Shown here: positions 1 through 64,000 of the stretch, piece after piece
Numbering within the stretch: the stretch's first letter is position 1
How the letters are laid out: every line of letters begins with the position of its first letter
DNA from: Leptospiraceae bacterium
GTDB lineage: Bacteria; Spirochaetota; Leptospiria; Leptospirales; Leptonemataceae
Assembly (NCBI GenBank): GCA_026418015.1
Contig: JAOACE010000013.1
Span: forward strand, 124,001 to 188,000
Reading direction: 5' to 3'
DNA: 64,000 nucleotides
Notes under the pieces: generated by a model
Told to the model about the DNA's origin: nothing
Database searches by the model: none
The model's input: the letters and a program-made list of their open reading frames with translations, nothing else
Made by a program: the position numbers and the translations under genes

Positions 1-1926
1 AAAAATTTTAAATTTTGCAATTAATTTATCTAACAACGATTCCTGAACACTAGCATCTTTTTGTAGATTTTTTAGAGAAATAACTGTATCAGACAATTCT
101 TTTATGTATCGATTGATTGCTGGTAAGATCATTTGTTTTGCCATCATGATCATTGTATTCGCTTCTATGCGAATCGTTTTAATATAACCTTCTAGAACAA
201 TTTCGTATCGTGCATGCAATTCTCTTTGGTTAAAAACACCAAGAGATTCATACATTTTTACGTTTTTTTCTGCTATAATTGCTTTTGCTGCATCGACGGT
301 ATTGGTTATATTAGGTATTCCTCTTCTTGCTGCTTCTTCTTTCCATTCTTCTGAATAGTTATTACCGTTAAAAATAATTCGTTTATGTTTTTTATAAACA
401 TCTGATACTATTTCCAATATTGCATCAGAGATGTTTTTATTTTCTTTAAGTTTTTGTTCTAACATGTCTGCAATTTGATTTAGAACATAAGCTGTAATAC
501 TATTAAGTGTAAAATTTGCAGCGGCAATCGAAGCAGTAGATGGTACCATCCTAAATTCAAATTTATTTCCCGTAAATGCAAATGGAGAAGTTCTGTTTCT
601 ATCTGTGGTATCTTTTGGTAAATGCGATAATTGAGATATACCAATTTTTAATTCTGTATTACTGTATTTTATGTTATCGATTTCTTTTTTTTCTATTTGC
701 TCCAATATAGAAGTCAACATCTCGCCTAAATAAATAGAAATTATGGCTGGTGGTGCTTCGTTTCCTCCTAATCGTAAATCATTGCCGGGTGTTGCTGCGG
801 AAATTCTTAATAAATCTGCAAAATCATCTACTGCTTTTATTACTGCTACTAAGAAAATCAAAAATTGTAAATTTTGATGGGGAGTACTTCCTGGATCAAG
901 TAAATTAATTCCATCATCTGTTTGAATAGACCAGTTATTATGTTTTCCCGAACCATTGATATAAGCAAAAGGTTTTTCATGCAATAAACAAACCAAGCCA
1001 TGACGATTTGCAACTTTTTTTAGAGATTCCATAATGATTTGATTGTGATCTACTGCAATGTTCGCATTTTCGAAAATTGGTGCAATTTCGTGTTGTGCAG
1101 GTGCTACCTCATTATGACGTGTTTTTGCAGAAACCCCCATCTTCCATAATTCTAAATCCAACTCTTGCATAAAAGAACTAATTCTTTCTTTTATAGGACC
1201 AAAATAGTGATCTTCCATTTCTTGCCCTTTGGGAGGTTTTGCACCAAACAATGTTCTACCAGTAAAAATCAAATCTGGACGTTTTTCGTAATATTTTCTA
1301 TCGATTAAAAAATACTCTTGTTCTGGTCCAACAGTTGCGAAAGCTCTTTTACTTGTAGTATTTCCTAACAATCTCAACACGCGAATAACGCTTTTCGAAA
1401 GTACATCCATGCTTCTTAACAAGGGTGTTTTCTTATCAAGTGCATCACCGTTATAAGAACAAAATGCAGTTGGAATACATAAAACTTTTGTTCCTTGGCT
1501 TTCGTTGATAAATGCTGGAGATGTAATATCCCATATTGTATATCCTCTCGCTTCGAAGGTGGAACGCAAACCTCCAGATGGAAATGAAGAAGCATCGGGT
1601 TCACCTTTAATCAATTGCTTACCGGAAAGTTTTGTAATTGCAATGCCAGTAGTAATTGGCTCTAAAAAAGAATCATGCTTTTCCGCGGTAAATCCAGTCA
1701 TTGGTTGAAACCAATGCGTAAAATGTGTAGCACCATGTTTGATTGCCCAATTTTTCATTGCTTCGGCAATTTCATTTGCATGTTCTAATGATAAAGATTT
1801 GTTATTTTCTACTGCATCTATGTATGCTTCGAAAGTTTTTTTCGACAAATATTTTTTCATTCTTTTAATATGGAAAACATGTATTCCAAAAATCTTTTCT
1901 AGTTTAATTTCTTTTAAATTTTTCAT
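1..1926 (-). CDS. glnN: Glutamine synthetase type III (3' end cut by window edge)
   Basis: ATP-dependent ligation of ammonia to glutamate in the cytoplasm. An uninterrupted frame runs from ATG at 1926 to base 1 with no stop, giving at least 642 residues. Family GSIII proteins are about 700-730 residues, so a short C-terminal piece lies outside the window. Visible motifs are VGPEQEYFLIDR, HNEVAPAQHEIAPIFE followed by a DHN motif, and HEKPFAYINGSGKHNNW, which carry the glutamate-binding and metal-binding residues of the GS fold. The length and the HNEVAPAQHE motif separate it from GSI and GSII. It starts 63 bases after glmS ends on the same strand, so the two could be co-transcribed. Both handle glutamine. 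The start fits the first Met of the conserved N-terminus. Confidence 0.93.
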   Translation of the reverse strand, partial: MKNLKEIKLEKIFGIHVFHIKRMKKYLSKKTFEAYIDAVENNKSLSLEHANEIAEAMKNWAIKHGATHFTHWFQPMTGFTAEKHDSFLEPITTGIAITKLSGKQLIKGEPDASSFPSGGLRSTFEARGYTIWDITSPAFINESQGTKVLCIPTAFCSYNGDALDKKTPLLRSMDVLSKSVIRVLRLLGNTTSKRAFATVGPEQEYFLIDRKYYEKRPDLIFTGRTLFGAKPPKGQEMEDHYFGPIKERISSFMQELDLELWKMGVSAKTRHNEVAPAQHEIAPIFENANIAVDHNQIIMESLKKVANRHGLVCLLHEKPFAYINGSGKHNNWSIQTDDGINLLDPGSTPHQNLQFLIFLVAVIKAVDDFADLLRISAATPGNDLRLGGNEAPPAIISIYLGEMLTSILEQIEKKEIDNIKYSNTELKIGISQLSHLPKDTTDRNRTSPFAFTGNKFEFRMVPSTASIAAANFTLNSITAYVLNQIADMLEQKLKENKNISDAILEIVSDVYKKHKRIIFNGNNYSEEWKEEAARRGIPNITNTVDAAKAIIAEKNVKMYESLGVFNQRELHARYEIVLEGYIKTIRIEANTMIMMAKQMILPAINRYIKELSDTVISLKNLQKDASVQESLLDKLIAKFKIF

Positions 1927-1989
1927 AAAATACACTTTTTTAATTTTTTTATATCAATCAATCTTTTAATTTTAAGTGTTGGAAGTTTT

Positions 1990-3828
1990 TTACTCTACGG
2001 TTACAGATTTTGCTAGGTTTCTAGGTTGATCAGGTTCGCAATTTCTTTCTAATGCTGTATAATACGCTAATAACTGTAAAGGAATGACTGTTAACATTGG
2101 CGTTAAATAATCTGGTGCTTCTGGTATTTCGAAAACATAATCCGCAATATTGGGTATTTGAGTATCACCTTCTGTGACAATTGCTAATATTTTTCCTTTT
2201 CGCGCTTTAACCTCTTGTATATTAGACACCATTTTTTCGTAAACAGAAGTTTTTGGTGCTATACATACTACTGGAACTGTTTCGTCTATTAAAGCTATAG
2301 GACCGTGCTTAAATTCTCCTCCTGCATATCCAGATGCATGTATATAAGAAATTTCTTTTAATTTTAGTGCTCCCTCTAATGCAGTAGGATGATTAAAATT
2401 TCTTCCTAGAAAAATAAAATCTTTTGAATCTTTAAACCTTTTTGCCCATTCTTTTATTTGTTCAGCTTTATTTAAAATGTATTCCATTTTTGTTGGTAAT
2501 TTTCTAATTTCGTTAAATATTTCTTCGCGTTCTTCTCTTTGGGTTAACCATTTAATACCAGATAAAAATAAGGCAAAATAGAGTAAATGTAATAGTTCAG
2601 ATGTATATGCTTTTGTAGAGGCTACACCAATTTCTGGACCTGCCATTAGATCGATGTAAGCATCTGAATCTCTTGCAATTGTAGAATCCGTCCTATTAAC
2701 AAAAGATAAAACCTTACAAAATCGAGATTTTGCTTCGTGAACACCAGCAAGTGTATCGGCTGTTTCTCCACTCTGAGATATTGCAATCACTAATGTGTCT
2801 CCTTCCGCGATAGGATTTCTATAACGAAATTCAGAAGATAAATCAACCTCTGTTGCAATTCGAGAAAATTGTTCTAAATAAAGTTTTCCTACAAGCCCAG
2901 CATGCCAAGAAGTGCCAGCACTCGTTATTAAGATTCGCGAAGTTCTTCCTAATATATCGTTAGATAATTTCATCTCTTCGAAACGAACTTTTCCCTTTTC
3001 TCCTGTACGTGCTTCGATAATTTTTCTAAAAATATCTGGTTGTTCGTAAATTTCTTTTAACATGTAATGTTCATAATTACCCTTATCTAAATGAATTGCT
3101 TGTAATTTAATTTTTTCTAAGGTTATTTGTATAGGTTGATTCTCTTGATTAAAAACGTGAATTTCTGATTTAGTCATCCAACCCCATTCATTATCTTTAA
3201 AAACATAATATTCCTTCGCCTGAGGTACAATTGCAACAATATCACTTGCGAGAAAGCCTTCATCATTACTTCTTCCATAGAGTAAGGGAGAACCGTTTTT
3301 CATAAAATAAATTCTGTCTGGTTCATACTCAGAAAGTATAACAATTGCATACTTACCCTCGATTTTCTTTAATACATTAGGGATTACATCTTTTAATTGT
3401 TTTGTATTATGAATCTTCATTTCTTCTTCTAGTAAATGTACTACTGATTCTGTATCTGTTTCGGAACGGAATAAATGTCCTTTTTTGATTAATTCTGTTC
3501 TTAGGTGTATATGATTCTCTATAATTCCATTATGGCATATTGCTATTTTTTGATTACAATCTACGTGAGGATGAGCATTTTGTTTTGATGGTTCACCATG
3601 GGTTGCCCATCTTGTATGACCAATTCCAATATTGCCTTCTACAGGAGATATTTTTAAAAGATTTTCTAAATTTTTAATCTTGCCTTTTTCTTTGCGGATT
3701 TCTAGTTCTCCATTGTCGATTACAGCAATACCAGCAGAATCATATCCTCTGTATTCTAATCGAATTAAACCAACAATTAATACAGAATTGATTGATTTAT
3801 TACCAATATAACCAACAATACCACACAT
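1990..3828 (-). CDS. glmS: Glutamine-fructose-6-phosphate aminotransferase (isomerizing)
   Basis: Makes glucosamine-6-phosphate from fructose-6-phosphate and glutamine, the entry step to UDP-GlcNAc for peptidoglycan and LPS. The frame is open ten codons further upstream, but I start at the ATG giving MCGIVGYIGN, because the Cys after the cleaved Met is the N-terminal nucleophile of the glutaminase domain and must be terminal. This gives 612 residues, the normal length. The glutaminase domain covers about residues 1-230 (GHTRWATHGEPS, CHNGIIENH), followed by two SIS domains (ISQSGETADTLAG, and GGEFKHGPIALID). The C-terminus NLAKSVTVE is the conserved end. No glmS ribozyme is recognisable upstream, only a 12-base palindrome. 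Confidence 0.97.
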   Translation of the reverse strand: MCGIVGYIGNKSINSVLIVGLIRLEYRGYDSAGIAVIDNGELEIRKEKGKIKNLENLLKISPVEGNIGIGHTRWATHGEPSKQNAHPHVDCNQKIAICHNGIIENHIHLRTELIKKGHLFRSETDTESVVHLLEEEMKIHNTKQLKDVIPNVLKKIEGKYAIVILSEYEPDRIYFMKNGSPLLYGRSNDEGFLASDIVAIVPQAKEYYVFKDNEWGWMTKSEIHVFNQENQPIQITLEKIKLQAIHLDKGNYEHYMLKEIYEQPDIFRKIIEARTGEKGKVRFEEMKLSNDILGRTSRILITSAGTSWHAGLVGKLYLEQFSRIATEVDLSSEFRYRNPIAEGDTLVIAISQSGETADTLAGVHEAKSRFCKVLSFVNRTDSTIARDSDAYIDLMAGPEIGVASTKAYTSELLHLLYFALFLSGIKWLTQREEREEIFNEIRKLPTKMEYILNKAEQIKEWAKRFKDSKDFIFLGRNFNHPTALEGALKLKEISYIHASGYAGGEFKHGPIALIDETVPVVCIAPKTSVYEKMVSNIQEVKARKGKILAIVTEGDTQIPNIADYVFEIPEAPDYLTPMLTVIPLQLLAYYTALERNCEPDQPRNLAKSVTVE

Positions 3829-3874
3829 ATGATCATTTTTTTTATTGAATTGAAACAATCAAGTTTTAATAATA

Positions 3875-3886
3875 TGTTTATAAACA
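3875..3886. promoter_or_regulatory. 12-base perfect palindrome upstream of glmS
   Basis: TGTTTATAAACA lies 47 bases upstream of the glmS start, in an A/T-rich intergenic stretch shared with the divergently transcribed lipoprotein gene. It could be an operator. In DNA this AT-rich a short palindrome can also arise by chance. Confidence 0.25.
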
Positions 3887-4037
3887 ATGAATTTTTTTAA
3901 TTTTTTTAGTATAATTTAGAAAAAAATTTTTAAAAAATGAATGTTTTTACGTCATAAATAGATAAAAAGAGCAAATCTCATTTCTCATTTAGAAGAAGGT
4001 TTGCGTTTTGGATGTTGCCAGAACGAATTAATTAATT

Positions 4038-4053
4038 GGGTGGGATGGGTGGG
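4038..4053 (+). promoter_or_regulatory. Potential G-quadruplex in lipoprotein leader
   Basis: Four GGG runs with loops of 1, 2 and 1 bases (GGGTGGGATGGGTGGG) lie on the coding strand 52 bases upstream of the lipoprotein start codon. This fits the canonical two-loop-length rule for an intramolecular quadruplex and stands out in a genome with very few G runs. A role in transcription or translation control is inference. Confidence 0.5.
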
Positions 4054-4063
4054 ATAAACAACC

Positions 4064-4086
4064 GTCGCTGGGCTCTGCACAGCGAC
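4064..4086 (+). promoter_or_regulatory. Leader hairpin just upstream of the ribosome binding site
   Basis: A perfect 7-base stem (GTCGCTG with CAGCGAC) encloses a 9-base loop. It ends 10 bases before the AGGAGG ribosome binding site of the lipoprotein gene. The stem is GC-rich against an AT-rich background and follows the G-run cluster directly. It could insulate or control the ribosome binding site. Confidence 0.5.
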
Positions 4087-4104
4087 AATCTAAAAGGAGG
4101 ACAT

Positions 4105-5850
4105 ATGAGGAAAAGTAAATGGCTAATTATTAGCATAAGCTTAATATTAACAATAGGCTTAGCAAATTGCGGCAAAAAATCATCTGGGCTTTTGTTGCTC
4201 CCAAATTTAGCACAGGGAGAAGGGGGACCACAAGTATCACCAGAAAAACCAAAAGGAATAGAAGAATCCACATCTACACAACAACAACAACCATCAATTC
4301 AAGTAATAGATGATGTGGTAGCAGTAGATACAGGAAGTTTGAATAATACAACTTCTCCTGGAGAACCAGCGGTGATAGAAATTCCCAATAATCAAATTCC
4401 AAGAGACGGCGATAACTCTGGTGGCAATAACTCTGGTGATAACAATTCCGGTGGAAATAATTCCGGCGATAACAATACAGGCGATGTAAAAGAAGTTCCC
4501 AATAATCAAATTCCAAGAGGTGGCGATAATTCTGGTGATAATGGAAAAGGCAATGTTATCGAACCAAAACCAATTGAATCTGAACCACAACCAGTAATAA
4601 TAACCCCCGAAGAAAGTAAAGATTTACAAGAAGCAATCAACAACGAAGATGTAACAACCGATCCAATCGAACAAGTTGTTTCTAGTGATACTGGTTCAAA
4701 TGATTCTGCTATAAGTGAAGAAGAAACCCAAGAAGAGGTTGCTGCACAAGAACAAGAAGAAAACGAAGAAGTTGCTGATACCGAAGAAGAAGATACAACA
4801 CCAGCACCAACACAAGAAGATAAAGGAAAAGATGATCAACAAAGTTGCAAAGCGATGGTAAAAGAAATTGATACTTCTAAAGGAAGATGGTACAATACAG
4901 CAGAATCTTTAATACCACATCCAAAACAAAAAAATAAATTTATTAAAGCAAAAGGTATTCACACTTACTGGGCTTACGAAAAACTCTTAGTAAAAGTTAA
5001 CAGCAATTGCGAAGGTGGTAAATACGAATTAGTAGTTGTTGCAAAAAACTTAGGTAAATTACCTGATTGGTATCATTTCTTCGTAGTAAAAGTATTCAAC
5101 GAAAAAACTGGCGAAAATTTAGGAACAATGTTAATTCGCGCAAGTGATCAAAGATATCACAGAGGTAAATTGATTGTAACATTGCCAAAAGGCGACAATA
5201 TCTTAAACGTTCTCTGGACAAACGACGCATATGAACCAAACAAATATGATGCGAATATTCAAATCAAAAGAATTATGATCAGAAAAGTTGTTACAAAAGA
5301 TAAAAAACAAATTCTAACAAGAAAGGGAAGCAATTTCTGCGATGTAAATGGTCGTTGGTTTATTGGAGATAATCCACCATCAGCATATACTTATTGGGCA
5401 AATCAAACTGTTTCTTATTGTTTAAGAACAGAAAAAGCAGGTAAATACGAAGTCATTCTAAGGGCTGGAAATGCTAAAAATGGTCTACCATTAATGCCTC
5501 AATACAAAGAATTCAAAGTATTAGTAGCTGCCAACGGAAAATCTAATTATATTACAATTCCAGCAGAACAAGGCAAATACCATAGAGGATCAACGACTCT
5601 TGATCTACCAGCAGGCGATATTGTATTAAACGTAACATGGTTAAATGATCAATATCAACCACCCGAATACGATGCGAACATCGAAATCGTTCGAGTAAGA
5701 TTAAAACGCGTTGGTGATATTGAATCTCCTATTGCAGCATTCTTACTACAAAATCCCAATGTGACCTATCAAGTTGTAATACCAGGTATAATTCTAATTC
5801 TTGGTGCACTTGGAATGATCTATTGGGTAAGAAGACAAAAACTCGCATAA
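4105..5850 (+). CDS. Lipoprotein with disordered linker, two repeated beta domains and C-terminal membrane helix
   Basis: Function unknown. The start at 4105 is chosen for its strong AAGGAGG site and because it opens a lipoprotein signal ending at LANC (Cys22); an upstream TTG frame is rejected. Residues about 25-265 are low complexity: Gln, then Asn/Gly/Asp/Ser repeats including PNNQIPR twice, then acidic Glu/Gln. Two related domains of about 140 residues follow, sharing GKYE, KYHRG, D/GNILNVLW or DIVLNVTW, ND-Y-P and YDANI-I. They recall carbohydrate-binding beta-sandwich modules, but I cannot assign a family. The last 30 residues are one hydrophobic helix ending in RRQK. The protein may therefore have two membrane anchors, or a sorting-type tail. 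A clear terminator follows. Confidence 0.85.
   Translation: MRKSKWLIISISLILTIGLANCGKKSSGLLLLPNLAQGEGGPQVSPEKPKGIEESTSTQQQQPSIQVIDDVVAVDTGSLNNTTSPGEPAVIEIPNNQIPRDGDNSGGNNSGDNNSGGNNSGDNNTGDVKEVPNNQIPRGGDNSGDNGKGNVIEPKPIESEPQPVIITPEESKDLQEAINNEDVTTDPIEQVVSSDTGSNDSAISEEETQEEVAAQEQEENEEVADTEEEDTTPAPTQEDKGKDDQQSCKAMVKEIDTSKGRWYNTAESLIPHPKQKNKFIKAKGIHTYWAYEKLLVKVNSNCEGGKYELVVVAKNLGKLPDWYHFFVVKVFNEKTGENLGTMLIRASDQRYHRGKLIVTLPKGDNILNVLWTNDAYEPNKYDANIQIKRIMIRKVVTKDKKQILTRKGSNFCDVNGRWFIGDNPPSAYTYWANQTVSYCLRTEKAGKYEVILRAGNAKNGLPLMPQYKEFKVLVAANGKSNYITIPAEQGKYHRGSTTLDLPAGDIVLNVTWLNDQYQPPEYDANIEIVRVRLKRVGDIESPIAAFLLQNPNVTYQVVIPGIILILGALGMIYWVRRQKLA
4382..4519 (+). repeat. Direct repeat within lipoprotein low-complexity region
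   Basis: A 24-base unit beginning TTCCCAATAATC occurs exactly at 4382-4405 and 4496-4519. Degenerate GGTGGCAATAAC-type repeats coding for (S/G)GDNN lie between the copies. The unit codes for PNNQIPR. Such repeats can change copy number by slippage. Confidence 0.7.
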
Positions 5851-5862
5851 ACTAAATTTACC

Positions 5863-5887
5863 AAGCCCCTATGTTGGGGCTTTTTTT
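5863..5887 (+). terminator. Rho-independent terminator after the lipoprotein gene
   Basis: A stem of AAGCCCC with GGGGCTT around a 6-base loop is followed by a run of T. It lies 13 bases after the stop codon. Confidence 0.9.
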
Positions 5888-5893
5888 ATTGAC

Positions 5894-5917
5894 AAAATTG
5901 ACTCTAAAATCAATTTT
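5894..5917. promoter_or_regulatory. Inverted repeat upstream of DUF4442 thioesterase
   Basis: Perfect 8-base arms AAAATTGA and TCAATTTT with an 8-base spacer end 5 bases before the start codon at 5923. The core TTGA-N8-TCAA recurs upstream of the second hotdog gene (8469-8484), which suggests a shared operator. The N8 spacing does not fit an FNR box, which has N6. Confidence 0.4.
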
Positions 5918-5922
5918 GATCT

Positions 5923-6435
5923 ATGTCTACAAAGAAATCCCAGCGAATTATCGAAACAAAACCTTATTTTATCTGGAATTTTCTAGAATCTTTTTTACCA
6001 CCAGAATGGTTTCTTAGTCTTTATCCTACTTATTTAGCTTCTGGTATAAAAATTACCAAAGTTAGTAAAGATTATCGTCATATTCGCGTAGAAATGGATT
6101 TGAATATCTACAACAGAAATTATGTTGGTTCTCATTTTGGAGGTTCACTATTCGCGATGACAGATCCCTTTTATATGTTAATGTTTCTAAAAAATTTAGG
6201 AAAAGAATATATCGTTTGGGATAAAAAAGCTTGTATTGAATTTATAAAAGCAACTACTGAAGATGTATATGCAGAATTTAATCTATCAGAAGAAACACTC
6301 CAATCAATTAAAGAAGAACTTACCAACAAGAAAAGTTGCGAAAGAACCTTTTTAGTAGAGATAAAAACAAAAAAAGAACACGATATTATTGCAAAAGTGG
6401 AAAAAACATTATATTTTCGAAAAATTAAAAAATAA
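5923..6435 (+). CDS. DUF4442 hotdog-fold thioesterase-like protein
   Basis: A 170-residue protein with the single hotdog-domain layout of the DUF4442 family, which is related to PaaI/YiiD thioesterases and presumed to act on acyl-CoA. The central segment NYVGSHFGGSLFAMTDPFY matches the conserved G-FGGS-(F/L)-D helix of this family, followed by beta strands rich in K and E. There is no signal peptide, so it should be cytoplasmic. It stands alone between two terminator-like sites, with an inverted repeat close to its start. The substrate cannot be read from sequence. The family assignment is fairly secure; the biochemical role is inferred. Confidence 0.8.
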   Translation: MSTKKSQRIIETKPYFIWNFLESFLPPEWFLSLYPTYLASGIKITKVSKDYRHIRVEMDLNIYNRNYVGSHFGGSLFAMTDPFYMLMFLKNLGKEYIVWDKKACIEFIKATTEDVYAEFNLSEETLQSIKEELTNKKSCERTFLVEIKTKKEHDIIAKVEKTLYFRKIKK

Positions 6436-6451
6436 TTTATTGCTTATTTTA

Positions 6452-7294
6452 CTATCGATCTTTTTTGTTTATCAATAAGTTATCTTCGAAAACTTTTAAG
6501 ATTACACCCTCTTCGTAAAACTTTTTACCTGTAATCCTTTCTACATCGAGCTTTTGAACACGTTGATACATTTCTTCTAATATTCCTTTTGTAATTTCTT
6601 TCATAATATTTCCAAAGACTTCTGTTTCCATAATTTCGCTTATTACCTTGCTAATTTCTTCGCCTGCATAATTTACAAATCCCTTCATAAATGGGACTTT
6701 TGATAGTTCCCCCATCATAGTAGTAGAATATAAACTGTTTTTTACTACTTCTGTTAATTCTTTTTCGTATTTCTTAAAAGCATGTTTTGCAAGCTCAGCA
6801 TAATTTAAACGAATCATCACTTCTTCGACTCTTTTTAGCGATTGTAGAAATACTGCATCTGCAATTGTATCAACAATGATATCGCGAAATCGAAAGGTAA
6901 TCTCTCGCGTTAATGTTTTAGAAATTTCTTCTCCAGATTTTTCTAGTTTATAAAAGGCTATTGCTAACTTAACTCCCCTTAACAATAAAAATGGTCGAAA
7001 TAGAGGAATAGGTATAACTCCAATAACCTCGTACCAATGAGTAAGCAAATAATAACGTTTTTTCTCTTCTGTTAGCTGTTTTCTTACTCTAAGAGAAAGA
7101 TCAATACCCCAAATTAAGATTACCATTATATCTAAACCATAAACAAAAAAATTATATTGTTTTTGCAAAAAGACACCATAAGTATTAATTATCATCAATA
7201 GAACAATATCTATAAAAGCAATCAATAACAAATCATAATCAGCCGATCTACCAGGAAGGTTTTTAAAATACTTATTCAATATTTTATAAATCAT
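6452..7294 (-). CDS. Inner-membrane protein with voltage-sensor-like N-terminus
   Basis: A 280-residue protein of uncertain function. Two clear membrane helices lie near residues 24-42 and 50-67, and a third weaker hydrophobic stretch around 88-112 contains spaced Arg/Lys residues (RPFLLLRGVKLAIAFYKL). This layout recalls the voltage-sensor part of ion channels, but I see no pore helix or selectivity filter. The C-terminal 165 residues are soluble, helical and charged. The start codon overlaps the end of the upstream 104-residue membrane protein by 11 bases, so the two are probably translated together and may interact. Confidence 0.7.
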   Translation of the reverse strand: MIYKILNKYFKNLPGRSADYDLLLIAFIDIVLLMIINTYGVFLQKQYNFFVYGLDIMVILIWGIDLSLRVRKQLTEEKKRYYLLTHWYEVIGVIPIPLFRPFLLLRGVKLAIAFYKLEKSGEEISKTLTREITFRFRDIIVDTIADAVFLQSLKRVEEVMIRLNYAELAKHAFKKYEKELTEVVKNSLYSTTMMGELSKVPFMKGFVNYAGEEISKVISEIMETEVFGNIMKEITKGILEEMYQRVQKLDVERITGKKFYEEGVILKVFEDNLLINKKDR

Positions 7295-7598
7295 TTTTAC
7301 TTTCTATTTTATCTACAAAAAAGTTATAAATAAAACTAAATGATAACCCAACAATAAAAGCATCTACTAATGCATAAAATAGATCAAACAAAGAACCATA
7401 GATTTGTTCTGTTAAACTTAAATCGCCTTTTGTAATTAAAAATGGATGGGGGTGAATAGAATGATACATTACCATAAATTCCACTCCAAAATTCGAAGAT
7501 AACCTAGACCATATTGTTGTTATTAATATAAAGACTGACCATAAAATCATTGTGGTAAGAGTAAAACTTTTTGGGTATAACTTCATAATTCTAAACAT
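7284..7598 (-). CDS. Small two-helix membrane protein
   Basis: A 104-residue protein not assigned to a named family with certainty. Two hydrophobic helices near residues 14-31 and 68-92 flank an extracytoplasmic or cytoplasmic loop with the motif YHSIHPHPFLITKGDLS. The second helix contains YALVDAFIVGLSFSFIYNFF, a pattern I associate with small conserved bacterial membrane proteins. It overlaps the downstream voltage-sensor-like gene by 11 bases, which indicates one operon. Met5 is an alternative start. Confidence 0.65.
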   Translation of the reverse strand: MFRIMKLYPKSFTLTTMILWSVFILITTIWSRLSSNFGVEFMVMYHSIHPHPFLITKGDLSLTEQIYGSLFDLFYALVDAFIVGLSFSFIYNFFVDKIESKNDL

Positions 7599-7617
7599 TT
7601 CTTTTTTATAATATTTG

Positions 7618-8373
7618 TCAACTTTTAAATAAACGTTCTTTTAATACTTTATATCTATTCGTATGGATTTGTTTTCGAATTGGATCTTCTGTTTTTGATA
7701 GATATTCATACAAAAAAACCTCGAATTCTAAATGTTTTTTTAATATGTTGACTGGATCTTTTTTTAATGTTTCTCTTTCTAACACCATATGTCTTGTATT
7801 GATAAAATCTGACTCTAACTCGTAAACAAGCATTTCGATAATCGATGGTTGTATAGCTCCACCAACAGAAGTTAGAAGATTCTTTTTTTTGCATGCAACA
7901 AGAATTTCTTTACATATTTCTATTACACGTGGATGATCTGGCCCTAATTCCATCGAACCTGATAAATCTGTCCTTGCAGCTGTGATCTGACAAAGATGAT
8001 TCGCATATTTAGAATTTAATATTGCATCAAGTTGCATATAACCTGTCATTGTTTCTATGTTAATACCAGCCTTACAAGGAACTTCATATTGCTGCTTTAT
8101 TTCTTCCAAAGTCTTGATAAAATTTTTTAATGCATAAGGAGATTCGATCATCGGTGCTATGATACAATCAACACGAATCGATAACAAAAAGCGCATATCA
8201 TTTCGTGCTTCTGGACCACCAATTTTTACATGTAATGGTACAATATCTTTACTGATCCTTCGCATAAATTCTATTTCCGAAAAATTCATATCTTCTACTT
8301 CAGTACCTGTTTTTAATGCATATAATCCAAAATCTTTTAATTCTTTAAGCTTAGCCCGAAATTCTTTTTCCAC
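7618..8373 (-). CDS. HpcH/HpaI aldolase / citrate lyase beta-like protein
   Basis: A 251-residue TIM-barrel protein of the aldolase/citrate lyase superfamily. The pattern VPLHVKIGGPEARNDM, then IIAPMIESPYAL, then AGINIETMTGY, gives the expected Arg and Glu metal and carboxylate ligands of the family at the ends of successive strands. The later AARTDLSGSMELG segment matches the family motif that holds the second acidic metal ligand. Related enzymes cleave or form C-C bonds in malyl-, citramalyl- or citryl-CoA. The actual substrate is not evident. It lies upstream of the two membrane-protein genes on the same strand with a 19-base gap. Confidence 0.75.
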   Translation of the reverse strand: MEKEFRAKLKELKDFGLYALKTGTEVEDMNFSEIEFMRRISKDIVPLHVKIGGPEARNDMRFLLSIRVDCIIAPMIESPYALKNFIKTLEEIKQQYEVPCKAGINIETMTGYMQLDAILNSKYANHLCQITAARTDLSGSMELGPDHPRVIEICKEILVACKKKNLLTSVGGAIQPSIIEMLVYELESDFINTRHMVLERETLKKDPVNILKKHLEFEVFLYEYLSKTEDPIRKQIHTNRYKVLKERLFKS

Positions 8374-8468
8374 AATGATGGAAAAATATTTATTTTATTA
8401 TAATACAACTCATTTTAAAAATTATCCTTGTTTTTTAAACAAAATTATTTAAAGGTTTTTAATAATTA

Positions 8469-8484
8469 TTGACAAAAAAATCAA
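8469..8484. promoter_or_regulatory. TTGA-N8-TCAA inverted repeat upstream of PaaI-like thioesterase
   Basis: TTGACAAAAAAATCAA followed by a T run lies 19 bases before the start codon at 8504. It matches the arrangement in front of the DUF4442 gene at 5894. The TTGACA inside it could alternatively be a -35 box. Confidence 0.35.
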
Positions 8485-8503
8485 TTTTTTTATCAAGTTA
8501 AAT

Positions 8504-9031
8504 ATGATACCAGAAACAGCATTAGAATTACCTTTTAAATATTCGCCGTTTATTCATAATTTTCATCAAGAAAAAAACTTGAAAGCATACTATGACGAAG
8601 CAAATCAAAAATTCTATTTACAGTTTACCCCCGATAAAAACGTAGAAGGACCACCAAATCATGTACATGGTGGATATTTGGCAAGTATATTAGACGAATC
8701 GATGGGAGCCATTATGTTTTTGTCGGGATATTTTGGTTTAACCAATCATTTCGAGATCAACTACAAAAAACCAGTACCATTATTTCGCACTCACTATATA
8801 TGTTCCGAAGTTCTAAAAGTAGAGAAAAGAAAAATTTACATAGAAGCAAAAGTTTTTTCGGAGGATAAAGTTTATACAATTTCTAATGCCATTTTTGTTC
8901 AATTTGATTTTAACAAATTAGGACTTACACCAGAATATCGAGTGATTCTAAGATTCCACGAAATTAGAAAAGAAGGACATAACTTTAAAGAAGCAATAGA
9001 ATTATTAAAAAAAGAATATCAATATTCTTAA
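8504..9031 (+). CDS. PaaI-family hotdog thioesterase
   Basis: A 175-residue hotdog protein. The signature HVHGGYLASILDESMG near residues 51-66 is the conserved central helix of PaaI/acyl-CoA thioesterase 4-HBT domains, with the catalytic Asp/Glu in LDE. It is followed by NYKKPVPL and alternating strands. The predicted role is cytoplasmic hydrolysis of an acyl-CoA, with chain specificity unknown. It is a second hotdog gene within 3 kb of the DUF4442 gene, and both share a TTGA-N8-TCAA site upstream, so common control is possible. No signal peptide is seen. Confidence 0.83.
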   Translation: MIPETALELPFKYSPFIHNFHQEKNLKAYYDEANQKFYLQFTPDKNVEGPPNHVHGGYLASILDESMGAIMFLSGYFGLTNHFEINYKKPVPLFRTHYICSEVLKVEKRKIYIEAKVFSEDKVYTISNAIFVQFDFNKLGLTPEYRVILRFHEIRKEGHNFKEAIELLKKEYQYS

Positions 9032-9035
9032 AGAT

Positions 9036-10718
9036 TTATTCAAAATTATAGCCTATACCAACACTAATAGACTGATTTTTCTCGATGATGGTTTTTTTTT
9101 GTCCAAATGTAATTAAATCATAAAATGGTCCAGTGACGAAAGTTATAGGACGATCATCATCCGGAGACAATGCTATTGCTTCGCTTTTTGTGTTATTACC
9201 CACAAGCTCACTAAAGAAGTATCTTGCAAAAAAGAACCAATGTTCGTAAATATTTTGATTATACTGTAATGAAAAGTATTCTCCACTTCCTTTTCCAGAA
9301 TACGATATATTTACACTATTATATCTATCCCACAAACCCACACTTTTGTTAAATTCGAGTTCTATACTATCGTATGTACCTTTAAAACTTCCATTGATCA
9401 AACCAAAATCGATTTGTAATTCTTCTTTTAGAGAAAATTTTACTGTTAAAGAAGGTCCTAAAAATAAAAAGTCGTTTTCCATGGACTGAATTGTAGTATA
9501 ATTCAATTTGTAGTTGAATAGATCATCAGAAATTTTGGTAATACGAACATTGGTAGAAACAGAGTATATACCACCTTTGATACCAAGTATGGTTGTTTTG
9601 TTGTTTAAGTTAAAACGATAACCATCATATTTAAACCATAGTTGACCATAAGAATACTCTGGTTCCTCTTGAAATTTTGCACTCATTAAAGGGAAAAAGA
9701 ATGAACCTTGAGAAAGGCCGTATTTTCTTGCCTCGATGGACTGATTCAACAAAATAGACGTAGTATCAAGCCCAATAGCCCAATTGTTAAAGTAATACGA
9801 AATAAAAAAATAACCATTAGAATGATATTTTTTAAAACGATTCTCTTCGTTAAAATATTCTTGTCTTGGTTGAGTATCTACCAAAAGAGAACCAATATAC
9901 TCTGCAAAAAGAAAAATGTTATTGATCTTAACAAAAGAAGGAATGGAATAACTCGGACCTAAACCATATCCTATCTCTAAATTCTCTCTTCGGATAATCG
10001 GTTCTTTGGGTTTCTTTCTTTCTTCTTGCTTTCGTCTTTCTTCTTCTAATCGCTTTTCTTCTTCTTGCTTTCGCCTGATCTCTTCTTCTTGTTGTTTACG
10101 TCTTTGTTCTTCTATTTGCTTTTGTTCTTCTTGCCTTCGTTTTTCTAATTCGATTTCGTTTTGGGTTGGTCCAAACTGAATTCTTCGAATCTCTTCTTTG
10201 TTTAATAGAATTCTATTTCCATCCTCTGTCTGTACCTCTACTTTGGTTTGACTTTGGTTGGTAATCTTTCCTTGGATTACTTTACCATTTTTTAAAAAAA
10301 TAGTATCCTTTTGTTGGTTCTTTAAATCTGCTGGAAGGTTCTGATTCAATTCTTTTGGCAATATTTTTTGCTGTGGAACATTTTGAACAACTTTTACCTG
10401 AGGTTTGTTTAATTCTTGTTTTGCTGGATTTTGATTTTTCTGGGTTTTAGTTTGAGGATTTTCATCTTGCTTTTTGGGTTCTTCTTTATCTAATTGAATT
10501 TTTAATATATCCTGTTTATCGATTTCGATAACTTGATCATTTTCTAACTTTAAACTTATTCTTGTTTGTGCTAAATTGATGATTTTTCCTTTAAGTGTTT
10601 TTCCATTTTTTAAAATAATTGTGTCTGCAAACAAAAATGATGGTATAAAAATATATATAAATATTATATTAATTATTTTAATATTTTTATTCATGATTTT
10701 TTTAAAATTATCCAACAT
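9036..10718 (-). CDS. Outer-membrane beta-barrel protein with duplicated N-terminal domain
   Basis: A 560-residue exported protein. A signal peptide ends near FLFADT. Two copies of a short beta domain follow (DTIILKNGKTLKGKIINLAQ, and TIFLKNGKVIQGKITNQSQ), each ending in an (I/L)-(K/R)-(R/K)-IQ segment. These are joined by a Lys/Gln/Pro linker and followed by a Glu/Arg/Lys/Gln-rich coiled coil (about residues 188-240). The last 310 residues alternate polar and aromatic residues and end in GIGYNFE, typical of an outer-membrane barrel closing with a terminal aromatic strand. Met9 (start at 10694) is an equally good start for the signal peptide. The function is unknown. Confidence 0.75.
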   Translation of the reverse strand: MLDNFKKIMNKNIKIINIIFIYIFIPSFLFADTIILKNGKTLKGKIINLAQTRISLKLENDQVIEIDKQDILKIQLDKEEPKKQDENPQTKTQKNQNPAKQELNKPQVKVVQNVPQQKILPKELNQNLPADLKNQQKDTIFLKNGKVIQGKITNQSQTKVEVQTEDGNRILLNKEEIRRIQFGPTQNEIELEKRRQEEQKQIEEQRRKQQEEEIRRKQEEEKRLEEERRKQEERKKPKEPIIRRENLEIGYGLGPSYSIPSFVKINNIFLFAEYIGSLLVDTQPRQEYFNEENRFKKYHSNGYFFISYYFNNWAIGLDTTSILLNQSIEARKYGLSQGSFFFPLMSAKFQEEPEYSYGQLWFKYDGYRFNLNNKTTILGIKGGIYSVSTNVRITKISDDLFNYKLNYTTIQSMENDFLFLGPSLTVKFSLKEELQIDFGLINGSFKGTYDSIELEFNKSVGLWDRYNSVNISYSGKGSGEYFSLQYNQNIYEHWFFFARYFFSELVGNNTKSEAIALSPDDDRPITFVTGPFYDLITFGQKKTIIEKNQSISVGIGYNFE

Positions 10719-10725
10719 AATTGTT

Positions 10726-12108
10726 TTATATATTATGCTTGCTACTTAATTCTAAATCAGGCAAGAATATAGTTATCAACATTCCTAAAAAAGAGAAAAG
10801 TCCACATACAAACATAATAGAAGGGAATGCATGCAAAATAGTTTTATCTTGATATTTTTCGAAAAATTTATAATAAATCAACCCTAATAATGCAACCCCT
10901 AATGTTGCCCCCAATTGCCTAAAAAATTGAATCGAACTTGTAGCAGTACCAATTCTTTGTAAAGATACACTATTCTGAACAGCAATAATATATAGTGGAA
11001 GTACTGGTCCAAAAGCAAAACCTAATATAACCATACTTAGAAACATATAAGTTAAATTTAATTCTAAATATTTTGTAAATATAAAAATAACAAAAAACAT
11101 AGATAATATAATTAGATTACTTGTCAATAAAATATTTTTATATCTACCTGCTTTTGATGCCCATTTACCAGCTGTTGTGCTTGCAATTACTACACCTAAG
11201 GTCAAAGGTGTAATGATAAAACTTGCATTTAAAACATTGATATGGTATTTATCTATTAGATATAAGGGGAAAAAGATCAATGTTCCTAAAAAGGGACCAC
11301 CAAAAGCAAATACAGCTAATGCACTTTTATTAAAGGTTGGATTTTTCAACAATGTTAAATCAAAAAGAGGATGTTCATTCTTTAATTCATATTGATAGAA
11401 CAATATTAAACCTATGATTGCTAAGAATAAATAGAATAATTTATCATATACAAATAATTGTACTTCGCTAAACAACAACAAAAAAGAAAAAGACCAAACG
11501 AATAGCAACAATGCACCGATAAAATCAAACTTTTGGTTAGAAACGGGTGGAATATAAGGCATATATCTTATCAATGAAATTAAAATTACAATTCCTAAGG
11601 GAACATTAATCAAAAATACCCAATGCCAAGAAAAAATATGAGTTAAATAACCACCAAGTAATGGACCTAATATACTACTAAATCCAAAAACTGCACCAAT
11701 CCAACCTTGAATTTTTCCTCTTTCCCTTGGTACGTATAAAATTCCAATCGTGCTAAACGTAATAGAAATTATGCCACCCCCTCCAATTCCTTGAATAAAC
11801 CTAAAAATTGTTAATTGAAGCATGCTCTCGCTCAAAGAACATAGAAATGACCCTAAAATAAAGATAAAATTCGCAAAAATAATCAACACTTTGACAGAAT
11901 AAATATCACATAAACGACCAAAAATTGGTAAAAAAATCACCGAAGAAATCAAATAACTTGATACAATCCAACTATAATGCTCTGGTTCTTTTAGATCAGC
12001 AACAATTGAGGGAGAAGCTGTTGCAATAATAGTTTGATCCAAAGCAGCTAAGAATAAACTTAAAAAAATCCCCATTAAAATAAGAATCTTTGTTTTGTTA
12101 AATTCCAT
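10726..12108 (-). CDS. MFS drug exporter, DHA2 (EmrB/QacA) type
   Basis: Proton-coupled efflux pump of the inner membrane. The frame is open to 12201, but the first 31 codons there are the reverse complement of a degenerate 5S rRNA plus spacer, so I start at MEFNKTKILILMG (460 residues), which leads straight into helix 1. Met at 12129 is the alternative. Recognisable motifs are LDQTIIATASPSIV in helix 1, the motif C-like SSILGPLLGGYLTH, and FLINVPLGI, all hallmarks of the 14-helix DHA2 family. The substrate is unknown. The gene directly follows the tandem 5S copies on the same strand and has no obvious promoter of its own, so it may be transcribed from the 5S promoter. Confidence 0.85.
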   Translation of the reverse strand: MEFNKTKILILMGIFLSLFLAALDQTIIATASPSIVADLKEPEHYSWIVSSYLISSVIFLPIFGRLCDIYSVKVLIIFANFIFILGSFLCSLSESMLQLTIFRFIQGIGGGGIISITFSTIGILYVPRERGKIQGWIGAVFGFSSILGPLLGGYLTHIFSWHWVFLINVPLGIVILISLIRYMPYIPPVSNQKFDFIGALLLFVWSFSFLLLFSEVQLFVYDKLFYLFLAIIGLILFYQYELKNEHPLFDLTLLKNPTFNKSALAVFAFGGPFLGTLIFFPLYLIDKYHINVLNASFIITPLTLGVVIASTTAGKWASKAGRYKNILLTSNLIILSMFFVIFIFTKYLELNLTYMFLSMVILGFAFGPVLPLYIIAVQNSVSLQRIGTATSSIQFFRQLGATLGVALLGLIYYKFFEKYQDKTILHAFPSIMFVCGLFSFLGMLITIFLPDLELSSKHNI

Positions 12109-12154
12109 TCTTCTGGTAAAAAAAGTCATTCCATCCAATTCGACAATAATTTTT

Positions 12155-12257
12155 AACCGTCCTGCTACTCCACACAGCAAACCATGCTGTGCCATCCGCA
12201 ATGAAGGGCTTTACTTCCGTGTCCGTATGCGAACGGTATCCTATGGATCCCCTCGTT
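12155..12257 (-). pseudogene. Degenerate 5S rRNA copy
   Basis: Reading the minus strand, this stretch aligns with the intact 5S at 12323-12432. It keeps near-identical blocks such as ACGGAAGT and AAGCCC and the region around GCTGTGTGG and AGCAGGACGGT, with many changes elsewhere. The terminal closing stem GGCACCG/CGGTGCC is lost at both ends. I read it as a decayed duplicate rather than a working gene, though a diverged functional copy cannot be excluded. Confidence 0.75.
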
Positions 12258-12322
12258 TATTTCAATTATTATTTTGAATGATTTTTTATGATTAGTAATA
12301 TCAAGTAATATAAGGAAGAACC

Positions 12323-12432
<110 letters not shown>

Positions 12433-12441
12433 GTTGAATAC

Positions 12442-12470
12442 CATATAATTTTAACACTTTATCTTTGCAA
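12442..12470 (-). promoter_or_regulatory. Promoter of the 5S rRNA gene
   Basis: On the minus strand a -35 box TTGCAA (12465-12470) and a -10 box TATATG (12442-12447) are separated by 17 bases. The 5S 5' end lies about 9 bases downstream. The placement fits a sigma-70 promoter. Confidence 0.55.
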
Positions 12471-12556
12471 GCCATTTTTAGTTCTAAGAACAAAAAAATT
12501 GCAAAAAAACGAAAAAAAATATTTAATCTAAACCATACAAAAAAATCTTTATCTTC

Positions 12557-13480
12557 ATGAAGAAATTTCAACTATGTAAAATTTTATTTTTATTGATATT
12601 AACGAATTGCACTTTTTTTAAAGAAAATAAACCAATTCAGAATCCAGGTCTTGGAGTTTATAAAAAAAATGACATTTATCAAATTTATTTTGATGTGGGA
12701 ATCTTTACTTTTGAGGATCAAAAAATACAACGAAAAGAAATACAAGATTTATTCCAAAAAGTTATAACAGAATTAAAACAAAAATTCAACGATATAGAAT
12801 TAATTCCAGTTTTTGATCAACCACAAGATGCCCCTTTTATTATGAAGCGAGGTATATCAAAACGTTTAAATCCTAACATACAAAATTTTCAGATCAATGT
12901 TAAGTTTAATTATATAAATAACTTTATTGTAGAAATTTCCCATCAAGATGCTTCGAAAAAATATTTTTTATCTAGCCAATTGCATCATTTTTTATATAGT
13001 CAAGTCCGCTATGATATTTTATTAATACCTTTTCCCATCGCATCTGATTTTCATTACAATTCTACCAAAAGAGAATTAGAATTCCACGATTCCGAAATAG
13101 GAATTTCAAAAGGACGAACTGCATTAGATAAATTAGGCATCATCACATACATTGATTACAAAAACATAGATTCCATTTCGAATCAAGAATTAATCAAAAA
13201 AAGCTTATTGTCTTTTATATTGTCCCTACCATTAGAAACTACCCTAGAATTTTTAAAAAAGGATTGTTTCGAATGCGACAACTATCTTAAAAAAAGAAAA
13301 AAAATTTTTGATATATACAACAACTTTCACAATGGTAACCTTAAACAAGGTTGCGAAGATTTATCTCTCTATTGGAAAAACTGGATCGAACATCCATATA
13401 TAAAAAAACATTCATTAGTAATAATTCAACAACTAGAAGAAAATTACGAAATTTTACAAAAAAGATGCAAAAAATCGTAA
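12557..13480 (+). CDS. Putative lipoprotein of unknown function
   Basis: A 307-residue protein not recognised. The N-terminus MKKFQLCKILFLLILTNC is a lipoprotein signal with Cys18 as the acylation site. The rest has no repeats or membrane helices. It contains mixed alpha/beta segments and a late Cys pair (CFECDNYLKKR). It begins 124 bases from the divergent 5S gene and is followed 28 bases later by a second lipoprotein gene, so the two probably form an operon. No catalytic motif is visible. Confidence 0.7.
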   Translation: MKKFQLCKILFLLILTNCTFFKENKPIQNPGLGVYKKNDIYQIYFDVGIFTFEDQKIQRKEIQDLFQKVITELKQKFNDIELIPVFDQPQDAPFIMKRGISKRLNPNIQNFQINVKFNYINNFIVEISHQDASKKYFLSSQLHHFLYSQVRYDILLIPFPIASDFHYNSTKRELEFHDSEIGISKGRTALDKLGIITYIDYKNIDSISNQELIKKSLLSFILSLPLETTLEFLKKDCFECDNYLKKRKKIFDIYNNFHNGNLKQGCEDLSLYWKNWIEHPYIKKHSLVIIQQLEENYEILQKRCKKS

Positions 13481-13508
13481 AAAAATCACGTCTAAATGAA
13501 TTAGGTCT

Positions 13509-13832
13509 ATGAGAAAACATAAATTGATTTTATCAATAGGGATTTTTGTAATTTTTATTCCCTTTTGCAAAAAAGAGCAAATAAAAAATCATCAACCCTC
13601 AAAAATCGAGCAAAACAATCAACATTCAGAAGATAAATTTTTTTTTAGCTGTCCACCAGGAAGTAGAAAAGCTGATTTTTGCATAGAGGTATATGAACCC
13701 GTTTGTGGCTGGTTTACAGAAAAGCCTAGTGAATGTAATAGTATCTATTGTAGAGAAAGTTATGCAAACCAATGTTTCGCTTGTAAAGATAATCGAGTAA
13801 TTGGATATACCAAAGGAAAGTGTAAAAATTAA
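13509..13832 (+). CDS. Kazal-like protease-inhibitor-domain lipoprotein
   Basis: A 107-residue protein with a lipoprotein signal ending at FIPFC (Cys20). The C-terminal 55 residues carry the Kazal-type spacing: a Cys before VYEPVCGW, then YANQCFACKDN, then a final GYTKGKC. The VCG and YAN-C-AC elements are the family signature. Kazal domains inhibit serine proteases, but bacterial versions are little characterised, and inhibition here is inferred from the fold only. The extra Cys pair between VCGW and YANQC is unusual. Translation probably follows the upstream lipoprotein gene. Confidence 0.75.
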   Translation: MRKHKLILSIGIFVIFIPFCKKEQIKNHQPSKIEQNNQHSEDKFFFSCPPGSRKADFCIEVYEPVCGWFTEKPSECNSIYCRESYANQCFACKDNRVIGYTKGKCKN

Positions 13833-13848
13833 AGAGAATTAAACTGTA

Positions 13849-14064
13849 TTAACGATATTTAAAAAATTGGTCCTTATCAAGTTGGATTTTGGAGTATTCC
13901 TGATTTAAATATTCACAAAATCCCTTTTCTCCACAATATTTAAAGATTTCTTCTTCTTTAAAGGGACATTCCATTGGGCATCGAAAGTATTGATTCAATT
14001 TCTTTCTTTGGAAATAGGCAAATCGATTTACGGAACAATTGGAACAAAATGGATTTTCTTTCAT
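13849..14064 (-). CDS. Small Cys-rich protein, probably iron-regulated
   Basis: A 71-residue protein of unknown function with seven Cys: FCSNC near the start, then CPMEC about 20 residues later, then YC and FC. No signal peptide is visible, so a cytoplasmic metal-binding or Fe-S-binding role is plausible but unproven. It is a single gene, convergent with the Kazal-like lipoprotein. A strong Fur-box match lies 45 bases upstream, the main reason to treat it as a real and iron-responsive gene. The start Met has only a weak ribosome binding site. Confidence 0.6.
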   Translation of the reverse strand: MKENPFCSNCSVNRFAYFQRKKLNQYFRCPMECPFKEEEIFKYCGEKGFCEYLNQEYSKIQLDKDQFFKYR

Positions 14065-14108
14065 AAAAACAACTTTTTCTCATAAGAATGTTTTGTCAAT
14101 TTTTTATT

Positions 14109-14129
14109 GATATTGAGACTCATTCTCAT
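14109..14129. promoter_or_regulatory. Fur-box-like operator
   Basis: ATTGAGACTCATTCTCAT (14112-14129), preceded by GAT, differs at only two positions from the proteobacterial Fur consensus core ATGAGAATCATTCTCAT with its leading GATA. It sits in the promoter region of the Cys-rich 71-residue gene (start 14064). A weaker related site TTCTCATAAGAA lies at 14077-14088, between it and the start. Confidence 0.6.
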
Positions 14130-14140
14130 ATTTCATGTAA

Positions 14141-14166
14141 TAAAAAAGCACCCTACTCGGGTGCTT
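14141..14166 (-). terminator. Terminator of groES-groEL
   Basis: AGCACCC and GGGTGCT form a 7-base stem around a 5-base loop, followed on the minus strand by a run of T. It lies 14 bases after the groEL stop. Confidence 0.9.
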
Positions 14167-14179
14167 CTGAGAAAAAAGA

Positions 14180-15850
<1,671 letters not shown>

Positions 15851-15862
15851 TTAGGATTTTGA

Positions 15863-16147
15863 TTATTCGATTACTGCCAGTATATCACTTTCACGTACAA
15901 TCAAATATTCTTTACCATCTTTTTTAATTTCTGTACCAGCATACTTACCATAAAGAACGCGATCTCCCACCTTTACTTGAAGTGGTACAACTTTTCCGTT
16001 TTCTTGACGACCAGGTCCAACAGCAATTACTTTACCTTCTTGTGGTTTTTCTTTTGCTGTATCGGGAATAATGATGCTACCAATTCTTTCTTCTTGTTGT
16101 TCAATGGGCTCAATTAATACCCTATCAGCTAATGGTTTAATGTTCAT
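15863..16147 (-). CDS. groES: Co-chaperonin GroES (Hsp10)
   Basis: A 94-residue lid of the GroEL chamber. It begins [19 protein letters not shown], has the mobile-loop region [17 protein letters not shown], and ends in [17 protein letters not shown], all standard for the family. It is the first gene of the operon, with AAGGAGG seven bases before its start. The long 5' region carries a CIRCE-type repeat, so repression by HrcA is likely. Confidence 0.97.
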
Positions 16148-16209
16148 GTTTTTCCTCCTTTTTTAAATATCTAAATAATAATTACATGATTACTGGTGGA
16201 TTTTTGATA

Positions 16210-16236
16210 TTAGCAATCTCAACCTTTAATTGCTAA
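16210..16236. promoter_or_regulatory. CIRCE-type HrcA operator (variant)
   Basis: TTAGCAATC-N9-AATTGCTAA has the 9-9-9 layout of the CIRCE element (TTAGCACTC-N9-GAGTGCTAA). It lies downstream of the groES promoter. The perfect complementarity extends outward to 11-base arms (16207-16217 and 16229-16239). The inner CTC/GAG bases of the consensus are changed in both arms. A further half-site AATTGCTAA occurs at 16312-16320. Confidence 0.75.
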
Positions 16237-16248
16237 TATCTATGGGTA

Positions 16249-16277
16249 AAAATAATTTTAAAGTCGTTCCCCGTCAA
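16249..16277 (-). promoter_or_regulatory. Putative groES-groEL promoter
   Basis: On the minus strand a TTGACG -35 box (16272-16277) and a TATTTT -10 box (16249-16254) are 17 bases apart. The CIRCE-type repeat begins about 10 bases downstream, where it would block initiation or escape. The -10 match is only fair. Confidence 0.45.
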
Positions 16278-16341
16278 CCAAAAAATCAAATTTTTTGCAA
16301 TTTTTTCATCTAATTGCTAAATAGTAAAATTTTTTTAATAT

Positions 16342-16356
16342 TAGTATGACATACTA
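16342..16356. promoter_or_regulatory. Perfect 7-1-7 palindrome before the transporter/cyclase operon
   Basis: TAGTATG-A-CATACTA is a perfect palindrome 36 bases upstream of the small frame at 16392 and 128 bases before the transporter frame. Its position just before the operon suggests a repressor or activator site. The binding protein is unknown. A weak promoter-like pair (TTGCTA at 16314, AATATT at 16337) lies immediately upstream. Confidence 0.45.
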
Positions 16357-16391
16357 TTATCCAAAATATAAATATATATAGAAAGGATATC

Positions 16392-16469
16392 ATGATAAAA
16401 AATTTCTATGAACATTACTTTAATTCCTTTTACTTATATTTAAATTTACTTAGCAAAGCATTATTATAA
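16392..16469 (+). CDS. Possible 25-residue leader peptide
   Basis: ATG with a fair ribosome binding site (AAGGA, 5 bases upstream) opens a 25-codon frame rich in Tyr, Phe and Leu that stops 14 bases before the transporter frame. Its first bases ATGATAAAAAATTT are repeated almost exactly at the transporter start (GTGATAAAAAATTT), so both peptides begin with MIKN. It may be a leader peptide or a leftover of a duplicated start. The remaining 16148-16483 region holds only the sites listed separately. Confidence 0.3.
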   Translation: MIKNFYEHYFNSFYLYLNLLSKALL

Positions 16470-16483
16470 AAAATATTTTTAAA

Positions 16484-18483
16484 GTGATAAAAAATTTAGT
16501 TGCATATTTTTTATTTAAGATATTTAATGCAAAAATTATGTATGGAATTATTTCATTTTCTGATTTAGAGACTCATCAAAAAAAACAATTTTTAGAAGAA
16601 ATGATATTTAAATTTACTTATCTATCAGAAATCAATAACTACCAATTAGCGAAATATATGTCCTTTTTTAAGGTTTATCATTGTAATACAAATCAACAAG
16701 TATATAACAAAGGCGAGAATGCAAAACATATTTACTGGATTCTAAAAGGGGAAGTTCAATTATATGATGTAAATACACAAATAAAAATAAAGGAAAATGA
16801 AGTTTTTGGTGATGAATCTCTATGCTCTAATGTACATTATTTTTTAAATGCTAAAACTACTTCTGAAAGTATTTTATTAGTTTTAGATGCAGACAATGCA
16901 CAATCCTTAATTTTAAATAATCTAAAAGATCAAAATATCATCCAAAAACTTTTAATCAAAATTGATGGAAAACAAGAATCCTATACAGAAAACCTAACAA
17001 AAGAAATTCCCATTAATGATGTTCATAAAAGCAAATTAAATTTTTTCTTTAAAAGAAACAATTCAATTAAAATCTTGGGTTGGTTATTAGCTATAACTTT
17101 ACCATTTCTACATTATTTTTTAATGTTTGAAAATCCCAAATATTATATCAATTGGAATAGCCATATTTTTATTAGTATATTTATCGCTGTACTTATAATG
17201 TGGGCTTTTCGTTTAATTCCCGAATATGTTACAAGTATTTTTGCTATTTTATCAATTTTAATATTAAATATAGCACCACAAAACATTGTTTTAAGTGGCT
17301 TTACAGATGGAAGTTTTTATTTAGCATTGAGCATTTTTACACTTAGTTCTTTAATTGTAAGTTCTGGTTTTGCTTATCGGATTGTACTATGGATATTAAG
17401 ATTAGTACCTGTTTCGACACGATGGTATACTTATAGCATTTTTTTTATTGGTTTCTTTTTAACTCCTATACTCCCATCTGCAAATGGTAGGATTAGTCTA
17501 ATTGTTCCTATTTTAAAGGACTTTATCCATTCTTTAGGTTTAAATCATACAAACAATCATTCAAAAGTAAAAGAATTGGTATCTATAAACAAAATTATAA
17601 CTGCTACCTTTATCAGTACAACAACATTTTCTAGCATTTTTTTAAGTAGTAAAGCAATACATTTTGTCGTTCTTGGTTTATTCCCTATTCAATTAAAAGA
17701 ACGTTTTACTTGGAGTTATTGGTTATTTGCTGCTTTTATGGCTGGTTTAATTCTTATAATTGGTTGTATTTTTTTACTAGAAATTTTTTATTCCAAAACA
17801 GAAAAACCACTAATAACGAAAAAACATATCGAACTCCAATATTTAACATTAGGGAAATCAGCGAAAATGAATATGCTGCAATTGGAGGCTTAATATTATT
17901 TATATTTGGTATTGCATCCTCTTCTTTACATAAAATATCCCTACCATGGATTGGTTTAATGATCCTTTATGCAACGTTATCGTTAGGTTTTATCAATCAC
18001 AAACAATTTAGAGAAAATATTGATTGGACTTTTTTAATATTTCTTGCATCAATGATTGGATTTATTAAAACATTTTCTTTTATCGGCCTTGAATCTGTTT
18101 TTTTAGAAAATTTTAAATGGTTAGGAATATACATGCAAAAAAATATAATGATATTTGTTATTTTGAGTTTTATCATCATCTTAGTTATGAGGCTTTTTAT
18201 TCCATCGAACTCTGCTGTTATAATTCTTACTACAATTTTATTTCCAATAGCTCAGACTTATGGTATTAATCTTTGGATAGTTAGTTTTATAATATTAATG
18301 TTCAGCGATATGTGGTTTTTTCCTTATCAATCCACCTACTATATTCAATTTGAAAATGAAATGTGTGATGAAATCTATTTTAACGAAAAAGATTTATTAA
18401 TATTTAATGGTATTTCGAACATTTTTAGAATTCTTGCTATTTTTATATCAATATATTATTGGAAGCAGGTTGGTATTTTATGA
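16484..18483 (+). pseudogene. Cyclic-nucleotide-binding-domain/SLC13-type transporter, frameshifted
   Basis: Two frames make one protein. The first (16484-17893) has a cNMP-binding-like domain (about residues 45-150: YNKGENAKHIYWILKGEVQL), then membrane helices of an SLC13/DASS-type anion transporter (TDGSFYLALSIFTLSSLIVS, TPILPSANGRISLIVPIL). The second continues the transporter in the -1 frame (ISENEYAAIGGLILF, FIPSNSAVIILT) to 18483. Adding one A to the AAA at 17855-17857 restores a single frame of about 666 codons. The end overlaps the next gene as ATGA, so the second part is ancestral coding sequence. The start is uncertain: GTG 16484 has no clear ribosome binding site, and ATG 16538 is an alternative. 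It may be a pseudogene or a sequence error; a slippery site is not convincing. Confidence 0.75.
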
Positions 18484-19502
18484 AAGACAAACATTTTAAC
18501 TACGAAAAAGTTCTTGCTTTAATATTTCTAATTTTATTTGTAATATTTCTTATTTATCTTAATTTAAATAAACCAAGAATCTTCATTGTCCATAGTTATG
18601 ATACAGATTATTCATGGGTAGTAGATATTAACATTGGATTAAATAGAATTTTTCAAAAATATTCATACAATATAAGATATTATTATATGAACACAAAACG
18701 CAACCCAGACAAAAATTATATCGAAAAAGTTGGTAATTCAGTAATTAAAATGATCAAAGATTGGGAACCGGATATTTTAATTGCAATTGATGATAATGCA
18801 CAAGAATACGTAGCAAAACATTTTATTAACAATCCAAAAATGAAGATTATTTATTCAGGTGTTAATGCAAACCCTCAAATTTATGGATATGACAAAGCTA
18901 ATAATGTAACTGGTATTCTGGAACGTTTACCCTTTAATGCATTTAAAGAAGTTTTTTTACAAATTTTACCTCCCGATAAAAGAAGAATTATGCATATCGC
19001 GGATGCTTCCGAAACATCATATTTTATTCAAAAAGAAATTGAAGAATTAAATTGGTATCCTCTGATTTTAAAAAAAACAATCTTATGTAAAACAATTCAG
19101 GATTGGAATAATGCAATTGAATATAGTCAACAGAATGCTGATATATTATTCATTACACATTATCATACTATCAAAGATAATCATGGTATTGTTATAAAGC
19201 CATCTAAAATCATTGAATTAACCGAATCAAAATTAAAAATTCCTGCAATAGGAAGCTGGGGTTTTTTTGTCGAGGATGGAGGTATGATGGCTGTAGCTGT
19301 ATCTCCTTACGAACAAGGAGAAGAAGCAGCAAAGATAGCAGTTGAAATATTAGAAAAAAAACATGATATTCAAAATATAAAACCTATTGTAAGTCGACTA
19401 TTTGTTATTTATATAAGAAAAGATAGTATAATTAGAAGAAATCTTAAATTACCAACATTAATAGAAGCATTTGCAAAAGCTACAAACAATTTTTATGAAT
19501 AA
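18480..19502 (+). CDS. Periplasmic binding protein-like sensor, membrane-anchored
   Basis: A 340-residue protein with one N-terminal helix (about residues 12-33) and an extracytoplasmic domain of the ABC-substrate-binding-like type (PF04392-like). Marks are IFIVHSYDTDYSWVVDINIG, YYYMNTKRNPDKNY and ILIAIDDNAQEYV, followed by IIYSGVNANP. The start codon overlaps the transporter stop as ATGA, indicating translational coupling. It is clearly related to the N-terminal half of the next protein (HSY, YMDTKR and AVDDNAL at matching places), so the two arose by duplication. The likely role is sensing or delivering a ligand for the transporter/cyclase system. The ligand is unknown. Confidence 0.75.
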   Translation: MKDKHFNYEKVLALIFLILFVIFLIYLNLNKPRIFIVHSYDTDYSWVVDINIGLNRIFQKYSYNIRYYYMNTKRNPDKNYIEKVGNSVIKMIKDWEPDILIAIDDNAQEYVAKHFINNPKMKIIYSGVNANPQIYGYDKANNVTGILERLPFNAFKEVFLQILPPDKRRIMHIADASETSYFIQKEIEELNWYPLILKKTILCKTIQDWNNAIEYSQQNADILFITHYHTIKDNHGIVIKPSKIIELTESKLKIPAIGSWGFFVEDGGMMAVAVSPYEQGEEAAKIAVEILEKKHDIQNIKPIVSRLFVIYIRKDSIIRRNLKLPTLIEAFAKATNNFYE

Positions 19503-21456
19503 AATTTATAAAATACTACTATTAATAATATTAATTAACAAAAGTATTTTACCACAAAATTCAGAAAAGAATGTATTAGTTTTACATTCTTATCATAAAG
19601 GATTAAGTTGGACAGAGCAAGTAATTGAAGGTATAGAATCTGTATTTAATAATAAAGTTTTAACAACCTATAATATTAAAATATTTTACGAATATATGGA
19701 TACAAAACGTTTCGAAGATGAAAATTATCTACAGCTATTAATACCAATTTATAAATATAAAGCACAAAAAATAAAATACGATGTTATAATCGCTGTTGAT
19801 GATAATGCACTTAATTTTCTTTTAAAGCATAGAAATCAAATATTTGGAGAAATACCAATTGTATTTTGTGGAATAAATTTTTATGACGAAACACGAATCC
19901 ATACAATTAAAAATATTACTGGTGTTGTTGAAGCTTTTTCTGCTAAGGAAAATATCGAATTGATTTTAAAATTACATCCAAATACAAATCATATAGTTGT
20001 AGTAGGTGATAATACTCTAACATCACAATTAAATAATATGGTTTTAAAAAAAATCGAAAAAGATTTTTCTCAAATACGTTTTGAATATCTAACATCCGGA
20101 AATCTTAATGAATATAGAAGACATTTGAATTCTCTAAAAAAAGGTTCTGTTGTCTTATCAATGTTGTTTAATTTAGACAATAATAAAAAATTTTATACAT
20201 ACGAAGAAAGTTTTATACTATATAGTAGTGGTATAAAAGTCCCAATATATACATTTTGGAACTTTTATATTGGACTTGGTTCTATTGGAGGAAAAATCAT
20301 TCACGGTTTTTCGCAAGGAAGTGTTGCAGCTCAATTAGCACTTCAAATATTAGATGGTCAAAATTCAGATAGTATTCCAATTATAACAGAAAGTCCAAAT
20401 CAATATATCTTCGATTATAAACAACTAAAAGCATTCGATATCGATGAGAGTCTTTTACCAGAAAACTCAATACTAATGAATAAACCAGTTGACTTTAAAG
20501 AATTCTATCAGAAATATAAACTTTATATAAATATTATAATTATTTTATTTATTTTTCTTATTTTTATTATTATATTTTTATTAATGAATATAAAGAAAAG
20601 AAAATCCATCGAAAAAAAACTATTAGAAACGAATATATCCTATTACCGATTTGTTCCAAAAGAATTTTTAAGTTACTTAGGAAAACAAGAAATTACCGAA
20701 GTTCAATTAGGTGATTCCTTAGAAAAAGAATTTACGATATTGTTTTCTGATATTAGAAATTTTACTAACATATCCTAAAATATGTCCGCACCAGAAAACT
20801 TTCAGTTCGTAAATGATTATTTATCATTCATGGGACCTGCAATAAGAATGTACAATGGTTTTATTGATAAATTTATCGGAGATGCAATTATGGCATTATT
20901 CGCAGATGCAAACGATGCTATAAAAGCTTCCTTAGAAATGTTCAATCGATTGTATGATTTTAATGAAGTCTGTAAAAATAAGTATAATATATCTATTTCT
21001 ATCGGAATTGGAATTCATACAGGAAAATTAATGTTAGGAACAGTAGGAGAAACTTATAGAATGGATAGTACTGTAATTTCCGATGTTGTGAATGTTGCTT
21101 CTAGATTAGAATCATTAACAAAAAAATATGGAGTAAAAATATTATGCTCTAAAGAAATTCTAGATAAACTCGGAGAAAAATCTTTATTTTATTCTATTCG
21201 TTATTTAGGTAAAGTTGTTGTAAAAGGAAAATCAAAACCTACAACCATCTACGAAATTGTGGATGGAGAAGAGTTTTCTATAAAAGAAATTAAGATAAAA
21301 AATCGTCTACAATTAGAAGAAGCGATTAAACTTTTCGAAAAAAATCAAATTCAAGAATCCATAAAAATTTTGGATGAACTTTATAAGAACTATCCACAAG
21401 ATAAAGCTATACAATATTTATACAAAAAAATATCGTCAAAAGAGCCTCATAACTAA
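19495..21456 (+). pseudogene. Receptor-type class III nucleotide cyclase with in-frame stop
   Basis: About 653 codons: signal peptide, periplasmic binding-protein-like domain (about residues 20-330), one membrane helix (about 345-370) and a class III adenylate/guanylate cyclase domain. The frame is broken by TAA at 20776-20778 inside the motif FSDIRNFTNIS-stop-NMSAPENF; homologous cyclases have Glu there, so GAA to TAA is the simplest change. The rest continues in the same frame to 21456, with KFIGDAIMALF (second metal Asp) and MDSTVISDVVNVASRLE (transition-state Asn and Arg) intact. Asp...Lys/Asp residues favour ATP as substrate. Its product could bind the cNMP domain of the transporter. It is a pseudogene, a read-through gene or a sequencing error. 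Confidence 0.75.
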
Positions 21457-22518
21457 TTACTTTGCATTAACACCAATGATATCTTTTATATTTGCCTTTT
21501 CTTTTTCTAAAAAACTATCGATATGTTTTAGGATTTTTTTTGGTAAAAAAGGACCTTCGTAAACATAACCTGTATAGATTTGAACCAAAGATGCACCAGC
21601 CATAATTTTTTCTAATGCATCATTTCCATTAAAAATGCCTCCTACTCCAATAATAGGAATTGTTCCTTTTGTAAAAACAAATGCTTTTTTGATCCATTGT
21701 GTAGAAATATCTCTTAACGGTAATCCCGATAATCCACCCGATTCTGCAAACTTTAATTCCTCTGGTCTTTGAATGGTTGTATTGGTTAAAACTAATCCAT
21801 CAATTCCGCTATTGATAGAATCTTCTATGATTTTATAAAATTGTTTTTCGCTTAAATCTGGTGCTAACTTAATTAAAATTGGCAAAGACAAATTCTTTTC
21901 TTTGATTCTTTTTTTTAAATATTGGATCAATTCTAATAACATTTTAGATTCTTGTAGATCCCGTAAGTTAGGTGTATTTGGAGAGCTTACGTTAATTACT
22001 ATATAATCAGCAAAAGGATACAATTTTTCGAAACATTGAATATAATCATCCATTGCTTTTTCTAATGGAGTGATTTTATTTTTCCCAATATTGATACCTC
22101 TTGGCAAAGTTTTTTTTTGTTTTTGAAAGGTTTCTTTTGCTTTTTCTATCCCAGGATTGTTAAATCCCATTCTATTGATAATTGCTCTATATTGAGGATA
22201 CCTAAACAATCGAGGTTTGGGGTTTCCTTCCTGTGGTAAAGGAGTAAATGTGCCACATTCAATAAAACCAAAACCCATAATAGATAAACTTTCGAAAAGT
22301 TCCCCTGTTTTATCGAATCCAGCTGCTAATCCCAAAAAATTAGGAAATTCAACATTCCATACTTTGATTTTAATTCTTTCTGAATTAAATGTTAAAAGAG
22401 ATTCTTCTACTAAACTTAATGGAGTGTGATTGATAAATTTTAACACGTTTGCTATAAATTCATGGGCATTTTCTGGATCAAAAGAAAATAAAATAGGTTT
22501 TAAAATGTCATAAATCAT
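21457..22518 (-). CDS. pyrD: Dihydroorotate dehydrogenase (quinone), class 2
   Basis: Oxidises dihydroorotate to orotate in pyrimidine synthesis, passing electrons to membrane quinone. The 353 residues match class 2: an N-terminal amphipathic helix region (ILKPILFSFDPENAHEF), then LGLAAGFDKTGE, ECGTFTPLPQEGNPKPRLFR and INRMGFNNPG. INVSSPNTPNLRDLQ carries the catalytic Ser, and ILIKLAPDLS and GVGGIFNGNDA bind FMN. The stop codon abuts the end of the convergent cyclase gene without any spacer, so the two share a transcript-end region. Confidence 0.96.
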   Translation of the reverse strand: MIYDILKPILFSFDPENAHEFIANVLKFINHTPLSLVEESLLTFNSERIKIKVWNVEFPNFLGLAAGFDKTGELFESLSIMGFGFIECGTFTPLPQEGNPKPRLFRYPQYRAIINRMGFNNPGIEKAKETFQKQKKTLPRGINIGKNKITPLEKAMDDYIQCFEKLYPFADYIVINVSSPNTPNLRDLQESKMLLELIQYLKKRIKEKNLSLPILIKLAPDLSEKQFYKIIEDSINSGIDGLVLTNTTIQRPEELKFAESGGLSGLPLRDISTQWIKKAFVFTKGTIPIIGVGGIFNGNDALEKIMAGASLVQIYTGYVYEGPFLPKKILKHIDSFLEKEKANIKDIIGVNAK

Positions 22519-22621
22519 AGAAAAACACTTTTTATTCTAACATATTATAAAGAAAATAAAATTTTAGAACGGTCAATTTCGTAATTATTTTTAATTTTTA
22601 TACTTTTTAATATTAATTTAC

Positions 22622-22649
22622 TTTACATTCTGCCTTGGTCCAATATAAT
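22622..22649 (+). promoter_or_regulatory. Promoter of the putative small RNA
   Basis: A -35 box TTTACA (22622-22627) and a perfect -10 box TATAAT (22644-22649), 16 bases apart, face a short structured sequence ending in a T run. No protein frame starts downstream on this strand. Confidence 0.65.
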
Positions 22650-22656
22650 GGTTCTA

Positions 22657-22722
22657 GGGCTGCCGCTTCTTTAATTTTTTTTAGAGAAGAATCCCTCCTG
22701 TCCGAATGGCAGCCCTTTTTAT
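22657..22722 (+). ncRNA. Putative 65-nt small RNA with exposed C/U-rich loop
   Basis: Starting 7 bases after a consensus -10 box, the sequence opens with GGGCTGCC and closes with GGCAGCCC, an 8-base stem followed by TTTTT as an intrinsic terminator. Inside it, CTTCTTTA and TAGAGAAG form an 8-base hairpin with an A/T loop. The remaining 18 bases AATCCCTCCTGTCCGAAT are predicted unpaired. TCCCTCCT is complementary to a strong Shine-Dalgarno sequence, a layout known from regulatory sRNAs with anti-Shine-Dalgarno loops. It lies between the pyrD start and pepA end, both on the other strand. Confidence 0.6.
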
Positions 22723-24243
22723 TTATTTTGCTAAAAACAACAAATAGTTCAGAATTCCTTTTATAGAGATACCAGTTGCTTTTTCCTCTTTTGTCATATC
22801 TCCACCAGCAATGTCTAAATGGATACAGGGTTTATTCAACGAAGATAAACCACTAAACACAAAAGCTGCTGCTGTCTGAGCACCTCTATATTTTTCTGAA
22901 CCAGTATTATTGATATCTGCACCATCGAGTTTACTTTTTATGTCTTCGTAATCTTCTTCTTCTACTTCTAAACTTTGGTAAGGCTCACCGATTTCTTCTA
23001 AGCTTTTTTCGAATTCTAATCGTTTATCCGGACGTGTACTCATTAATGCAATGCGAGGTCCCACAGCACGAGCAGCAGAACCAGTCAAGGTTGCAACTGT
23101 AACAAATAAATCATTTCCATCCTTTTCTGCCATAGCCACTGCATCGATCAACGTTAAACGTCCTTCTGCATCGGTATGTCGTATTTCTACTTTTTTGCCA
23201 CAGGTAGTAGAAACAATAGAATCTGGAAGCATTGCATCAGAATCAATTTTATTTGGAGTTGCTGCACAATAAGCTGTAACTTGAATATAGGGCAATTTTA
23301 ACTTCGCTACTTGCTCTATAACAGAAAGGACAGATGCTCCTCCCGTCATATCTGCCTTCATGGTATTCATATAGTTATCGGGCTTAACTTGATAACCCCC
23401 CGTATCGAAGATTACGCTTTTACCAATTAGAGCAATTTTGTGTTTGATTTCTGTGTTTGGTGTGTATTGAACTTTAATCCATTTTGGGGGATCGGTTTGT
23501 AATGAACCTTTTGCAACAACATAAAAACAAGGCATATTTTCTCTTATCCAATTCACATCATCGATTATTTCGACTTTTAAACCAAGAGATTCTAAGGATT
23601 TCGCTTTTTGCACCAATGTATCGGTAGTTTTAATGTTGGCTGGTATGTTAACTAAATCCATTGCCGATGCACGTGCTTCTATGACAGATTTTGCAAAAGC
23701 ACGATCATTCTCTGAAATTTCAAAATTAGATAAAATATATAAATTTTCTATAATTTTTGAAATTTCTTTTGCTTCTAAGGTATGATAAGTATAATCAGCA
23801 AAAGCGATTAACACATTTGTAAGCAATGATTTTATGTTAAACGAAATGTTATAAAATTCAAAACCTTCTTTTAATGAAGATAAATCTATTGCAATTTTCG
23901 AAATATTTTTCTTTTTAATTTCTTTTAACCCATTTTGAATCGATTGAGAAATTTTGAATTCTAAGTATTTTTGGTATTCATTGAGCAATCCTAAACCACA
24001 AAATATCAACGTTGGACCATTCGTATTAGGAAAAACAAAATCACTATCTTTTTTACCCGAAAATTCTTCTTTTTCGAATAAATTTTTTATACCAAATTGT
24101 TGATCTAAACTTTTGATTCTATTTGTTTCTAATAATATATTTTTATCATCTTGCTTAATTTGAATAACAGGAAGAACAAAATATTCTAATTCCTTTAATG
24201 GATAATCGCTTACATAATGAATGTTTTTGATATAGTTTGGCAT
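22723..24243 (-). CDS. pepA: Leucyl aminopeptidase (M17 family)
   Basis: A two-metal cytosolic aminopeptidase of 506 residues that releases N-terminal residues from peptides. The N-terminal domain is poorly conserved. The catalytic domain begins around residue 180 (ARASAMDLVNIPANIKT). Metal ligands and catalytic residues are seen in ALIGKSVIFDTGGYQVKP, NTMKADMTGGASVL and the family signature RHTDAEGRLTLIDA. The last part, PCIHLDIAGGDMTKEEKATG, matches the conserved end. The canonical signature is NTDAEGRL, so His in place of Asn is a small deviation. It is a single gene. Confidence 0.92.
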   Translation of the reverse strand: MPNYIKNIHYVSDYPLKELEYFVLPVIQIKQDDKNILLETNRIKSLDQQFGIKNLFEKEEFSGKKDSDFVFPNTNGPTLIFCGLGLLNEYQKYLEFKISQSIQNGLKEIKKKNISKIAIDLSSLKEGFEFYNISFNIKSLLTNVLIAFADYTYHTLEAKEISKIIENLYILSNFEISENDRAFAKSVIEARASAMDLVNIPANIKTTDTLVQKAKSLESLGLKVEIIDDVNWIRENMPCFYVVAKGSLQTDPPKWIKVQYTPNTEIKHKIALIGKSVIFDTGGYQVKPDNYMNTMKADMTGGASVLSVIEQVAKLKLPYIQVTAYCAATPNKIDSDAMLPDSIVSTTCGKKVEIRHTDAEGRLTLIDAVAMAEKDGNDLFVTVATLTGSAARAVGPRIALMSTRPDKRLEFEKSLEEIGEPYQSLEVEEEDYEDIKSKLDGADINNTGSEKYRGAQTAAAFVFSGLSSLNKPCIHLDIAGGDMTKEEKATGISIKGILNYLLFLAK

Positions 24244-24350
24244 ATTACCATATTTTTTAAAAAGTTTTTGATTAAAAGTTTTTTATTTTAGTTTACATCA
24301 TGGTTGGTTGATTTATATATGTTTTATACCATAAACTATGGAGGTTAAAG

Positions 24351-24776
24351 ATGAAAAAAAAATCTATTCCTATATTGATTTTAACTTTTTTATTTTTCTC
24401 TAGCACAACAATCTTTGCGAAAGGTGAATGTAAAGAAGATGCGAAAAAATTTTGCGCAGATGTAAAAAAAGGAGAAGGTAGAGTTTTTCAATGTTTAGTA
24501 AATCACTACAATGATCTAACACCAGATTGCAAAAAAAAGATTGATAAATCAAAAGATAAATGGGAAGCATTAAGAAATAACTGCGGAAGCGATTTAGACA
24601 AATTTTGTCCCAATGTTCAACCAGGTAAAGGTAGGATTCGTGCTTGTTTGTCCAAAAATAAAGATCAACTTTCTGAAAGCTGTAAAACATTTCTAAAAGA
24701 ACATAAAGGCAAAAAGAAAAAAGACGAATTCGAGTCAGTTTCCGAAATTGAACAAGAAATCCATAAGCAAGATTAA
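24351..24776 (+). CDS. Secreted Cys-rich GLG1-type repeat protein
   Basis: A 141-residue exported protein. A signal peptide ends near TTIFAKG. Two Cys-rich repeats of the GLG1/cysteine-rich type (PF00839-like) follow. Each has the pattern C-x7-C-x(10-14)-C-L-x(10-12)-C: EDAKKFCADVKKGEGRVFQC, and SDLDKFCPNVQPGKGRIRAC. The C-terminal tail is Lys/Glu-rich. Bacterial members are periplasmic or surface proteins of unknown role and are common in leptospires. A good GGAGG site precedes the ATG, and a strong terminator follows. It is a single-gene unit. Confidence 0.85.
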   Translation: MKKKSIPILILTFLFFSSTTIFAKGECKEDAKKFCADVKKGEGRVFQCLVNHYNDLTPDCKKKIDKSKDKWEALRNNCGSDLDKFCPNVQPGKGRIRACLSKNKDQLSESCKTFLKEHKGKKKKDEFESVSEIEQEIHKQD

Positions 24777-24781
24777 TCTAC

Positions 24782-24812
24782 AAAAAAGATCAGCATAATG
24801 CTGATCTTTTTT
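24782..24812 (+). terminator. Strong rho-independent terminator
   Basis: A 14-base perfect stem (AAAAAAGATCAGCA with TGCTGATCTTTTTT) around a TAA loop lies 5 bases after the Cys-rich gene. The A and T tracts make it able to act in both directions. Confidence 0.92.
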
Positions 24813-24868
24813 GTTAAAAAATTCTTTACTCAAAAAATAGTTATAATTGCCTATATTTTTATAAAAAT

Positions 24869-25210
24869 ATGTACGAAGAAAAAGATGCATACCTACTTCG
24901 AATTTTTTTAACAGATAAAGACAAACTAAAAGGCAAACCTGTGTATCAAATCCTGTTAGAATCTTTTAAAGATAAAGGATTGCAAGGAGCAACAGTTTTT
25001 CATGGCATAGCGGGATTTGGTAAGAAAAGAATTATCCATGCTGCTGGAATATTAGACACATCAGATGCTCTACCCGTAGTAATAGAATTATGCGATGATT
25101 TCGATAAAATTCAAACCGCATTGAGTATCACCAAAGATCTATTCGAAAAAGCAAAAGTGGGGGGATTTATTACTTACGAAAAAGCCCATGTAATCTTTTT
25201 TAAAAATTAG
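24869..25210 (+). CDS. DUF190 PII-like protein
   Basis: A 113-residue protein of the DUF190 family, which adopts a PII-like ferredoxin fold. Motifs are LRIFLTDKDKLKGKPVYQIL, GLQGATVFHGIAGFG and PVVIELCDDFDKI, standard for the family. DUF190 genes are often next to crcB, as here, with an 8-base gap and the same strand. A regulatory role for fluoride export is inferred from that association. No fluoride riboswitch is seen in the 56 bases before it. Confidence 0.9.
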   Translation: MYEEKDAYLLRIFLTDKDKLKGKPVYQILLESFKDKGLQGATVFHGIAGFGKKRIIHAAGILDTSDALPVVIELCDDFDKIQTALSITKDLFEKAKVGGFITYEKAHVIFFKN

Positions 25211-25218
25211 GTTAAGTT

Positions 25219-25584
25219 ATGGCTTATGTTTTAGTTTTTGTAGCTGGTGGAATTGGTTCGTTATTAAGGTTTACTATATCACGAATTTCTGCCTATTTTA
25301 TGCCGTTTTTTCCTTTAGGTACGATCATTTCCAATACATTAGGAATGTTTTTAATTGGCTTATTTTCGGTTCTATTTATAGATAAAAACCTCGTTGTATC
25401 TCCTTATAGAGAAATGATTCTTGTTGGATTTTTAGGAGGTCTTACTACTTTTAGCAGTTTTGGTTACGAAACCTTTTATCTTCTAAACCAAGCTCGCTGG
25501 CTCGAACTTTCTCTCTATCTATCGGGTAATGTTATAATCGGATTTTCTTTATTAATCTTGGGAAGGATATTAGGAAATCTTTAA
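25219..25584 (+). CDS. crcB: Fluoride exporter CrcB/Fluc
   Basis: A 121-residue, four-helix inner-membrane subunit of the dual-topology fluoride channel. Diagnostic segments are GGIGSLLRFTIS at the start, GTIISNTLGMFLIG (polar track Asn) and the signature GFLGGLTTFSSFGYE, with the TTFSSF motif that lines the pore and binds the central sodium. There is one copy, so it would work as a homodimer. It forms an operon with the DUF190 gene. Confidence 0.95.
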   Translation: MAYVLVFVAGGIGSLLRFTISRISAYFMPFFPLGTIISNTLGMFLIGLFSVLFIDKNLVVSPYREMILVGFLGGLTTFSSFGYETFYLLNQARWLELSLYLSGNVIIGFSLLILGRILGNL

Positions 25585-25650
25585 TTTTTTTTCACTAATT
25601 GATTATGAGATTCAATATTGTTTAAATTTTCATACTATAAAATTTTTTGC

Positions 25651-25686
25651 TTGAATTTTTTTTAAATTTAGATATAGTAGTCTAAA
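25651..25686 (+). promoter_or_regulatory. Promoter of rrf2-nir genes with overlapping inverted repeat
   Basis: TTGAAT (25651-25656) and TATAGT (25673-25678) form a -35/-10 pair with a 16-base spacer. The -10 box sits exactly inside the 8-base spacer of a perfect inverted repeat TTTAGA-N8-TCTAAA (25667-25686). A repressor bound there would cover the -10 box. Autoregulation by the Rrf2 protein encoded downstream is the obvious guess. Confidence 0.5.
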
Positions 25687-25746
25687 AATTTTAATCATTA
25701 AAGTAGAATAAAATGATTTAATACATAAAAAATTAAGAGGATTTAT

Positions 25747-26172
25747 ATGTTTTTTTCCAAACGTTCGAATTATGGAATTCAAGCATTAGTGTTTTTATAT
25801 AAGTTTAAAGATAAAAAAAAGTTTTTTAAATCGAAAGAGATTGCTGATCGATTAGGTATTAAACCCTCTTATCTAACAAAAATTTTGCAAGATTTAGTGA
25901 AAGAAGGGGTGTTGATCTCCACAACAGGCCCAGAGGGTGGCTTTGCATTACCCGAAGAAAACGAAGATATAAACCTCCTACAAATCTATTCATTTTTGGA
26001 AAACAAAAATCTATTATCGGATTGTGTTATGGGATGGAAGCCATGTAATGCGGATAATCCTTGCCCCCTTCATGAGTTGTGGGATCAATATAAAATCAAT
26101 ATCTTAGAAAAATTAAGAGAAACAACCATTAAAAATGCAAGTCATACCTTCTGGCCACAATTCGAATATTAA
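25747..26172 (+). CDS. Rrf2-family transcriptional regulator
   Basis: A 141-residue winged-helix regulator. The N-terminus SKRSNYGIQALVFLYKF and the recognition region SKEIADRLGIKPSYLTKILQ followed by GPEGGFAL are typical of Rrf2/NsrR/IscR. Three Cys in DCVMGWKPCNADNPC match the Cys triad that holds an Fe-S cluster in this family. It heads a run of heme d1 genes, with nirJ 19 bases later, so NO or nitrite sensing (NsrR-like) is likely but not proven. A repeat over its own promoter suggests self-regulation. Confidence 0.9.
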   Translation: MFFSKRSNYGIQALVFLYKFKDKKKFFKSKEIADRLGIKPSYLTKILQDLVKEGVLISTTGPEGGFALPEENEDINLLQIYSFLENKNLLSDCVMGWKPCNADNPCPLHELWDQYKINILEKLRETTIKNASHTFWPQFEY

Positions 26173-26191
26173 AAATTATTCGTGCTAAAAT

Positions 26192-27364
26192 ATGTTACCA
26201 ATCACAGATTTACTTAAACAAATAAAACAAATCGCAACAATCGATACAAAAGAAAACGTTCGATTTGCAAACGATCTTATAAAACCAGTTGTGGTGTGGA
26301 ATGTAAACGAATATTGTAACATGTCTTGTCCTCATTGTTATGCTTCTGCCAAAGTTATTAAAAAAAATGCTCAAGAACTACCCACCGAGCAAGCAGAAAC
26401 TATTTTAAAGCAGCTCTATCAGTATGGTATAAAAGTACTGATATTTTCTGGGGGAGAACCATTACTACGCAAAGATCTATTCCATTTAATCGAATTAGCA
26501 TCAAATTTAGGATTTCAATGTCATTTATCAACAAATGGAGTTTTAATTAATGAAGAAATTGCTCAAAAACTAAAACAACTCGGTGTATTCTATGTTGGCA
26601 TTAGTGTAGATGGACTTAAAGAGTTCAACGATTCTTATCGCGGTTTAAAACGTGCATTCGAAAAGGCTTTTTTAGCATTTTATTACTTAAAACAAAACCA
26701 ACTAATGACTGGATTAAGAATAACCCTAAGTAAAGCAAATAAAGATCAGCTTCTTCCTTTAATAGATTATGCTATTCAACATAAAATTGATCGTTTTTAT
26801 GTATCCCATTTGCTCTATTCTGGTCGCGGTAAAGAAATTCAAAAAGAAGATTTATCTCCGGAAGAATCTAAACAATTCATGTGGGAAATTTTTGAATTAG
26901 CAGATCAATTTATACAACAAAATCAAAACATACGATTTGTTTCTGGTGGAAATGATGTAGATGGAGCACTTTTATATTTATTTGTAAAAGAAAAATATGG
27001 AGAAAGCAGAGCAGACGAAATACGACTTCTGTTAGAAAAGCGAAAAGGAAATTCTGCTGGAGAAAAAATTATCAATATTGATCATTTAGGAAATGTTCAT
27101 CCCGATCAATTCTGGCGAAATTATACAGCAGGCAATCTTTTAAATCATACTCTAGAAGAAATAATGAACGATCCTCTATTCCTAAAACTAAAAGAAAGAG
27201 AAAAATATTTAAAAGAATGTCAGGCTTGTCCTTTTTTAATGATGTGTAGAGGTTCTCACAGAGAGCGAGCATTAGCAGTATACAATGATTTATGGGCAAT
27301 CGATCCAGCCTGCTATTTAAAAGAATATATTAACAAAAAACCTATAATAGGAGTTAGAAAATGA
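26192..27364 (+). CDS. nirJ: Heme d1 biosynthesis radical SAM protein NirJ
   Basis: A 390-residue radical SAM enzyme. Cys42, Cys46 and Cys49 in YCNMSCPHCYA form the CX3CX2C cluster motif, followed by FSGGEPLLR. The C-terminal region ECQACPFLMMC plus a later Cys holds a second Fe-S cluster as in SPASM-type proteins. NirJ removes two propionate side chains of 12,18-didecarboxysiroheme during heme d1 synthesis. The place between the Rrf2 regulator and nirF, and nirS downstream, supports NirJ rather than the related AhbC/AhbD of alternative heme synthesis. Its end overlaps nirF by 4 bases. Confidence 0.88.
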   Translation: MLPITDLLKQIKQIATIDTKENVRFANDLIKPVVVWNVNEYCNMSCPHCYASAKVIKKNAQELPTEQAETILKQLYQYGIKVLIFSGGEPLLRKDLFHLIELASNLGFQCHLSTNGVLINEEIAQKLKQLGVFYVGISVDGLKEFNDSYRGLKRAFEKAFLAFYYLKQNQLMTGLRITLSKANKDQLLPLIDYAIQHKIDRFYVSHLLYSGRGKEIQKEDLSPEESKQFMWEIFELADQFIQQNQNIRFVSGGNDVDGALLYLFVKEKYGESRADEIRLLLEKRKGNSAGEKIINIDHLGNVHPDQFWRNYTAGNLLNHTLEEIMNDPLFLKLKEREKYLKECQACPFLMMCRGSHRERALAVYNDLWAIDPACYLKEYINKKPIIGVRK

Positions 27365-28539
27365 ATCAATTTAAAATATTATTATTAATATTATTTATAA
27401 TTTCTTTTAATTTATGGAGCAAAGAAGAAGTTCGCGTTGGTTCTTTTATTTATGTAGTAGAAAGAGAAAGTTCAACATTAGCTGTTATAGACATCGATAA
27501 ATACGAATTAGTAAAAAGAATTCCACTCGAAGCGAACCTCCGTCATGCAACAATGGTGTTTGAACCTTCTTTAAAATATGGATATATAGCAACAAGAAAT
27601 GGAAAATTAAATCGTATAGATATCGAAAATAAAGAATTTGCTGGATACATCGAAACATCAAAAAATTCTATTGGACTAGCAATTAGCCAAGATGGACAAA
27701 CTATCGCAGTTTCCGAATATGAACCTGGTGGTATTACCATAGTTTCTGTAAAAGATTTTAAAATTCAACAAGTTATTCCAGCAAAAACCGACGAAAATCA
27801 ATCTTCTCGAATAACAGGTTTGGTAGATGGTCCTAATAATTCTTTTATTTGTGCTCTAATGGATTACAACGAAGTATGGATTCTAGAAAGAGAAAATCCC
27901 GTAGATCCAAATAGTAAATATATCATTGCACGAAAAATAAAAACAGCAGATCTCTATCCATTTGATGGTTTGATAACCCAAGATGGTCGATATTACATCA
28001 ATGCACACTTTAATTCTAATATACTAAGCTTGATTGATTTATGGAATCTAAAAGATAAAGCAGAAAAAATCGATTTTGGAAAATATTCTAAAAAAACACC
28101 AGTCAAAATGCCCCACATGGAATCTTGGGCAAATGCAGGAGAAAAGATCTTTATTGCAGCGAATGGAGAACCAATGCTTCATGTGATCAATGCAAAAACA
28201 TTAAAATATAGTCATTCTATTCCACTAATAGGTGATGGTGTTTACACAGTTGTACATCCATTTCAAAAAGAAGTGTGGATTACCTTTTCTGGGGAAGTAG
28301 ACGGAAAAATTCAAATCATTGATACAAGAACAGAAAAAACGATTAAAATTCTAGATGTAGGAAAGAAAATATATCATTTAACATTTACCCCTCGAGGCGA
28401 TAGAGCATTTGTAAGTTCTAACGAAACCAATGAATTAATCGTAATACGAACTTATGATTATCAAATCGTAAAGAAAATTCCTTTAAAATCTCCGTCAGGA
28501 ATATTCGGAATCTGGAGAGCATTCGAAATTGGACTTTAA
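27361..28539 (+). CDS. nirF: Heme d1 biosynthesis protein NirF
   Basis: A 392-residue protein with a signal peptide (MNQFKILLLILFIISF...) followed by a cytochrome d1-type eight-bladed beta-propeller. Repeated strands such as FIYVVERESSTLAVIDIDKY, YIATRNGKLNRIDIE and VIDTRT-type blades are seen. Segments NLRHATMVFEPS and MPHMESWANAGEKIF resemble NirF and the d1 domain of NirS. NirF carries out a late oxidation step of heme d1 assembly in the periplasm. It starts within the last codons of nirJ (ATGA), so the two are coupled. Confidence 0.87.
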   Translation: MNQFKILLLILFIISFNLWSKEEVRVGSFIYVVERESSTLAVIDIDKYELVKRIPLEANLRHATMVFEPSLKYGYIATRNGKLNRIDIENKEFAGYIETSKNSIGLAISQDGQTIAVSEYEPGGITIVSVKDFKIQQVIPAKTDENQSSRITGLVDGPNNSFICALMDYNEVWILERENPVDPNSKYIIARKIKTADLYPFDGLITQDGRYYINAHFNSNILSLIDLWNLKDKAEKIDFGKYSKKTPVKMPHMESWANAGEKIFIAANGEPMLHVINAKTLKYSHSIPLIGDGVYTVVHPFQKEVWITFSGEVDGKIQIIDTRTEKTIKILDVGKKIYHLTFTPRGDRAFVSSNETNELIVIRTYDYQIVKKIPLKSPSGIFGIWRAFEIGL

Positions 28540-28562
28540 CTAAAAATTAAAAATAAAGAGGA

Positions 28563-29603
28563 ATGAATATGTTAAAAGAAGAACAAAAAAATCAATTAGC
28601 AAAGATTATACAAAAAGGTTTTCCCATTGATCCTAATCCATATCATAAATTGGCAGAAATGTTAGGCATATCTTACACAGAAGTTTTATCGCAATTCGAA
28701 GAATGGTACAATTCGAAAATACTAAGAGAAATTTCTGCAGTTATGGAAGGGGATATTTTACACTACGAATCGGCATTAGTATGTGCAAGAGTTGCTCAAG
28801 AAGATCTCGATATTGTTGTAGATACATTAAAAAAACATCCCACAATCACTCATCTCTATTTAAGGAATTACGATTTTAATCTTTGGTTTACTATATCAGT
28901 ACCAACGGATTCTGGAATAGAAAATCATCTTTATTATTTAAAATATCTTACGGGATATGATTATTATCCACTTCGAAGAAAACAAACCTTTAAAATTGGG
29001 GTAAACTTTGATCTTGTTAAAAAAACCAATCAAACAGAAAAAACCGAAATTCCATCTACAAAAATAAAATTTCCTAAGAATGAACTAACAGAAAAAGTAA
29101 AACAAATCATTCGAGCAATCCAAACTTCTCTACCATTAAGCGATAGACCATTTAAAATATTGGCAAAAGAATATTCTCTCCACGAAGAAGATCTTATTAA
29201 TTTCTTATCGACTTCTCCTTATGGTTGTGTAAGAAAATATATCGCAACCTTCAATCATAGAAATTTGGGTGTATCGTATAATGCAATGACAGTGTGGAAG
29301 GTTCCCGAAAAAGAGCTCGAATTAAAAGGAAATGAACTGGCTAATTTTCCCGAAGTCAGCCACTGCTATTCAAGAGAAACATTCTCTGAATTTCCCTATA
29401 ATCTTTACTCGATGATTCATGGTCCGGACGAATCAACGGTTCATCAAATTGTAAAAAATATTTCGAATCAAATCCATCTATTCGATTATTTGATTCTCTA
29501 TTCTCCCATAGAATACAAGAAAACACGATTAAAATATTTTCTCTTAGAGTTAGAAGAATGGGAGAAAAATATAAATATATTAGAGTTTAAAATATTAAAT
29601 TAG
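28563..29603 (+). CDS. nirD: Siroheme decarboxylase NirDL (fused)
   Basis: A 346-residue Lrp/AsnC-like protein with two consecutive copies of the siroheme decarboxylase unit. The first half (PIDPNPYHKLAEMLGISYTEVL, a helix-turn-helix-like segment, then EISAVMEG) corresponds to NirD. The second (PLSDRPFKILAKEYSLHEEDL, KYIATFNHRNLGVSYNAMTVW) corresponds to NirL, with the typical RN/HR-L(G) active-site loop. The complex converts siroheme to 12,18-didecarboxysiroheme. Fusions of this kind are known. It is 23 bases after nirF on the same strand. Confidence 0.88.
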   Translation: MNMLKEEQKNQLAKIIQKGFPIDPNPYHKLAEMLGISYTEVLSQFEEWYNSKILREISAVMEGDILHYESALVCARVAQEDLDIVVDTLKKHPTITHLYLRNYDFNLWFTISVPTDSGIENHLYYLKYLTGYDYYPLRRKQTFKIGVNFDLVKKTNQTEKTEIPSTKIKFPKNELTEKVKQIIRAIQTSLPLSDRPFKILAKEYSLHEEDLINFLSTSPYGCVRKYIATFNHRNLGVSYNAMTVWKVPEKELELKGNELANFPEVSHCYSRETFSEFPYNLYSMIHGPDESTVHQIVKNISNQIHLFDYLILYSPIEYKKTRLKYFLLELEEWEKNINILEFKILN

Positions 29604-29605
29604 AC

Positions 29606-29634
29606 TTGACTTTTTATTTTAAATAGATTATGAT
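29606..29634 (+). promoter_or_regulatory. Promoter of nirS
   Basis: TTGACT (29606-29611) and TATGAT (29629-29634) are 17 bases apart, a near-consensus sigma-70 promoter 39 bases upstream of the nirS start. nirS can thus be expressed apart from the heme d1 genes. I found no TTGAT-N4-ATCAA FNR-type site near it. Confidence 0.65.
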
Positions 29635-29673
29635 TTATTTTAGTATTTTAAACACTTAAATTGGAGATAGAAT

Positions 29674-31653
29674 ATGAAACCAAAAAGATCCTATAAAATT
29701 TTGGGATTAGGTATGCTAGTAGCGTTCCTTTTCCCAATGGTCAAAGGTAACTTGGTTGGGCAAGAAAAAGAATACAAAGGTAAAGGCAAGGAAATTTTTA
29801 ACAATAAAGCATGTATTGCTTGCCATGATTTTAGTGGGACAGATAAACCTACTGGACCCTCATTAAAAGGAGTTACGACAAGAGTTTCTGAAGATTGGTT
29901 AAAAAAATGGCTTAAAAATCCAGACGAAGTAAAAAAAACAGATAAATATGCACAAGAATTAGATAAAAAATTCCCTACTTCTAATATGGTAAATCTTGGT
30001 CTAAGCGATCAAGAAATTAAGGATATTATCGATTATCTAAAATGGATGGATAAAGCTGGTACTGTTGCAACGGAATTTAAACCGCTTTCTTCCCAAGAAT
30101 TCGAGAAAGCAAAATATATCTATTTTAATAAATGCTCTGGTTGTCATGGTGCAAAACGATGGGGTGCAACTGGTCCTTCTCTATTACCTAATTCCCATAT
30201 AAAACAAGCTAAAGAATATCCTGGTGGAGGTACACGAGATAAAGGTACAGAAGCGTTAAAAGCAATTATCTGGAATGGAACGCCAGCAGGTATGCCACCT
30301 TGGGGTAAAGAAGGAATGTTAACTCCTGAGGAAGTAGACTTAATGGCTCGATATGTACAAATGGATCCACCTCCCGTGCCAAAATTAGAAATGAAAGAAG
30401 CAAAACAAAGCTGGGAATTAATTGTAAAACCAGAAGATAGACCCCAAAGTGATCCTACAAAAGGAAGATTCTTAAACTACTTTGGAGTGATTTTAAGAGA
30501 TGCTGGTAAAGTAGCAATTATTGATGGAACAACCAAACAGTTACTAAACGTAGTTGATTCTGGTTTCGCTACTCATATTTTAAGATCTTCGCACTCTGGT
30601 AGATATTTTTACACAATCGGTAGAGATGGTAGAGTTGGTCTAATTGATTTATGGTTCGATAAACCCAAATTAGTTGCAAAAGTAAGGACATGTTGGGATG
30701 CACGTTCTGTGGATTCTTCGAAAGCACCTGGATACGAAGATAAATATGCAATTGTAGGATGCTATACTCCCAATCAATATTGGATATTGGATGGACAAAC
30801 ATTAGAACCACTTTCTTTAAAAAGTGTAGAAGATTCTAAGGATTGGGCTACGGGAAACAAATTGCCCGAAGTTCGAGTTGCATCTATTGTTGCATCAGAA
30901 GATGAACCATTCTGGGTAATAAACTTAAAAGAATCTGGTTGGGTTTATTTAGTTGATTATAGAGATCCAAAAAATCCAAAAGAAACACGACTAAAAGCAG
31001 ATAACTTCTTACATGATGGTGGTTGGGTTAAAGTGCCTGGTAAACAAGAAAAACGATATTTCTTGGTAGCTGCAAACGCGAAAAATAAAATGTGTATCGT
31101 GGATACAAAAGAACACAAAGTAATCAATTGTCTTGATGTTGGTAAAATACCACATCCTGGACGTGGAGCAAATATTGTCGATCCTCAATATGGACCTGTA
31201 TATGTAACTGGTCATATCGGTGATGAAAAACTTGTCTATATTGGTGTAGATCCAGAAAAATATCCTCAATATGCTTGGAAAGTAGTTCGCGAAATACCTG
31301 TAAAATCTGCTGGTAATCTATTTGTAAAATCACATCCTAATTCAAATCATCTTTGGTTCGATATGCCTCTATCTTCGAAACAAGAAAATGGGACATTCGT
31401 AAATGGTCAAGTGGGAGTAATTGATATCAAAACAGGTAAAATTCTTAAATACATTCAAGTTAGCCCCAAAAGAGTGGTTCACTTAGAATACGATAAAGAC
31501 GGAAAAGAAGTATGGATTTCTGGTTGGTTGGATAACAAAATCTATGTTTATGACGATAAAACACTTGAACTTAAAAAAGTCATTACTGGTGATTGGATAA
31601 AAACTCCCACTGGTAAGTTCAACGTATACAATACGAGTAAAGATATTTATTAG
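29674..31653 (+). CDS. nirS: Nitrite reductase cytochrome cd1 with extra N-terminal cytochrome c domain
   Basis: Reduces nitrite to NO in the periplasm. The 659 residues are: signal peptide (to about residue 29); a first c-type domain with Cys47, Cys50 and His51 (CIACH); a second with Cys154, Cys157 and His158 (CSGCH); then the d1 beta-propeller (THILRSSHSGRYFYTIGRDG, PHPGRGANIVDP, VYVTGHIGDEKL), with the expected heme d1 His residues. Standard NirS has only the second c domain; the first resembles a stand-alone electron donor such as NirC or cytochrome c55x, so donor and enzyme appear fused. It has its own promoter after the nirJ-nirF-nirDL genes. Confidence 0.93.
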   Translation: MKPKRSYKILGLGMLVAFLFPMVKGNLVGQEKEYKGKGKEIFNNKACIACHDFSGTDKPTGPSLKGVTTRVSEDWLKKWLKNPDEVKKTDKYAQELDKKFPTSNMVNLGLSDQEIKDIIDYLKWMDKAGTVATEFKPLSSQEFEKAKYIYFNKCSGCHGAKRWGATGPSLLPNSHIKQAKEYPGGGTRDKGTEALKAIIWNGTPAGMPPWGKEGMLTPEEVDLMARYVQMDPPPVPKLEMKEAKQSWELIVKPEDRPQSDPTKGRFLNYFGVILRDAGKVAIIDGTTKQLLNVVDSGFATHILRSSHSGRYFYTIGRDGRVGLIDLWFDKPKLVAKVRTCWDARSVDSSKAPGYEDKYAIVGCYTPNQYWILDGQTLEPLSLKSVEDSKDWATGNKLPEVRVASIVASEDEPFWVINLKESGWVYLVDYRDPKNPKETRLKADNFLHDGGWVKVPGKQEKRYFLVAANAKNKMCIVDTKEHKVINCLDVGKIPHPGRGANIVDPQYGPVYVTGHIGDEKLVYIGVDPEKYPQYAWKVVREIPVKSAGNLFVKSHPNSNHLWFDMPLSSKQENGTFVNGQVGVIDIKTGKILKYIQVSPKRVVHLEYDKDGKEVWISGWLDNKIYVYDDKTLELKKVITGDWIKTPTGKFNVYNTSKDIY

Positions 31654-31663
31654 AAAATATATC

Positions 31664-31683
31664 GCGCTCCTGTACAGGAGCGC
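31664..31683. terminator. 20-base perfect palindrome between convergent genes
   Basis: GCGCTCCTGTACAGGAGCGC lies 10 bases after nirS and 8 bases before the end of the convergent SET-domain gene. As RNA it would fold into a GC-rich hairpin from either strand, followed by a moderately T-rich stretch on the plus strand. A shared terminator is likely. Confidence 0.65.
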
Positions 31684-31691
31684 AACTCTAT

Positions 31692-32288
31692 TTATTTTAG
31701 AATCTTTTTAAACCTTAAATGATACACACTCTTATACTTAGAAGGATCCTTAAAAAATTCTTCTAATTCTCTTTTGGTTATTTCGTCTATAAATTCATAT
31801 AGAGGTTGATGTACAAAAGGAACTCTTTTTAAGGATGGTATTATTTTTTGATCCCATTCTTTATAATATTTATCAAAATCCTCATTACAAACGACCTTTC
31901 GACAATTTTGTTTATCACACACTAAATGAATTTCTTTATCCAGATTAAAGATACCATATTCATCTGTAATTTGCTCTCCTGGTTCAATATCTTTTATAGC
32001 AATTTCGAATCCGTAACCTGTACTAATGGTATTGGGATCGCAGCAATGATTCGTATATTTCGCAAAATCCCAACTGATGATTCGATATCCTTCGGGATCA
32101 ATATAAGAATATCGATCAATCACCTTTTTTAAGGAATCACTATATTTATGATAATCTTCCTGAGAAATCATTATTTCGAGATCATCTTTTACATATACAA
32201 TAGTTCCCATAGGTATTTTTTTTGTCGCGAATACACCATACCCAACTTCTGGACTCACTAATCTTATCTCCGTGTCTGGATGTATCAT
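31692..32288 (-). CDS. SET-domain protein (putative protein lysine methyltransferase)
   Basis: A 198-residue protein with a complete SET fold. The N-terminal GYGVFATKKIPMGTIVY, the catalytic core AKYTNHCCDPNT (NH..CDPN motif) and IKDIEPGEQITDEYG (the Y of the ELTxDY-type motif) are present, followed by Cys residues (CDKQNCRKVVC) that may form a post-SET zinc site. SET proteins transfer methyl groups from SAM to lysines; bacterial targets are mostly unknown. It is convergent with nirS and transcribed alone. Confidence 0.85.
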   Translation of the reverse strand: MIHPDTEIRLVSPEVGYGVFATKKIPMGTIVYVKDDLEIMISQEDYHKYSDSLKKVIDRYSYIDPEGYRIISWDFAKYTNHCCDPNTISTGYGFEIAIKDIEPGEQITDEYGIFNLDKEIHLVCDKQNCRKVVCNEDFDKYYKEWDQKIIPSLKRVPFVHQPLYEFIDEITKRELEEFFKDPSKYKSVYHLRFKKILK

Positions 32289-32426
32289 ACTTCCTCTTTG
32301 CTTTTGTTATTCATTTGTTGATGTAAAAAAATTCAATTAAACTATGTCAATATCTATTCAAAAAGTCAATCAATAAATCTGTTTTTTGTTGTCAAAAAGA
32401 TCATAATTAAATTAATGACATTATCT

Positions 32427-32575
32427 CGGAGGGAGGAAGTTGGGTGAGAATCCCACGCTCACGGTGGAACTGTGATGCCCAGTAATGGGACAAGCCAGAT
32501 CTTCCCAGTCATGGTAAGCCCGTACAACTACCATGGCTATTTGAGGTCCCTCCGGGAAGTTCAACTAACGGAGGG
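32427..32575 (+). ncRNA. Cobalamin riboswitch
   Basis: Shows the conserved core of B12 aptamers in order: GGAAG, GGGTGAGAATCCC, ACTGTGATGCCC, then AAGCCAGATCTTCCC, with GGAAG and CTTCC closing the central stem. The expression platform is visible. CCCTCCG (32548-32554) can pair with CGGAGGG at the ribosome binding site (32569-32575) or with an identical CGGAGGG at the 5' end (32427-32433). This predicts control of translation of the first gene and probably of the whole corrin operon. Confidence 0.9.
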
Positions 32576-32579
32576 GCTA

Positions 32580-33584
32580 ATGAAAACAAAAATTCCATTC
32601 ATAACAATAACATATTTTTTCGTACCTATCTCTATTTTTGCCATCAATGGACTTTCGAGTACAAAGCTAACAATTCCTTCTGCAAATGTTTTAAAAAAAG
32701 GCACAACAGAAATAGATATCAATTATTATCAACTTAATTCGCGTAAAAAATATAACGAAAGAGGGCAGTTAATTGATTACGAATTGGATTGCTCTAATAG
32801 CTGTAAAAGAAATCGGATTGCTGGTGGTGGATTTGTATTCCGAACAACAAGTGGAATTCTCAACCAATTAGAAATTGGTCTAGAAGTTGGACATAGTATT
32901 GAAAAACAACAATTACAAGATTTTAATTATTCTTATATCGATGATTTAAAATTTGGATTAAAATGGAATTTTTTTCATCAAGACAGAAATAAAATATCTT
33001 ACCAACAAGGTTTAACATATGATTATGCCACATTTGTCCCAAGGTACGAAGCAGGTTTTTTGTTTTCGTTTGATTGGGAAAATTTCTCAATAGATTTTGA
33101 TTCTCATTTTTTTGCAACCAGAAGAGATGTTGTATCCCAAGAAAATTTTATAGAACAAAATGGCTATTTTAAAGGACCACATTTTGGTGTTGGTATTAGC
33201 TATGGTATCGAAAATCTATTATTTGCAATAGAATATAGCTACGAGGAAGCAAAAACAAAAGTAAAACAATATCGATATTATTCTTTAAGCGAATACAATT
33301 CTTTGCAAAATTCAGGAATTGCATATTATTATTCCATAGAAAATCAGGAGTTCCGTAAGTTATTATCTATACCAGAATATGTGGAAATTAACGGTTTGTT
33401 ATTTCCTGTTCCTAAGGTTTATAAAAATCAGGATTATTTTGCTATTTCGCAAGTGATCTATTACGGAATTTCTTACAATGTTTCGGAATCGATTTCTTTA
33501 AGTCTGATTTTACATCAAACAGTAGCAGGCAGAAATATAAGCAATAATAGAATCATCAACCTTATAACTACCATTACGATTTAG
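32580..33584 (+). CDS. Outer-membrane beta-barrel protein under B12 riboswitch
   Basis: A 334-residue protein, start chosen directly after the riboswitch ribosome binding site (GGAGGGG, 3 bases before ATG); an upstream extension is the riboswitch itself. A signal peptide ends near ISIFA. The mature part alternates aromatic and polar residues in strands (TTEIDINYYQLNS, FEIGLEVGHS-like and GISYNVSESISLSLILHQTV) and ends with a short strand TTITI, fitting a barrel. It has no TonB box or plug, so it is not BtuB. Being first in a cobalamin operon, it may take part in cobalt or corrinoid passage, which is an inference from position. Confidence 0.7.
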   Translation: MKTKIPFITITYFFVPISIFAINGLSSTKLTIPSANVLKKGTTEIDINYYQLNSRKKYNERGQLIDYELDCSNSCKRNRIAGGGFVFRTTSGILNQLEIGLEVGHSIEKQQLQDFNYSYIDDLKFGLKWNFFHQDRNKISYQQGLTYDYATFVPRYEAGFLFSFDWENFSIDFDSHFFATRRDVVSQENFIEQNGYFKGPHFGVGISYGIENLLFAIEYSYEEAKTKVKQYRYYSLSEYNSLQNSGIAYYYSIENQEFRKLLSIPEYVEINGLLFPVPKVYKNQDYFAISQVIYYGISYNVSESISLSLILHQTVAGRNISNNRIINLITTITI

Positions 33585-33586
33585 CT

Positions 33587-36211
33587 ATGAATTTTATAAC
33601 ATTAAAAGAACAGAATTTCTTAAAGAATTATAAACATGGTGGGGATCTTTTATTATACAACCAAATTCTATCGGATAAAAAAATCTATGATTTTTCTGTA
33701 AATTTAAACCCAATTGGTCCGCCTGATTGGTTAAGGTTTATGATAAATTCTCATTTCGAAAAAATTTATCAATATCCAGAACCATTCGCAGAAAGTTTAA
33801 CAAAAAAGTTAGCCGAATTGCATAAACAATCAGAGGATCATTTTTTGATTACCAATGGCATAAATTCCATCATTACGATTTTGGGAAAAATTTTACAAGA
33901 AAAATATCATCTAAAAAAACTTCTATTAACAATTCCCAACTACATAGAATACGAAGAAAAATTTCGTTTTTTAAACTATGATGTGGAATACTTATATTTT
34001 TACGAAGAGAATTCGAAACTCCCAAAATACCATAAAAAGATATTGTGGGATTTAAATCTACTTTCTACAAAAATAAAACCCCATAGTTTGATTGTTTTTT
34101 CGAATCCCAATAATCCAACAGGAAGCTTTATAGATTCCGAAGAAATCGCAGAATTCATTAAAAATTTTCCAAATTCCATCTTTATTATTGATGAATCTTT
34201 TATAGAATTTGCAAACAAAAAATCTGTGATAGATTATCTAGAAAATTTTGACAACACTATTGTCTTTCGTTCTTTTACGAAATTTTATCACATTCCTGGT
34301 ATAAGATTAGGTTATGTAATTAGCCATCCAACTCTTATAGAAGAACTAAAACAATATACAAATTGTTGGAATATCAACACCTTTGCAATAGAGATTGGAA
34401 AAAAGGCAATCGAAGATAAAGAATATCTTGTTAAGACATTGGATTATCTTAAAAAACAAAAAGAATATTTGTTAACGCATCTATCCAAAATCGGACAATT
34501 AAAATTATACGAAAGTCATACAAATTATTTATTCATAAAATTAGAAGATCAAAATTGGGATGCAATAAAACTATTCGAAACTTTATTAAAAGAACATAAC
34601 ATTAGCATTCGAATGTGTTTTAATTACAAAGGGCTTGATAAAAACTATTTTCGCATAGCAATCAAATCCCAGAAAGAAAATGAACTATTGATAAATTCTT
34701 TTTATAAAATATTTTTAAATAAAAGTTTTAATATTAAAAAAAATAAAAAATATACACTAATGATTGCAGGAACATCATCAGATGCAGGGAAAAGTATCTT
34801 AACAACTGCATTATGCAGAATTCTTTATCAAGATGGTTTTAAGGTAGCACCTTTCAAAGCTCAAAATATGTCTTTGAATAGCTATGTAACCAATCAAGGA
34901 GAAGAAATTGCTTATGCACAATATTTACAAGCCCGTGCTTGTTTTATCCCACCCGATAGCAGAATGAACCCAATATTGATTAAACCGGGCACGTTAAATG
35001 GTTCCCAAGTGATCGTTAACGGAAAACCCTACAAAAACTTTACCCCATCAGAATATTATAATTATAAAAAAGCATTGTTTAAAAAAGTCATCCGGAGTTT
35101 TAACAGATTAAAAAAAGAATACGATGTAATCCTATTAGAAGGTGCTGGTAGTATATCAGAGATCAACCTGAAAAAAAATGATTTAGTGAATTTGAACATG
35201 GCTCGTTATGCAGAAGCACCTGTTTTTCTCGTAGGCGATATTGATCGAGGAGGTGTTTTTGGTTCATTTGTTGGTAGTATAGAAGTGTTAAATCATTGGG
35301 AAAAAGAATTAATCCAAGGATATATTATCAATAAATTTCGCGGTGATGAATCTTTACTTCGTCCCGCTATCGAATATTTAGAACAAAGAACGCAGATTCC
35401 TCATCTCGGAACAATTCCTTATATAAAAGAACTAAAACTTCCCAAAGAAGATTCTATGTTTTTCGATGTAATTCAAGCAAACAACAATCACAATTTCGAT
35501 TCTTCTAAAATAAACATAGGTATAATTCAACTTCCTTGTATTTCGAATTTTACAGATTATGATCCTTTTCTCATTGAACCAGACGTAAAACTTTATTGGT
35601 TAAAAGATTCTATTCCAGAGTTTATCGATGTAATTATCATTCCGGGAAGTAGAAATTCTTTTCAGGATTTGCTTTATTTAAAAGAAAAAGGTTTAGATCA
35701 AGCCATCGTAAAAAATAAAAATAAGTTTATTATTGGTATATGTGGTGGTTTACAAATTATAGGCGAATCAATTATCGACGAATATGGCATCGAGTTTAAA
35801 GGGAAATTAAACGGTTTAGGTCTATTAAAAATCGAAACAGTATTTTATCAAGAAAAAGAGTTAAGGAGAATCAGAGCATATCATGAACATTTTAGAGGAG
35901 AAATAGAAGGCTACGAAATTCATCACGGAAAAACAATGTGGGGACGCGAAAAAGTCATACTGAAAAAAAATGATGTTGTTTTAGGAGTAAGCAACGAAAC
36001 AGGAAATGTTTGGGGAACTTATCTACACGGAATTTTCGAAAATGATTCTTTTCGCCGATGGTTGTTAAACCAGGTTAGGATTAAAAAAGGGTTACTACCA
36101 ATAGAAAATATCACAGTTTTTAACCTTAATAGAGAAATCGATTTATTAGCAGAAGTTGTAAGAAAACATTTAAATATTGATAAAATTTATAAAATTATAG
36201 GAATTTTATGA
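33587..36211 (+). CDS. Fusion: threonine-phosphate decarboxylase (CobC/CobD type) + adenosylcobyric acid synthase (CobQ/CbiP)
   Basis: An 874-residue bifunctional protein. Residues 1 to about 380 are a PLP enzyme: NLNPIGPPDWL, SNPNNPTGSF, DESFIEF and the PLP lysine Lys232 in SFTKFYHIPGIRLGY. This matches L-threonine-O-3-phosphate decarboxylase, which makes aminopropanol phosphate for the nucleotide loop. From about residue 388 follows CobQ: P-loop-like GTSSDAGKSILT, FKAQNMSLNSYVT, and a class I glutamine amidotransferase domain with IIGICGGLQIIGE (nucleophile Cys) and THLHG-like YLHGIFEN. CobQ amidates side chains of the corrin. Both steps are late and usually separate genes. The stop overlaps cobO as ATGA. 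Confidence 0.9.
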   Translation: MNFITLKEQNFLKNYKHGGDLLLYNQILSDKKIYDFSVNLNPIGPPDWLRFMINSHFEKIYQYPEPFAESLTKKLAELHKQSEDHFLITNGINSIITILGKILQEKYHLKKLLLTIPNYIEYEEKFRFLNYDVEYLYFYEENSKLPKYHKKILWDLNLLSTKIKPHSLIVFSNPNNPTGSFIDSEEIAEFIKNFPNSIFIIDESFIEFANKKSVIDYLENFDNTIVFRSFTKFYHIPGIRLGYVISHPTLIEELKQYTNCWNINTFAIEIGKKAIEDKEYLVKTLDYLKKQKEYLLTHLSKIGQLKLYESHTNYLFIKLEDQNWDAIKLFETLLKEHNISIRMCFNYKGLDKNYFRIAIKSQKENELLINSFYKIFLNKSFNIKKNKKYTLMIAGTSSDAGKSILTTALCRILYQDGFKVAPFKAQNMSLNSYVTNQGEEIAYAQYLQARACFIPPDSRMNPILIKPGTLNGSQVIVNGKPYKNFTPSEYYNYKKALFKKVIRSFNRLKKEYDVILLEGAGSISEINLKKNDLVNLNMARYAEAPVFLVGDIDRGGVFGSFVGSIEVLNHWEKELIQGYIINKFRGDESLLRPAIEYLEQRTQIPHLGTIPYIKELKLPKEDSMFFDVIQANNNHNFDSSKINIGIIQLPCISNFTDYDPFLIEPDVKLYWLKDSIPEFIDVIIIPGSRNSFQDLLYLKEKGLDQAIVKNKNKFIIGICGGLQIIGESIIDEYGIEFKGKLNGLGLLKIETVFYQEKELRRIRAYHEHFRGEIEGYEIHHGKTMWGREKVILKKNDVVLGVSNETGNVWGTYLHGIFENDSFRRWLLNQVRIKKGLLPIENITVFNLNREIDLLAEVVRKHLNIDKIYKIIGIL

Positions 36212-36738
36212 CAAATAAGAGATTGCTCATATTTACTGGTTCTGGAAAAGGCAAAACTACCGCGGCAATAGGTAGCATGATTCGCGCATTAGGATATAAC
36301 TGGAAAATTCTTTTTATCCAATTTATTAAATCCAGAACCGATGTAGGAGAAATCATTACATTAAGACAATTTTCGAACATAGATATTTATGTCGGAGGAT
36401 TAGGTTTTGTTCCACCAAAAGAAAGTATAGATTATCAAAAACATTACACAAAAGCAAAAGAAACTTATCAATTAGCAAGAGAGTTATTCCAAAACGATTA
36501 CGATATGATTGTAATAGACGAAATCTTTAACGCGTACAATAAACAATTATTAACATTAGAAGAAATAGAAATTCTTGTAAAAGATTTTTTTTCTAACGTA
36601 AATTCCAAATGTTTGATCATGACCGGTAGAAATGCTCCCTCTTCTATTATAGAGAAAGCAGATACTGTTTCCGAAGTAAAAATGCTCAAACATGCTTTTG
36701 AATATGGAATCCCAGCAATGGAAGGTATAGAAAAATGA
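36208..36738 (+). CDS. cobO: Cob(I)yrinic acid a,c-diamide adenosyltransferase (CobO/CobA type)
   Basis: A 176-residue enzyme that transfers the 5'-deoxyadenosyl group of ATP to cob(I)alamin or its precursors. The P-loop FTGSGKGKTTAAIGSM (reversed-orientation P-loop family), QFIKSRTDVGE and MIVIDEIFNAYNKQLL are the characteristic segments, and the end matches GRNAPSSIIEKADTVSEV. The family C-terminal tail here is EYGIPAMEGIEK, close to the common GI-A--GIE(F/Y). It overlaps both neighbours by 4 bases. Confidence 0.93.
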   Translation: MTNKRLLIFTGSGKGKTTAAIGSMIRALGYNWKILFIQFIKSRTDVGEIITLRQFSNIDIYVGGLGFVPPKESIDYQKHYTKAKETYQLARELFQNDYDMIVIDEIFNAYNKQLLTLEEIEILVKDFFSNVNSKCLIMTGRNAPSSIIEKADTVSEVKMLKHAFEYGIPAMEGIEK

Positions 36739-38093
36739 AGGCATTCATTATCGCTGGTGTTTCGAGTGGTACTGGTAAAACATCTATTTCTATCGGAATT
36801 ACCAAAGCACTAACAGATAATGGATTGAAGGTTCAAACATTTAAAGTCGGACCCGATTATTTGGATCCAACCTGGCTAAAAGCAGCATCAAAAAATGAAT
36901 GTTATAATCTTGATGTATTCATGACAAGCGAAGAATATGTAAAAGAATTATTCTACGAAAAAACCAAAAATGTAGATGTAGCTTTAATAGAAGGTGTAAT
37001 GGGATTGTATGATGGTGCAGATAGCAGATCCATCTATGGTAGTACAGCACATATTTCTAAACTTCTTTCTCTTCCAGTAATTTTAGTAGTTGATGCAGGA
37101 GGATTGTCGAACAGCATTGCAGCAATAGTAAAAGGCTATCAAAATTTAGAAAACATCTGGATTGTGGGAATAATCGCTAATTTTTGCGGATCAGAATATC
37201 ATGCAAAACTATTACAAGAAACACTGAATTTTTATGGTTTACCTTCTTTAATTGGTTATCTTAAAAAGAATCAACTTCCCAAATTACCAGAACGACATCT
37301 AGGGATATATGCATACCACCTAAACGAAGAGAACCAAGAAATATTAAATCAATTAGGTAGCTCTATTCGCGAAAGTATCGATATAAATCAATTATTATCG
37401 CTTCCAGAAATCGAAACAAAACAAAACACAAAAAAAATATCATTAAACCTATTACCTAAAAAACATATTTTAATTGCTTATGATGATGCCTTTTATTTTT
37501 ATTATCCTGACAATCTATATTACCTAAAAGAGTTAGGCTTTAAGGTTTTAGAATTCTCTCCTTTAAAAGATCAAACGATAACAAAACAAATAGATATGCT
37601 ATACATTGGTGGTGGTTATCCAGAATTATATGCAGAAACTCTCGAAAAAAACTATCTTACAAAAGAAAGTATTTATAAATTTTATCAGCATAACGGTTAT
37701 ATTTATGCAGAATGTGGAGGATTGATATATCTTTCGAAGTTTTTGGAAGCAGAAGACCAAAAGTATGCAATGGTGGGTATTTTTAATTTTTCTACAAGAA
37801 TGTTAAAAAACAGAAAAGTATTAGGATATCGCATAATAAAATTAAAAGAAGATTGTTTTATTGGTAATAAAGAAATGGAACTTAAAGGGCATGAATTTCA
37901 TTATTCAGAAATTGTTCGCCAAGAAGAATCTTATAATACGATTTACCAAGTTTACAATCGCAAAAGAGATTTTATTCATTTGGAAGGATATCAAAATCAT
38001 CATGTAATAGCAAGCTACATTCACCTGCACTTTTATTCGAATTCCGAATGTTTTAAAAATTTTATTACACAAACAATGGAGGTTCAAAAATGA
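36735..38093 (+). CDS. cbiA: Cobyrinic acid a,c-diamide synthase
   Basis: A 452-residue glutamine-dependent amidase for side chains a and c of the corrin. The N-terminal P-loop domain has GVSSGTGKTSISIGI, FKVGPDYLDP and EGVMGLYDG. The C-terminal amidotransferase domain has the GGGYPELYAETL and IYAECGGLIYLSK segments, with Cys as nucleophile and the GHEFHYSE motif with the catalytic His. The context and length fit CbiA of the anaerobic pathway. It is coupled to cobO upstream and to cbtB downstream by 4-base overlaps. Confidence 0.95.
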   Translation: MKAFIIAGVSSGTGKTSISIGITKALTDNGLKVQTFKVGPDYLDPTWLKAASKNECYNLDVFMTSEEYVKELFYEKTKNVDVALIEGVMGLYDGADSRSIYGSTAHISKLLSLPVILVVDAGGLSNSIAAIVKGYQNLENIWIVGIIANFCGSEYHAKLLQETLNFYGLPSLIGYLKKNQLPKLPERHLGIYAYHLNEENQEILNQLGSSIRESIDINQLLSLPEIETKQNTKKISLNLLPKKHILIAYDDAFYFYYPDNLYYLKELGFKVLEFSPLKDQTITKQIDMLYIGGGYPELYAETLEKNYLTKESIYKFYQHNGYIYAECGGLIYLSKFLEAEDQKYAMVGIFNFSTRMLKNRKVLGYRIIKLKEDCFIGNKEMELKGHEFHYSEIVRQEESYNTIYQVYNRKRDFIHLEGYQNHHVIASYIHLHFYSNSECFKNFITQTMEVQK

Positions 38094-38293
38094 AAAATCA
38101 AAACATTTATAAACAAGCGAAAATCCATTTAAGGATAACGCGAACGTTGAATTTATCAGTTTTTCGAAAAGTAGTTGTTGTTTTATTTATTGTGGGTATT
38201 GTTCTCTATACAGTTCTATTTACTACATATCCACCTGTTCATGATTATTTCCATCAGTTAAGACATAGTCTTATGGTAATTCCATGTCATTAA
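38090..38293 (+). CDS. cbtB: CbtB-type small cobalt-transport subunit
   Basis: A 67-residue membrane protein with one helix (about residues 25-45) and the C-terminal His motif HDYFHQLRHSLMVIPCH, the signature of CbtB. CbtB is normally paired with the five-helix CbtA in predicted cobalt uptake. No CbtA is present in this window; two membrane-anchored periplasmic proteins follow instead. It may therefore belong to a different transporter. It starts inside the cbiA stop (ATGA). Confidence 0.87.
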   Translation: MKNQNIYKQAKIHLRITRTLNLSVFRKVVVVLFIVGIVLYTVLFTTYPPVHDYFHQLRHSLMVIPCH

Positions 38294-38304
38294 GGAGGTT
38301 TATA

Positions 38305-38787
38305 ATGAATTTTTATAAAATATTTATAATTTATTTTTTTATAATTTTTTCTATCAATGCAAAAAATATTTGTAGTACACAAGAAAAAATTTATGCAGAT
38401 AAAGGATTAGCAAAAATCACCCTTCAATTACCAGAAAGACAAAAAATACCCATCGAAATAAAAATTCATACACCTTCGCACTTACTTATTGGAACGGATT
38501 TTCCAGTAGTAGAAGGAACCGATCTTTTAGATATATCTACCATAACAAACGAAGAAGGTCTCTATGATTTTGAACTTGTTTTTCCGATTCGAGGAACTTA
38601 TAAGATAGAGATAAAAGATTTGGGCACGAATCAGATATATCTATGCAAATTAGAAGTTTATGAACATCCCCAGGAAGTAAAAAACTTTTACGTTTTGGTC
38701 ACTATTTTGTTTATCGTAGGTTTTATTTCTGGAATCATTATCTTCCAAACCAATAAAAATAAAATACAAATCGAAACACTCTATTAG
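38305..38787 (+). CDS. Membrane-anchored periplasmic protein next to CbtB
   Basis: A 160-residue protein of unknown function. The start at 38305 is chosen for its AAGGAGG site; a signal peptide ends near INAKN. The middle is a single beta-sandwich-like domain (RQKIPIEIKIHTPSHLL, GTYKIEIKDLG) with two Cys. A C-terminal helix (FYVLVTILFIVGFISGIII) anchors it with a short cytoplasmic tail. It sits 11 bases after cbtB and before a second protein of the same layout, suggesting a complex for cobalt handling. The fold resembles FixH/YtkA-type periplasmic domains, but I cannot assign it. Confidence 0.7.
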   Translation: MNFYKIFIIYFFIIFSINAKNICSTQEKIYADKGLAKITLQLPERQKIPIEIKIHTPSHLLIGTDFPVVEGTDLLDISTITNEEGLYDFELVFPIRGTYKIEIKDLGTNQIYLCKLEVYEHPQEVKNFYVLVTILFIVGFISGIIIFQTNKNKIQIETLY

Positions 38788-38796
38788 GAGGAAAAC

Positions 38797-39339
38797 ATGA
38801 AAAAACTCATTTTTATTTTATTATTAGTAACCATATCTCTTTATGCCCATCACCCTGGACACGAAGAAGAACATGAACAAAAAGAAGAAATATGTTTTGA
38901 TCAAAAAGATCTACACTTTCATAGTTCCATTAACGAAAAACCTACTGTAGGAAAGCTCAGTAATCTATTTGGAATCTTAAAATCGAAGAACAATATTTTT
39001 CCTGTATTGTATAAAATAGAAGTTCAAAACATCGAACACGAAGAAACTGTATTTCGCGCGCAAACAATTTCTTTAGATGGCAATTTAAATTGGAAATATC
39101 AATTTTTCGATGGATCTCCTCATAAAATATTTGTTTCCTTGTTCGATCATCAAAACCATCTAATTGTGTCTGATTTTTTTATTAAAGAAGTAGAAGCGGT
39201 TGAACCTCCTCTTTTTAGTATTGTAAGAAGTATGTTATTGTTATTATTAATTACTTTCTCTGGCATGGTATTAGGATATTTTCTAAGTTTCTTGATTTGG
39301 AAATATAGAATCATCGATGAAAATTCTAACAACCAATAA
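38797..39339 (+). CDS. His/Glu-rich membrane-anchored periplasmic protein
   Basis: A 180-residue protein. The signal peptide cuts near SLYA, so the mature protein begins with HHPGHEEEHEQKEE, a probable metal-binding N-terminus; a further His pair (HFHSS) and Cys follow. A beta-rich middle domain leads to a C-terminal membrane helix (MLLLLLITFSGMVLGYFLSFL). Its layout copies that of the preceding gene. With CbtB and the riboswitch-led corrin operon, a role in capture of cobalt is a reasonable inference. The end overlaps the AAA ATPase gene by 23 bases. Confidence 0.72.
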   Translation: MKKLIFILLLVTISLYAHHPGHEEEHEQKEEICFDQKDLHFHSSINEKPTVGKLSNLFGILKSKNNIFPVLYKIEVQNIEHEETVFRAQTISLDGNLNWKYQFFDGSPHKIFVSLFDHQNHLIVSDFFIKEVEAVEPPLFSIVRSMLLLLLITFSGMVLGYFLSFLIWKYRIIDENSNNQ

Positions 39340-40549
39340 TATTAAAATATCGAATCAATTAATCGACCAAATTATTGGTCAGGAACATGCAGTTCGAATA
39401 GCAAAACTTGTAGCAAAACAAAGGCGATTTTTATTACTCATTGGAGAGCCAGGTACAGGAAAAAGTATGCTTGCCCAAGCAGTTGCAGAAATATTAGAAC
39501 AAGAAAAATATCCTATCTACGATATTTTAAGCATACCTAATAAAGAGGATCCATTCCTACCTTTGATTAAAGTATTACCATCACAAGAAACAGAAAAATA
39601 TCTATCGAATTTTAAGAAAAAGTTAGAGAAGTCATTTCTTTTCGAAAAATATCTTTTTTATGTGATTTATTTTACATCTTTTTTTGTAGGAATTTTTTTA
39701 TATATTATTTATAAAGGAAATATAAATTATTTTTTACTATCTATTGCTTTTATAATCATTGTTTTTCTAATACAGAAATCGACTCTAAAAAATGTAGGGA
39801 ATGCTTATCTTCCTAAGGTATTAGTAAAAAACCAACCAGATAAAGTGCCATTTATCGATGCAACAGGAAGCCAATTAGCAAACCTATTAGGAGATGTTCG
39901 ACACGATCCATATCAATCTGGTGGAATAGAAACGCCACCTCATCAATTATTAGAAGCAGGAGCAATACATCGCGCTCATAAGGGAGTTCTGTACATAGAC
40001 GAAGTCTCTACTCTAAGTGTAGAAGCACAACAAAACCTGTTATCTGCAATCCAAGAAAAAAAATTCGCTATTACGGGAAGAACCCCCGGCTCCAGTGGCA
40101 CAATGGTGCGTTCTCAACCTGTCCCTTGCGATTTTATATTAATTCTTGCAGGAAATATCGAAGATTTACAGAATATGCATCCAGCTCTTCGTTCAAGAAT
40201 TCGCGGATATGGATACGAAGTTCTAACAAACACAAGAATGCCCAAAAACAAAGAAAATACATACAGGTTGATTCAGTTTATTAAACGAGAAATACAAATA
40301 GACGATAAAATAAAAGATTTTTCTTTCGAAGCAATCGTAGAACTTTTAAAAGAAGCTCATAAAAGAAGTAATCAAAAAAATTATTATACGCTTAAATTAA
40401 GGGAATTAGGTGGACTTATACGGATTGCAGGAGATTTGAGCAGTTTAGATAATTCCCCTTTGGTTTTACGAAAACACATAAAAGAAGCAAAAATTATGGC
40501 ATTGTCCATAGAAGAACAACTTCAAAGGATCCAAAATGAAAAAACGTAA
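39317..40549 (+). CDS. LonB-like AAA+ ATPase without protease domain
   Basis: A 410-residue AAA+ protein. Walker A is GEPGTGKSM (about residues 43-51). Two membrane helices follow (about 110-155), inserted between Walker A and Walker B, the hallmark of archaeal-type LonB. Next come GDVRHDPYQSGG, Walker B VLYIDEVSTL, and QEKKFAITGR with the SGTMVRSQPVPCDF segment. The Lon protease domain with its Ser-Lys dyad is absent, so it cannot be a self-contained protease. It lies between the putative cobalt uptake genes and cbiX. A role as energiser or chelatase-type motor for cobalt is inferred from position only. The start overlaps the previous gene. Confidence 0.85.
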   Translation: MKILTTNNIKISNQLIDQIIGQEHAVRIAKLVAKQRRFLLLIGEPGTGKSMLAQAVAEILEQEKYPIYDILSIPNKEDPFLPLIKVLPSQETEKYLSNFKKKLEKSFLFEKYLFYVIYFTSFFVGIFLYIIYKGNINYFLLSIAFIIIVFLIQKSTLKNVGNAYLPKVLVKNQPDKVPFIDATGSQLANLLGDVRHDPYQSGGIETPPHQLLEAGAIHRAHKGVLYIDEVSTLSVEAQQNLLSAIQEKKFAITGRTPGSSGTMVRSQPVPCDFILILAGNIEDLQNMHPALRSRIRGYGYEVLTNTRMPKNKENTYRLIQFIKREIQIDDKIKDFSFEAIVELLKEAHKRSNQKNYYTLKLRELGGLIRIAGDLSSLDNSPLVLRKHIKEAKIMALSIEEQLQRIQNEKT

Positions 40550-41738
40550 AGCAATTGTATTCATAGGTCATGGTAGTAGATATCAAATTGCTGATGATTA
40601 TATGAATCAGTTTATAAACGAATTTAAAAATTGGATTTATAAATTTTATAAAGAAATTCAAGATTATGACGTTTATTATAGCTATATTGAGCTATCTGAA
40701 CCTAACATGAAGAAGGTTTTGTATAATATCTCGTATGAGTATCAACACATTCTTATATTTCCATTACTTTTGTTAAGAGCAGGACATGCAAAAAATGATC
40801 TGCCACTACTTATTTCGGAATTAAGAAAAGAATTTCCTAACAACGAATATATTATAACAGATGTGTTAGGAGTCCATCATCTGATGGTGGATTTAGTCTA
40901 TAAACGATTCGAAGAAAATAATTTACTAATTGATTTAGATAACACGATCGTCATTTTTTTAGGTAGAGGTTCTAGCGATCCCGATGCTAACGGCGATTTG
41001 TATAAATTGGCACGACTCTTTAAAGAAAAAAGCAACTTTTCTTTTGTAGAACCATCGTTTATAGGAATTACTAAGCCGCTATTAGAAGATACATTAAGTT
41101 TTGTGGTTAGAGCAAACCCCAAAAACATCATCATTTTCCCTTATTTACTATTCGAAGGTGTTCTATCCGAAAAAATCGAAAAAATAAAAGACAAATTCCA
41201 AGAAAAATATCCTTGGATAAAATTTTATCACCTAAATTGTTTAGGTATCGATGAACTTATATTCAAATTAATCCAAGAAAGAATAGAAAATGCACTAAAC
41301 AATCACCAAAGCACTCTACCCTGCGATAACTGTAAATATCGCGTAGTTTATCCAGAACAAATAAACGAAGTAGGTGGACTAGAAGCATTGTTATGGAGTA
41401 AAAGGCATATGTTTACACATAGCATTGCAGTTCCTAATCATTCCCACAATAGGTTCAAAAAATATGTATTTATCTGCGGAAATATTAATTGTTCTCAAAG
41501 AGGTAGCATAAAACTAATCGATGATTTTCGAAGAAAACTAAAAGAAATAAAAAAGCACAAAGAAATTGCTGTAATTCAAAGTTCTTGCTTTGGAAAATGT
41601 GGAGAAGGTCCCAATTTGGTTGTATTTCCTGATGGAATATGGTATAAAGAGGTTCAAACCACAGATATTGATGAACTAATCCAAAAACATTTGATTAAAA
41701 ACGAACTCGTAACTCGACTTATAGATAATATTATGTAA
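40536..41738 (+). CDS. cbiX: Sirohydrochlorin cobaltochelatase CbiX with C-terminal [2Fe-2S] ferredoxin domain
   Basis: A 400-residue enzyme that inserts cobalt into sirohydrochlorin, the committed step of anaerobic B12 synthesis. Two CbiX units are seen: FIGHGSRYQIA near the start, with the catalytic His, and FLGRGSSDPDANGD near residue 145, where the His is replaced by Arg. A later CDNCKYR may bind metal. From about residue 308 a thioredoxin-like [2Fe-2S] ferredoxin follows, with Cys in FICGNINCSQRG and SSCFGKCGEGPN. Such CbiX-ferredoxin fusions are known in leptospires. It overlaps the AAA ATPase gene by 14 bases. Confidence 0.92.
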   Translation: MKKRKAIVFIGHGSRYQIADDYMNQFINEFKNWIYKFYKEIQDYDVYYSYIELSEPNMKKVLYNISYEYQHILIFPLLLLRAGHAKNDLPLLISELRKEFPNNEYIITDVLGVHHLMVDLVYKRFEENNLLIDLDNTIVIFLGRGSSDPDANGDLYKLARLFKEKSNFSFVEPSFIGITKPLLEDTLSFVVRANPKNIIIFPYLLFEGVLSEKIEKIKDKFQEKYPWIKFYHLNCLGIDELIFKLIQERIENALNNHQSTLPCDNCKYRVVYPEQINEVGGLEALLWSKRHMFTHSIAVPNHSHNRFKKYVFICGNINCSQRGSIKLIDDFRRKLKEIKKHKEIAVIQSSCFGKCGEGPNLVVFPDGIWYKEVQTTDIDELIQKHLIKNELVTRLIDNIM

Positions 41739-41750
41739 AAGGAGAAAAAT

Positions 41751-42119
41751 ATGGCATGTCATGAACTTTCGGCATTACGATTAGGTTTAATGAAGGTACT
41801 GGGCATAGAAGATCCAACAGAAGAAGAACACGAAAAAAAGGAATTAGGAAGTGTTTTAAACGAACGACCTGTTCTAGATTCTTTAACAAAGGTGCAAGAT
41901 TTACAATCGCTTCTAAAATTCTACCAACATTCAATTGTAGAATTACAAGAAAAAGTAAGTAAAATGCAAGAAAATGATCCAAAAATTCATTACTATCGAT
42001 CCTTATTAGTTCTAACCAAAAAAGTAGAACAAGATTTGATCATTCAATTGGATAATCTAAAAAAAATTTACGAAGACTTAGACGAAATTCATCACTATTT
42101 ACACGAAATTTATCCGTAA
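41751..42119 (+). CDS. DUF3209-family cobalamin-operon protein
   Basis: A 122-residue protein beginning MACHELSALRLGLMKVLGI, which matches the DUF3209 family of unknown function, usually found in cobalamin clusters. The rest is helical and coiled-coil-like (about residues 45-115), rich in Glu, Lys, Leu and His, ending HHYLHEIYP. The initial Cys-His may bind metal. It has a good AAGGAG site, 12 bases after cbiX. The association with cbiX suggests a role in cobalt delivery or chelation, but no function is established. Confidence 0.85.
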   Translation: MACHELSALRLGLMKVLGIEDPTEEEHEKKELGSVLNERPVLDSLTKVQDLQSLLKFYQHSIVELQEKVSKMQENDPKIHYYRSLLVLTKKVEQDLIIQLDNLKKIYEDLDEIHHYLHEIYP

Positions 42120-42138
42120 CATTAAATAAGGGAGGAAA

Positions 42139-42819
42139 ATGATGAAACAAGCAACAATAAAAAAGGTGGAACAATACAACCCAACTACAAAAGCTTTTTT
42201 TTTAGAAAGTTCAGAACCAATAAATTTTACTGGTGGGAATTGGATCTTAGTACATTCCAACATACCCAAAGAAGATGGTAATGTTTATAAACGATCTTAT
42301 TCTATTTGTTCGAGCGATAGAAATCAACATGAATTTATGCTAATTATAAAGCTGGTGAATCCGGATCATGTTTCTGGATATATGCATTCCTTAAAAAAAG
42401 GAGATACGATTCAGTTTAGTGGTCCTCATGGTAAAACATTTCGTTGGTTCGAAGACGATCCTGTGGGAAAATATTTATTCGTTGCAACTCATACTGGTAT
42501 TACCGCCATCTTGGGAGTACTAAACAGCAAACATTTTGTAACAAAAGTAAACTTTTTTGACTTTTTCTGGATTCTTCCCGAAGATGATGAAGAGTATTTT
42601 ATCCCAGATGAAAAATTCGATGAACTTCTAGAAAATATTCCCCCTGAGGATTTTGAGTATACAATTTTTCCGGAAGGTTCATCATTTCTATTCGAAAATT
42701 CAAACATCTTAAATTTATACGATGGAATTTTTATTGCAGGAAAAAAAGACATTATAAATGAATTCGAAAAAAGAATCAACAAAGATAAAGTAATATTAAG
42801 AACAGAATATTTTTTCTAA
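42139..42819 (+). CDS. Ferredoxin reductase-like FAD/NAD(P) oxidoreductase
   Basis: A 226-residue protein with the ferredoxin-NADP reductase layout. The FAD-binding beta barrel has the signature KRSYSICSS, then GYMHSLKKGDTIQFSGPHG. The NAD(P) domain has FVATHTGITAILGVL (in place of the usual GxGIxP) and a C-terminal GIFIAGKKDII. No Fe-S domain is attached. In this operon it stands directly before the reductase-CbiD fusion, so it may supply the electrons for ring reduction during corrin synthesis. The assignment to the FNR superfamily is firm; the substrate is unknown. Met2 is an equal start. Confidence 0.83.
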   Translation: MMKQATIKKVEQYNPTTKAFFLESSEPINFTGGNWILVHSNIPKEDGNVYKRSYSICSSDRNQHEFMLIIKLVNPDHVSGYMHSLKKGDTIQFSGPHGKTFRWFEDDPVGKYLFVATHTGITAILGVLNSKHFVTKVNFFDFFWILPEDDEEYFIPDEKFDELLENIPPEDFEYTIFPEGSSFLFENSNILNLYDGIFIAGKKDIINEFEKRINKDKVILRTEYFF

Positions 42820-42822
42820 AAC

Positions 42823-44667
42823 ATGAAAGAAATCATTCTAACAAAAAAAGAGATTTTCGGAAATTTTGCTCGATTAACGTTTTCTACCCAAGGTCTAAAC
42901 GATTATGATTATAAAATTCAATTTCCCTACAACAAAGAATTTAGAAATTACAACATTGTCGTCATAAAACAAAATGAATTCCAAATTCTAGTAAAACAAC
43001 TAAAAGATTTTTCTAAAAAACTCATCGAATCTAACATAGAAGAAAAATTTAACGTTAAATTCAATCCTTTTCCCGAAGATTCTATCGATAAAATTAAATC
43101 TTATGCATCAAAAAAAGATTCTTCTTTACTTTTGATTGCAAGCGATACCGGTATAACACATATTCTATCGTTAATAAGACAAGACTGGTTTAATCCATAC
43201 TTAAAGATGACAAGAATCATTTGGTTTTATCAAGAGGACTTTATTCAACCAGAATTTTTAATACAAGAATTTTCTTTTTTAGAACAAACCAATTTTTACT
43301 ATCATAAAATTCCTATAAACGATGAATTCGAGCGAATGGAGTTTTCGCGACAAATTATCGAAAAAGAAATCGAAAAACACAAAATATCTTATGTTTTAAT
43401 TACTGGTGATGGAAAAATCAACCATGCATTAGAGACAACACTGATTGTTCATGAAATTCCAGAAAATATCATAGAAACCATAGCGTATTATAATCCCAAT
43501 CCATTAAAAAGAGAGCCACCAGAAAATGGTATTCTAAGAACAGGATTTACAACTGGAGCATGTGCAGCTGCATCTGCAAAAGCTGCAACCAAAGCTATTC
43601 TAGAAAAAAAAATTCTTAAAGAAATTCAATGCACACTGCCCAATAGAATGGAAGTGGTTTTTCCATTAAGACGATGCGAACTCTACGAAGATAGAGCAAT
43701 ATGTAGTGTTATAAAAGATGCGGGTGATGATCCAGATTGTACTCATCTCGCAGAAATTGTTGCAGAAGTAAAACTGATACCAGAAAAAAAAGTTATATTA
43801 AAAGGCGGTAAAGGTGTAGCAGTAGTGACAAAATCTGGGTTGGGGTTAGAAGTAGGTGGACCTGCAATCAATCCGGTACCAAGAAAGAACATTACAGAAA
43901 ACGTCCTAGAAGTTTTACAAAATACACCTTATGGAGCAGAAGTCACTATAAGTGTTCCGCGAGGTAGAGAAATGGCTCTCGATACGACTAATGCACGTCT
44001 AGGACTGATTGGTGGAATTTCTATTCTAGGAACAACAGGCATTGTAAAACCATATTCTACCGCAGCATATCGCGCAAGTATAATCCAAGCAATTCAAGTA
44101 GCAAAAGAAAGAGGCATTAATACATTGGTTTTTACAACTGGTGGTCGTTCGGAACAATACGCGATGGATTATTTAAAATCCCAGAAATTAGAATTGCCTA
44201 TCGAAGCTTTTATTCAGGTAGGTGATTTTATTGGTACTGGTATAAAACATGCAAAAAAAATCAAAATTCCCCATGTAATTATATTTGGTATGATTGGCAA
44301 ATTATCTAAGATGGCAGATGGAGTTACTCAAACCCATCAAGCTGGATCGAACGTAAATATGGAACTTTTAGCAAATTATGCAAAAGCAAAAGGAAGTTCC
44401 GAAGAAATTCAAAACGAAATAAAAAAAGCGAATACAGCAAGACACGTTCTCGAAATCTGTAAAAAAAACAACATTCCCATTGCTGATTTGATCTGTAGAG
44501 ATGTTGTTAGAGTAATGATGAATTATGCTTACAATAAAAAACGCGAAGAATTAAAACAAGATTATCCAAAAGAATGGATCAAAGAATTTAAAATTGATTG
44601 TTATATGATAGATTTTGACGGAAATTTATTAGGATTTTACAAAGGAGAAAACAATGCAAACCAATGA
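42823..44667 (+). CDS. cbiD: Fusion: ferredoxin reductase-like domain + cobalt-precorrin-5B C1-methyltransferase CbiD
   Basis: A 614-residue protein. Residues 1 to about 230 resemble a ferredoxin reductase: a short barrel-like part, then LLLIASDTGITHILSL and ISYVLITGDGKINHALE, but no clear RxYS FAD motif. From about residue 235 comes CbiD: GILRTGFTTGACAAASAKAA, GKGVAVVTKSGLGLEVGGPA, NPVPRKNI and TTGGRSEQYAM. CbiD methylates C1 to give cobalt-precorrin-6A, which CbiJ then reduces. No CbiJ is found in this otherwise full operon, so the fused reductase could do that step. It is 3 bases after the related reductase gene and overlaps cbiC. Confidence 0.9.
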   Translation: MKEIILTKKEIFGNFARLTFSTQGLNDYDYKIQFPYNKEFRNYNIVVIKQNEFQILVKQLKDFSKKLIESNIEEKFNVKFNPFPEDSIDKIKSYASKKDSSLLLIASDTGITHILSLIRQDWFNPYLKMTRIIWFYQEDFIQPEFLIQEFSFLEQTNFYYHKIPINDEFERMEFSRQIIEKEIEKHKISYVLITGDGKINHALETTLIVHEIPENIIETIAYYNPNPLKREPPENGILRTGFTTGACAAASAKAATKAILEKKILKEIQCTLPNRMEVVFPLRRCELYEDRAICSVIKDAGDDPDCTHLAEIVAEVKLIPEKKVILKGGKGVAVVTKSGLGLEVGGPAINPVPRKNITENVLEVLQNTPYGAEVTISVPRGREMALDTTNARLGLIGGISILGTTGIVKPYSTAAYRASIIQAIQVAKERGINTLVFTTGGRSEQYAMDYLKSQKLELPIEAFIQVGDFIGTGIKHAKKIKIPHVIIFGMIGKLSKMADGVTQTHQAGSNVNMELLANYAKAKGSSEEIQNEIKKANTARHVLEICKKNNIPIADLICRDVVRVMMNYAYNKKREELKQDYPKEWIKEFKIDCYMIDFDGNLLGFYKGENNANQ

Positions 44668-45301
44668 TATGAGGCAAATTACTGAAAAAGGAAAACAAAT
44701 CGAAGACGAGAGTTTTGCGATAATTGATAGAGAAGCTGGTGTTCATAATTTTCCTCCAGAGCAGTGGCGCATTGTTCAACGCGTAATACATGCAACAGCT
44801 GATTTTGAGTTTAAAGAATTAATGAAATTTTCTACCAATGCAGTAGCAAAAGGCATAGAAGCTTTAAAAAATGGATGTGCCATTATTACAGATGTAAAGA
44901 TGATTATAGCTGGGTTGAACGAAAATCGATTGAATTCATATGGTTGTAAAACTTATTGCTTTATTTCTGATGATGATGTAATAGAGGCTGCAAAGAAAAA
45001 TAACTCTACGCGAGCGATTGAATCTATGCGAAAAGCACATGACTCTGGCTTGTTAAATGGAAGTATTGTAGCTATTGGTAATGCTCCTACTGCACTAATC
45101 GAAGTTGCTCGTTTAGTAAAAGAAGAAAATGCAAGACCTGCTTTAATCATCGGTGTTCCTGTTGGTTTTGTTTCTGCTAAAGAATCCAAAGAAATCATCA
45201 AGTCATTAGAGGAAGTGGAATGGATTGTTTCTGAGGGAAGAAAAGGTGGAAGTACTATCGCAGTAGCAATTATTCATGCATTGTTAACACTAACCGTATA
45301 A
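44654..45301 (+). CDS. cbiC: Cobalt-precorrin-8 methylmutase
   Basis: A 215-residue enzyme that moves the C11 methyl to C12 to give cobyrinic acid. Conserved segments are IDREAGVHNFPPEQWRIVQR, then VIHATADFEF with the catalytic His, then GCAIITDVKMIIAGL, and GNAPTALIEV and GVPVGFVSAKESK near the end. The length is standard. The start overlaps the cbiD stop by 14 bases, so translation is coupled. The operon order cbiD-cbiC-cbiE/T is common. Confidence 0.96.
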   Translation: MQTNDMRQITEKGKQIEDESFAIIDREAGVHNFPPEQWRIVQRVIHATADFEFKELMKFSTNAVAKGIEALKNGCAIITDVKMIIAGLNENRLNSYGCKTYCFISDDDVIEAAKKNNSTRAIESMRKAHDSGLLNGSIVAIGNAPTALIEVARLVKEENARPALIIGVPVGFVSAKESKEIIKSLEEVEWIVSEGRKGGSTIAVAIIHALLTLTV

Positions 45302-45304
45302 ACT

Positions 45305-46525
45305 ATGAAGCCAATCACAATTGTAGGAATTTTGGATAACGGTTGTAAAAGTTTATCTTCTCTTGCTTGGGAAAAGATCATTCAATCACAGGTTCTCGTT
45401 GGTGGAGAAAGACATCTATCTTTTTTTCCTGATTATCCAGGCAAAAAAATTGTGATTAAAAACGGATTATCGAAAGCAATCGATGAAATCGAAAAAGAAC
45501 ATTACGAAAACAATGTTTGCGTATTAGCTTCTGGCGATCCATTATTTTTTGGGATTGCTACTCTTTTAATCAAAAAATTTGGTTCTAACAACATAGAAAT
45601 TATCCCAAATTTAAGCGTAGTCCAATTAGCTTTTTCGCGAATAGGCTTAAAATGGGACGATGCAACCTTTATTAGTGTTCATGGAAGATCCCTTTTCGGA
45701 ATCTCTACAAAGCTTTTAAAAACAAACAAAGCCATCTTGTTAACCGATCCAGAAAATTCTCCCCAGAAGATTGCCCAATATCTACTAGAACATCATCACA
45801 CAGGTTGGAAAATTTGGGTAATGGAAAATCTTTACGGTCCAAACGAAAGAATACAAGAATTCGATCTTGATTCTTTATCAACATCCACAGAAAGTTTTTC
45901 GGACTTAAATGTATTGGTCTTCTACAAAGAAAAAAAGAATCCCATAGTGATGAATTTATACGAAGATCAATACGCGAAAAAAACACCGCTATTAGGATTG
46001 ATTACAAAAAAAGAGGTTCGCGCTCTTACTCTTATACAGATGAATTTAAAAGACACAGATTGTATTTGGGATATTGGTGCAGCATCTGGTTCAATAGCAA
46101 TCGAAGCTGCTTATATATCCCATAATGGTAAGGCTTATGCAATCGAAATGGACGAAGAAAGCATTCAACATTGTTCTTTGAACCTAAAACAACACGGTGT
46201 TGATAATGTGATGATTGTTCATGGAAGAGCACCAGATATTCTAAAAGAAATTTCTGACGATCCTGACGTCGTATTTATTGGTGGAAGTAAAGGAAGTTTA
46301 AGAGAAATTCTAGAATATTCTTTTACGAGGTTAAAATCCAATGGTAGAATGATTGTCAATGCGATAACATTCGAAAATATTCTAGAAACTTATCAATACT
46401 TAAAAGAAAAAAATTATGATTTCGAGGTTATGCAAGTTTCTATAAGTCGTGCTGTTCCATTAGCAAAATATAAGCGATACGAAGCTCAAAATCCAATTCA
46501 TATCTTTACAATTTTTAAACCATAA
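45305..46525 (+). CDS. cbiET: Cobalt-precorrin-7 C5/C15-methyltransferase-decarboxylase CbiET
   Basis: A 406-residue fusion. Residues 1 to about 205 are the CbiE SAM-dependent tetrapyrrole methylase (VLVGGERHLSFFP, VLASGDPLFFGIA, HGRSLFG). The rest is CbiT, a Rossmann-type methyltransferase (DCIWDIGAASGSIAIEAAY, AIEMDEESIQHC, PDVVFIGGSKGSL). Together they methylate C5 and C15 and remove the C12 acetate carboxyl. Fusion of E and T equals CobL and is common. It begins 3 bases after cbiC. Confidence 0.95.
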   Translation: MKPITIVGILDNGCKSLSSLAWEKIIQSQVLVGGERHLSFFPDYPGKKIVIKNGLSKAIDEIEKEHYENNVCVLASGDPLFFGIATLLIKKFGSNNIEIIPNLSVVQLAFSRIGLKWDDATFISVHGRSLFGISTKLLKTNKAILLTDPENSPQKIAQYLLEHHHTGWKIWVMENLYGPNERIQEFDLDSLSTSTESFSDLNVLVFYKEKKNPIVMNLYEDQYAKKTPLLGLITKKEVRALTLIQMNLKDTDCIWDIGAASGSIAIEAAYISHNGKAYAIEMDEESIQHCSLNLKQHGVDNVMIVHGRAPDILKEISDDPDVVFIGGSKGSLREILEYSFTRLKSNGRMIVNAITFENILETYQYLKEKNYDFEVMQVSISRAVPLAKYKRYEAQNPIHIFTIFKP

Positions 46526-46542
46526 AAAAAACGAGAAGAAAA

Positions 46543-47328
46543 ATGAAAACAATATCGTCAAATATGTCCTCAAACATTTCGAAAAAAACAAAAAAGTTAT
46601 ATGGTGTTGGTGTAGGCACTGGGGATCCAGAACTTATCACACTAAAAGCATTAAAGATTTTACAAAGTGTAGAGGTAATAGCAGTGCCGCGAAGTAATCC
46701 ATATAGTCCCTCTGTTGCTTGGAAGATTATCGAACCTGTCCTAAAATTAAGGCCAGAACAAAAAATATTGTACCTGGATTTTCCTATGTCTAAACAACCA
46801 GAACGGATTATACCTGCTTGGGAAAAAGCTATCGAAAAAATCAATTCTGCATTAGAAGAAAACAATAGCATTGCGTTTATCACAGAAGGGGATCCTTTGC
46901 TTTATAGCACTTATATTTATCTACACAAAAAAGCAAACGAATTATGGAAAGATTTAGAAATAGAAGTTATTCCAGCAGTTTCTAGCATTACTGCTGTTGC
47001 AGCTGTCTCTAAAATCCCCATAGCAGATGGAAAAGAAAAGGTTGCAATTTTACCAGCAAGTTATGGATTAGAAAATTTACCAGAGATTCTAAGACTATTC
47101 GATACTATTTTATTGATGAAGGTAAGTTCTGTAATGCCTCAGATTGTGGAAATATTAGAAAAAGAGAATTTATTACAAAATGCTATTTATGTTAGTAGAG
47201 CAACGATGGATTACCAAAAAATTGTCTATAATTTAAAAGAAATTCAAAACGATAAATGCGATTATTTTAGTATGATCATGATTAAAAAAAACGAAAATGA
47301 TGGCATTTTATTCAATTTTGAGTTATGA
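46543..47328 (+). CDS. cbiL: Cobalt-precorrin-2 C20-methyltransferase
   Basis: A 261-residue SAM-dependent tetrapyrrole methylase. The N-terminus LYGVGVGTGDPELITLKALK, ITEGDPLLYSTYIYL and EVIPAVSSITAVAAVSKIPI are the family signatures. The length and the PRSNPYSPSVAWKI segment fit CbiL/CobI, which adds the C20 methyl to cobalt-precorrin-2. About 18 residues precede the first strand; Met8 is an alternative start. The end overlaps cbiG as ATGA. Confidence 0.93.
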   Translation: MKTISSNMSSNISKKTKKLYGVGVGTGDPELITLKALKILQSVEVIAVPRSNPYSPSVAWKIIEPVLKLRPEQKILYLDFPMSKQPERIIPAWEKAIEKINSALEENNSIAFITEGDPLLYSTYIYLHKKANELWKDLEIEVIPAVSSITAVAAVSKIPIADGKEKVAILPASYGLENLPEILRLFDTILLMKVSSVMPQIVEILEKENLLQNAIYVSRATMDYQKIVYNLKEIQNDKCDYFSMIMIKKNENDGILFNFEL

Positions 47329-48455
47329 AAAACATAAAAAACGAATTCGCAATATACGCGATAACAAAAGACGGCGTAGAAATTGCAAAGAAATTAAAGG
47401 AACATTTAGGGAAAACTGCTGATGTTTATGTTTCCAATAAATTTTCTGATAAATTTTCGACCGCTTATTTTTTTGATCTGCCAATGGGACCAGTTCTTTC
47501 GGAAAATTTTAATCAATACTATTGTCATATTTTTATTATAAGTGTCGGTGCAGTTGTAAGAATGATAAAAGACCTGATTCAAGATAAAAAGAAAGATCCA
47601 GCAGTAATCTGTATTGACGATAAAGCAAAATTTTCTATCTGTTTGTTATCTGGTCACATTGGAAGGGGAAATTACTACACCCAAAAAATTGCTGATATTT
47701 TAAACGCAACTGCTGTAATTACAACTGCCTCTGATGTAAAAGGAACATTAACCGTAGACATTTTAGGAAGAGAATTAGGTTGGCAATTAGAAGATTTAGA
47801 TCACAACGTTACAAGAGCATGTGCAGCAGTTGTTAACGAAGAAAAAGTTGCTTTGATACAAGAATGTGGCGAAGCTGAATTTTGGCCAATCGATAAAAAA
47901 TTACCGGAAAACATAGATTACTTTACATCATTAGAAGAAGTAAATCCTGATAATTATTCTATATTACTTATTATCACAGATCGCGAAATTCAAAACAATT
48001 ACCCACATTACTGGCAAAAAGCTGTTATCTATCGACCCAAAACACTTATATTAGGAGTTGGATGCGATAAAGATATACCATCAGATGTTTTCGAAAGAGG
48101 AATTTTTCATTTCTTAAAACAACATAAATACAGTTTTAAAAGTGTAAAAGGTATTGCAACAATAGATAAAAAACAAAACGAACAAGCCATACTAGACTTT
48201 GTAAAAAAATATCATCTGGAATTTAAAGTATATCCTAGCGAAGTATTAGATCAAGTTTCGAACATTGCATCGCCATCAGAAATTGTAAAAAAACATGTTG
48301 GCACAAGAGGTGTAGCAGAACCATCATGTTTGTTGATGTCTGGTGCAAAAGAATTATTAGTTCCTAAAGAAAAATACAAAGAAGAAAATTGTATACAAAA
48401 TATGACCATAGCATTAGCACGAATACCTTACCCTAAGAGAGGAAAAAATGAATGA
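47325..48455 (+). CDS. cbiG: Cobalt-precorrin-5A hydrolase CbiG
   Basis: A 376-residue protein that opens the delta-lactone of cobalt-precorrin-5A, releasing acetaldehyde. Key segments are IISVGAVVRMIKDLIQDKKK, AVICIDDKAKFSICLLSGHIGRGN and TASDVKGTLTVDILGRELGW in the N-terminal domain, then LILGVGCDKDIPSDVF in the CobE-like C-terminal domain, with VGTRGVAEPSCLL near the end. CbiG marks the oxygen-independent route. It overlaps both neighbours by a few bases. Confidence 0.95.
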   Translation: MKNIKNEFAIYAITKDGVEIAKKLKEHLGKTADVYVSNKFSDKFSTAYFFDLPMGPVLSENFNQYYCHIFIISVGAVVRMIKDLIQDKKKDPAVICIDDKAKFSICLLSGHIGRGNYYTQKIADILNATAVITTASDVKGTLTVDILGRELGWQLEDLDHNVTRACAAVVNEEKVALIQECGEAEFWPIDKKLPENIDYFTSLEEVNPDNYSILLIITDREIQNNYPHYWQKAVIYRPKTLILGVGCDKDIPSDVFERGIFHFLKQHKYSFKSVKGIATIDKKQNEQAILDFVKKYHLEFKVYPSEVLDQVSNIASPSEIVKKHVGTRGVAEPSCLLMSGAKELLVPKEKYKEENCIQNMTIALARIPYPKRGKNE

Positions 48456-49293
48456 TACAAAAAAAGGCAAATTAAACATCGTTGGTATCGGTCCAGGAAA
48501 CGAAGAGTACATCACACCAGCATCATTGCGAGCAATACAAGAAGCAGAAATCGTGATAGGATATAGTACCTACATAAAATTAGTTCAACATCTACTGAGC
48601 GATAAACAAATTATTCGCACAGGAATGACAGAAGAAATTAGACGAGCTCAACTTGCAATAGAAGAATCTAAAAAAGGAAAAATCGTAAGTATTATATCTT
48701 CTGGCGATGCTGGTGTTTATGGAATGGCAAGTCTGATTTTTCAAGTATTAGAAGAAATGGGATGGAAAAAAAGCGATGATCCAGAAATACACATCTATCC
48801 TGGCATTACAGCAATCAATGCTTGTGCTTCTCTCATTGGTGCACCCTTAGGTCATGATTTTTGTTCTATCTCTCTTTCGGACTTACTTACGCCTTGGCCT
48901 ATAATTCGCAAAAGAATTGAACTAGCTGCACAAGCAGATTTTGTTATTGGATTTTACAATCCTGCAAGTGGAAGAAGACAAAAACAAATCGTAGAAGCAA
49001 AAGAAATCATTGAACAATATCGTCCGGGAACAACACCTGTCGCATTAATTAAAAGTGCATACAGAGAAAGACAACACATCATTATTTCTGATTTAGATCA
49101 CTTTTTGGACTACGAAATTGGTATGTTAACTACTGTAATCGTAGGAAGTACGAATACCAGATTTTTCGAAGGATACATTTATACGCCACGTGGATATACA
49201 AATAAATATAATATAATAGAAGGAACTGTTAAGTCCGGTCAAAAACCAGGAATTAGCTTAAATTTAGATGCCATTGGAGGTAAGAATGATTGA
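48448..49293 (+). CDS. cbiH: Cobalt-precorrin-3 C17-methyltransferase
   Basis: A 281-residue SAM-dependent methylase that methylates C17 and contracts the ring. Family marks are LNIVGIGPGNEEYITPASLRAI, VSIISSGDAGVYGMASLIF, YPGITAINACASLIGAPLGHDFC (the G-P-GHDFC segment is typical for CbiH/CobJ), LSDLLTPWPIIRKRI and FYNPASGRR. About 40 extra residues at the C-terminus extend beyond the usual end. It overlaps cbiG upstream and the next small gene downstream. Confidence 0.95.
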   Translation: MNDTKKGKLNIVGIGPGNEEYITPASLRAIQEAEIVIGYSTYIKLVQHLLSDKQIIRTGMTEEIRRAQLAIEESKKGKIVSIISSGDAGVYGMASLIFQVLEEMGWKKSDDPEIHIYPGITAINACASLIGAPLGHDFCSISLSDLLTPWPIIRKRIELAAQADFVIGFYNPASGRRQKQIVEAKEIIEQYRPGTTPVALIKSAYRERQHIIISDLDHFLDYEIGMLTTVIVGSTNTRFFEGYIYTPRGYTNKYNIIEGTVKSGQKPGISLNLDAIGGKND

Positions 49294-49693
49294 GTTATAT
49301 CGATTAGCAGGATCCATTTTAATCAAGTCAAAGAATCAATTTTATCTATTAGGAAATTTAAAAGAACCATGTAACCTAAATGAATATGGATTTGAACAAG
49401 TTGATTTTGATGCATTACAAACTCCCTATTTAAAACTCAACATTTATGATGAATCAAAAACCATTTTTTTTCGCGATCCTATCTTTATTCTATCCAATTC
49501 CGAATTACAAGATATCGAAGCCATCTTGAAGAATCTATCGGATAAACTGTTAATTAAAAGAAATGGTAGTGTAAGTGAACGTCTATGGAATTTGTTAAAA
49601 AATTACCAAAAAGATAAAAACATTTCTTGGATTGTCGATATTCCACAAGAAATTTGGGATATTGTTCGCGATAATGTTTTAAAATGTACATAA
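49286..49693 (+). CDS. Conserved-position protein of unknown function in the corrin operon
   Basis: A 135-residue protein not recognised. The start is taken at ATG 49286 because GGAGG lies 5 bases upstream, inside the cbiH end; a frame open to 49268 is less likely. The sequence is mixed alpha/beta (LYRLAGSILIKSKNQFYLL, IYDESKTIFFRDPIFIL), with no Cys motif except one near the end and no signal peptide. It lies between cbiH and cbiF with no spacer, so it is co-expressed with corrin synthesis. The function is open. Confidence 0.7.
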   Translation: MIELYRLAGSILIKSKNQFYLLGNLKEPCNLNEYGFEQVDFDALQTPYLKLNIYDESKTIFFRDPIFILSNSELQDIEAILKNLSDKLLIKRNGSVSERLWNLLKNYQKDKNISWIVDIPQEIWDIVRDNVLKCT

Positions 49694-49703
49694 CGAGGAT
49701 ATC

Positions 49704-50465
49704 ATGAAAGTTTATTTTATAGGTGCTGGTCCAGGTGATCCAGAATTATTAACACTTAAAGCAATTCGAATCATAGAGAAGTGTCCAGTGATATTGTATA
49801 CGGGTTCTTTGGTTCCCCAAGAAGTTTTTCAACTATATGCACAAAAGAATGCTCTTGTTTACGATACTTCTTCGATGACGTTAGAAGAAATTATCGAAAA
49901 AATTCTCGATGCCCAAAAGAATAATTATGATGTTGCAAGAATTCACACTGGAGATCCTACAATTTATGGTGCAATTGCTGAACAAATAAGAGAATTAGAA
50001 AAACACCAAATTGATTACGAAATCATTCCTGGTATATCGAGTTTTACTGCTGCTGCCTGTGCATTAAAAAAAGAGCTAACGATTCCAGAATTAACCCAGA
50101 CCATTATTATCACTAGGATGGAAGGAAGAACACCCATGCCAGAAAAAGAAAAATTAATGGATTTAGCAAAACATGAATCTTCTTTGGTTCTTTTTTTAAG
50201 CATTAACTTACTTCCTAAAATAGTTGATGAACTCTTACCTATCTTAGGAGAAAGCTTTCCTATTGCAATTGTATATAAAGCATCTACAAAAGAAGAAAGT
50301 GTGATTATAGGAAATTTAGGAAATATTGTGGAAAAATGGAGAAACTCACATATACGTTCACAATCAATTATAATTATTAGTAAAGTATTAGAAATCAAAG
50401 ATTTTGCTAATTCGAAGTTATACGATAAGGAATTTTTTCATAAGTTTAGGAAAAAACTTCGGTAG
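49704..50465 (+). CDS. cbiF: Cobalt-precorrin-4 C11-methyltransferase
   Basis: A 253-residue SAM-dependent tetrapyrrole methylase. MKVYFIGAGPGDPELLTLKA, PVILYTGSLVPQEVF, ARIHTGDPTIYGAIAEQIRE and IPGISSFTAAACALKKELTIPE are diagnostic for CbiF/CobM, as is TRMEGRTPMPEKE. It adds the C11 methyl group. It is the last gene of the operon, followed at once by a hairpin. Confidence 0.95.
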   Translation: MKVYFIGAGPGDPELLTLKAIRIIEKCPVILYTGSLVPQEVFQLYAQKNALVYDTSSMTLEEIIEKILDAQKNNYDVARIHTGDPTIYGAIAEQIRELEKHQIDYEIIPGISSFTAAACALKKELTIPELTQTIIITRMEGRTPMPEKEKLMDLAKHESSLVLFLSINLLPKIVDELLPILGESFPIAIVYKASTKEESVIIGNLGNIVEKWRNSHIRSQSIIIISKVLEIKDFANSKLYDKEFFHKFRKKLR

Positions 50466-50466
50466 A

Positions 50467-50489
50467 AGCGGTTGGGTTCTCCAACCGCT
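50467..50489. terminator. Hairpin after the corrin operon
   Basis: A 9-base perfect stem AGCGGTTGG/CCAACCGCT with a 5-base loop starts 2 bases after the cbiF stop. No T run follows directly on the plus strand, so it may act as an RNA 3'-end stabiliser or as a weak or shared terminator for the convergent small gene. Confidence 0.5.
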
Positions 50490-50502
50490 ATCAGAAAAAA
50501 CA

Positions 50503-50673
50503 TTATTTTTTCTTTTCTTCTTTTTTATGTTCTTTCTTGTGTTCTTCTTTTTTTTCTTTTTTAGGTTCAGCTTGTTCTTTTTTTGGCTCTTCTTTTTTTG
50601 GAGCTGCTGGTTGTTGTGCGAACACACCAACTGTGAACATCAAGCTTACTAATAGGATTAAAATTTTTCTCAT
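50503..50673 (-). CDS. Small exported Lys/Glu-rich protein
   Basis: A 56-residue frame beginning with a signal peptide (MRKILILLVSLMFTVGVFAQ, cut after VFA) and continuing as a Lys/Glu/Pro-rich chain (PAAPKKEEPKK, then EEHKKEHKKEE) to the stop. A good GGAG site lies 6 bases before the ATG. The mature peptide would be highly charged and probably unfolded. The function is unknown. It is convergent with the corrin operon and divergent from the sigma factor gene. The opposite strand also stays open here because of the low-complexity sequence, and I reject that frame. Confidence 0.65.
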   Translation of the reverse strand: MRKILILLVSLMFTVGVFAQQPAAPKKEEPKKEQAEPKKEKKEEHKKEHKKEEKKK

Positions 50674-50777
50674 TGTTTTCTCCTTTATGGATATTTTCTA
50701 TTAGATTAAACGAAAGAAATTTAAAAAGCGGACAAAATCTTATTGATTTTTTTTAGCACTAGGAAAAAAAATTCTAT

Positions 50778-51278
50778 ATGGATTTTAATTCAATCTATAA
50801 ACAGTACAAAAATGTTCTAATTTCTTATATTTATAAGATTGTTCACGATAAAGAAACCTCCAAAGACATCCTACAAGAATCAATATTAAAGTTTTGGCAA
50901 AATTATGATAAATATATATATAAAAACGATAACTATCTACCTCTATTGATAGAAATTTGTAAAAACACTGCTTATGATTATCTAAGAAAAAATCAAAAAC
51001 AAAAGATTCAAAACAACTTATTGATAGAAAATCTTAAAGACGAAAAAATGAATCTAAATGATCAACATATACTTGACAAATTAAATTCAATTGTTTATAA
51101 TATAGAAGACGAACAATTAAAAGAGTTATACTATATGCTACTACATACTAAATCTAAAAAGAAAGATATTGCAAAATATATGAAGATTTCCGATAGACAT
51201 TTAAGAAGAAAAATGAATCAACTTATACAAACAATAAAAACTAGATTAGAAGAAGAAAATGAAAAAATTAAACCATAA
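50778..51278 (+). CDS. ECF-type RNA polymerase sigma factor
   Basis: A 166-residue sigma-70 family protein with only regions 2 and 4. Region 2 spans about residues 5-70 (ISYIYKIVHDKETSKDILQE, KFWQNYDKY, ICKNTAYDYLRK). Region 4 spans about residues 110-160 (LKELYYMLLHTKSKKKDIAK, then YMKISDRHLRRKMNQLIQTI), where the helix-turn-helix is less canonical. It overlaps the next gene by 20 bases; that gene codes for a membrane protein fitting an anti-sigma factor, so the pair is a likely regulatory unit. Its target promoters are unknown. Confidence 0.87.
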   Translation: MDFNSIYKQYKNVLISYIYKIVHDKETSKDILQESILKFWQNYDKYIYKNDNYLPLLIEICKNTAYDYLRKNQKQKIQNNLLIENLKDEKMNLNDQHILDKLNSIVYNIEDEQLKELYYMLLHTKSKKKDIAKYMKISDRHLRRKMNQLIQTIKTRLEEENEKIKP

Positions 51279-52002
51279 ACATTTAAGCTTCGAAGAAAAG
51301 ATGTTTTTTTTATTGGGTGTCATCGATCCGGAAGGAAATATTATACACAAAAATGTTCTCAATAAAAAAGAACATGAGGATATCTTAAAAAAACTCGCTC
51401 TTTGTAAAGAATGTAGAAAAAATGCTCAACTTTATTACAATTATAATTTAAAAAATTCAGAAAATTTAGAAGAAAAACCTATAAAACTACGAAATAACAG
51501 AGTCCTAGTTTCTTTATTTTTATTTTTATTCCTACTGATTTTCGATTTTGATTTTCGCGACATAACACCAATAAAAAACTTATCTTTATCTACGGAAAAT
51601 CAACCCCCTTTATCTGTGGAACAACAAACACAAATAAAAAAAATTAACATTATAAAAAATAATAAAGAAAAAGTAGGAACAATAGAAATTAATGATGGAT
51701 CAACAGTCAATATAAGACAAAAGCGATTATGTAAATCCAAATCCGTAGAATTTATCGATGGACAAATGGTAATCCAACTAAATAAAAACGTACCCTTATG
51801 TATTGGACTAAATAATAAAACTCTAATTATAAAAAATAAAAGTCGTCATAATGAAAAAATAGAATTAAGTATTTACAAAAATATGAACGAAAAAAACGAA
51901 TCAAATTATAAAGTAAACATCATAAATGGAAAGCCAACCATATTAATATTACCCGATTATGTAGAATTTAATTTAGATATAGATGAGGTATTAAATATTT
52001 AA
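51259..52002 (+). CDS. Putative anti-sigma factor, single-span membrane protein
   Basis: A 247-residue protein. The N-terminal cytoplasmic part includes CKECRKNAQ, which recalls the zinc-binding CxxC of anti-sigma domains, although the usual His four residues before it is missing. One membrane helix follows (about residues 78-93, VSLFLFLFLLIF), then an extracytoplasmic beta-rich domain (FIDGQMVIQLNKNVPLCIGL) reminiscent of FecR-type sensor domains. Coupled translation with the ECF sigma gene (20-base overlap) supports the role. The identity is inferred mainly from context. Confidence 0.72.
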   Translation: MKKLNHKHLSFEEKMFFLLGVIDPEGNIIHKNVLNKKEHEDILKKLALCKECRKNAQLYYNYNLKNSENLEEKPIKLRNNRVLVSLFLFLFLLIFDFDFRDITPIKNLSLSTENQPPLSVEQQTQIKKINIIKNNKEKVGTIEINDGSTVNIRQKRLCKSKSVEFIDGQMVIQLNKNVPLCIGLNNKTLIIKNKSRHNEKIELSIYKNMNEKNESNYKVNIINGKPTILILPDYVEFNLDIDEVLNI

Positions 52003-52007
52003 TAATC

Positions 52008-53105
52008 TTAATAATATTTTTTATATATTTTTATTAATTTTTGAACATGAACATCCCAATCGTACTTTAAAACTTGTTTTTTTCCTTTTTCTATCAACGA
52101 CTCTCTTATTTTTTTATCTTTACTAACTTTCATAATACAATTCATGATATCTTCTGGCGAATATGGATCAAAATAGATTGTTGCATTTTGCGAAATCTCT
52201 GGCAAGCTTGCGCGATTGGAAGATATTGTTGGAACACCACAAGCCATAGCTTCTAATAAAGGAAATCCAAAACCCTCTAACTTGGATGGCATGATAAACA
52301 AAAATGCAGAAGTATAAAGTATTCGTAATTGATCTTTTTGTATAAAGGGAAGAAAAATGATCCGATTTTTTATATCGTCTGTTATTAGTTCTTTTACATA
52401 TTCAGGTATTTTTTGATTCGTTCCAGCCACAACGAGGGGAATATTTAGTAGTTCTTGTTTCCATAGATTTTTTAAAGCTAGGATCAAGCCATCTAAGTTT
52501 TTATGCTTTTTCCCAATTCCAACTACAAGAAAATATCGTTCTGGAAGTTGATATTTTTTTTTAAAATCTCGGATCTCTTTTAGAGAAGCTGGGTAAAATA
52601 TATCTCGATTAATTCCATTATGAATTACATAGATATTGTTTTTAGTCGTTTTAAATTCTTCCATGAGTCTTTTTTTTGTGTATTCCGAAACAGCAATAAT
52701 AGCTCTTGCTTTATTAACAATCTGTTGAATTAATGTTTTCGCATAAATTCTATAATGTGGTTTATTAAACTCTTCGGAATCTAAATGGATCAAATCGTGG
52801 ATTACTACAATACTATTTTTTAAATGTTTGATTGGTGCATTATAATGAGGGAAATGAAACAAACCCACATTAGAATCTCTGCTTGGGAAAAAAATTTGCT
52901 CTTTTAACGAATAGATCGATGCTCGAAAATTTTTTATATTATCAATATTAGGAAAATACTGATGTATTTTGTCTTTATCGCCTATTAAACATAAATCAAT
53001 TTCTGGATTATCAACCAATCGCGATAAAACTTCTTCTATCTGGGTTCCAATACCAGAATGACCTAACATTCTTGCATCAAAATAAATTTTAAGTTGATTT
53101 GACAT
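52008..53105 (-). CDS. Glycosyltransferase family 4 protein
   Basis: A 365-residue GT-B enzyme that transfers a sugar from a nucleotide donor, probably in surface polysaccharide synthesis. The N-terminal domain carries MLGHSGIGTQIEEVLSRL; the C-terminal domain has FLVVGIGKKHKNLDGLI, then PSKLEGFGFPLLEAMACGVP (the E-x7-E donor-site motif) and TISSNRASLPEI. No membrane helix is seen, so it is cytoplasmic or peripheral. It is not adjacent to other polysaccharide genes, though a sugar transferase lies 8 kb away. Donor and acceptor are unknown. Confidence 0.9.
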   Translation of the reverse strand: MSNQLKIYFDARMLGHSGIGTQIEEVLSRLVDNPEIDLCLIGDKDKIHQYFPNIDNIKNFRASIYSLKEQIFFPSRDSNVGLFHFPHYNAPIKHLKNSIVVIHDLIHLDSEEFNKPHYRIYAKTLIQQIVNKARAIIAVSEYTKKRLMEEFKTTKNNIYVIHNGINRDIFYPASLKEIRDFKKKYQLPERYFLVVGIGKKHKNLDGLILALKNLWKQELLNIPLVVAGTNQKIPEYVKELITDDIKNRIIFLPFIQKDQLRILYTSAFLFIMPSKLEGFGFPLLEAMACGVPTISSNRASLPEISQNATIYFDPYSPEDIMNCIMKVSKDKKIRESLIEKGKKQVLKYDWDVHVQKLIKIYKKYY

Positions 53106-53135
53106 ATCAGCGAATTTTGATTTTTTTACTATTCT

Positions 53136-53429
53136 GTGAAGTCATTTTTTCATATAATTATATTAATTCTATTTTTGGTGAGTATTCATTGTTCTCAGCA
53201 AAAAGAGAATCAATACTCCGTGGAAGAAGGGAACATCAAGCTATTAACTATTACTATAATAAAAAACACTGAATGTAATACCAACAAACAAATGGAACTG
53301 ATTTATTTTTCTGTACAAAAAAATCAGATTGATACTTGTTTTTACGAAATCTATTTTCTAAAATGCGATGATTGGAAAAACAACCTCTTACCTAAAAGCT
53401 GTTTAAACTTAAACCTTCAACTAAAATAA
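53136..53429 (+). CDS. Small putative lipoprotein
   Basis: A 97-residue protein starting at GTG. The N-terminus MKSFFHIIILILFLVSIHC is a lipoprotein signal with Cys19. The mature part has four further Cys and no known domain. It begins 30 bases from the divergent glycosyltransferase start and its end overlaps the convergent GGDEF/EAL gene by 13 bases. Function unknown. The GTG start and short length leave some doubt. Confidence 0.6.
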   Translation: MKSFFHIIILILFLVSIHCSQQKENQYSVEEGNIKLLTITIIKNTECNTNKQMELIYFSVQKNQIDTCFYEIYFLKCDDWKNNLLPKSCLNLNLQLK

Positions 53430-56293
53430 TGATAATTCTTTATCTCTTCGTTCTCGATTCGTTTAATAAAATCCTCTTCTGTTAAAGGAGGTGCATAAAA
53501 AAATCCTTGGGCATATTTAATTCCTATATTGTCCAATTTTTTTAAAGTTTCTAGATCCTCTACACCCTCTGCAATAATTTCTAGGTTTAAATTTTGAGCT
53601 AGTAACACAATTGCATCTAGAATTCTGTTATAATCTTCTGATTTAAGTCTTCTTACAAAAATCTTATCTATTTTTATTAAATCTATGGGCAGTTCTTGTA
53701 GCTCGCCTAAGGAAGAATAACCGGTTCCAAAATCATCGATTGCAATCCTATACCCCATTTCTCTTAATTGATATAATTTCTTTAGGCTTGAATCTTTATC
53801 TAAAAATGCTAATGATTCCGTGACTTCTATAATTACACCTTTTGGATTTATGCCTAATTCTCTTTGAAAATCAAACATATTCATAATAAATAGATCAGAA
53901 TGTAAAGCCCTTCGCGAAATATTAATAGATAAATAGATGCCATATTTTTCGTGTACTTTTTTATAAAATTCTAACGACTTTTTAATAATATAATAACTTA
54001 GCTCTTCTATTAAACCTAAATCTTCTGCTAATGGAATAAAGATATCTGGTCCAATATATATGCCCCCTCTATAATTTGCTAATCTTGCTAATGCTTCCAT
54101 CCCAGCTATTCTATTTGTTCGAATTTCGTAAATGGGCTGAAAGTACGGCAATATTTTGTTTTCCGAAATTGATTCCAATATATGACTTTGTATTTCGAAT
54201 TTACTAATAGTTGTATCTTTTCTCGGAAGATTCGATGCAAAAACAAACTGAAACCTTCCATTTTGCTTTGCAAAATTCATCGCTTTATCTGCTTCACCGA
54301 ACAATGTATCGATGGTCATTCCATCAATAGGATAAATCGATATACCAATAGAAAATGTAATAAAATATTTCTCGCCTTCTATCATGATTGGTTCTTTTGC
54401 TAATCGTCTTAATTTTTCCAAAAGACCATGTATATCAGACTTATTCTTGATATTCTCTACAAAAAATACAAACTGATCTCCACCCCAACGGTATAAGGTA
54501 TGACTAATTTCTGGAATTTGCTGCAACTTTTCCGAAAATAAACTTAAAACTAAATCACCAAACCTATGTCCAAGTAGTTCATTTACATGGAAAAATTTAT
54601 CCAAATCCAAAAAACCAACAGCTATTAAAGTTCGATTTTTATCTGCACGAAGAATTGCTTTGTATAAATCTTCTTCTAATCGATTCCTGTTTGGAAGTGA
54701 TGTTAACAAATCATGTTCAGATAGTAAAATAAATTGTTTTTCGGAAATATATTCCAATGTAATATCTTTTATTATACCACGAATATACTTTTTCTTTTTT
54801 GTTCTTATCAATACAAAATCTGCTTCGTACCAATCATTTCGCGTTTTCGATATCTTTATTGGGAATCTTATACGTATACTTTTTTTGGTTTTAAAAACAT
54901 TTTCTAATACGGTTTTTACATATTCTCTATAATCTTCTAAAATAACTTCTAAAAAAGAACTATTTTTGTTTAAATTGGGGAATTTAGAATTAGGTATATA
55001 GTTGATGTATAATACATTTAATTTTTCGTCTAATTCTATCACATGTAATTGTAATAATGATAGTGTTTGTAGATATTTTTTGTGCTCTTCTACTGCTTGG
55101 ATTGCAAAGGTTAAATCCCTCATAATACCAAGCATGAGGGTTTCGCCTTTATTTTTTTTTATATAGGTAATAGAAGCTTCGACAGGTATTTCTATTCCTA
55201 AAGAATTTTTTATAAATAACCTAATTTTTCCGCTTTTTAATTTATTTGTTTTATAACTATATTTGAATATCTTTTCGTAACGTTTACTAAAACCATCTCC
55301 TAATAGAGCAAAAATTGATTTATTTAAAACTTCCTGAGATGTTAAATTTAATAATTTATAAAACGCTGGGTTACAATCGATGATTTTATCACTTTCTACA
55401 TGGTATAAAAACACTGCATCGTTCGTATTTAAAAATGTATTATAAAAATTTTCGTATTTTAAAAAATAATTTTCCCTTAAATATTCGCTAACAATTTTAA
55501 CACTACATACGTTTAACGTAAAATGTAGTTCATTTACATCATTAATGGGATTTTTAGAAAATGCAACAATGTATAATCGCTCATCTTTACTTATATTGAT
55601 TTTTATTCCAATGAATAATTCAATGTTTTCTTTTGCTAGTAAATCTTCTGGGTATTGTGTAGAAAAAGATTTCTCTACAATGATTGTTCCATATTTATCC
55701 AATCGCTTTTGTAATTTCTCCGAAAATCTATAATCTTCTATGTTAAAGTTTATATTATCTTGAAAATAAGATTCGTACAAAAATTTTTGTTGATTTGTTA
55801 GATTTTCGTTATGCACATAGATAAAAGTTCCACTGATTTTAAATTCTTCTGATAACTTTTTTAATAAAGTTTTGAATAACGCTTTCCCAAATAATGTAAA
55901 GGTATCGATAATGATTTTGCTTAACTTTTGGAATTTTTCTTCGAAAGCTTCTATTTTTTGCAAAACGATAAAAAAATAGCAGTTATTGTTCTGATCTTTA
56001 AATAATTTTATCAGACAGATGATGGGGATAAGTTGATTCCCTACTTGCAATGTAATCGAAAAGGATTTTAATTCCTCTGGCTTAATTAATGCTACCTGAA
56101 ACTTAAAAAAATTTTTTTGTTCTTCATTTAAAAAATCCAAAAGACTTTTATTATCAATATCTTGTATAAGAAAGACTTGTTTAGCTTCGTCGTTTGCGTA
56201 TAAAATATCCCAATCATGTGTTACTACAATTGGCAGAGGTATATAATCGTAAGAAGAAAAATTCAAATCATCCACAGAAAACATTGAGCTCAT
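53417..56293 (-). CDS. PAS-GGDEF-EAL c-di-GMP phosphodiesterase with degenerate GGDEF
   Basis: A 958-residue cytoplasmic signalling protein. There is an N-terminal PAS-like part, a GAF-like region (about residues 130-270), then a PAS domain (NDAVFLYHVESDKIIDCNPA) and a further one (HVIELDEKLNVLYINY). The GGDEF domain near residues 530-690 has WGGDQFVFFV where RGGDEF is expected, so diguanylate cyclase activity is doubtful. The EAL domain (about 705-950) is complete: GMEALARL, LSINIS, VIEVTES, IDDFGTGYSS, LIKIDKIF, AEGVED and YAQGFFYAPP carry the metal and catalytic residues. Hydrolysis of c-di-GMP is the predicted activity. No membrane helix is seen. Confidence 0.92.
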   Translation of the reverse strand: MSSMFSVDDLNFSSYDYIPLPIVVTHDWDILYANDEAKQVFLIQDIDNKSLLDFLNEEQKNFFKFQVALIKPEELKSFSITLQVGNQLIPIICLIKLFKDQNNNCYFFIVLQKIEAFEEKFQKLSKIIIDTFTLFGKALFKTLLKKLSEEFKISGTFIYVHNENLTNQQKFLYESYFQDNINFNIEDYRFSEKLQKRLDKYGTIIVEKSFSTQYPEDLLAKENIELFIGIKINISKDERLYIVAFSKNPINDVNELHFTLNVCSVKIVSEYLRENYFLKYENFYNTFLNTNDAVFLYHVESDKIIDCNPAFYKLLNLTSQEVLNKSIFALLGDGFSKRYEKIFKYSYKTNKLKSGKIRLFIKNSLGIEIPVEASITYIKKNKGETLMLGIMRDLTFAIQAVEEHKKYLQTLSLLQLHVIELDEKLNVLYINYIPNSKFPNLNKNSSFLEVILEDYREYVKTVLENVFKTKKSIRIRFPIKISKTRNDWYEADFVLIRTKKKKYIRGIIKDITLEYISEKQFILLSEHDLLTSLPNRNRLEEDLYKAILRADKNRTLIAVGFLDLDKFFHVNELLGHRFGDLVLSLFSEKLQQIPEISHTLYRWGGDQFVFFVENIKNKSDIHGLLEKLRRLAKEPIMIEGEKYFITFSIGISIYPIDGMTIDTLFGEADKAMNFAKQNGRFQFVFASNLPRKDTTISKFEIQSHILESISENKILPYFQPIYEIRTNRIAGMEALARLANYRGGIYIGPDIFIPLAEDLGLIEELSYYIIKKSLEFYKKVHEKYGIYLSINISRRALHSDLFIMNMFDFQRELGINPKGVIIEVTESLAFLDKDSSLKKLYQLREMGYRIAIDDFGTGYSSLGELQELPIDLIKIDKIFVRRLKSEDYNRILDAIVLLAQNLNLEIIAEGVEDLETLKKLDNIGIKYAQGFFYAPPLTEEDFIKRIENEEIKNYHYFS

Positions 56294-56328
56294 ATTATTT
56301 AAAAATATTTATAAACATAATATATTTC

Positions 56329-57096
56329 TTAAAATTCTGGTTTTTGTTTGTTTAAAAATGCAGATATTCCTATTTCTGGTTCTCCTTTTTGGAACATTTC
56401 TGCAAAAGCATTTACTTCTCTTTCGAGAGATGCAGTAAGTGGTAACTCTGCTCCAGAATGAACTAACCATCTTGCTACTTTTTGTGCTTCGATCCCTTTA
56501 TGTTTTAACATTTTATTCATCAACTCTTCGGCTTTTGGTAGAAGTTCGGACAAATCTACTACATGGTTCACTAATCCTATCCTTAGTGCTCTTTCTGCAT
56601 CAATATGTTCGCCCGTTAAAATGATTTCTAATGCCAATCCTCGTCCAACAATTCTTGGTAAACGTTGAGTTCCACCAAAACCCGGAATTAATCCCAAACC
56701 TGTTTCTGGTAACCCAAATTTTGCATTTTTTGAAGCAATGCGTATATCACATGCCAATGCTAATTCTAATCCACCCCCCAATGCATAACCGTTTATAGCA
56801 GCAATAGAAATTAAATCCGAGCCAGCAATCATGTTCATTGTTTTGTGGCCTTTTCGAGCGAATTCTTCCGCAGCATCAAAACTCAAACCTTTCATCTCGG
56901 TAATATCGGCACCAGCACAAAAGGCTTTTTCTCCCTTACCAGTAATAATTACACCTCTCATGCGAGAATCTTGGATCAGATCTCTAATAGCTTCGCGGAT
57001 TTCGGAAAGAACTTGTGAATTTAATGCATTTAAAGCATTTTCTCTGTTTAGTGTTAAAATTGCATAATTTTCTTTTTTTTGTAAATCAACAAACAT
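56329..57096 (-). CDS. Enoyl-CoA hydratase/isomerase (crotonase family)
   Basis: A 255-residue crotonase-fold enzyme. Oxyanion-hole and active-site segments are KAFCAGADITEMKG and NGYALGGGLELALACDIRIA, then FGLPETGLGLIPGFGGTQRLPRIVG with both catalytic Glu residues of hydratases (GLELA and PETGLGL). The C-terminal helix is EMFQKGEPEIGISAFLNKQ. It hydrates 2-enoyl-CoA in fatty acid or butyrate-type metabolism. It stands alone, so the pathway cannot be told. A good GGAGG site precedes the start. Confidence 0.93.
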   Translation of the reverse strand: MFVDLQKKENYAILTLNRENALNALNSQVLSEIREAIRDLIQDSRMRGVIITGKGEKAFCAGADITEMKGLSFDAAEEFARKGHKTMNMIAGSDLISIAAINGYALGGGLELALACDIRIASKNAKFGLPETGLGLIPGFGGTQRLPRIVGRGLALEIILTGEHIDAERALRIGLVNHVVDLSELLPKAEELMNKMLKHKGIEAQKVARWLVHSGAELPLTASLEREVNAFAEMFQKGEPEIGISAFLNKQKPEF

Positions 57097-57178
57097 CTAC
57101 TTCCTCCAATAAGATAGCTTATGCCATTATGTAATAAGATTTAAATTTGTAAATTGTTTTATTATCTAAAAAAGGGTT

Positions 57179-57481
57179 TTAATCTCCGCCACCACCATCC
57201 CCTCCTCCATCACCACCATCTCCACCAGAATCACCGCTATCACTACTATCGCTACTGTCAGAATCGTCCCAGCCACTACTTGCTCCTGCACCTCCAAATT
57301 CACCACCTTCTCCCAAATAAATATTAGAATCACTTGAAGAATCATTGCTACTTAACAAGGAATTGGAATAACTATCAGTAGAACCATAATATCTATCATA
57401 ACTCTGATTTTTATTCCTTCTAATAATTAAAAAAAAGATCACTATTAGAATAAAAATAAATAATAAAAAAAATATATCCAT
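57179..57481 (-). CDS. Single-helix membrane protein with Ser/Asp/Gly-rich tail
   Basis: A 100-residue protein. One N-terminal helix (FFLLFIFILIVIFFLII, then RRNK) is followed by a Tyr/Ser-rich stretch and a tail of Ser-Asp and Gly-Asp repeats (WDDSDSSDSSDSGDSG, then GGDGGDGGGDGGGGD) to the end. Similar Gly-rich tails occur in membrane proteins with TPM or DUF2207-type domains, but none of those domains is present. The acidic tail could bind divalent cations. The function is unknown. The repeats are coded by short, variable DNA repeats. Confidence 0.65.
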   Translation of the reverse strand: MDIFFLLFIFILIVIFFLIIRRNKNQSYDRYYGSTDSYSNSLLSSNDSSSDSNIYLGEGGEFGGAGASSGWDDSDSSDSSDSGDSGGDGGDGGGDGGGGD

Positions 57482-57540
57482 AGATTTTTCCAGTAATTCA
57501 AATGAATTATTTAATAAAAAAATTAAGTCAACATTTTTTT

Positions 57541-57574
57541 AAATAAAGAAAACCCAAGAGTTATTTCCCTTGGG
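57541..57574 (-). terminator. Terminator of the pnt operon
   Basis: On the minus strand CCCAAG and CTTGGG form a stem around a 10-base loop, followed by TTTTCTTTATTT. It lies 22 bases after the pntB stop. Confidence 0.8.
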
Positions 57575-57595
57575 CATCAAAAAGGTTGGATTTAA

Positions 57596-59017
57596 TTAGA
57601 GTTCTTTTAACTCTTGAATTAGTTTAGAAATGGCTTGTTTAGCATCACCAAAGTACATCAAACAGTTAGGATAACCAAATAACTCGTTTTCTATACCTGC
57701 ATAACCTGGATTTAAACTTCGTTTTATTACAACTACGGTTTTTGCTTTATCTACGTTTAAAATGGGCATACCATAAATGGGGCTATTAGGATTATTTCGC
57801 GCAGCTGGGTTAACAACATCATTCGCACCAATCACAATAGCTACGTCACAATTTGCAAATTCATCGTCGATTTGATCCATTTCGTATAATTTATCGTAAG
57901 GAACAGCTGCTTCTGCCAACAATACATTCATATGACCTGGCATTCTACCTGCAACGGGATGAATTGCAAATCGAACGTTTACACCTCTTTTTTCTAATTC
58001 GTCCATCAGCTCTTTTACGACATGCTGAGCCTGAGCAACAGCCATACCATACCCAGGTACGATAATAACATTCGATGCTCCATCCAACATCATCGCCAAT
58101 TCTTCTGAACCAACTTCTTTTATTACAATTTCTTTTGCACCAGCTTGTGCTTTGCCAGAGGTTGTAGAACCAAATCCTCCCAGCATAACATTGATAAGAG
58201 AACGATTCATACTCTTACACATGATATTTGTTAAAATAATTCCCGACGCACCAACAAGTGATCCTGTTATGATAAGAACAGCATTCCCTAAAACAAAACC
58301 TGTCATAGCTGCTGCAATACCCGAATAAGAATTAAGAAGAGATATCACAACAGGCATATCTGCACCACCAATGGGAATTACTATCAAGACACCAATAATT
58401 AACGATAGAATTGATATTAGAATCAACAAATTTTCGCCGACAAGAGTACCCAAACCAATACTAGACATTATCTGAGATGCATTCGATTGATCCATAGATA
58501 AAATAATTCCTCCAATGATTGTAAGGATCAACAACAATAAATTGATGGGATGTTGAAACTTATAAACAACTGCTTTTTCTGTTACAATGCCTTGTAATTT
58601 ACCAAAAGCAACAAGCGAACCAGTAAAAGTAACACCACCAACGAGTACAGATAAAAAGATAGATACCGCAATATAAACCTCTGATGGAGCTTCTTTATAA
58701 TAATCTGCAACAGCAACTAATAGAGAAGCACCACCACCAAAACCATTGAGCAATGCTACCATTTGAGGCATTGCAGTCATCTCTACTTTTAAAGCAAATA
58801 TTGCACCAACAATCGATCCAATTATTAATCCAATAATAATTAGTTCGTAGTTTACTATCTTTTGATCAAACAACGTTGCAACAATTGCAATCAACATTCC
58901 AATAGCAGAAATTAAATTTCCTTGCCTTGCTGTTTTAACAGAACTTAACTGCTTAATTCCAAAAATAAAAAGAATTGATGCAATCAAATAAATAATTATG
59001 AGTATATCTTGGTTCAT
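57596..59017 (-). CDS. pntB: NAD(P) transhydrogenase subunit beta
   Basis: A 473-residue inner-membrane subunit of proton-translocating transhydrogenase, which drives NADPH formation with the proton gradient. About eight to nine membrane helices (residues 5-270) include GGADMPVVISLLNSYSGIAAA and GSLVGASGIILTNIMCKSMNRS. The NADP-binding domain III follows, with VPGYGMAVAQAQHVVKEL, HPVAGRMPGHMNVLLAEA and IGANDVVNPAAR. It forms an operon with pntAB and pntAA. The end is followed by a terminator. Confidence 0.96.
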   Translation of the reverse strand: MNQDILIIIYLIASILFIFGIKQLSSVKTARQGNLISAIGMLIAIVATLFDQKIVNYELIIIGLIIGSIVGAIFALKVEMTAMPQMVALLNGFGGGASLLVAVADYYKEAPSEVYIAVSIFLSVLVGGVTFTGSLVAFGKLQGIVTEKAVVYKFQHPINLLLLILTIIGGIILSMDQSNASQIMSSIGLGTLVGENLLILISILSLIIGVLIVIPIGGADMPVVISLLNSYSGIAAAMTGFVLGNAVLIITGSLVGASGIILTNIMCKSMNRSLINVMLGGFGSTTSGKAQAGAKEIVIKEVGSEELAMMLDGASNVIIVPGYGMAVAQAQHVVKELMDELEKRGVNVRFAIHPVAGRMPGHMNVLLAEAAVPYDKLYEMDQIDDEFANCDVAIVIGANDVVNPAARNNPNSPIYGMPILNVDKAKTVVVIKRSLNPGYAGIENELFGYPNCLMYFGDAKQAISKLIQELKEL

Positions 59018-59030
59018 TTTCTAATGCCTC

Positions 59031-59345
59031 CTATTTCTTTTTAAACATTCTGGTCATTCTATCTGTGACCAAATAGCCACCTACAACATTGATGGTTGCA
59101 AAGATAATGGCAATCAAACCCAAAATCGAAGAAATGCTTGTTTGATAACCAAAAATATTTACATTTATGTCCAAACTGGATCCAGCACTTACTAATGAAC
59201 CAACAATCGTAATACCAGAAATAGCATTGGAACCAGACATCAAAGGTGTATGTAATATAGGTGGTACTTTGGAAATTAACTCAAACCCCAAAAATACAGA
59301 TACAACAAAAACAGTAAATAATAAAATTAGTTCATGAAACGTCAT
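59031..59345 (-). CDS. pntAB: NAD(P) transhydrogenase subunit alpha part 2 (membrane part)
   Basis: A 104-residue subunit with three to four membrane helices. It carries the family segments FLGFELISKVPPILHTPLMSG (split here as FLGFELISKVPP and ILHTPLMSGSNAISG) and VVGGYLVTDRMTRMFKKK. In this three-gene form the alpha chain is divided into a soluble NAD-binding piece and this membrane piece. It sits between pntAA and pntB with 13-base gaps on both sides. Confidence 0.95.
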   Translation of the reverse strand: MTFHELILLFTVFVVSVFLGFELISKVPPILHTPLMSGSNAISGITIVGSLVSAGSSLDINVNIFGYQTSISSILGLIAIIFATINVVGGYLVTDRMTRMFKKK

Positions 59346-59358
59346 AAAAAATACCTCC

Positions 59359-60501
59359 TTAATTAGTGAATAATTCTTTTGTTTTTTCGTGGATTACTTC
59401 GCCATTATAAGTAATGAGCGATCCTTTAACAATTTCGTCTTCCAAGTTGATTGCTAGTTTACCTTCTTTGTTAAGATATTCTAATAATGCTTGGATATTT
59501 CTTGAATATAATTGACTTGCATCAAACGCTAAATCCGAAACTAGATTTGTAAAACCGATAATTTTAACACCATATTTTTCTACGATTTTATCTGGTTCTG
59601 TAAGTTCACAGTTTCCACCAGTTCCTGCTGCCATATCGACAATTACAGCTCCTGGTTGCATTGCTTTTACCATATCTTCTGGTACAAGTATTGGAGCTCG
59701 TTTACCAGGAACTTGTGCTGTTGTTATAACGATATCCGCATTTGAAATATGTTTTTTTAATATCTCTTGTTGTTTTTTGATAAATTCTGGGGATGCTTCT
59801 TTAGCATATCCACCTTCTTCTTGAATGACATCAGGTGGTTCAATGTATTTTGCACCTAAACTCTGTACTTGTTCTTTAACTGCTGGTCTTACATCAGAAA
59901 CTTCTACAACTGCACCTAATCGCTTTGCAGTAGCAATTGCTTGTAATCCTGCAACCCCAGCACCCAATATAACCACTTTTGCTGGCGAAATTGTTCCTGC
60001 TGCTGTCATCATCAACGGAAAAACTTTTTTTGAATAATTCGCAGCAAGAATTACCGCGCGATAACCAGCTAAGTTTGTCTGTGAACTTAAAACATCCATT
60101 CTTTGAGCTTTGGTAATACGAGGTATGGAATCCATCGATAATACATTCACTTTGCACTTTGCAGCTAAAGAAACTAAATCTTTATTAATTAAGGGAAAGA
60201 AAAATCCAACATAAAAGGAACCTTCCTTCATCATTTCTAATTCGTTCTTTTGAGTTTGTGGATGTTTCATTGGGACATTCACTTTAACTAATATATCTGC
60301 TTCTTTATAGAGTCGATTTACATTCTCGATGATTTCTGCACCAGCCTCTACATATTGATTATCCAAAAAACCAGCAAACTGACCTGCATTTTTTTCTATA
60401 TATATGGTATAACCCAATTTTTTTAATTTTGCTACTGTTTCTGGAATTATTGCTACCCTTTTTTCGCCTTCTAATACTTCTTTAGGAATACTGATTATCA
60501 A
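59359..60501 (-). CDS. pntAA: NAD(P) transhydrogenase subunit alpha part 1 (NAD-binding)
   Basis: A 380-residue soluble domain I of the transhydrogenase. The N-terminal part ISIPKEVLEGEKRVAIIPET and the Rossmann segment VVILGAGVAGLQAIATAKRL, then VEVSDVRPAVKEQVQSLGA, are shared with alanine dehydrogenase-type proteins. The RQD-loop region (SSQTNLAGYRAVILAA) and TTAQVPGKRAPILVPEDMV point to PntA. It is the first gene of the operon. Confidence 0.95.
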   Translation of the reverse strand: MIISIPKEVLEGEKRVAIIPETVAKLKKLGYTIYIEKNAGQFAGFLDNQYVEAGAEIIENVNRLYKEADILVKVNVPMKHPQTQKNELEMMKEGSFYVGFFFPLINKDLVSLAAKCKVNVLSMDSIPRITKAQRMDVLSSQTNLAGYRAVILAANYSKKVFPLMMTAAGTISPAKVVILGAGVAGLQAIATAKRLGAVVEVSDVRPAVKEQVQSLGAKYIEPPDVIQEEGGYAKEASPEFIKKQQEILKKHISNADIVITTAQVPGKRAPILVPEDMVKAMQPGAVIVDMAAGTGGNCELTEPDKIVEKYGVKIIGFTNLVSDLAFDASQLYSRNIQALLEYLNKEGKLAINLEDEIVKGSLITYNGEVIHEKTKELFTN

Positions 60502-60622
60502 GGTACACCTTCCTATTTTAATGATATTATTCTGATTTTGAATACAAAATTCTTAACACATTATATGACAACAAAAAAATAACAGATGTGTCAAATTGAA
60601 TATAAATCATTTATTTTTTTAA

Positions 60623-61999
60623 TTATCTGCCACGGCCAAATAAGACGATTCGAACTGTTTTAATCAAAATCGAAAGGTCTAATAAAAAAGAATAATTTTT
60701 TATATAATATAAATCGTATTCTAATTTTTGAATTGTATCTTCGATAGAGGCACCATAAGAATACATTACCTGTGCCCAACCAGTAAGACCGGGCTCTACT
60801 AAATGGCGAAAATGATAATATTTAATTTCTTTTTCGTATTTTTGTGTAAGTTTTATCCATTCTGCTCTAGGACCAATCAAACTCATTTCTCCTTTGATTA
60901 TATTAAAGAGTTGAGGCAATTCGTCTAATCGAGATTTTCTTAAAAATCTTCCTGTTTTTGTGATTCTACTATCATTTTCCTGAGTATATGGATTATACTT
61001 ATCTGCATCCTTAATCATCGTGCGAAATTTATATGCAATAAAGGTTTTTTTGTTTTTCCCTAATCGCTCCTGTTTAAACAATATAGGTAAACCATCATCC
61101 AAATAGATTGCTAATGCTATGATCATCATAATGGGTGCAAAAAGAATCAAAAGAAATGCTGCTATAACTCTATCGATGATATGTTTAATACGAATAACAG
61201 CAGAATTTTCGATTAACATAAATCCCTGAGATAACAAAAACCAGGACTCATCTATATAATACAAAGGAATTTTAAAAAAGAAATATTCATAAAAATAAAC
61301 TAAATCATAGATGGGTAAACCTTTCTGTTTTACTTCGATCAACGAATTGATATATTTTTGATCCAAATCTTTTTTAGCAAGAATGATTCCCGTCCAATTT
61401 AAGTTTATTACTTGTTGAAAATCTGAATCTAATTCCCCAATGATCTTTAGGTTTATATCTTTTTCTTTTTTTACTTTTTGAAAAGAATTTTTATCTAATA
61501 AATAAAAAATTTCCCACTTTCCACCTCTCAGTTCAATTTCTTTCTGGAATTCTTTTGCATTTTCTAATGTTGCAATTACTAACCAACGAATCCCTAATCT
61601 TTCTGGATCTAAAAGTATATAAAAATAATATCGATTTACAAAAAATAAAAATGATATAAACAAAAGAGAAAATAAAAATACCCACTTACTTTCGAAGATT
61701 TTTGTCTGAAACGAAGAAAAAATAAAACTAAAAAAAAGATATAAAATAGTAATAATAACTATGCCAATCAAACTTCTATAATGCATGGGCAATTTAGAAA
61801 AATGACTCCATGGATTGTATAAATCTAATATAAAAAAAACGAAAATGCATAAGACAATAAATAAAGACAATACTTGAATTTCTAGGGTAGTTAAAAATGT
61901 ACCAAATTTAAAATAATAAACAGCAGAAAAACTAAAAAAGAGTGTTAATACATCAAAGAATAGTAACAATAGTTTATAATGCTTAAAATGATACTTCAT
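60623..61999 (-). CDS. Polyprenyl-phosphate sugar-1-phosphate transferase (WbaP/WcaJ type)
   Basis: A 458-residue membrane enzyme that starts lipid-linked polysaccharide repeats by placing a sugar-1-phosphate on undecaprenyl phosphate. Four N-terminal helices (about residues 10-125) are followed by a degenerate nucleotide-binding-like middle domain. The C-terminal bacterial sugar transferase domain has KHIIDRVIAAFLLILFAPIM, FKQERLGKNKKTFIAYKFRTM, RFLRKSRLDELPQLFNIIKG, EMSLIGPRAE and PGLTGWAQV, the catalytic and binding motifs of the family. It is a single gene with no polysaccharide cluster around it. Confidence 0.92.
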   Translation of the reverse strand: MKYHFKHYKLLLLFFDVLTLFFSFSAVYYFKFGTFLTTLEIQVLSLFIVLCIFVFFILDLYNPWSHFSKLPMHYRSLIGIVIITILYLFFSFIFSSFQTKIFESKWVFLFSLLFISFLFFVNRYYFYILLDPERLGIRWLVIATLENAKEFQKEIELRGGKWEIFYLLDKNSFQKVKKEKDINLKIIGELDSDFQQVINLNWTGIILAKKDLDQKYINSLIEVKQKGLPIYDLVYFYEYFFFKIPLYYIDESWFLLSQGFMLIENSAVIRIKHIIDRVIAAFLLILFAPIMMIIALAIYLDDGLPILFKQERLGKNKKTFIAYKFRTMIKDADKYNPYTQENDSRITKTGRFLRKSRLDELPQLFNIIKGEMSLIGPRAEWIKLTQKYEKEIKYYHFRHLVEPGLTGWAQVMYSYGASIEDTIQKLEYDLYYIKNYSFLLDLSILIKTVRIVLFGRGR

Positions 62000-62106
62000 A
62001 ATGTATTATCCTTTTTCTAATTATATAAAATAATTATGACACTGAATTTCTATTAAAAGATAAAATCCATCATTTTTTGATTTTCCAAATAAAAACAAAT
62101 TCGAGA

Positions 62107-62478
62107 TTATATGATTCCATTTTGTTCTAAATATCTCCTTATGATTGTATTTTCTTTTAAATCTGCTTTTTTTAAACATTTTTTTGCTTCTTCTCTATTT
62201 ATAGCAAGCATTGCTTTTATTATTTCTAGAAGTTCATACGTATCTTTTTCCTTCGAAAGCATTTTGCATAACTCGGGAATTGCCATAGAAACTTTTCTTT
62301 TACCTAGAACATATATCACAAACATTCTATTTTGCGTAATGGGGCTCTTTAAACCTAAAATAAGCTTTTCGTCATAAGATAATATACTAAATCTCGATAG
62401 ATCAGCACCACAATTAGAACAAACATTATCTTCTTCTTTTAATTCGTACCAACAATAAGGACAGAACCATTTTGTCAT
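62107..62478 (-). CDS. Zinc-ribbon protein with HEAT-like helices
   Basis: A 123-residue protein. The N-terminus WFCPYCWYELKEEDNVCSNCG is a zinc ribbon with four Cys (two CxxC pairs). The rest is helical with a HEAT-like repeat (RMFVIYVLGKRKVSMAIPEL, then EIIKAMLAINREEAKKCL). Small proteins of this build are probably adaptors; no enzymatic role is visible. It is a single gene between the sugar transferase and uvrB, all on the minus strand. Confidence 0.72.
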   Translation of the reverse strand: MTKWFCPYCWYELKEEDNVCSNCGADLSRFSILSYDEKLILGLKSPITQNRMFVIYVLGKRKVSMAIPELCKMLSKEKDTYELLEIIKAMLAINREEAKKCLKKADLKENTIIRRYLEQNGII

Positions 62479-62583
62479 AATATATTTTAATAATTTTTAT
62501 TTATAATATTATCTATATTGCCACCTTACTGTTTATAAATTATAGACACTTTTTTTGATTTTTTTTGCACTTTTTTTTACTAT

Positions 62584-64000
62584 TTATCTTCTTTTTTTTC
62601 TTGTAGAAGGCTTCTTTTGTTTTAACTCGTAAATTTTTTGATCTGTTGTAATTTTTTTTGGAACTGATTTTCCTTCGAGACTTAACATCAAGTCTCTTAA
62701 AAGAGCAGCTTTTTCGAAATCCAATTTTTCAGCAGCGTCTAACATTGCTTTTTTTATTTTTTCTATTTTTTCGGAAGTTTTAAGGTGTTGGAGGTTGAGT
62801 TCTTTTTCTAATTCTTCGAAGCTTTTGATTTCTTCTTCGATTTCTTGTAATTCGATATCGCGTGGCAAAATATCATCAATTCGTTTTTTGATAGATTCTG
62901 GTGTAATGTTATGTTTTCTATTATATTCTTCTTGTATTTTTCGACGTCTTTGTGTTTCTTCGATTGCAACCTTCATCGATGGTGTGATTTTATCTGCATA
63001 CAAGATTGCCATTCCATCGATGTTTCGCGCTGCTCGTCCAATCGTCTGAATCAGCGATCTTGCATCCCTTAAAAATCCTTCTTTATCTGCATCCAAAATT
63101 GCCACAAGTGAAACTTCTGGTATATCGAGCCCTTCTCTAAGAAGATTCACACCAACAACTACATCATAAATTCCTTTACGTAAATCGCGAATAATTTCTA
63201 CTCTTTCTATTGTATCTATTTCGGAATGTAAATATGCAACAGATATATCTAAATCGCGTAAGTAATCGGTTAAATCTTCTGCCATCTTAATTGTTAAAGT
63301 AGTCACAAGAGTTCTTTGTTTTTTTTGTATACGCTTTTTAATTTCTAAGATCAAATCTTCTATTTGATCTTTGGTAGGACGAACTTCTACAATGGGATCT
63401 AACAATCCCGTAGGTCTTACTAATTGCTCAACGATTACTTGTGCACGTTTTAATTCGTATTCAGAAGGTGTTGCAGAAACATATAAAACATTCTTCGCTT
63501 TTTTTTCAAATTCTTCGAAATTTAGTGGTCGGTTATCCAATGCAGAAGGTAAACGAAAACCAAAATCAACTAAGGTTTGTTTTCTTGAACGATCACCATT
63601 ATACATTCCGCGAATTTGAGGGATCGTAACATGGCTTTCGTCAATAATTACCCAAAAATCATCGGGGAAATAATCTAATAAAGTTGCTGGTGGTTCTCCC
63701 GGTTTTCTTCCAGATAGATGTCGCGAATAATTTTCTATCCCATTACAATAGCCTAATTCTAAGAGCATTTCTATATCATATTTTGTCCTCATCTCGATTC
63801 GTTCTGCTTCTAAGTATTTTCCTTGTTTTTTAAAAAATTCTATTTGCTCTTTTAGCTCTTCTTCGATGGCTTTTACCGCTTCTTTTAACCTTGGTGGAGA
63901 GGTAATAAAATGCTTTGCAGGATAAATAATAATACGATCTAATTTTTCTAATATTTTTCCCGTTAGTGGATCAATTAAACTTATGGAATCAATTTCATCA
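62584..64000 (-). CDS. uvrB: Excinuclease ABC subunit B, C-terminal two thirds (5' end outside window)
   Basis: DNA-damage verification helicase-like subunit of nucleotide excision repair. The frame stays open to base 64000 ([14 protein letters not shown] at the edge), so the start lies outside. Conserved parts are [59 protein letters not shown] and helicase motifs V and VI ([30 protein letters not shown]). The C-terminal UVR motif ([21 protein letters not shown]) contacts UvrC. The visible 472 codons correspond to the last two thirds or more of a usual 660-residue protein. Confidence 0.96.

Follow-up and report, generated by a model that had tools for sequence, protein, structure and literature searches.

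The window analysed here, a stretch of 64,000 nucleotides in a draft spirochaete genome (G000:C16:124001-188000; 2.91 Mb in 28 contigs), carries three plus-strand genes that, as far as sequences can tell, have about an even chance of being the decaying copy of a conserved Spirochaetota membrane circuit of three genes, leading from a cyclase to a carrier. In such a circuit, a solute outside the cell would bind the membrane-anchored PF04392 protein as well as the related outer part of the receptor cyclase, which would then make a cyclic nucleotide in the cytosol, cAMP as judged by its residues. The product would act on the divergent SLC13/DASS-like carrier encoded alongside and alter its activity, the simplest route being the cytosolic N-terminal cNMP-type domain of this carrier. 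What the carrier moves would probably be the sensed solute itself or something related to it. The points that we infer are the ligand, the direction of transport, the action of the cyclase product on the carrier and the binding of this product to the N-terminal domain.

The gene order, the conservation and co-occurrence of the genes, their domains, the layout of the hydrophobic helices and the catalytic residues are direct observations. The three genes (Table 1) are flanked by groESL (minus strand, 14180-16147) and pyrD (minus strand, 21457-22518). Open reading frames and Pfam matches bear out the content and order given in an earlier note on this DNA, namely a transporter with a cNMP domain, a membrane-anchored binding protein and a receptor cyclase. 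The overlaps that it had reported are also there: the sequence ATGA at 18480 joins the transporter stop to the binding protein start, and the binding protein and the cyclase share 8 bases (19495-19502). The transporter frame is open from the GTG at 16484, while the homology to the transporter of the sibling genome G013, of the same genus, begins at about the ATG at 16538.

Table 1. Positions, within the window, of the features of the three-gene operon and its upstream region.
Feature	Positions	Strand	Basis
7-1-7 palindrome of the earlier note	16342..16356	.	no support as regulatory site
Transporter 5' part, cNMP-domain SLC13/DASS-like	16538..17893	+	cNMP domain match 16688-16918; ORF, Pfam, homologues
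Frame-shift stretch of transporter	17803..17862	+	overlap of two tblastn pieces of the G013 protein (frames 2 and 1); protein alignment
Transporter 3' part, other frame	17863..18483	+	PF03600 1.3e-8; frame spans 17710-18483
PF04392 binding protein, membrane-anchored, intact	18480..19502	+	PF04392 match; one N-terminal hydrophobic helix
Receptor cyclase, first part	19495..20778	+	periplasmic PF04392-like sensor, then a membrane helix and the beginning of the catalytic domain, which includes the first metal Asp (FSDIRNFT)
In-frame TAA within cyclase catalytic domain	20776..20778	+	ORF reading
Receptor cyclase, remaining class III catalytic domain and TPR-like tail	20779..21456	+	PF00211 1.8e-12; 51% identical to G011

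The 7-1-7 palindrome TAGTATGACATACTA, which the earlier note placed ahead of the operon, is indeed exact, and as a candidate operator it was rejected. It is present in one exact copy; with up to 2 mismatches allowed, the motif occurs 8 times on each strand genome-wide against 13 for the reversed control, and inspection by eye of the G013 upstream region revealed no copy. Therefore, there is no evidence for an operator, and the occurrence of the palindrome is chance-like. In the same region, a short ATG frame of about 25 codons (MIKNFYEHYF...; 16392-16469), preceded by a good ribosome-binding-like sequence (GAAAGGA), lies before the transporter. It resembles the start of the GTG frame, both continuing with ATAAAAAATTT, and may be the original start, since displaced, or a small leader.

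The membrane part of the transporter is a divergent relative of the DASS/SLC13 carriers according to its profile matches. PF00939 is matched at 1.3e-20 in the window, and the scores in the window and all homologues range from 74 to 104 bits against a curated cut-off of 27, while the cut-off of TIGR00785 (198.6) is reached neither by the window fragment (62.7 bits) nor by the intact homologues (88-100 bits). In the profile search, the membrane part found plant chloroplast dicarboxylate transporters, and the N-terminal hits were all cNMP domains; a single-sequence phmmer search returned no solved relative of the membrane part. The 5' part of the transporter is 66% identical to that of G013 and 42% to that of G011, a genome of the window's family that belongs to another genus.

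The binding protein has one N-terminal hydrophobic helix, is 62-63% identical to its G011 counterpart and matches PF04392 at 3.2e-14 (53.3 bits against a cut-off of 25.9), without approaching the TrpX cut-off (46.7 against 390). The N-terminal part of the cyclase belongs to the same family (1.8e-13, 50.9 bits, same cut-off), and its periplasmic part is related to the binding protein of the operon, as the earlier note had proposed. In the cyclase, the sensor precedes a hydrophobic helix and the catalytic domain follows it, the C-terminal part matching PF00211 at 1.8e-12. The catalytic positions of class III adenylate cyclases comprise two metal-binding Asp residues, a Lys/Thr pair for the substrate, an Asn and an Arg. 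The intact homologues have all of them, as does the window cyclase when its two pieces are taken separately, and the closest solved relatives, CyaB included, are adenylate cyclases; together these features point to conversion of ATP to cAMP as the predicted reaction. As a side observation, the cyclases of loci L095-L098 with PF04392-like or dCache sensors have in common a W-x-G C-terminal tail (DWDGVQRLDTK, NWQGYLNIDMK, GWVGVIDMHEK and DWNGVSVFTTK), which is absent in G011 and the window.

Then, does this arrangement recur elsewhere? The earlier note had made its proposal depend on finding the neighbourhood in other genomes, and among the 393 genomes of one phylum that were searched for homologues it was found in four, over two orders, with near-perfect co-occurrence of the three parts. 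The trio is intact and in the same order in G011, G184 and G102, and also in G048 with one inserted gene; the last three genomes belong to another order than the window and G011. Overlapping genes in the same order were seen in all four operons. The insert of G048 (L097 5385-6512), between the binding protein and the cyclase, is a metallophosphoesterase with a lipoprotein-like signal. In G041, of a third order, the transporter and the binding protein are accompanied by an unrelated receptor cyclase with a dCache sensor, which is divergently oriented 0.2 kb upstream of the transporter. By our own estimate, given 18 cyclase matches in 3.5 Mb, the probability of such an adjacency by chance is about 1%.

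The transporter occurs in 7 of the 393 genomes, with the G013 remnant included. At E<1e-170, the binding protein is confined to exactly the 6 genomes that have the transporter together with downstream genes, the next best match being 7e-51 or weaker. At E<1e-190, the sensor of the operon cyclase is found in 5 genomes, each of which also has the transporter (next best, 7e-109). The PF04392-type sensor itself is a common input module of Spirochaetota, present in 76 of the 393 genomes. Elsewhere in the phylum, this sensor type is joined to His kinase, His kinase-receiver or GGDEF outputs, whereas every copy next to the cNMP transporter has a cyclase as its output. One example of another output is L083 5903-8086 in G009, where the same periplasmic sensor is joined to a His kinase. 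In the trees of all three proteins, G011 and the window's genus group together, and the genes neighbouring the intact operons differ from genome to genome. Searches started at the order centres of G184, G102 and G041 turned up no additional members, and the plasmid matches were only SLC13 permeases from residue 188 on, 24-27% identical and without the cNMP part. Judged on these sequence comparisons, the trio is a true conserved unit, and the conservation in the same order, the co-occurrence, the other sensor outputs elsewhere and the agreement of the trees provide strong evidence that the three genes function as a unit, and that its output stage is a cyclase in particular.

In the window itself, the operon is damaged as assembled. 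The transporter reads in two different frames, 16484-17893 and 17710-18483, with the shift lying within 17803-17862, and the TAA of the cyclase falls after the first metal Asp, unlike in G011, G184, G102 and G048, where the cyclase is uninterrupted. With both the transporter and the cyclase interrupted, the loop cannot run as drawn in this genome. The 3' part of the transporter is 88% identical to G013 over 76 codons with a pN/pS of 0.14; consequently, the frameshift either arose recently or is an error of assembly. In the sibling G013, too, the transporter lies between groESL and pyrD, with two genes inserted on the groES side, but its final ~100 residues are missing, and neither of the two downstream genes is left. 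The homologue search detected no transporter in G012 and G014, of the same genus. The truncation and deletion in G013, together with the lack of the transporter in G012 and G014, indicate that the operon is being lost in the window's genus.

It could be argued that the frameshift and the stop are both assembly errors and that the operon is intact in the living organism. The assembly is a draft of 28 contigs, a short homopolymer adjoins the frame shift, the remainder of the operon is without visible erosion, and the strong conservation of the 3' part against G013 fits such an explanation as well. However, two lesions fall in one operon, while its neighbours are unbroken in comparison with G013: the transporter is the only gene split between frames among the window genes matching the G013 region, a repeat-like intergenic stretch apart. 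Moreover, of the 26 PF00211 matches that the genome contains, the operon cyclase alone is interrupted by a stop, the other 25 being free of them, and at the same locus G013 has independently lost the transporter end and both downstream genes. We therefore regard assembly errors as an unlikely explanation, and a decaying copy as the preferred one.

In the N-terminal domain of the carrier, PF00027 is matched at residues 69-145 (2.5e-9 in the genome scan, over the Pfam cut-off), and all members score 31-48 bits against a cut-off of 27.5. The phosphate-binding cassette, with the signature G-[ED]-E-[SA]-x(5-6)-Y-x(3)-A, is the best-conserved part, with 21% invariant columns against 3% in the domain before the cassette. 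The position of the ribose-contacting Glu is occupied by Glu in 5 members and by Asp in 2 (window and G013), and one residue later there is an extra invariant Glu. When the transporters are aligned without gaps to PKA and to the cNMP domains of the genome itself, all seven have Tyr in the column of the phosphate-contacting Arg, whereas Pro-Arg-Ser is retained in 6 of the 8 other such domains of the genome; this counts against the circuit. A register shifted by one has the spacing of E. coli CRP, and it finds an Arg in G041 only, one residue later, and none in the other six. The AF2 model of the domain from two sequences (pLDDT 37) is too poor to interpret. The earlier note had also named the lack of a cNMP pocket as a refutation, and on sequence this comes close to being the case: the phosphate Arg is missing in six of seven members by any register, the transporter in the window among them, with the PF00027 fold and the cassette Glu/Asp present.

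There are precedents for such a loss. The cNMP domain of CNNM4, without the Arg and the Glu, dimerises and binds neither cAMP nor cGMP (PMC6940986), and in trypanosomatid PKA the loss of the Arg with a gained cassette Glu has led to the binding of purine nucleosides (PMC10959531). Given these precedents and the missing Arg, direct binding of cAMP, and gating by it, appears rather doubtful for most members, and the chance that the N-terminal domain binds a cyclic nucleotide directly is put clearly below even. The loop of the earlier note consequently survives in part: the cyclase-transporter circuit is well backed by the genomics and the intact copies elsewhere, while the gating of the transporter by the product is doubtful for most members. 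The term 'self-contained' is also too strong for a module in a 2.9 Mb genome with 26 class III cyclase-domain matches (G013 also has 26) and 14 cNMP-domain matches. Other cellular cyclases could feed the cNMP domain, and the adjacency may mean that one ligand governs both import and a global cAMP signal, without gating.

Following the CNNM4 precedent, the domain could be a CNBH domain that binds no cyclic nucleotide and serves in dimerisation or assembly, with the cyclase sensing the same ligand and sending a general cAMP signal elsewhere. The Arg lost in six of seven transporters, the many cyclase and cNMP-domain matches of the genome, and a weak match (8e-4, below the cut-off) between the G013 protein and the CNBH model of CNNM2 would agree with this. 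On the other hand, the position of the cassette Glu, lost in CNNM, still has a Glu or an Asp here; conservation within the domain peaks in the cassette, which is unexpected for a pure scaffold; and the partnership with a cyclase persists in G041 even though the cyclase is a different one; such a role is thus considered improbable. More improbable still is the binding of another small ligand, such as a nucleoside, in place of a cyclic nucleotide. As in trypanosomatid PKA, the Arg is lost and an extra invariant Glu is found, but the gained Glu stands one residue after the ribose Glu here and two in trypanosomatids, so that the parallel is loose, and the conserved neighbour is a cyclase rather than a gene of nucleoside metabolism. 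A tentative proposal, to which we give somewhat more weight than to either of these and still rate below an even chance, is that these are binding-protein-fed SLC13-like carriers whose cNMP-type domain is switched by the dedicated receptor cyclase through an altered pocket (Arg to Tyr, extra Glu), that is, cyclic-nucleotide- or nucleoside-gated secondary carriers of bacteria, with the gene for a ligand receptor of their own beside them.

The role of the binding protein may also be seen differently, in a way compatible with the circuit: it could hand the substrate to the SLC13-like carrier as in TRAP transporters. The transporter and the binding protein are inseparable (6/6), and no ABC permease or ATPase was seen beside them in the loci of the intact operons and of G041. 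In addition, the M subunits of TRAP transporters have the DASS fold in common and depend strictly on a binding protein (SiaPQM; PMC9971032), and the carriers of G011 and G041 also pass the DctM cut-off. However, the usual partners of PF04392 proteins are ABC importers or sensors, no Q-like gene was seen in the ORF lists of those loci, where the binding protein is of the PF04392 type, and the binding protein may only present the ligand to the receptor cyclase. Substrate delivery is a reasonable idea with a fair chance, the highest among the alternatives weighed here, though one short of even.

Some other loci in the window are worth recording. G013 has a tandem repeat of about 61 codons (TEVKPLIADGT...AVWESRTVPVLFF...; L022 243-1100), and related pieces occur at 12155-12444 of the window, upstream of the gene at 12557; this looks like a repeated intergenic element, not a protein. 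A locus of the cd1 nitrite reductase type (26192-31653) contains a NirJ-like radical SAM protein, a NirDL-like siroheme decarboxylase and two Cytochrom_D1 proteins, one of which has cytochrome c domains (NirS-like); the gene for an Rrf2-like regulator precedes it, and several of its genes are common to G013. At 33587-36211, a fusion of 874 residues joins an aminotransferase (PF00155) to CobB/CobQ-type domains (PF01656, PF07685), and is perhaps part of a cobalamin cluster.

Among known systems, the DASS/SLC13 carriers (TIGR00785, PF00939; solved members are plant chloroplast dicarboxylate transporters) are homologous to the membrane part over most of its length. The operon carriers differ from them in falling far short of the TIGR00785 cut-off, in having an extra N-terminal domain, and in SANGR/PNNAT-like motifs where the family has SNT motifs. 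The TRAP transporters (SiaPQM) resemble the operon in that a carrier of the same broad fold is encoded together with an extracytoplasmic binding protein, but no gene for a Q subunit was seen in the ORF lists of the intact operons, the binding protein is of an unrelated family, and the operon includes a cyclase. The binding protein and the cyclase sensor are members, over the Pfam cut-off, of the PF04392 family of TrpX-type proteins (PDB 3lkv, 3lft); compared with these, the binding protein of the operon is membrane-anchored, without ABC partners and far below the TrpX cut-off. The CNNM metal transporters are likewise carriers with a cNMP-like domain without the phosphate Arg; they also lack the Glu, and have no cyclase partner in an operon.

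All the parts are known, while their combination and the altered pocket are not; no paper on an SLC13 protein with a cNMP domain was found in the open-licence literature. The usual view is that cAMP in bacteria acts on transcription factors, and the operon is a testable candidate for direct second-messenger control of nutrient transport. Its altered pocket offers a test of how cNMP domains change their ligand, and the copy in the window may show how such a circuit is lost, with intact copies existing elsewhere. The closest system in working is SLC9C1, the sperm Na+/H+ exchanger, which has a CNBD and a voltage sensor, is cAMP-sensitive and is tied in the literature to soluble adenylyl cyclase (PMC6052114). 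In both, a secondary carrier bears a cNMP-type domain and is linked in function, here by prediction, with a class III cyclase, and the operon may be a bacterial counterpart of SLC9C1. Here, the carrier is of another family and bacterial, the binding protein and the receptor cyclase are encoded in the same operon, and the Arg is missing in most members.
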